NCBI GenBank assembly: GCA_029243845.1
Contig: JAQWRF010000118.1
Coordinates: 1-16,973, forward strand
Reading direction: 5' to 3'
Length of the DNA: 16,973 nucleotides
DNA from: Planctomycetota bacterium
Lineage (GTDB): Bacteria > Planctomycetota > UBA1135
Positions 1 to 16,973 of this stretch are shown here, piece after piece. The notes beneath the pieces were generated by a model that saw nothing but the letters and a program-made list of their open reading frames with translations, was not told the origin of the DNA and searched no databases. How positions within the stretch are numbered: position 1 is the stretch's first letter; the number at the start of each line of letters is the position of its first letter. A program made the translations under genes and the position numbers.

Positions 1-623
1 CCGTTAAGCAAACCAATATGCTGTGCATAGTGAGCGCTCCATTGTTCACATAATGTGCAAGACTCGACAGCTCGGGCGTAGCCGACGTACTCTGGCAAGT
101 AATCCGTTGAGCCGCCCACTGGTGCCGAACCGTGCTTCGGACCAGCTTGACCAAAGCGCGCCGTGTCGGCAGAAACAGAAAAGTCACACGCCATACCCAG
201 CTCTTGACCACCAGCGATGCGCATTCCGTTTACGCGGTTAATTACGGGCTTGTCACATGCCATCAATGCTGAGATACCATCATTGAATAGGCGCATGTAG
301 CGACGATACTCATCAGGCCGCCCGGTGTAGTGTTCACTGTATTCTTCAGTATTACCGCCGGTGCAGAACGCAATGTCGCCAACCGCTGTAAGCACCACGC
401 AAACGACACTCGGATCGCTTGATGCACGGCGCAAGGCCAAAATCAATTCAGCAATGGCGCGCGTCGTGTAAGAGTTGTATTTATCCGGGTTGTCCAACCA
501 AATCCAGGCATTGAACAAATCTTCAACGACCGTACCGTCTTGCAGTACAAGTGGCTTGAGTTCGTATTTAATGTTAGTGAACGCGTAGTCCGGGGCTAGA
601 TCATGATTGGCGAAGGTAGTCAT
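1..623 (-). CDS. BamA/Oah-like 6-oxocyclohex-1-ene-1-carbonyl-CoA hydrolase, N-terminal part (cut by window edge)
   Basis: Crotonase-superfamily enzyme. The family hydrates and hydrolytically opens 6-oxocyclohex-1-ene-1-carbonyl-CoA to 3-hydroxypimeloyl-CoA, a cytosolic step of the benzoyl-CoA pathway. I translated this from the ATG at 623; 207 residues are visible and the C-terminus lies beyond position 1. Family-like blocks are YNSYTT near residues 49-54, FCTGGNTEEY at 86-95 (oxyanion region), RIAGGQELGMACDFS at 135-149 and FGQAGPKHGSAPVGGSTDYLP at 157-177, followed by an ESCTLCEQWSAH block. These resemble recalled Oah/BamA sequences much more than general enoyl-CoA hydratases or BadI. No clear Shine-Dalgarno precedes the ATG. 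The gene lies 80 bases downstream of glutaryl-CoA dehydrogenase on the same strand, which acts later in the same route. The family call is fairly sure; the actual substrate in this organism is not, because no benzoyl-CoA reductase gene is in view. Confidence 0.82.
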   Translation of the reverse strand, partial: MTTFANHDLAPDYAFTNIKYELKPLVLQDGTVVEDLFNAWIWLDNPDKYNSYTTRAIAELILALRRASSDPSVVCVVLTAVGDIAFCTGGNTEEYSEHYTGRPDEYRRYMRLFNDGISALMACDKPVINRVNGMRIAGGQELGMACDFSVSADTARFGQAGPKHGSAPVGGSTDYLPEYVGYARAVESCTLCEQWSAHYAQHIGLLN

Positions 624-703
624 TATTAAGTAATAGAAATCTGGTGCTTACAAGGAATCGTTGAAGGGATGATAACACGTGGGAGTCGTTGGCTGGGTCC
701 AAC

Positions 704-1876
704 TTAGGAGTAAGCCGATTGGCCCGTAAACTCTTCACCCAGAATCAATGAATGGATTTCGTGAGTGCCTTCGTAAGTCAAAACGGTTTCGAGGTTACAC
801 ATGTGACGCCCTGTTTGGTATTCGAGAGTAATCCCATTAGCGCCTAGCAGGCTGCGGCAAATCCTTGCGATTTCTAAGGCCTTGGCAACGTTGTTACGCT
901 TGGCCATAGAAACATGCTGTGGACGCATAGTGCCCGCGTCTTTCATTTGCGCCAATCGCCAGACCATCAATTGCATCTTAGTAATTTCGGTGCCCATCTC
1001 AGCAAGCTTGTCTTGAGTTAACTGAAAAGCAGACAGTGGGCGACCATGGATGATGCGCTTGTTTGTGTAACGTAATACTTCGTCGAAACATGCTTGAGCT
1101 GCACCGACTGCACCCCACGATATGCCGTAACGCGCTTGCGTCAAACACGACAGTGCCGCCTTCAGACCTGTTGCCTTAGGCAAACGATTAGCCTCAGGCA
1201 CACGCACGTCTTCTAAAATTAATTCGCTAGTCACGCTACATCGCAATGACCACTTATGTTCTTGCTCTGGCGCGCTGAATCCTGGAGTTTTACAATCAAC
1301 AATAAAGCCTTGTACCATTCCTTCTTCATCGCGTCCCCAAACAATAGCTACGTCAGATATCGTGCCGGAGGTGATCCACATTTTTTGACCATTGAGCACC
1401 CAATCGTCGCCATCGCGTACGCACTTCGTGCGCATACCACTGGGATCTGAACCGAAGTCTGGCTCGGTTAACCCAAAGCACCCAATGTATTCGCCGGACG
1501 CCAACTTTGGCAAGTAGTGATTCTTTTGTTCTTCATTACCAAATGTTTCGATGGGATACATCACCAACGAACCTTGCACCGAACTGAAAGAACGAATCCC
1601 TGAATCGACGCGTTCGATCTCTTGGCAAATCAAACCATATTGCATGGCTGTCATGGCAGCACCGCCATACTTAGCGGCGACGCCGGGGCCTAGCAAACCC
1701 AAGGCACCCATCTCTTTGGCGATATGACTCGGGAACGTGCCCTCTTCCCAGTGCTTGGCCACCAGCGGCATTAAGTTGTCGCTGCAGTATTTACGCACCA
1801 TGCTACGCACCATCACATCTTCTTCGCTTAGCATTGAAGTGATATCGTAAAAATCAAATTCTGTGTACTTAGACAT
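704..1876 (-). CDS. gcdH: Glutaryl-CoA dehydrogenase (acyl-CoA dehydrogenase family)
   Basis: FAD enzyme that oxidises and, in the usual form, decarboxylates glutaryl-CoA to crotonyl-CoA, passing electrons to electron-transfer flavoprotein. From the ATG at 1876 it has 390 residues, the normal family length. An in-frame ATG at 1945 would add 23 residues that do not look like the family N-terminus, and GAGAA lies upstream of the ATG at 1876, so the shorter start is preferred. Visible features are ERVDSGIRSFSSVQGSL at 88-104, with Arg95 and Ser99 matching the glutarate-carboxylate ligands of the human enzyme; CFGLTEPDFGSDP at 133-145; WITSG at 167-171; and TYEGTHEIH at 367-375, where Glu369 is the catalytic base. 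The C-terminal RxLLGANGI and ETVLTYEG blocks are intact. It sits between a 47-residue ORF and the BamA-like gene, suggesting a shared catabolic operon. Confidence 0.93.
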   Translation of the reverse strand: MSKYTEFDFYDITSMLSEEDVMVRSMVRKYCSDNLMPLVAKHWEEGTFPSHIAKEMGALGLLGPGVAAKYGGAAMTAMQYGLICQEIERVDSGIRSFSSVQGSLVMYPIETFGNEEQKNHYLPKLASGEYIGCFGLTEPDFGSDPSGMRTKCVRDGDDWVLNGQKMWITSGTISDVAIVWGRDEEGMVQGFIVDCKTPGFSAPEQEHKWSLRCSVTSELILEDVRVPEANRLPKATGLKAALSCLTQARYGISWGAVGAAQACFDEVLRYTNKRIIHGRPLSAFQLTQDKLAEMGTEITKMQLMVWRLAQMKDAGTMRPQHVSMAKRNNVAKALEIARICRSLLGANGITLEYQTGRHMCNLETVLTYEGTHEIHSLILGEEFTGQSAYS

Positions 1877-1956
1877 TGCTGTTATTTTCTCAGTGTAGAT
1901 TGTTTTGTATCCCGCGCATGCACTTTTTTGCGCATTAACCACCATAGATTAGAACT

Positions 1957-2100
1957 CTAGGTGACGGGTACCTCAATTTTAACCTCGTAGTCCATAGATT
2001 CATAATTTGCCTGAGGAGCGGCTATTTTTTTGCCATCCACATGAAACGAGGCTTGGGCAATGTTATAATATTTCTGTGTCAAATATAAGCTATATTTCAT
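1957..2100 (-). CDS. Small ORF, 47 residues, unknown function
   Basis: Unrecognised small protein found by reading the minus strand. It starts with ATG at 2100, begins MKYSLYLTQKYYNIAQ and ends MDYEVKIEVPVT before TAG at 1959-1957. An in-frame TAG stands four codons upstream of the ATG, so the start is bounded. AGGAG lies six bases before the ATG, one of the better ribosome-binding sites in the window. The product is rich in Tyr and Lys, with no cysteine, membrane segment or signal peptide. It lies 80 bases upstream of glutaryl-CoA dehydrogenase on the same strand and could be a small accessory protein or leader peptide of that operon. Its first 25 bases overlap, antisense, the 5' end of addB as called here. 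It could still be a chance ORF, since the length gives little statistical support. Confidence 0.5.
   Translation of the reverse strand: MKYSLYLTQKYYNIAQASFHVDGKKIAAPQANYESMDYEVKIEVPVT
2061..2069 (+). promoter_or_regulatory. Extended -10 promoter for addBA
   Basis: TGTTATAAT is an exact match to the sigma-70 extended -10 consensus (TGn followed by TATAAT). No good -35 hexamer is found 16-18 bases upstream, which extended -10 promoters can do without. The predicted transcription start, seven bases past the final T, is G2076, the first base of the GTG proposed as the addB start. If both are right, the addB message is leaderless. The element lies inside the antisense 47-residue ORF. Confidence 0.5.
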
Positions 2101-4775
2101 CGCAAACTCCTACTATTAAAGGGCTTACGCGCGATATTCTGGAGAAAAACCCTGCTGCTGAGCTCGACAACTATATATTTGTCAGCAGTAGTTCTCGCAG
2201 CAACCGACTTCTTGAGCAAGAGCTATTGCTAGAGGTTGAAAATCGTGAGCTATGGTCAAGCTTTCAGGCGCCTCAATACGCCACTTTAGGCTCGCTGCCC
2301 CATCTGGTTCTCGATATTGCCACCAATCAACTGGCGTCCGCTGCTGCATGCCAACTTGCTTGGGTCAACGCCTTAAGTCATTGCGCGCCTGCACAGGCAT
2401 TGCTGCATTTTGGCGTTGATATTAAATCTCGTAGCGAAACTTTATTATTAGCGCAGCAGCTATCAAATTTCTTCTCGCAGCTTGCCGCGGAACAAATCGA
2501 CTGTCAGCTGCTGTCAGAGAATGCTGAACTTAGCGCAAGCGAGCAACAAAAATTTGCCTTACTGGCACAAATACATGTCGACTATCTTGCTTCTTTGGGC
2601 GCTGCAAAATTACAAGACAAAGATAAAGCGCGCCAAGCAGCGCTCGACAACAGCGATATTGTTCTTGACGCAACCACCAAGATTGTGGTGCTTTGCGTTC
2701 CCGAGATGAGTAACTTTCAACGCAAACTACTTAGCTTATGTGACTCGCAAGTAGAATTCGTACAACTGCAGTTTGATCACCTGACAAATGCTTTTGACGA
2801 TTTCGCCTGTGTCGATTGCGATGTATTTACCCAACCGGGTAATACTTTATTGCACGATGCCCGTCTTAAATTTTCGGCCAACCCGCAAGAGATGGTGGAG
2901 CGCGCCTTGCTTTCCCTCGGTACTAGTGACAGTAAACATTCTCCAGAAGATGTGACCTTTTCGCTGTTAGAAAAACAATGCGCACCCTTTTTAAGCCAAG
3001 CGCTAGGCGCATTCGATGTCGATGTCCGCACAGCGGTGGGCGGCGACCTTGAAAGCAGCTTGCCGGTATTGCTACTCAAACAGTTGAAAGCGTATTTAGA
3101 CCAGCCATCCTTCGATAATGGCGCAGCTTTACTGGTGCACCCTGATTTACTGCCTAAGCCGAAGTTAAAAGCGGAACTAGATAAATATCGCCAAGAAGAG
3201 TATCCGCAGTTACTACCAGAAATGTACTTGGCCAGACTACCCGAGGTGGTGCGTGTAAAAACCAATGGCCTGAATGCGGCTGCAGCCGCCACGCGTAACT
3301 TCTTACTCGATGTTTACGGCGATATCGACATCAACCCTGGGCAAAACGAAGAGTCCCATCGTCGCGCCAAAGGTCTTGAAATGATCGCCGCAACGCTTAG
3401 CGAAGTGCATAGCCTTGACGCGAGCCTTTCAAACAATCCAAAACTTGGGTTCAACTTCGCGCGCAGCTTAGATTTTATATTACACCAATGCCGTGGCAAG
3501 AAATTGGCTCAACGCTACAACGATCAAAGCGTAGAGTGTCTCGACTGGTTAGAGCTCAGTCTCGATCCAGCGCCAGAAATGGTCATTTTGGGCTTCAATG
3601 AAAATTATGTTCCGGGGCAGACCGCAAGCAACATGTTCATGGATAGCGAATTAGCGCAGCGACTAGGCATGTATTCCGATAAGCACCGGCTTGCTCGCGA
3701 TTCTTATATTTTGCAGTCGCTGGCCGCCGTCCGCAAAAATTCTGGGGGACACCTTCACCTTATTTGTGGACGTGCGCAAAATGATGGTTCACCCTTGCTA
3801 CCAAGTCGCTTGCTGTTCATGTGCTCAGATCACGACGCTTACGCGAATGCCGCTGAATTCAGCACTGAACCCTCGCCGCCGGTTAAGGCTGCCGAGCGCC
3901 CTGCTAGCGAACGCGTGTTGCCACGCAACAGCAATATTGAATCTCCGCTCAAAGTATCTGTCACCGCAATTAATAATTACCTTAAGTCTCCCTATTCTTT
4001 TTATCTCAGCAATCATTTGCGCCTGCGCTCGGTTGACGTCAATGGTGACGAACTCAACCCGATGGTTTATGGCAACTTTGCGCACGCTGTCATGCAAAAT
4101 TTTGGCAATAGCGAAGTCCGCAATAGTGTTGATGCCGGTGAAATTGCCCATTACCTCCGAAAGGAATCCCATCGATTGTTCGAGTTGCGATTCACTAGCC
4201 CTAGTGCTGTCATTCGTGCTCAAGTCGAGTTACTTAACACGCGCTTCCTTGATTTCTCTGAAAAGCAGGCAGCGCGCGCTGCCGATGGCTGGAAAATAAT
4301 TTCTAGCGAGCGTAAGTTGCCTCCGGGCTGCAGACTGTTTGACAGCAAGTTTGACATCAGTGGCATCATCGACCGCATTGATCAGCGTGGTGACGAGATT
4401 TGCTTGATTGACTACAAAACTCCAAATGGCAAGGCACGCTACACCAAAAATGCTTTGTTCAAGGGTGACTTGTTTACAGATTTGCAGTTGCCCCTTTATT
4501 TCTTCCTAAGTGACAACTTCAAGGACTTGAAATCAAGCAAAATTAGTTTAGCTTACGCGCTGCTTACTGCCGATTCTAAGGATTGCGGTTTCACCAGTTT
4601 AAAGTTTGACGATAAGCACAAATTAATTGCCGAGGCGCAGTGTCGTGAGATTTTCACGGCTATTGAGTCCAAGAATTGGTTCGTGCTTGGCGACTCACCC
4701 TTTGCCGGCGCTACCGAAGAAGCTTTGCGAGGCGATTCTCTCTTAGGCGTAACAACTCATTGCGATGGTGAATAA
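2076..4775 (+). CDS. addB: AddB-like subunit of helicase-nuclease, with PD-(D/E)XK nuclease domain
   Basis: Non-motor nuclease subunit of an AddAB-type complex that resects double-strand DNA ends for RecA. From GTG 2076 it has 899 residues; a TTG at 2007 is also possible, but its extra 23 residues are antisense to a small ORF and look noncoding. Near residues 30-50 the segment YIFVSSSSRSNRLLEQELL resembles the start of AddB's degenerate helicase fold, and I see no Walker A, consistent with a non-ATPase AddB. The C-terminal nuclease has GNFAHAVMQ near 667, GIIDRID near 763, LIDYKT near 777 (Asp and Lys of the PD-(D/E)XK core) and LQLPLYFF near 805. No CxxCx5C cluster is visible near the C-terminus, unlike the iron-sulfur AddB of Bacillus. 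Its end overlaps addA by 11 bases, so the subunits are probably translationally coupled. Confidence 0.85.
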   Translation: MSNISYISSQTPTIKGLTRDILEKNPAAELDNYIFVSSSSRSNRLLEQELLLEVENRELWSSFQAPQYATLGSLPHLVLDIATNQLASAAACQLAWVNALSHCAPAQALLHFGVDIKSRSETLLLAQQLSNFFSQLAAEQIDCQLLSENAELSASEQQKFALLAQIHVDYLASLGAAKLQDKDKARQAALDNSDIVLDATTKIVVLCVPEMSNFQRKLLSLCDSQVEFVQLQFDHLTNAFDDFACVDCDVFTQPGNTLLHDARLKFSANPQEMVERALLSLGTSDSKHSPEDVTFSLLEKQCAPFLSQALGAFDVDVRTAVGGDLESSLPVLLLKQLKAYLDQPSFDNGAALLVHPDLLPKPKLKAELDKYRQEEYPQLLPEMYLARLPEVVRVKTNGLNAAAAATRNFLLDVYGDIDINPGQNEESHRRAKGLEMIAATLSEVHSLDASLSNNPKLGFNFARSLDFILHQCRGKKLAQRYNDQSVECLDWLELSLDPAPEMVILGFNENYVPGQTASNMFMDSELAQRLGMYSDKHRLARDSYILQSLAAVRKNSGGHLHLICGRAQNDGSPLLPSRLLFMCSDHDAYANAAEFSTEPSPPVKAAERPASERVLPRNSNIESPLKVSVTAINNYLKSPYSFYLSNHLRLRSVDVNGDELNPMVYGNFAHAVMQNFGNSEVRNSVDAGEIAHYLRKESHRLFELRFTSPSAVIRAQVELLNTRFLDFSEKQAARAADGWKIISSERKLPPGCRLFDSKFDISGIIDRIDQRGDEICLIDYKTPNGKARYTKNALFKGDLFTDLQLPLYFFLSDNFKDLKSSKISLAYALLTADSKDCGFTSLKFDDKHKLIAEAQCREIFTAIESKNWFVLGDSPFAGATEEALRGDSLLGVTTHCDGE
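2107..2111 (-). promoter_or_regulatory. Shine-Dalgarno sequence of the 47-residue ORF
   Basis: Minus-strand AGGAG followed by six bases and ATG. This is near-ideal spacing and the main reason to treat the following short ORF as translated. It lies within the antisense 5' part of addB. Confidence 0.5.
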
Positions 4776-7770
4776 AATGAAGCCATCACAACAAATCAAG
4801 TTGGCCTCCGCGGGCACCGGCAAAACTTTTTCGCTGTCTAACACTTACTTGGGCTTATTCACCAACGGCAGAGCACCTAGTGAAATCATGGCATCCACTT
4901 TCACGCGCAAGGCTGCTGCTGAAATCTTAAAGCGCTTATTCGAGCGCTTAGTAGAGGGTGTAAATGATGCCGAAAAATTGCAAGAGCTGAAAGACTTCTC
5001 GGCCATTCCTAGCGATTGGTGTGTTGAAGATGTGAAAGCGTGCGTGGTAAAGCTTGCGTTGAGCATAGATAAAATTCGAGTCTCGACGCTTGATGCATAC
5101 TTCAACACAGTAGCTTCGCAGCACCGACGCGAACTAGGATTACCTTTGCAATGGCGCATGAGTGAAGTCCATCAAGATGCGGAACTGTTGCAATCCGCCA
5201 TCGGAAATTATGTTGCGCAAAACAGCCTGGATGACATCGTATCCATTGTCTCGTCACTGGGTGATGCAAATGCCCCGCGTGATTTCCTAGACAAATTGCT
5301 GAGTGAAACCACTGCCACCCTAGATTTAATCAGCGACTGTGACGAGCAATCCTGGGATTGCATCTCGCCTTTCGCCACGAATGTTTCCTCCGAATTGTTA
5401 TTAGGGAAACTTGATGGCATCAACAACATCATTGAGCGTAAAGGCGCAGAATCTAAAACTAAGACAATGATCGACGCTATCAGTGATGGAAATGTCAAAG
5501 CGATGGTCCACCACAGCGTCTATGCCGACAACCTATGGTACAAGAAACCTATTCACGATGATTGGGTTGAGTTGTGCCCTCTGGTTCTCGATTACGCGCG
5601 CAGCGTTGCCACACAACAAGTCATAGCGCGCAACAAAACATATGCCCGCCTGTTCAAAGATGTACAAAATGAACTACTTTCCCTGCGACAACAATCGCGA
5701 TTATTTAGCTTCAGCGACATTACTCGTCTTATTGCTAGCGCCGTTGTTGAGCAGCGTATTGATTTAGCCGATAGCGCATTAGATTTACTCCTCGATGAAT
5801 TCCAAGACACTTCTGTTTTGCAGTGGCGTATTCTACAACCACAAATCAGCGCAAGCATTGAACAGCAAAGATCGCTCTTTACTGTAGGCGACACCAAGCA
5901 AGCCATTTATGGATGGCGCTCAGGTGATTCTCGCCTGCTATCCGGATTCAAAGATTGGTCGCAAAAAAATACTCAAGGTGGCTGCGTAGAACAAAGCACC
6001 TTAGAAAAAAACTTCCGCTCCAGCCCGGTTATTTTAGACACTACCGACTTGGTGTTTGGCAAAGCAACTCAATTGGTGCCCAACAGCGAAGAAGTCGCCA
6101 CTGCGATTAACGCCTGGACCGCTGATTACGAAAAGCATGTGGCCGCTAAGAACATAGCCGGCTGCGCCCTACTCTTTGAAGTAGAGAAAACCGAGACTAT
6201 AAGTGAGAAGTTGGCGTTGGCTAAAGCTGCAGCTGCCCGCGCGGCAAAACTACACGAACAAGCGCCGTCTAAGTCTATTGCGATTTTGGTACGGCAAAAC
6301 TCTATGTTAGCGCTGATTCAAGATGAATTACGCAAACTTGATGTGCAGGCCGGCAGTCACGGCGGAGTTGCGATTACTGACGCTGAATCGGTGTTAATCG
6401 CACTTTCTTGGTTGACCGCAGTATTTTATCCTGGTGACACTTTAGCGCGGTTCCATGTGCAGACTTCACAACTCAGCACCTTCGGCGACGAAGATGATTT
6501 AAGCGACGAGCAGTTTGATCGACATGCGCAGTTGCAGCGACGCACCATTCTTAGCATCGGGTTCGGCGACTACCTACGTCGCCACGTCGAGGACTTACGA
6601 GGGTGTTTCCCTAGCGGTCACGACCGTCACCGCCTGCAGCAGCTACTCGACTTAGCCTATCGTTTCGATGCGCTATCGGACAAGGATGCACTTGGCTTTG
6701 TCGAGTTCATACATACCACTAAGGTCAGCGACAGTTCGGCAACCAAGGTGCGCTTGATGACTATTCACGCGGCAAAAGGTTTAGAGTTCGATGCTGTAAT
6801 CTTGCCCCAAATGAACGATAGCTTAATTGGCAATATCCACCGCCAAATTGCGGTCGGCTCGCGGCCAAGTACCACCGCACCTTACTCGAACTTATGCGCC
6901 TACCCTTCGGCAACGCATGCTGAATTAATTCCAGAGCTCGCAAAGCTTGAGTCCGAGTTGAAAACATCACGCGCTAGCGAAGCTCTGTCATTGATGTATG
7001 TCGCCTTAACCAGGGCTGTCGAGCGCATTGAGGTGATGGTGCCTCCTGCCAGTAAATCCGGAGCTACCGATCGTGTGAGCTGCCTATTGCGCAACGGAAT
7101 AGACTGCGTGGATTCCGACACCAAACTCCTTTTTCCCGACAATGCCGAATTGTCTTTGAAGTGGCAGCATCCACAAAGTGACCTTAACAGTTGGGCGCAA
7201 GATGATATCCAAGAGATCGTGGTGCAACCGGAAAAGGCGTCACCCTTCACAGCCAGCAAAACTCCTCGATTATTAAAGCGCGTTGCCCCATCACAGGTTG
7301 GTGTTGGCAATTACCGCGGGGCAGATATCCTCGGCGAATTTAGTCAAGCTGCGATGACGCGTGGCTCAAAGATTCATGCTCTACTTGAGAACTGTGAATG
7401 GCTTGAAGATTTCACTACGGACGACAGCGAGCTGCAAGTCATGCTAGCGAAAGAGCATGTTCGCCAGAAATTGAACCGGCCGCCTGTTGGTGATTTTGAA
7501 GTTTGGCGCGAGCGCAACTTTAGCACATTAATTAATGAAGGAGACAGTAGTTATATCTTACGCGGGTGTTTCGACCGAGTTGTTATTCAGCTCGACCCTG
7601 ATGGCAAAAAAGTTGCAGCAGAAATCATTGATTACAAAACGGGGGCCATCAACGACATCAGTCGCGCGAAGTACCAAGCGCAGCTCGAGGAGTACTCGAA
7701 AGCCCTGCAGCTACTACTCGACCTCGGTGTCGACGACATCAGCTGCTGCTTGCTCGAACTCGATGCTTGA
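4765..7770 (+). CDS. addA: AddA-like UvrD/RecB-family helicase-nuclease
   Basis: Motor subunit of the AddAB-type enzyme: an SF1A 3'-5' helicase with its own C-terminal nuclease. It has 1001 residues from ATG 4765, somewhat shorter than typical AddA of about 1150-1200. Helicase motifs in order: ASAGTGKT (Walker A) at 14-21; ASTFTRKAAAEI near 43-54; LLLDEFQDTS near 340-349 (Walker B); GDTKQAIYGWRSGD near 375-388; EKNFRSSP near 413-420; RLMTIHAAKGLEFD near 663-676; MYVALTRA near 744-751. The nuclease shows GCFDRV near 934, EIIDYKTG near 953 and YQAQLEEYSKAL near 969, so its active site looks complete. A second ATG at 4777, one base after the addB stop, is an equally good start. The last 57 bases are also the 3' end of the opposite-strand propeller gene. 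Confidence 0.92.
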   Translation: MVNKMKPSQQIKLASAGTGKTFSLSNTYLGLFTNGRAPSEIMASTFTRKAAAEILKRLFERLVEGVNDAEKLQELKDFSAIPSDWCVEDVKACVVKLALSIDKIRVSTLDAYFNTVASQHRRELGLPLQWRMSEVHQDAELLQSAIGNYVAQNSLDDIVSIVSSLGDANAPRDFLDKLLSETTATLDLISDCDEQSWDCISPFATNVSSELLLGKLDGINNIIERKGAESKTKTMIDAISDGNVKAMVHHSVYADNLWYKKPIHDDWVELCPLVLDYARSVATQQVIARNKTYARLFKDVQNELLSLRQQSRLFSFSDITRLIASAVVEQRIDLADSALDLLLDEFQDTSVLQWRILQPQISASIEQQRSLFTVGDTKQAIYGWRSGDSRLLSGFKDWSQKNTQGGCVEQSTLEKNFRSSPVILDTTDLVFGKATQLVPNSEEVATAINAWTADYEKHVAAKNIAGCALLFEVEKTETISEKLALAKAAAARAAKLHEQAPSKSIAILVRQNSMLALIQDELRKLDVQAGSHGGVAITDAESVLIALSWLTAVFYPGDTLARFHVQTSQLSTFGDEDDLSDEQFDRHAQLQRRTILSIGFGDYLRRHVEDLRGCFPSGHDRHRLQQLLDLAYRFDALSDKDALGFVEFIHTTKVSDSSATKVRLMTIHAAKGLEFDAVILPQMNDSLIGNIHRQIAVGSRPSTTAPYSNLCAYPSATHAELIPELAKLESELKTSRASEALSLMYVALTRAVERIEVMVPPASKSGATDRVSCLLRNGIDCVDSDTKLLFPDNAELSLKWQHPQSDLNSWAQDDIQEIVVQPEKASPFTASKTPRLLKRVAPSQVGVGNYRGADILGEFSQAAMTRGSKIHALLENCEWLEDFTTDDSELQVMLAKEHVRQKLNRPPVGDFEVWRERNFSTLINEGDSSYILRGCFDRVVIQLDPDGKKVAAEIIDYKTGAINDISRAKYQAQLEEYSKALQLLLDLGVDDISCCLLELDA

Positions 7771-8940
7771 AAACCCTATGTCGTCACCATCGTTGTAGCA
7801 TGCGATCACTCCAGTGGCGGTACTCGCTAAACTGATAAATCCTGAATTGCGGGCGCTACTTGACTTCGATATCTTCTCACGCGGCCCGGCCAGTCCTTTG
7901 CGCGGGACGGCCCTTGCCACCCACCACACTTCGTCTTCAATGGTGTGCAGCCATGCCGCGACCGGTATTCCTTCTGGTAAATAAGCAATATCGGCTCGAC
8001 CTATGGTATCTTTCGCAGACAGGATCGTCACCAATCCAAACTTTTTGCCACCCCCCTGTGATTGTGCGATTTGCAAACGTGGTGTACTCCATTGTTTATT
8101 GCAGTAAGTTAAAGCCGCAGTGTGGCGCCCTAAACTTGCAATTGCCGGCCCATTAACAGGGCAACCGTTTGGTTTCCATTCATCGAGAGAAATCGGCTTA
8201 GCTCCGCCAAAGCTATCGGGTTCGAGAGGGTTCCCTCGAACGTAATAAATATCACGCTCTTCGTCGTCACTGCGGTCGCGAAAGGTAACCACAACGTTAC
8301 CGCTATCGAATATTTCCGCATCCGTATCACAACAGTCACAAACCTTATCATCAAGAACAAACTCATCGCCGAGGACGCCATCTGCGTTGATAACCAGACC
8401 CATCAAGGATGTTTGATAAGCGTCGTCGGTACCGAATGCGCCGCCTTGCAGCCAGACTGCAAAGAAGCCGCCCAATTTCAGTGGCACCAAAGACACAAAA
8501 CCGTGCTCGGCCCCTTCCTGGTCTTGGTGCAACCATTTCGCTTCGGTGTAAGCTGCTCCGCTTTCCCGCGAGAACATATATTTGATTCCGTAGCCATGCC
8601 CGTTACTTTCAAGCCAAGTGACGAGACTGCTGTCGTCATGACCGAGTGCAAAGCGTGGTCTATCTGCCCAATTGACCATCAAATTTTCGCTAGCACTCAT
8701 TAGAGTGGGAGGCGTAAATGCACCGTTTATCAAACGCCGCTGCTCAAGTCTGGTTATTTTATTTTTCTCAATAAAGTAATTAACGTACAAGACGTCACCC
8801 GCTTGAACAATAGTTGGGTATTTAGCACCCTCAATAGTCAGCTCTGGCAACTCAACTATTGTTATTCGAGGATTTTTAATTTCATGGACAGGATTTGCCA
8901 CCTGCAGCAATGACAATGCACAACCGAAGACAAAACTCAT
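7714..8940 (-). CDS. Sialidase-like (BNR-type) beta-propeller protein, probably exported
   Basis: 408 residues. The N-terminus MSFVFGCALSLLQVANP is hydrophobic and could be a short, atypical export signal; Cys7 is too close to the start for a normal lipobox. The rest shows propeller-like repeating strands of the kind annotated as exo-alpha-sialidase or neuraminidase-like: RPRFALGHDDSSLVTWL, GGFFAVWLQGG, GNVVVTFRDRSDDEERDIYYVR and GRADIAYLPEGIPVAAWL. A cysteine cluster CDCC at 201-204 and NGCPVNGP at 258-265 look like the conserved core. Sialidase activity is not supported: I cannot place the arginine triad. The ATG overlaps the cytidine deaminase stop by four bases (ATGA), so it is last in a four-gene operon. 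Its final 19 codons and stop are antisense to the end of addA. Role unknown. Confidence 0.7.
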   Translation of the reverse strand: MSFVFGCALSLLQVANPVHEIKNPRITIVELPELTIEGAKYPTIVQAGDVLYVNYFIEKNKITRLEQRRLINGAFTPPTLMSASENLMVNWADRPRFALGHDDSSLVTWLESNGHGYGIKYMFSRESGAAYTEAKWLHQDQEGAEHGFVSLVPLKLGGFFAVWLQGGAFGTDDAYQTSLMGLVINADGVLGDEFVLDDKVCDCCDTDAEIFDSGNVVVTFRDRSDDEERDIYYVRGNPLEPDSFGGAKPISLDEWKPNGCPVNGPAIASLGRHTAALTYCNKQWSTPRLQIAQSQGGGKKFGLVTILSAKDTIGRADIAYLPEGIPVAAWLHTIEDEVWWVARAVPRKGLAGPREKISKSSSARNSGFISLASTATGVIACYNDGDDIGFSSIEFEQAAADVVDTEVE

Positions 8941-9335
8941 TTTTCCAAATCACTCGGGGTAAACGCATCGGGTAATAACTGCCCAATAGCAGTCGTAGCG
9001 ACGTCGGTGTTGCCGCCCATAATTACGGGCACGCTGTCGTTTGCGGAAAACTCATGGATGACCTGTCGGCAACCACCGCACGGAGCGACTGTGCCCTCGA
9101 CCGCAGCCCAGACGGCTATCTTGGTAATCTTTTTACCACCTGCAACAACGCCGCCAGTGATTGCATTGCGCTCGGCACATACACCCAAAGGGTATGAAGC
9201 ATTCTCAACGTTCACACCTAAACTAACACTGCCATCGTCCCACAGTACAGCTGCGCCGACCGAAAACTTAGAGTACGGGCAGTAGGCGTTGGCAGCAGCG
9301 CCCATGGCCTTGGCGAGAAGTGCAGAATCTTGCAT
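8937..9335 (-). CDS. cdd: Cytidine deaminase, homotetrameric type
   Basis: Deaminates cytidine and deoxycytidine to uridine and deoxyuridine in pyrimidine salvage, in the cytosol. At 132 residues it matches the short tetrameric class. The nucleoside-binding NVENAS is at 42-47, CAERNA at 53-58 (Cys53 zinc ligand, Glu55 proton shuttle) and PCGGCRQ at 85-91 (zinc ligands Cys86 and Cys89), so the active site is complete. The ATG directly follows the stop of the sulfotransferase-like gene with no spacer, and its stop overlaps the start of the propeller gene by four bases. Its presence with a topoisomerase and a sulfotransferase does not suggest one pathway; it may simply be a housekeeping gene carried in a compact operon. 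Confidence 0.95.
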   Translation of the reverse strand: MQDSALLAKAMGAAANAYCPYSKFSVGAAVLWDDGSVSLGVNVENASYPLGVCAERNAITGGVVAGGKKITKIAVWAAVEGTVAPCGGCRQVIHEFSANDSVPVIMGGNTDVATTAIGQLLPDAFTPSDLEK

Positions 9336-10067
9336 CTATAAACTATACTCTAGCAAACGCTCGTATGCCGGCAAAGCAAACTCAAATAGTTCCTCTAACT
9401 CAGAGGGTAGCTCGCCGACCTTAGGCACATGCGCATTCCAGCCGCTAGTCTTCATCACTTTGTCATACCATGCGGGAGCCCAAACACCGTAGCTGCTGTG
9501 ACTACCGACTGGCCAGTGCATCATTTGCTCTTCAAACTCGATGTCTAATGCAGCGCACAATCGTGGCAACATCGCGTGCGGGCTGGCTAGCAATTTTGTC
9601 GAATCGACAACCACTGGGCGCTTACCCTGCTCAAGCAAACGCTCAAACAACTGCAACTGCTGCCCATAGGCAATATCGATGCGTTCAAGTTGCCCCAAGT
9701 CGCTCAACAATGATGGCAACATTTCGCGAGGATGCCTAATCAAAAAGGCATGAGTCGTGTTATCGTCATCGATGAAGGACAGATCTTCGTCGCCGAACAA
9801 ATGGTGTGCCATATGTTTGACATACTGGACGGGCTTATCACATTCCGCGCGCAACACGCCGTCAACCACTGCGGCTACCGACTGCGCCTGCGACGCCATC
9901 ACTTCGCCACGCATCGGGTGCAATTTACCGCTTCGTTTTAAGTAGTAAGCATAAAGGGGTTCGTCAACTCCCACGACTTGTGAGTGTTGACAAAAACTTC
10001 GTAGCAACGCCGTCGACACCGTGCGTGGACAGGCCCACATTGCGATGCGTTTAGTCGTAGAAGCCAT
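9336..10067 (-). CDS. Sulfotransferase-like P-loop protein
   Basis: 243 residues with the two nucleotide-binding elements of sulfotransferases. WACPRTVSTALLRSF at 11-25 corresponds to the 5'-phosphosulfate loop, and AFLIRHPREMLPSLL at 107-121 to the 3'-phosphate-binding motif with the Arg and Ser that contact PAPS. The C-terminal part (WPVGSHSSYGVWAPAWYDKVMKTSGW, spanning about 165-190) is typical of a bacterial sulfotransferase-like group that includes many uncharacterised members. Substrate unknown; PAPS use is inferred from fold only. No signal peptide, so probably cytosolic. Its ATG overlaps the topoisomerase stop by one base (TAATG), indicating translational coupling, and its stop abuts the cdd start. 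Confidence 0.8.
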   Translation of the reverse strand: MASTTKRIAMWACPRTVSTALLRSFCQHSQVVGVDEPLYAYYLKRSGKLHPMRGEVMASQAQSVAAVVDGVLRAECDKPVQYVKHMAHHLFGDEDLSFIDDDNTTHAFLIRHPREMLPSLLSDLGQLERIDIAYGQQLQLFERLLEQGKRPVVVDSTKLLASPHAMLPRLCAALDIEFEEQMMHWPVGSHSSYGVWAPAWYDKVMKTSGWNAHVPKVGELPSELEELFEFALPAYERLLEYSL

Positions 10068-12952
10068 TAACTTTTCTTTTTGCTTACTTTCTTCTTGGTC
10101 ACTTTCTTCTTCGTAACCTTTTTCTTAGTCGACTTCTTCTTAGTAGATTTCTTCTTAGCACCCGCTTCGCGCGGCTTAAATTCAAAGCCATGGCGACCGT
10201 TTGGCTTGCGCACTAAGCGCGCAGTGAAATTACGTCCCTTGCGAGAAATAAAATCTTCAATCCAGTCGGTATGCCCCTCCTCGCCAAAGTACGGAATCAA
10301 GTCCGCGCGCTTCATCTCTCGTTGGCAAATGGTACGCGGAAATTTAATCCCTTTTGGTTCGCTAGAAACAAAGTCCGTAACCGTTTCAATAATCATGCCC
10401 TTACCTAGCGGACACTCAACGAACTCAGACTTGTCGATTTCGTAAGATATCTCTTCCTGGCCAACAGCGCCTTTCTCGTCGTCAGACTTAAAGTTTTTAA
10501 CGGGCTCAAACTCGAGTTTGTTTTCGTCATCGACTTTTATTCTTCCGGCATAAGATTCGCCGCGCATGCTAACGAAGCCTTCAATCGGACCAGAGTCGCG
10601 CTCATTTAACAGGCGAGTCGCAAGTGGGCGATTAATAAAACGTCCTCTAAATTCTTTCCAGATGGTGTAACCACAAGCATCAGGCTCTACGGCCTCAATT
10701 TTAAAATCTTCTTTCAGCGAATCGCCCGGGGCGATAGCGTTGACTAATGGCAGTAATTCGGCGATGTAATCATCTACGAAGCTAATGCGGTTAATCTTGA
10801 AGTTAATATAGCCATTCGTACGCTTGAGATCGTCTTCGACCTCGGTAACTTCATCACGCGCTGCCAAGAATGCGTGAACGACTTCGGCAATGCCCGCCAG
10901 CGGAGTTTTTGATTCTTTGCCCATCGACTTAATAGTCAATTTATAAGAATCGCCTTTTGCACGGCGAGCACATCGGTAGCCTTTTAAGCCTTCTCGTATT
11001 TCGTGTTCGTCAAGCGGGCACTTGCCAACGGACTCTTCATCTTTGTATAGCTCTTCATAAGAGAAGTTGACGAATTTATCAACCAATACACGAGTGGTCG
11101 ACTCTATTGAAGCCATGTAGTCTGCGCGGTGCATGTCGCCATGCTCAACTTTATACAACGAAGATTCCATTTCGGCAGTTTGCTCGGCCTTAGCCAAATC
11201 AATCGCGCCTACTCGCTCTAAGAAGTCAATTAAAGTAATGCCCTTAGCCGCAGCTCGTAAAGTTTTACCGTTACGTAGAACATATCCCTTACGCACCAGA
11301 GCTTCGATGGTTTGCGCACGCGTTGCCGGCGTGCCTAAGCCTTTGCCCTGCATCGACGCTACCACTTCTCCATCGTCAATATCTTCAAAGGTTTCTGCCG
11401 CAACATCGGTAGCAATTTCCATTTGGCGCAACAGTCCAGCTTCGGTGTAACGCTTAGGTGGACGGGTCGAGTCGGCCTCACACGCAATCTGGTTCGTGGT
11501 GCCTGTCGCAGTTTCGCCGACATCTACCCCAAGGTCTCCCAATTGTTCGGACGCCTTCGGCATGCGATGCACCAGCATCCAGCCCGGATAGACCATACGC
11601 TTTGATTCGTTAAAGAATGTTAAAGGGTCTTTGCCTGGAGGCGAAATTACAGTCTTGCGAACGACGTTTTCCCATTTCGATGGCTTCATAAACGCAGCCA
11701 AGAAACGACGTGTCACTAATTCAAAAATCTTAGCATCGTCACCCCCAAGAGTAGTCTTAGGCAATTGCCCCGTAGGGATAATCGCAAAGTGATCCCCTAC
11801 TTTCGAGTTGTCAAAATTACGTTTGGAGTGTTGCTTGCCATCTGCAATAATCAACTTGGCGGCTTCCGTGAAATTAAGGGCTTGCTTGCCATCTGCAAAT
11901 GCTTTACTCAATTCGCCGCTAGCGATTCCGCTAAGCAGCTCGTCAACCTTTGAAACATAATCTTCTGGCAAGGCCTTTGAATCCGTACGCGGGTAAGTTA
12001 GCACTTTATGACCTTCGTACAAACGCTGTGCGGCGCCTGAAGTTCGGATTGCTGAGAATCCAAAACGGTTGTTGGCCTCTTTCTGTAGCGAAGTCAAATC
12101 GAACAAAGCCGGCACATTACGCGTAGAACTAGACGCCTTCTCGGTAACTGCCGTCGGCTGCCCTTCGCAAAGTTTTGCCATTGCATCCGCGTCAGCTTCT
12201 TTCCATATCTTGTCGCCGTCCTTGCCCGAACGCGATGTCCGATAAGTGGCATCATATTTAGAACCATTGGCAGAGAAGGAACCCTTCAAGCGCCAGAAAT
12301 CTATAGGTATGTGCGCTAGCACCTCAACTTCTTTATGCGCCAGTACAGCTAGTGTCGGTGTTTGCACGCGGCCTGCAGACCATACTCCGCGCTCGCGACG
12401 CCCTTTGAGGCGCTTAGTAATGCCACGGGTCGCATTAATGCCAACCAGCCAATCACCCTCAGCGCGACAATATGCGGCATCAGACAGTCCCTCGAACTCT
12501 TTTCCAGGGCGAATGTCCTCGAAAGAGCTAAGAATGGCGTCTTTAGTCATCGACTGCAACCACAGCCTTTCTGATGGCTTGCCAGTGCCCATAAATGCTT
12601 CAATCTCACGGAAGATTAATTCGCCCTCGCGAGCAGCATCACAAGCATTGAGTATTGTATTTACGTCTTCGCGCTGCGCCAGCTTTTTCAACACGCGCAA
12701 CTGCTTGGTCGCGCCCTCGCGTGGCTTACGCACAAACTGCTCGGGAATAACCGGCAAGTCAGCAAGGGACCACCCAGAAAGAGCAGGGTTGTAGTGCTCG
12801 GGATCGGCCAACTCAAGCAAGTGGCCAACTGCCCAGGAGATAAGGTAGTTCTCCCCCTCCCAGTAGGCATCTTCGACCTTCGTAAACTTGCCTGGAAGTG
12901 CGTTTGCTAAGTCATTAGCAACGCTTGGTTTTTCAGCGATGATTAGTTTCAT
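10067..12952 (-). CDS. topB: DNA topoisomerase III (type IA), long form with lysine-rich tail
   Basis: Type IA topoisomerase that cuts and passes single strands to relax or decatenate DNA. It has 961 residues against about 650 for E. coli TopB. The TOPRIM domain starts at once: IIAEKPSVA with Glu7, and CDAAREGELIF at 104-114 with the Asp and Glu that bind magnesium. GVWSAGRVQTPTLAVL is near 189-204 and the catalytic tyrosine is Tyr320 in LTYPRTDS. GLGTPATRAQTIEALVRKGYV follows in the mid region. The extra C-terminal part has two repeat-like domains in which the usual paired-cysteine zinc knuckles are reduced to single cysteines (near KCPLDEHE and ECPLGKG), then a 30-residue tail of KKKxT units. 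No Shine-Dalgarno is evident, but the conserved N-terminus fixes the ATG. It heads a four-gene operon. Confidence 0.93.
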   Translation of the reverse strand: MKLIIAEKPSVANDLANALPGKFTKVEDAYWEGENYLISWAVGHLLELADPEHYNPALSGWSLADLPVIPEQFVRKPREGATKQLRVLKKLAQREDVNTILNACDAAREGELIFREIEAFMGTGKPSERLWLQSMTKDAILSSFEDIRPGKEFEGLSDAAYCRAEGDWLVGINATRGITKRLKGRRERGVWSAGRVQTPTLAVLAHKEVEVLAHIPIDFWRLKGSFSANGSKYDATYRTSRSGKDGDKIWKEADADAMAKLCEGQPTAVTEKASSSTRNVPALFDLTSLQKEANNRFGFSAIRTSGAAQRLYEGHKVLTYPRTDSKALPEDYVSKVDELLSGIASGELSKAFADGKQALNFTEAAKLIIADGKQHSKRNFDNSKVGDHFAIIPTGQLPKTTLGGDDAKIFELVTRRFLAAFMKPSKWENVVRKTVISPPGKDPLTFFNESKRMVYPGWMLVHRMPKASEQLGDLGVDVGETATGTTNQIACEADSTRPPKRYTEAGLLRQMEIATDVAAETFEDIDDGEVVASMQGKGLGTPATRAQTIEALVRKGYVLRNGKTLRAAAKGITLIDFLERVGAIDLAKAEQTAEMESSLYKVEHGDMHRADYMASIESTTRVLVDKFVNFSYEELYKDEESVGKCPLDEHEIREGLKGYRCARRAKGDSYKLTIKSMGKESKTPLAGIAEVVHAFLAARDEVTEVEDDLKRTNGYINFKINRISFVDDYIAELLPLVNAIAPGDSLKEDFKIEAVEPDACGYTIWKEFRGRFINRPLATRLLNERDSGPIEGFVSMRGESYAGRIKVDDENKLEFEPVKNFKSDDEKGAVGQEEISYEIDKSEFVECPLGKGMIIETVTDFVSSEPKGIKFPRTICQREMKRADLIPYFGEEGHTDWIEDFISRKGRNFTARLVRKPNGRHGFEFKPREAGAKKKSTKKKSTKKKVTKKKVTKKKVSKKKS
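10070..10159 (-). repeat. 15-base tandem repeat encoding KKKxT pentapeptide units
   Basis: The last 30 codons of topB encode about six copies of a lysine-rich pentapeptide, KKKST/KKKVT/KKKVS, from AKKKSTKKKSTKKK to the terminal SKKKS. The units have diverged at the fourth and fifth positions and in synonymous bases. Lysine-repeat tails on other bacterial type IA topoisomerases, such as Streptomyces TopA, bind DNA and raise processivity; the same role here is inference. Confidence 0.85.
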
Positions 12953-13117
12953 TATATTTGGCAGATGCCCATTCTGGCTTACCCAGAGACAAAGGGGGCT
13001 CAGAAGGCCCCGCAGACAAGAAACTTAGGAAGAATTACTCCTATATGCAACTATTTTTAATAAAAACATCCTTTTTCTACAGTACCAAGTCGCAAAAAGC
13101 CGAAGTATTGGTACCCA
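12953..13117. other. Divergent intergenic region between topB and the pseudopilin gene
   Basis: 165 bases that must hold both promoters, though no convincing -35/-10 pair was found for either gene. Small inverted repeats are present: GGCAGATGCC at 12959-12969; GGGGC and GCCCC arms at 12995-12999 and 13007-13011 with a seven-base loop; and a longer inverted repeat next to the pseudopilin start, listed separately. The GC-rich hairpin would lie in the topB leader. It is not followed by a clean T-run on either strand, so it is a poor terminator candidate. Confidence 0.45.
13082..13114. promoter_or_regulatory. Inverted repeat abutting the pseudopilin start
   Basis: Perfect seven-base arms GTACCAA (13082-13088) and TTGGTAC (13108-13114) flank a 19-base spacer and end three bases before the ATG at 13118. 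The right arm also forms a shorter palindrome, ATTGG-TAC-CCAAT (13107-13119), that runs into the start codon. It could be an operator or an RNA hairpin covering the ribosome-binding region; no Shine-Dalgarno is obvious there. The function is speculative. Confidence 0.35.
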
Positions 13118-13612
13118 ATGACTAAAACCATGAAAAAAAGACTTCCATTACTAGAATCCTTCGCTGCGGTATTCGCCGTAGCCACAGTAGCTTTTATGAC
13201 CGCACTACCCGCCATCCAAGAGACTGGCGAGCGCAATGTTGATCTACAAGACAACCTGTCGCTGATTCGCACTGCCGTGTTCCGCTTTTCGATGGACCAC
13301 GAAATGGATGGCACAGAAGTGCACCCTGCGCAAAACAACAATGACTTCGAGTTGCAGATTCTTGGTCGCACTCGCAGCGACGGCTCAACACATCAGCGTG
13401 GACGCTTCGAAGACCGCTTCTTCGGGCCTTACCTAAACGCAATGCCTGTGAACCCTGTAAATGGTTTGAGTTCGGTACGCATCATGCCAAGCGGCATCAG
13501 CGAGCCTATTTTCAACGGTCTAGCTGGATGGGTATACGTAACCGACACCGGTAAGATTTTCGCTGACCTAGCAGGCGTGGACGACCGCGGAATTGCATTC
13601 AGCGAATACTAA
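13118..13612 (+). CDS. Pseudopilin-like (GspG/PilE-type) protein with degenerate prepilin signal
   Basis: 164 residues. A short basic stretch (KKR at 6-8) precedes LPLLESFAAVFAVATVAFMTALPAI, a single hydrophobic helix resembling the FTLIELL...LPAI segment of type IV pilins and type II secretion pseudopilins. Glu13 would be the conserved Glu+5, but the Gly or Ala at -1 is replaced by Arg8 and residue +1 by Leu9, so prepilin peptidase cleavage is doubtful. The globular part has NLSLIRTAVFRFSMDHE, LQILGRTRSDGS and FFGPYLNAMPVNPVNG (101-116), a pattern seen in GspG-like proteins. No secretion or pilus genes are adjacent. ATG 13118 is used; ATG 13130 is an alternative. Only 12 bases separate its stop from the convergent phosphatase-cytochrome gene. 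Probably an inner-membrane-anchored periplasmic protein. Confidence 0.7.
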   Translation: MTKTMKKRLPLLESFAAVFAVATVAFMTALPAIQETGERNVDLQDNLSLIRTAVFRFSMDHEMDGTEVHPAQNNNDFELQILGRTRSDGSTHQRGRFEDRFFGPYLNAMPVNPVNGLSSVRIMPSGISEPIFNGLAGWVYVTDTGKIFADLAGVDDRGIAFSEY

Positions 13613-13624
13613 ATCACCCACACC

Positions 13625-14509
13625 CTAATCATTGCGGTACTTGCGATGGCAGTAGACACACGAAGATTTTAATTCTTTGTAACTATCTTCTACTGCCTCG
13701 CTTTTTTTATGGACTAAGGCTTGGTACATATCATCCGCCAAGGCCACGGATTGGTTAATGCGCTTTTCAAAATCAATGTTGCCAACTAACTCGATGGGGA
13801 TGTCCTCGGCACAGCCGCTCAATAAATCACGCGTCTGGCGCGCTTCATTAACAACCACTAAATCTGGATGACTCACGGGCACTTGCCAATTGTTTTTATG
13901 TAATAGCTTAATGTGATCCCAATTCCTATCAAGCTTTGCCATGCCACCAGCAAAAGATTCTATTTGAGCGACTGCATGTAAGGCTGGCCATTGCGCTTCA
14001 GAAACGCTTGAATCTTGCCAATTGCTTACAGCGCTCCATAGTCCGGGATAATCCTTGGAGGTCCCGGCCATTTCTAGAACCCTTAAACTACTAGCCGAAG
14101 AACATCCGCTACGTTGACGCCAAGCGATGGCTGCTACGGCTGGACCACGATGTTTACCGTGATGACAATGAATGTAAAATATATCGTCAGGTCGCTCAAC
14201 AATCATACGCTTGATGCTCAACAACGCATGCTCGTCAATTTCATCGTAATCGACAGGGATATGAATATAACTCAAACCATACTCGGCCGCCAACTCGACA
14301 TCGGGTTGTACGCTGTCAACGCAAACCACCGTATTCACCCCTAGCGCAGCAAGTGCGGCAAACGCTGCCGCATCAGCCGGAGCGGCGCCGGTATAGATGC
14401 CATCCTCAAGCGCGAGCAAGCCATCGATATTGTCATCGGTAACGCGGGAAATGCTGGCGACCATGCCACACGCCGCGAGCAACAAGCAACCGCTGAGAAA
14501 AATCTTCAT
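13625..14509 (-). CDS. Putative lipoprotein: tyrosine/dual-specificity phosphatase-like domain fused to CxxCH cytochrome domain
   Basis: 294 residues from ATG 14509 (a GTG at 14515 is also open). The N-terminus MKIFLSGCLLLAAC fits a lipoprotein signal with lipobox LAAC and Cys14 as the lipidated residue. Residues about 25-165 form a phosphatase-like domain: NIDGLLALEDGIYTGAAP, then the P-loop FYIHCHHGKHRG at 111-122 with Cys115 and Arg121 in the Cx5R signature, and Asp87 or Asp89 as the likely general acid. Residues about 170-294 are helical and end with SCVYCHRKYRND, in which CVYCH at 284-288 is a heme c attachment site placed at the extreme C-terminus as in cytochrome c'/c556. Covalent heme requires export, consistent with the signal. 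It lies 57 bases downstream of the TrpD2-like gene on the same strand and is probably the last gene of that operon. Substrate unknown. Confidence 0.78.
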   Translation of the reverse strand: MKIFLSGCLLLAACGMVASISRVTDDNIDGLLALEDGIYTGAAPADAAAFAALAALGVNTVVCVDSVQPDVELAAEYGLSYIHIPVDYDEIDEHALLSIKRMIVERPDDIFYIHCHHGKHRGPAVAAIAWRQRSGCSSASSLRVLEMAGTSKDYPGLWSAVSNWQDSSVSEAQWPALHAVAQIESFAGGMAKLDRNWDHIKLLHKNNWQVPVSHPDLVVVNEARQTRDLLSGCAEDIPIELVGNIDFEKRINQSVALADDMYQALVHKKSEAVEDSYKELKSSCVYCHRKYRND

Positions 14510-14566
14510 ATCCACTTAATGCAATTACTGTGCCGGGTTATTCGAAGGATATACCGCATATAAGTT

Positions 14567-15592
14567 CTAATCACGGAACGATTCAAGCAAGCGCTGAGCT
14601 GCCCCGCTACGAATTGCCGCGCCTGCTAGCGCAACGCAACTGGCCACCGAGTCATTAGGTTTGGCCAGCGAAATCATTAATCCTGCACTTAGCAAAGTCG
14701 ATGACAGCGCGGGGCTCGCCACACCGAGCAACACTTGATGAGTCACGTCAGCGGCTTCCTTTAGATGATCGTCGGATAAAAAATGTGGCTCGTCAGATTC
14801 GAACAATGCGACATCGCCCGGGTGGATACGCAGCGGCGCCTTGACTCCATCGACAATGCGCATGCCGCGTGTCGTTTCTAGAGTCGATGGGTCGATTGAG
14901 CCATCAAAGCCTTGCACAATCAAAGCATGACGGTGCTGCAAGGACTCTTGCGCATTGGCCGCGATGCCAAGCACGGGGCCAGGAACCGCAGCCGACATCG
15001 CGCGCGAGCCATCGGGTACCAACAACTTTGTAACGACATCGGGAATACCGCGTAGCAAAGTTTCGTCTTCGATACGTTGTAGGCGCTGCCAGCCGTCATC
15101 GTAAATGGTTGGGTTCCAGCAAGCGAGTGGCCCGTTATCAAACATGGACTCAACATGATGGGCGTCTCCTGTAAGCGGACTGCACATTTCTTGCCACAAA
15201 TCGCCAGGGGTCAATCCGCCCCACCTCAATCGGGGCGAAGCTTGCAACAGAACGGGTACGCCCGCTGCCGCTGCTGCAGCTGCTGCTGCCAAACCCAATG
15301 GCGGCGCAGTGTGCTTGCCTAAGCGGCTCGTTGCAACTACCACACAGTTTTCTGGCAACTGCGGGAAAACGATTCGTGAGCGTGCAGCGCGGGCAGCGCC
15401 GACCAACTCTTCGGCAGTCGTACCTTTACTGCGCATCACCGACAGGAACACCGCAAGCTGGGCATCGGTGCCCGCGCCGTCTAAAAACAAATAGAATAAT
15501 TCTTGGGCCTCAGACTCACTGAGATTGTAAGTTCGTCCGCCAGTAATCGCGCCAGTAATGCGCTTTAACCACGGTCGTATCTTGTCAGCCAT
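14567..15592 (-). CDS. TrpD2/YbiB-like member of the anthranilate phosphoribosyltransferase fold
   Basis: 341 residues with the helical N-terminal domain of the TrpD family (LSESEAQELFYLFLDGAGTD near 24-43, then AVFLSVMRSKGTTAEEL). The PRPP-binding GTGGD motif is absent: the equivalent stretch reads CVVVATSRLGKH at 83-94. The motif that should pack beneath it is an uninterrupted nine-alanine run (102-110) followed by GVPVLL. This fits the TrpD2/YbiB branch, whose E. coli member binds nucleic acid rather than making phosphoribosyl-anthranilate. No trp genes are nearby. The ATG directly follows the peroxiredoxin stop (TAAATG), so it is probably co-translated with it. Confidence 0.78.
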   Translation of the reverse strand: MADKIRPWLKRITGAITGGRTYNLSESEAQELFYLFLDGAGTDAQLAVFLSVMRSKGTTAEELVGAARAARSRIVFPQLPENCVVVATSRLGKHTAPPLGLAAAAAAAAAGVPVLLQASPRLRWGGLTPGDLWQEMCSPLTGDAHHVESMFDNGPLACWNPTIYDDGWQRLQRIEDETLLRGIPDVVTKLLVPDGSRAMSAAVPGPVLGIAANAQESLQHRHALIVQGFDGSIDPSTLETTRGMRIVDGVKAPLRIHPGDVALFESDEPHFLSDDHLKEAADVTHQVLLGVASPALSSTLLSAGLMISLAKPNDSVASCVALAGAAIRSGAAQRLLESFRD

Positions 15593-16078
15593 TTATTCTT
15601 CTTGTAGTGCTTTCAGAAAAGTTTTATGTACGCGCTCGGCGTGCCCCTTAACGCGGCAATTGTCCCACATAGACACTATCTTACCCGATGGGTCAATAAT
15701 AAACGTACAGCGCACATGAGTTTGGTATTGCAAGCCGCCGCGCTTTACGTCACGGAAGGCGCCATATCCGGTTGCGACTGCGCTGGACCCATCGCTTAGC
15801 ATTGGGAAAGGTAAACCGGATTCGGTGCGCATAGCTGCCAACTGTTTTCTAGGTGCATTACTAATACCAACCAAAAATGCGCCAGCTTTTTTGAACTCGG
15901 CCAGGTATTTATTAAAGTCAGCCGCTTCGGTGCGACACGAATTACTAGTGTGCGCCGGGCAAAAGAAAACCACAATCCAGCGTCCGCGATGTTCGGTTAA
16001 GCGGAAACGCTCACCTTGATCGTCTTTGAGAGTAAACGCCGGAGCGCGTTTACCAATAGAAAGTTTTGGATTTGCCAA
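15593..16078 (-). CDS. bcp: Peroxiredoxin, PrxQ/Bcp type
   Basis: Thiol peroxidase reducing hydrogen peroxide and organic hydroperoxides; 161 residues, the usual Bcp length, no signal peptide. APAFTLKDDQGERFRL is at 12-27; FFCPAHTSNSCRTEAADF at 38-55 carries the peroxidatic Cys48; HVRCTFIIDPSGKI at 121-134 supplies the conserved Arg123; and RVKGHAERV near 142-150 matches the Bcp C-terminal helix. The active-site Thr of Px3Tx2C is Ser, and the Cys five residues after the peroxidatic one that resolves it in E. coli Bcp is missing; Cys40, Cys124 and Cys141 are other candidates. The start is TTG at 16078: a TAA stop is immediately upstream in frame and the family N-terminus begins here. It lies seven bases after the amidohydrolase stop with no Shine-Dalgarno, suggesting coupling. 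Confidence 0.88.
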   Translation of the reverse strand: MANPKLSIGKRAPAFTLKDDQGERFRLTEHRGRWIVVFFCPAHTSNSCRTEAADFNKYLAEFKKAGAFLVGISNAPRKQLAAMRTESGLPFPMLSDGSSAVATGYGAFRDVKRGGLQYQTHVRCTFIIDPSGKIVSMWDNCRVKGHAERVHKTFLKALQEE

Positions 16079-16085
16079 TTAGAGA

Positions 16086-16973
16086 CTAGGGATTATCGAC
16101 TACCTCAGGGGCGTCGATAATAGTCTCTTCTTCTATTTCGTCAATCACTTCTTCAGCACGAGGGCGAATGTGCGCAAAATACGATGACCGTTGCTTGTCA
16201 TACATCATCTTCCCATCAACGATAGCCCATTGCACAAAGCTGCGGTAATGAAAAAGGTCGCCGTCGCAAACAATAATGTTAGCGTCTTTGCCGACCTCAA
16301 TAGAACCCAAGCGGTGGTCAATCCCGAGCATCTCAGCAGCGTCGATAGTGATCGCACGTAAAGCGGCGTCTTGCTGCAACCCACCACGGATAGCAAAGGC
16401 TGCTTCCATTGGCAGGGTCATCAAGTCACGACCCGCAAGACCCATCAGTGAAATCGAATTCTCGCCAGGAAGAATCGCAAATCTAACACCATGTTCCCAA
16501 AGCGTTTTTGCATTTTCAATGGTCCAGCCACTGGGTCGATTCAAATCATCACTAGCCCACTTTTTATTTCGCGGAGTAATAACCAGGCGCGCGTTAACAC
16601 GTCCGAGACGTCCGGCGCAAGCCCACGCTTCTTGACCACCAAAAATCACAGATTGCATTGGGTATTCTTCGAGCAACTCGCAAGTCGCCAACAAATCCTT
16701 TAACGAATTCGCTGAGAGTCGTGCTGTCGCTTCACCTTTCAGCAGCGACAAATATTCTGGCTTAACACCTTTCGCTTCTGGTTCATCACCGGCATCTTCG
16801 CCCATCGAAGAGGTTAACTCCCAGCTGCGATGAAGGCGCATAAAATCACGCACCTTAGAGAACTCGTCACGAACGCGGCGGCGACCCGCTGATGACGTTG
16901 ATGAGTAATTAAGATTAACCCACTCCGTCGGACCAACGAGGACGTTATCGATAGTGCCGTGCTTTAGATTGGC
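16086..16973 (-). CDS. Amidohydrolase-superfamily protein, C-terminal part (cut by window edge)
   Basis: The minus-strand frame is open to the right edge, giving 295 visible residues without a start; the GTG at 16853 is internal, not the true beginning. The C-terminal half is typical of imidazolonepropionase-like amidohydrolases: DLMTLPMEAAFAIRGGL, DAALRAITIDAAEMLGI, RLGSIEVGKDANIIVCDGD and FVQWAIVDGKMMYDK, the last segments belonging to the small beta-sandwich domain. The HxH metal site would lie beyond the window. Around GENSISLMGLAGRDLM the usual late aspartate ligand is not obvious, so activity is uncertain. The tail is strikingly acidic (EEVIDEIEEETIIDAPEVVD). It is the first visible gene of the operon with the peroxiredoxin, TrpD2-like and phosphatase-cytochrome genes. 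Confidence 0.82.
   Translation of the reverse strand, partial: ANLKHGTIDNVLVGPTEWVNLNYSSTSSAGRRRVRDEFSKVRDFMRLHRSWELTSSMGEDAGDEPEAKGVKPEYLSLLKGEATARLSANSLKDLLATCELLEEYPMQSVIFGGQEAWACAGRLGRVNARLVITPRNKKWASDDLNRPSGWTIENAKTLWEHGVRFAILPGENSISLMGLAGRDLMTLPMEAAFAIRGGLQQDAALRAITIDAAEMLGIDHRLGSIEVGKDANIIVCDGDLFHYRSFVQWAIVDGKMMYDKQRSSYFAHIRPRAEEVIDEIEEETIIDAPEVVDNP

Follow-up and report, generated by a model that had tools for sequence, protein, structure and literature searches.

The window, i.e., the whole 16,973-nt stretch of planctomycete DNA that was analyzed, carries on its minus strand (13625–14509) a gene encoding a 294-aa fusion of a dual-specificity phosphatase (DSP) and a cytochrome c, a putative lipoprotein according to the ORF translation and the AlphaFold2 model. 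A short signal peptide is followed by the lipobox Leu11-Ala12-Ala13-Cys14 (14468–14479), and the protein is predicted to be exported and is probably lipid-anchored. The phosphatase domain (PTP fold) comprises residues 22–174 (13988–14446). It contains the P-loop HCHHGKHR at residues 114–121 (14147–14170) with Cys115 and Arg121, as well as Asp89 (14243–14245), which was aligned with the general acid Asp105 of TpbA. The class II cytochrome c domain with its four helices comprises residues 185–292 (13634–13957) and includes Met190 (13940–13942), the predicted distal heme ligand. The predicted heme c attachment site CVYCH is located at residues 284–288 (13646–13660) with His288 as the proximal ligand, and six residues remain C-terminal to this His. 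All of these features lie on the minus strand. The lipobox LAAC, the Cx5R loop with Cys115 and Arg121 and the CVYCH near the C-terminus had been named in the original prediction, and the ORF translation contains all three at these residues.

The AlphaFold2 model (pLDDT 94.6, pTM 0.86) consists of two confident domains, of which the first has a DSP fold near the periplasmic TpbA and the second the four-helix fold of a class II cytochrome c. The modelled C-terminal 119 residues fold into four helices, and this bundle matches both cytochrome c′ and b562, as had been expected for the last 120 residues or so. The proposed combination of a phosphatase-like and a C-terminal cytochrome c domain in one putative lipoprotein is backed by the model and its fold matches, and the two-domain architecture within one chain is regarded as secure. 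For the PTP/DSP assignment, the HCx5R active-site loop and, in the predicted model, the fold are present. For class II cytochrome c (PF01322), model and alignments contain the four-helix bundle with a CxxCH near the C-terminus. In the Pfam search all scores of the window protein were below the curated cut-offs, with 23 vs. 27 bits for PF22785 and 21.1 vs. 27 bits for PF22784 (the PTP-SAK and Tc-R-P models), and 20.3 vs. 26.5 bits for Cytochrom_C_2 (PF01322). Both domains are therefore divergent, though the models support both folds. Cytochrom_C_2 was matched at an E value of 0.01 or better by 72 out of 77 family members.

Extent, conservation and variants of the family

The contig search with the single window protein as query found no relative. 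Using set A1, 42 sequences obtained by plain protein similarity, at least 489 encoding loci were found. The named records among the best 80 of these at least 489 loci, which were kept, belong mainly to Planctomycetota, in addition to Verrucomicrobia and a few others; one of the loci, L077, lies in Blastopirellula marina DSM 3645. Among the genomes of relatives, the window's own included, 46 out of 61 had a match at an E value of 0.001, and in 42 genomes a match reached residue 265 or beyond. The sample of the phylum contained some match in 136 of 195 genomes and a single row spanning both domains in 70; three further genomes (G048, G152 and G155) had a shorter but strong fusion row, resulting in a total of 73 out of 195.

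None of the 169 distinct full-length loci (window included) deviates at Cys115, Arg121 or Met190, and the CxxCH is intact in all 168 of them whose sequence is not truncated by the end of the contig. Because only loci with both domains were admitted to this set, it documents the joint conservation of the residues and is silent on single-domain relatives; 78 of its loci came from a search seeded partly with a P-loop pattern. In set A1 the same three residues and the CxxCH were found to be equally invariant. Of 32 columns checked in the 169 loci, Pro44, Gly57, Val64, Pro85, Tyr88, Cys115, Gly118, Arg121, Leu157 and Met190 were invariant, whereas Cys284, Cys287 and His288 were kept in all except one locus cut by a contig end and H114 in 167. 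Judged from this conservation in 169 relatives, the motif set is beyond chance, and the fusion represents a conserved family across many planctomycetes. According to a home-made rule, 98 of the 160 testable members have a lipobox and 50 another signal or transmembrane stretch; 12 have neither.

The expectation that homologues keep the Cys/Arg pair together with the CxxCH holds for the full-length fusions and fails for the wider DSP family, which includes stand-alone DSPs lacking the cytochrome (e.g., L044 and L127–L135). One of them, L127, is a tandem DSP protein with the loop HCHHGKHRGG in copy 1 and a degenerate copy 2. Locus L136 contains a second, cytochrome-only lipoprotein-like gene (5490–6194, plus strand) directly behind the fusion.

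In several loci a further domain is fused. An alkaline phosphatase is located N-terminal to the DSP in L087 and L112 (Pfam) and in L091, the front part of which matches the alkaline phosphatase of L087. The DSP is preceded by a Na+ nucleoside transporter in L103 and by a glutathione peroxidase in L207, and an MsrB follows the heme domain in L008. In L138 (G203) a Na/Ca exchanger stands before the DSP-cytochrome unit, whose loop TCETGRDR keeps the Cys and the Arg. Fused partners were accepted only with a Pfam match (L087, L103, L112, L008, L138 and L207), plus L091 by comparison. Extended open frames ahead of the fusion in genomes rich in G+C (e.g., L033, L042, L204 and L205) were rejected as mostly spurious, since their codon-position G+C differs from that of the gene. 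The fusions to glutathione peroxidase and MsrB, one case each, lend support to the redox theme of the original prediction. A split version was identified in L126 (G150), where the minus strand at about 1955–3052 of the reversed locus encodes a DSP followed by a class II cytochrome in two lipoprotein-like genes. Their open frames lie on the same strand and overlap, as expected if both halves work together.

Genomic context and respiration

Directly upstream of the fusion gene, the minus strand of the window encodes a TrpD/YbiB-like protein (14567–15592; Glycos_trans_3N and Glycos_transf_3 in Pfam) and a peroxiredoxin (AhpC-TSA, PF00578; 15593–16078; E 4.1e-32). The TrpD-like protein, whose cluster covers 14 loci, scores far under the cut-offs of the TrpD models. 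Together with an amidohydrolase, these genes (14567–16853, minus strand) recur as a group in the window's family. A peroxiredoxin gene on the same strand 1.2–1.6 kb upstream was detected in 17 loci, namely 16 loci of the window's family (window included; about 1.2–1.4 kb) and L122. The peroxiredoxin that had been named as consistent with a redox theme is real and recurrent in this family, while it lies near the gene in only two other loci. Further peroxiredoxins were found on the opposite strand in L124 and 5–6 kb away in L026 and L104, and several loci have too short a flank. On the other side of the gene, a convergent 164-aa ORF (13118–13612, plus strand) is pseudopilin-like by eye and has no Pfam match; relatives of this ORF accompany the fusion in 13 loci, a figure that includes one contig twice. 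A topoisomerase III-like ORF (by eye; 10067–12952, minus strand) ends in a lysine-rich tail of the KKKSTKKK type.

For the analysis of neighbours in the 80 named loci, the longest adjacent ORF on the same strand was taken, resulting in 62 upstream ORFs, of which 61 were scanned (L110 omitted), and 50 downstream ORFs. The most common upstream match was the Glycos_trans_3N partner of the window's family (9 of 61), followed by Alk_phosphatase and UPRTase (2 of 61 each); the most common downstream were DLH/GCE_fung esterases (5 of 50). The alkaline phosphatase ORFs lie just upstream in L068 (5976–7835) and L079 (715–2493) and are closely related to the one fused in L087, so that this partner occurs both as a neighbour and as a fused domain. 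Conserved neighbours are largely confined to the window's family and rarely recur elsewhere. Gene neighbours other than alkaline phosphatase were rejected as a clue to the substrate. A nucleotide-salvage reading was left as weak; it would draw on the nucleoside-transporter fusion of L103, the UPRTase upstream in 2 loci and an ORF of the window that by eye resembles a cytidine deaminase.

Every one of the 73 genomes that carry a strong fusion row had a COX1 match vs. 99 of the 122 without (Fisher p 1.2e-5; kinship ignored), an association which is only suggestive. The cytochrome c assembly domain (PF01578) was present in 26 of the 27 genomes searched, including both same-genus relatives, and ResB in 22 of 27. 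The window's own assembly, which is 85% complete, has no match to Cytochrom_C_asm or ResB.

Heme ligation and active-site chemistry

Hemes of the low-spin c556/b562 type have a Met of helix 1 and a His as axial ligands, which are Met7 and His102 in cytochrome b562. In the structural alignment, residue 9 of the model pairs with residue 1 of b562, and residue 8 with residue 9 of the cytochrome c′ of A. xylosoxidans. Assuming a gapless first helix, the aligned ranges of the predicted model place Met190 (model residue 15) at residue 7 of b562 and residue 16 of cytochrome c′; the hmmer alignment to b562 has a starting register that differs by three residues. Residue 16 is presumably the distal site of cytochrome c′, which fits the L16 mutants among the structural matches from A. 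xylosoxidans. From these data we infer that Met190 lies at the distal heme-ligand site of the b562/c′ type. A five-coordinate cytochrome c′ has no ligating distal side chain, whereas the predicted model has Met190 at this position, as do 169 of 169 loci. A six-coordinate low-spin heme ligated by His288 and Met190 is predicted for the family, and covalent heme attachment and heme ligation in the window protein are likewise putative. The ligand pair points to an electron-transfer (redox) heme rather than a ligand-binding heme. Since the distal Met190 is invariant, it argues against gas sensing, and the gas-responsive phosphatase that had been offered as one option is weakened accordingly.

In Cys-based phosphatases a Ser or Thr is expected after the P-loop Arg. 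The window protein has Gly122 instead, and the family has G in 144, S in 19 and A in 6 of 169 loci. The general-acid Asp of the WPD-like loop is present as Asp89 in the window and in 111 of the 169 loci altogether. It is missing in 58, where position 89 is occupied by S (18), K (16), R (9) or others, K or R accounting for 25. This position covaries with residue 116, as D occurs with H in 109 loci, K with F in 15 and R with F in 8 (169 loci). With 58 of the 169 loci lacking the acid, the function common to the family may be something other than classical phosphatase chemistry. Inositol pyrophosphates are reported as substrates of a PTP enzyme that lacks the loop acid (PMC9038691), so that the loss of the acid is no proof of inactivity. 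At all positions other than Cys115 and the two cysteines of the heme site, Cys occurs in at most 47 of the 169 loci. Thus, a second conserved cysteine was not found, which lowers the likelihood of a regulatory disulfide switch.

Possible functions and comparison with known systems

The most likely function, proposed here tentatively, is that of a redox-coupled exported tyrosine/dual-specificity phosphatase; both the activity and the coupling are predictions. The catalytic Cys115 would share its chain with a class II c-type heme ligated by His288 and Met190, and this heme would exchange electrons with periplasmic carriers or oxidants. Its redox state could, directly or via a change of shape, switch or protect the Cys115 thiolate, so that dephosphorylation outside the cytoplasm would track respiration or oxidative conditions in the envelope. 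This function is favored by the joint conservation of both domains and their key residues in the 169 loci and across the phylum sample, as well as by a DSP half that is near TpbA and, in the window protein, includes the general acid D89. Redox enzymes are tied to the relatives through the L207 and L008 fusions and the peroxiredoxin gene of the 16 window-family loci. Further support comes from the split halves of L126, the alkaline phosphatase fusions and neighbours, the COX1 association and the occurrence of PF01578 in nearly all genomes searched. Counted against it are the missing general acid in about a third of the loci, the lack of a conserved second cysteine and neighbours that outside the window's family point to no single substrate. 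The same holds for the missing Cytochrom_C_asm and ResB matches in the window's own assembly, the b562 register shift of three residues and the redox fusions, which were seen once each.

The two modules might instead merely share one tether, with a constitutive exported phosphatase serving nutrient or envelope dephosphorylation and the cytochrome acting separately as an electron carrier or docking element. This is rather unlikely, although it would suit the fusions to alkaline phosphatase, nucleoside transporter and Na/Ca exchanger and the alkaline phosphatase genes upstream in L068 and L079. Multi-domain cytochrome proteins (PSCyt) are also known in planctomycetes (PMC5615132). However, both halves retain their key residues throughout the 169 loci (selected as spanning both domains), and the DSPs of the wider family that stand alone exist separately.

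An unlikely alternative is a PTP pocket turned oxidoreductase, in which Cys115 and Arg121 would bind a thiol, a sulfur species or an oxyanion, while the heme removes or supplies electrons, feeding, e.g., peroxidases or MsrB. The invariance of Cys, Arg, Met190 and the heme site while the general acid varies would fit such a pocket, as would the glutathione peroxidase and MsrB fusions and a weak match, far below the cut-offs, to the sulfur-transferase models TIGR01244 and bifunc_ST_SDO. The loop spacing, however, is the phosphatase-like Cx5R, whereas that of rhodaneses is C-x4-R. In addition, the window protein and two-thirds of the family overall have Asp89, and the alkaline phosphatase fusions and neighbours suggest phosphate chemistry. 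Somewhat more doubtful still is the idea that the thiolate pocket and the His/Met heme c form one redox center that passes electrons between Cys115, or a bound thiol or oxyanion, and the respiratory cytochrome pool, i.e., an oxidoreductase linked to cytochromes or a phosphatase gated directly by electrons. If true, this would constitute a new class of periplasmic enzyme. A gas sensor, whose cytochrome c′-like heme would bind NO or CO and control the phosphatase, is very improbable, given the invariant Met190 at the position of residue 16 (L16) in the A. xylosoxidans cytochrome c′, even though the class II fold matches cytochrome c′ and NO-binding heme-c sensor domains are reported in another fold (PMC12889525).

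Among the matches listed, no report of a DSP-cytochrome c fusion was found in the open-licence PubMed Central literature. Both halves are known folds, and together they would form a heme-c-linked enzyme with a DSP catalytic part of predicted activity. The strict conservation across many planctomycetes, plus verrucomicrobial and a few other loci, suggests a needed function. The redox-coupled phosphatase, if the coupling is real, would connect electron transport directly, at the molecular level, with extracytoplasmic dephosphorylation.

In comparison to known systems, TpbA (PA3885) of Pseudomonas aeruginosa, a periplasmic dual-specificity phosphatase with a known envelope substrate, shares with the window protein the exported DSP fold, the HCx5R loop and the general-acid position (Asp105/Asp89). 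In the matches obtained, TpbA chains align only with the phosphatase half. The loop of TpbA is HCKHGNNR, with Asp105 as the proposed general acid (PMC4409338), compared to HCHHGKHR in the window protein, and by alignment the residue after the Arg is Thr in TpbA and Gly in the window protein. A TpbA orthologue would be single-domain and act on TpbB/YfiN, whereas the window protein has the extra cytochrome half. The atypical DSPs AtPFA-DSP1 and Siw14, which lack the WPD-loop acid, have the same fold and share the absence of the acid with the 58 acid-less family members. The window protein differs from them in having Asp89; AtPFA-DSP1 is of plant origin, with inositol pyrophosphates as its substrates, and these enzymes have no heme.

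The cytochrome half resembles class II cytochromes c and cytochrome c′ in its four-helix bundle and C-terminal CxxCH, and cytochrome b562 in its four-helix bundle and in the Met that the structural alignment places at position 7 of b562. Unlike these proteins, it forms the C-terminal half of a phosphatase, and no open distal site is expected. The heme PAS domains of Geobacter MCPs and the sCache_heme/DUF3365 domains likewise have an extracytoplasmic heme c in or beside a signalling module. Their sensor fold is PAS or Cache and their listed outputs are non-phosphatase, whereas the window protein has a class II cytochrome.
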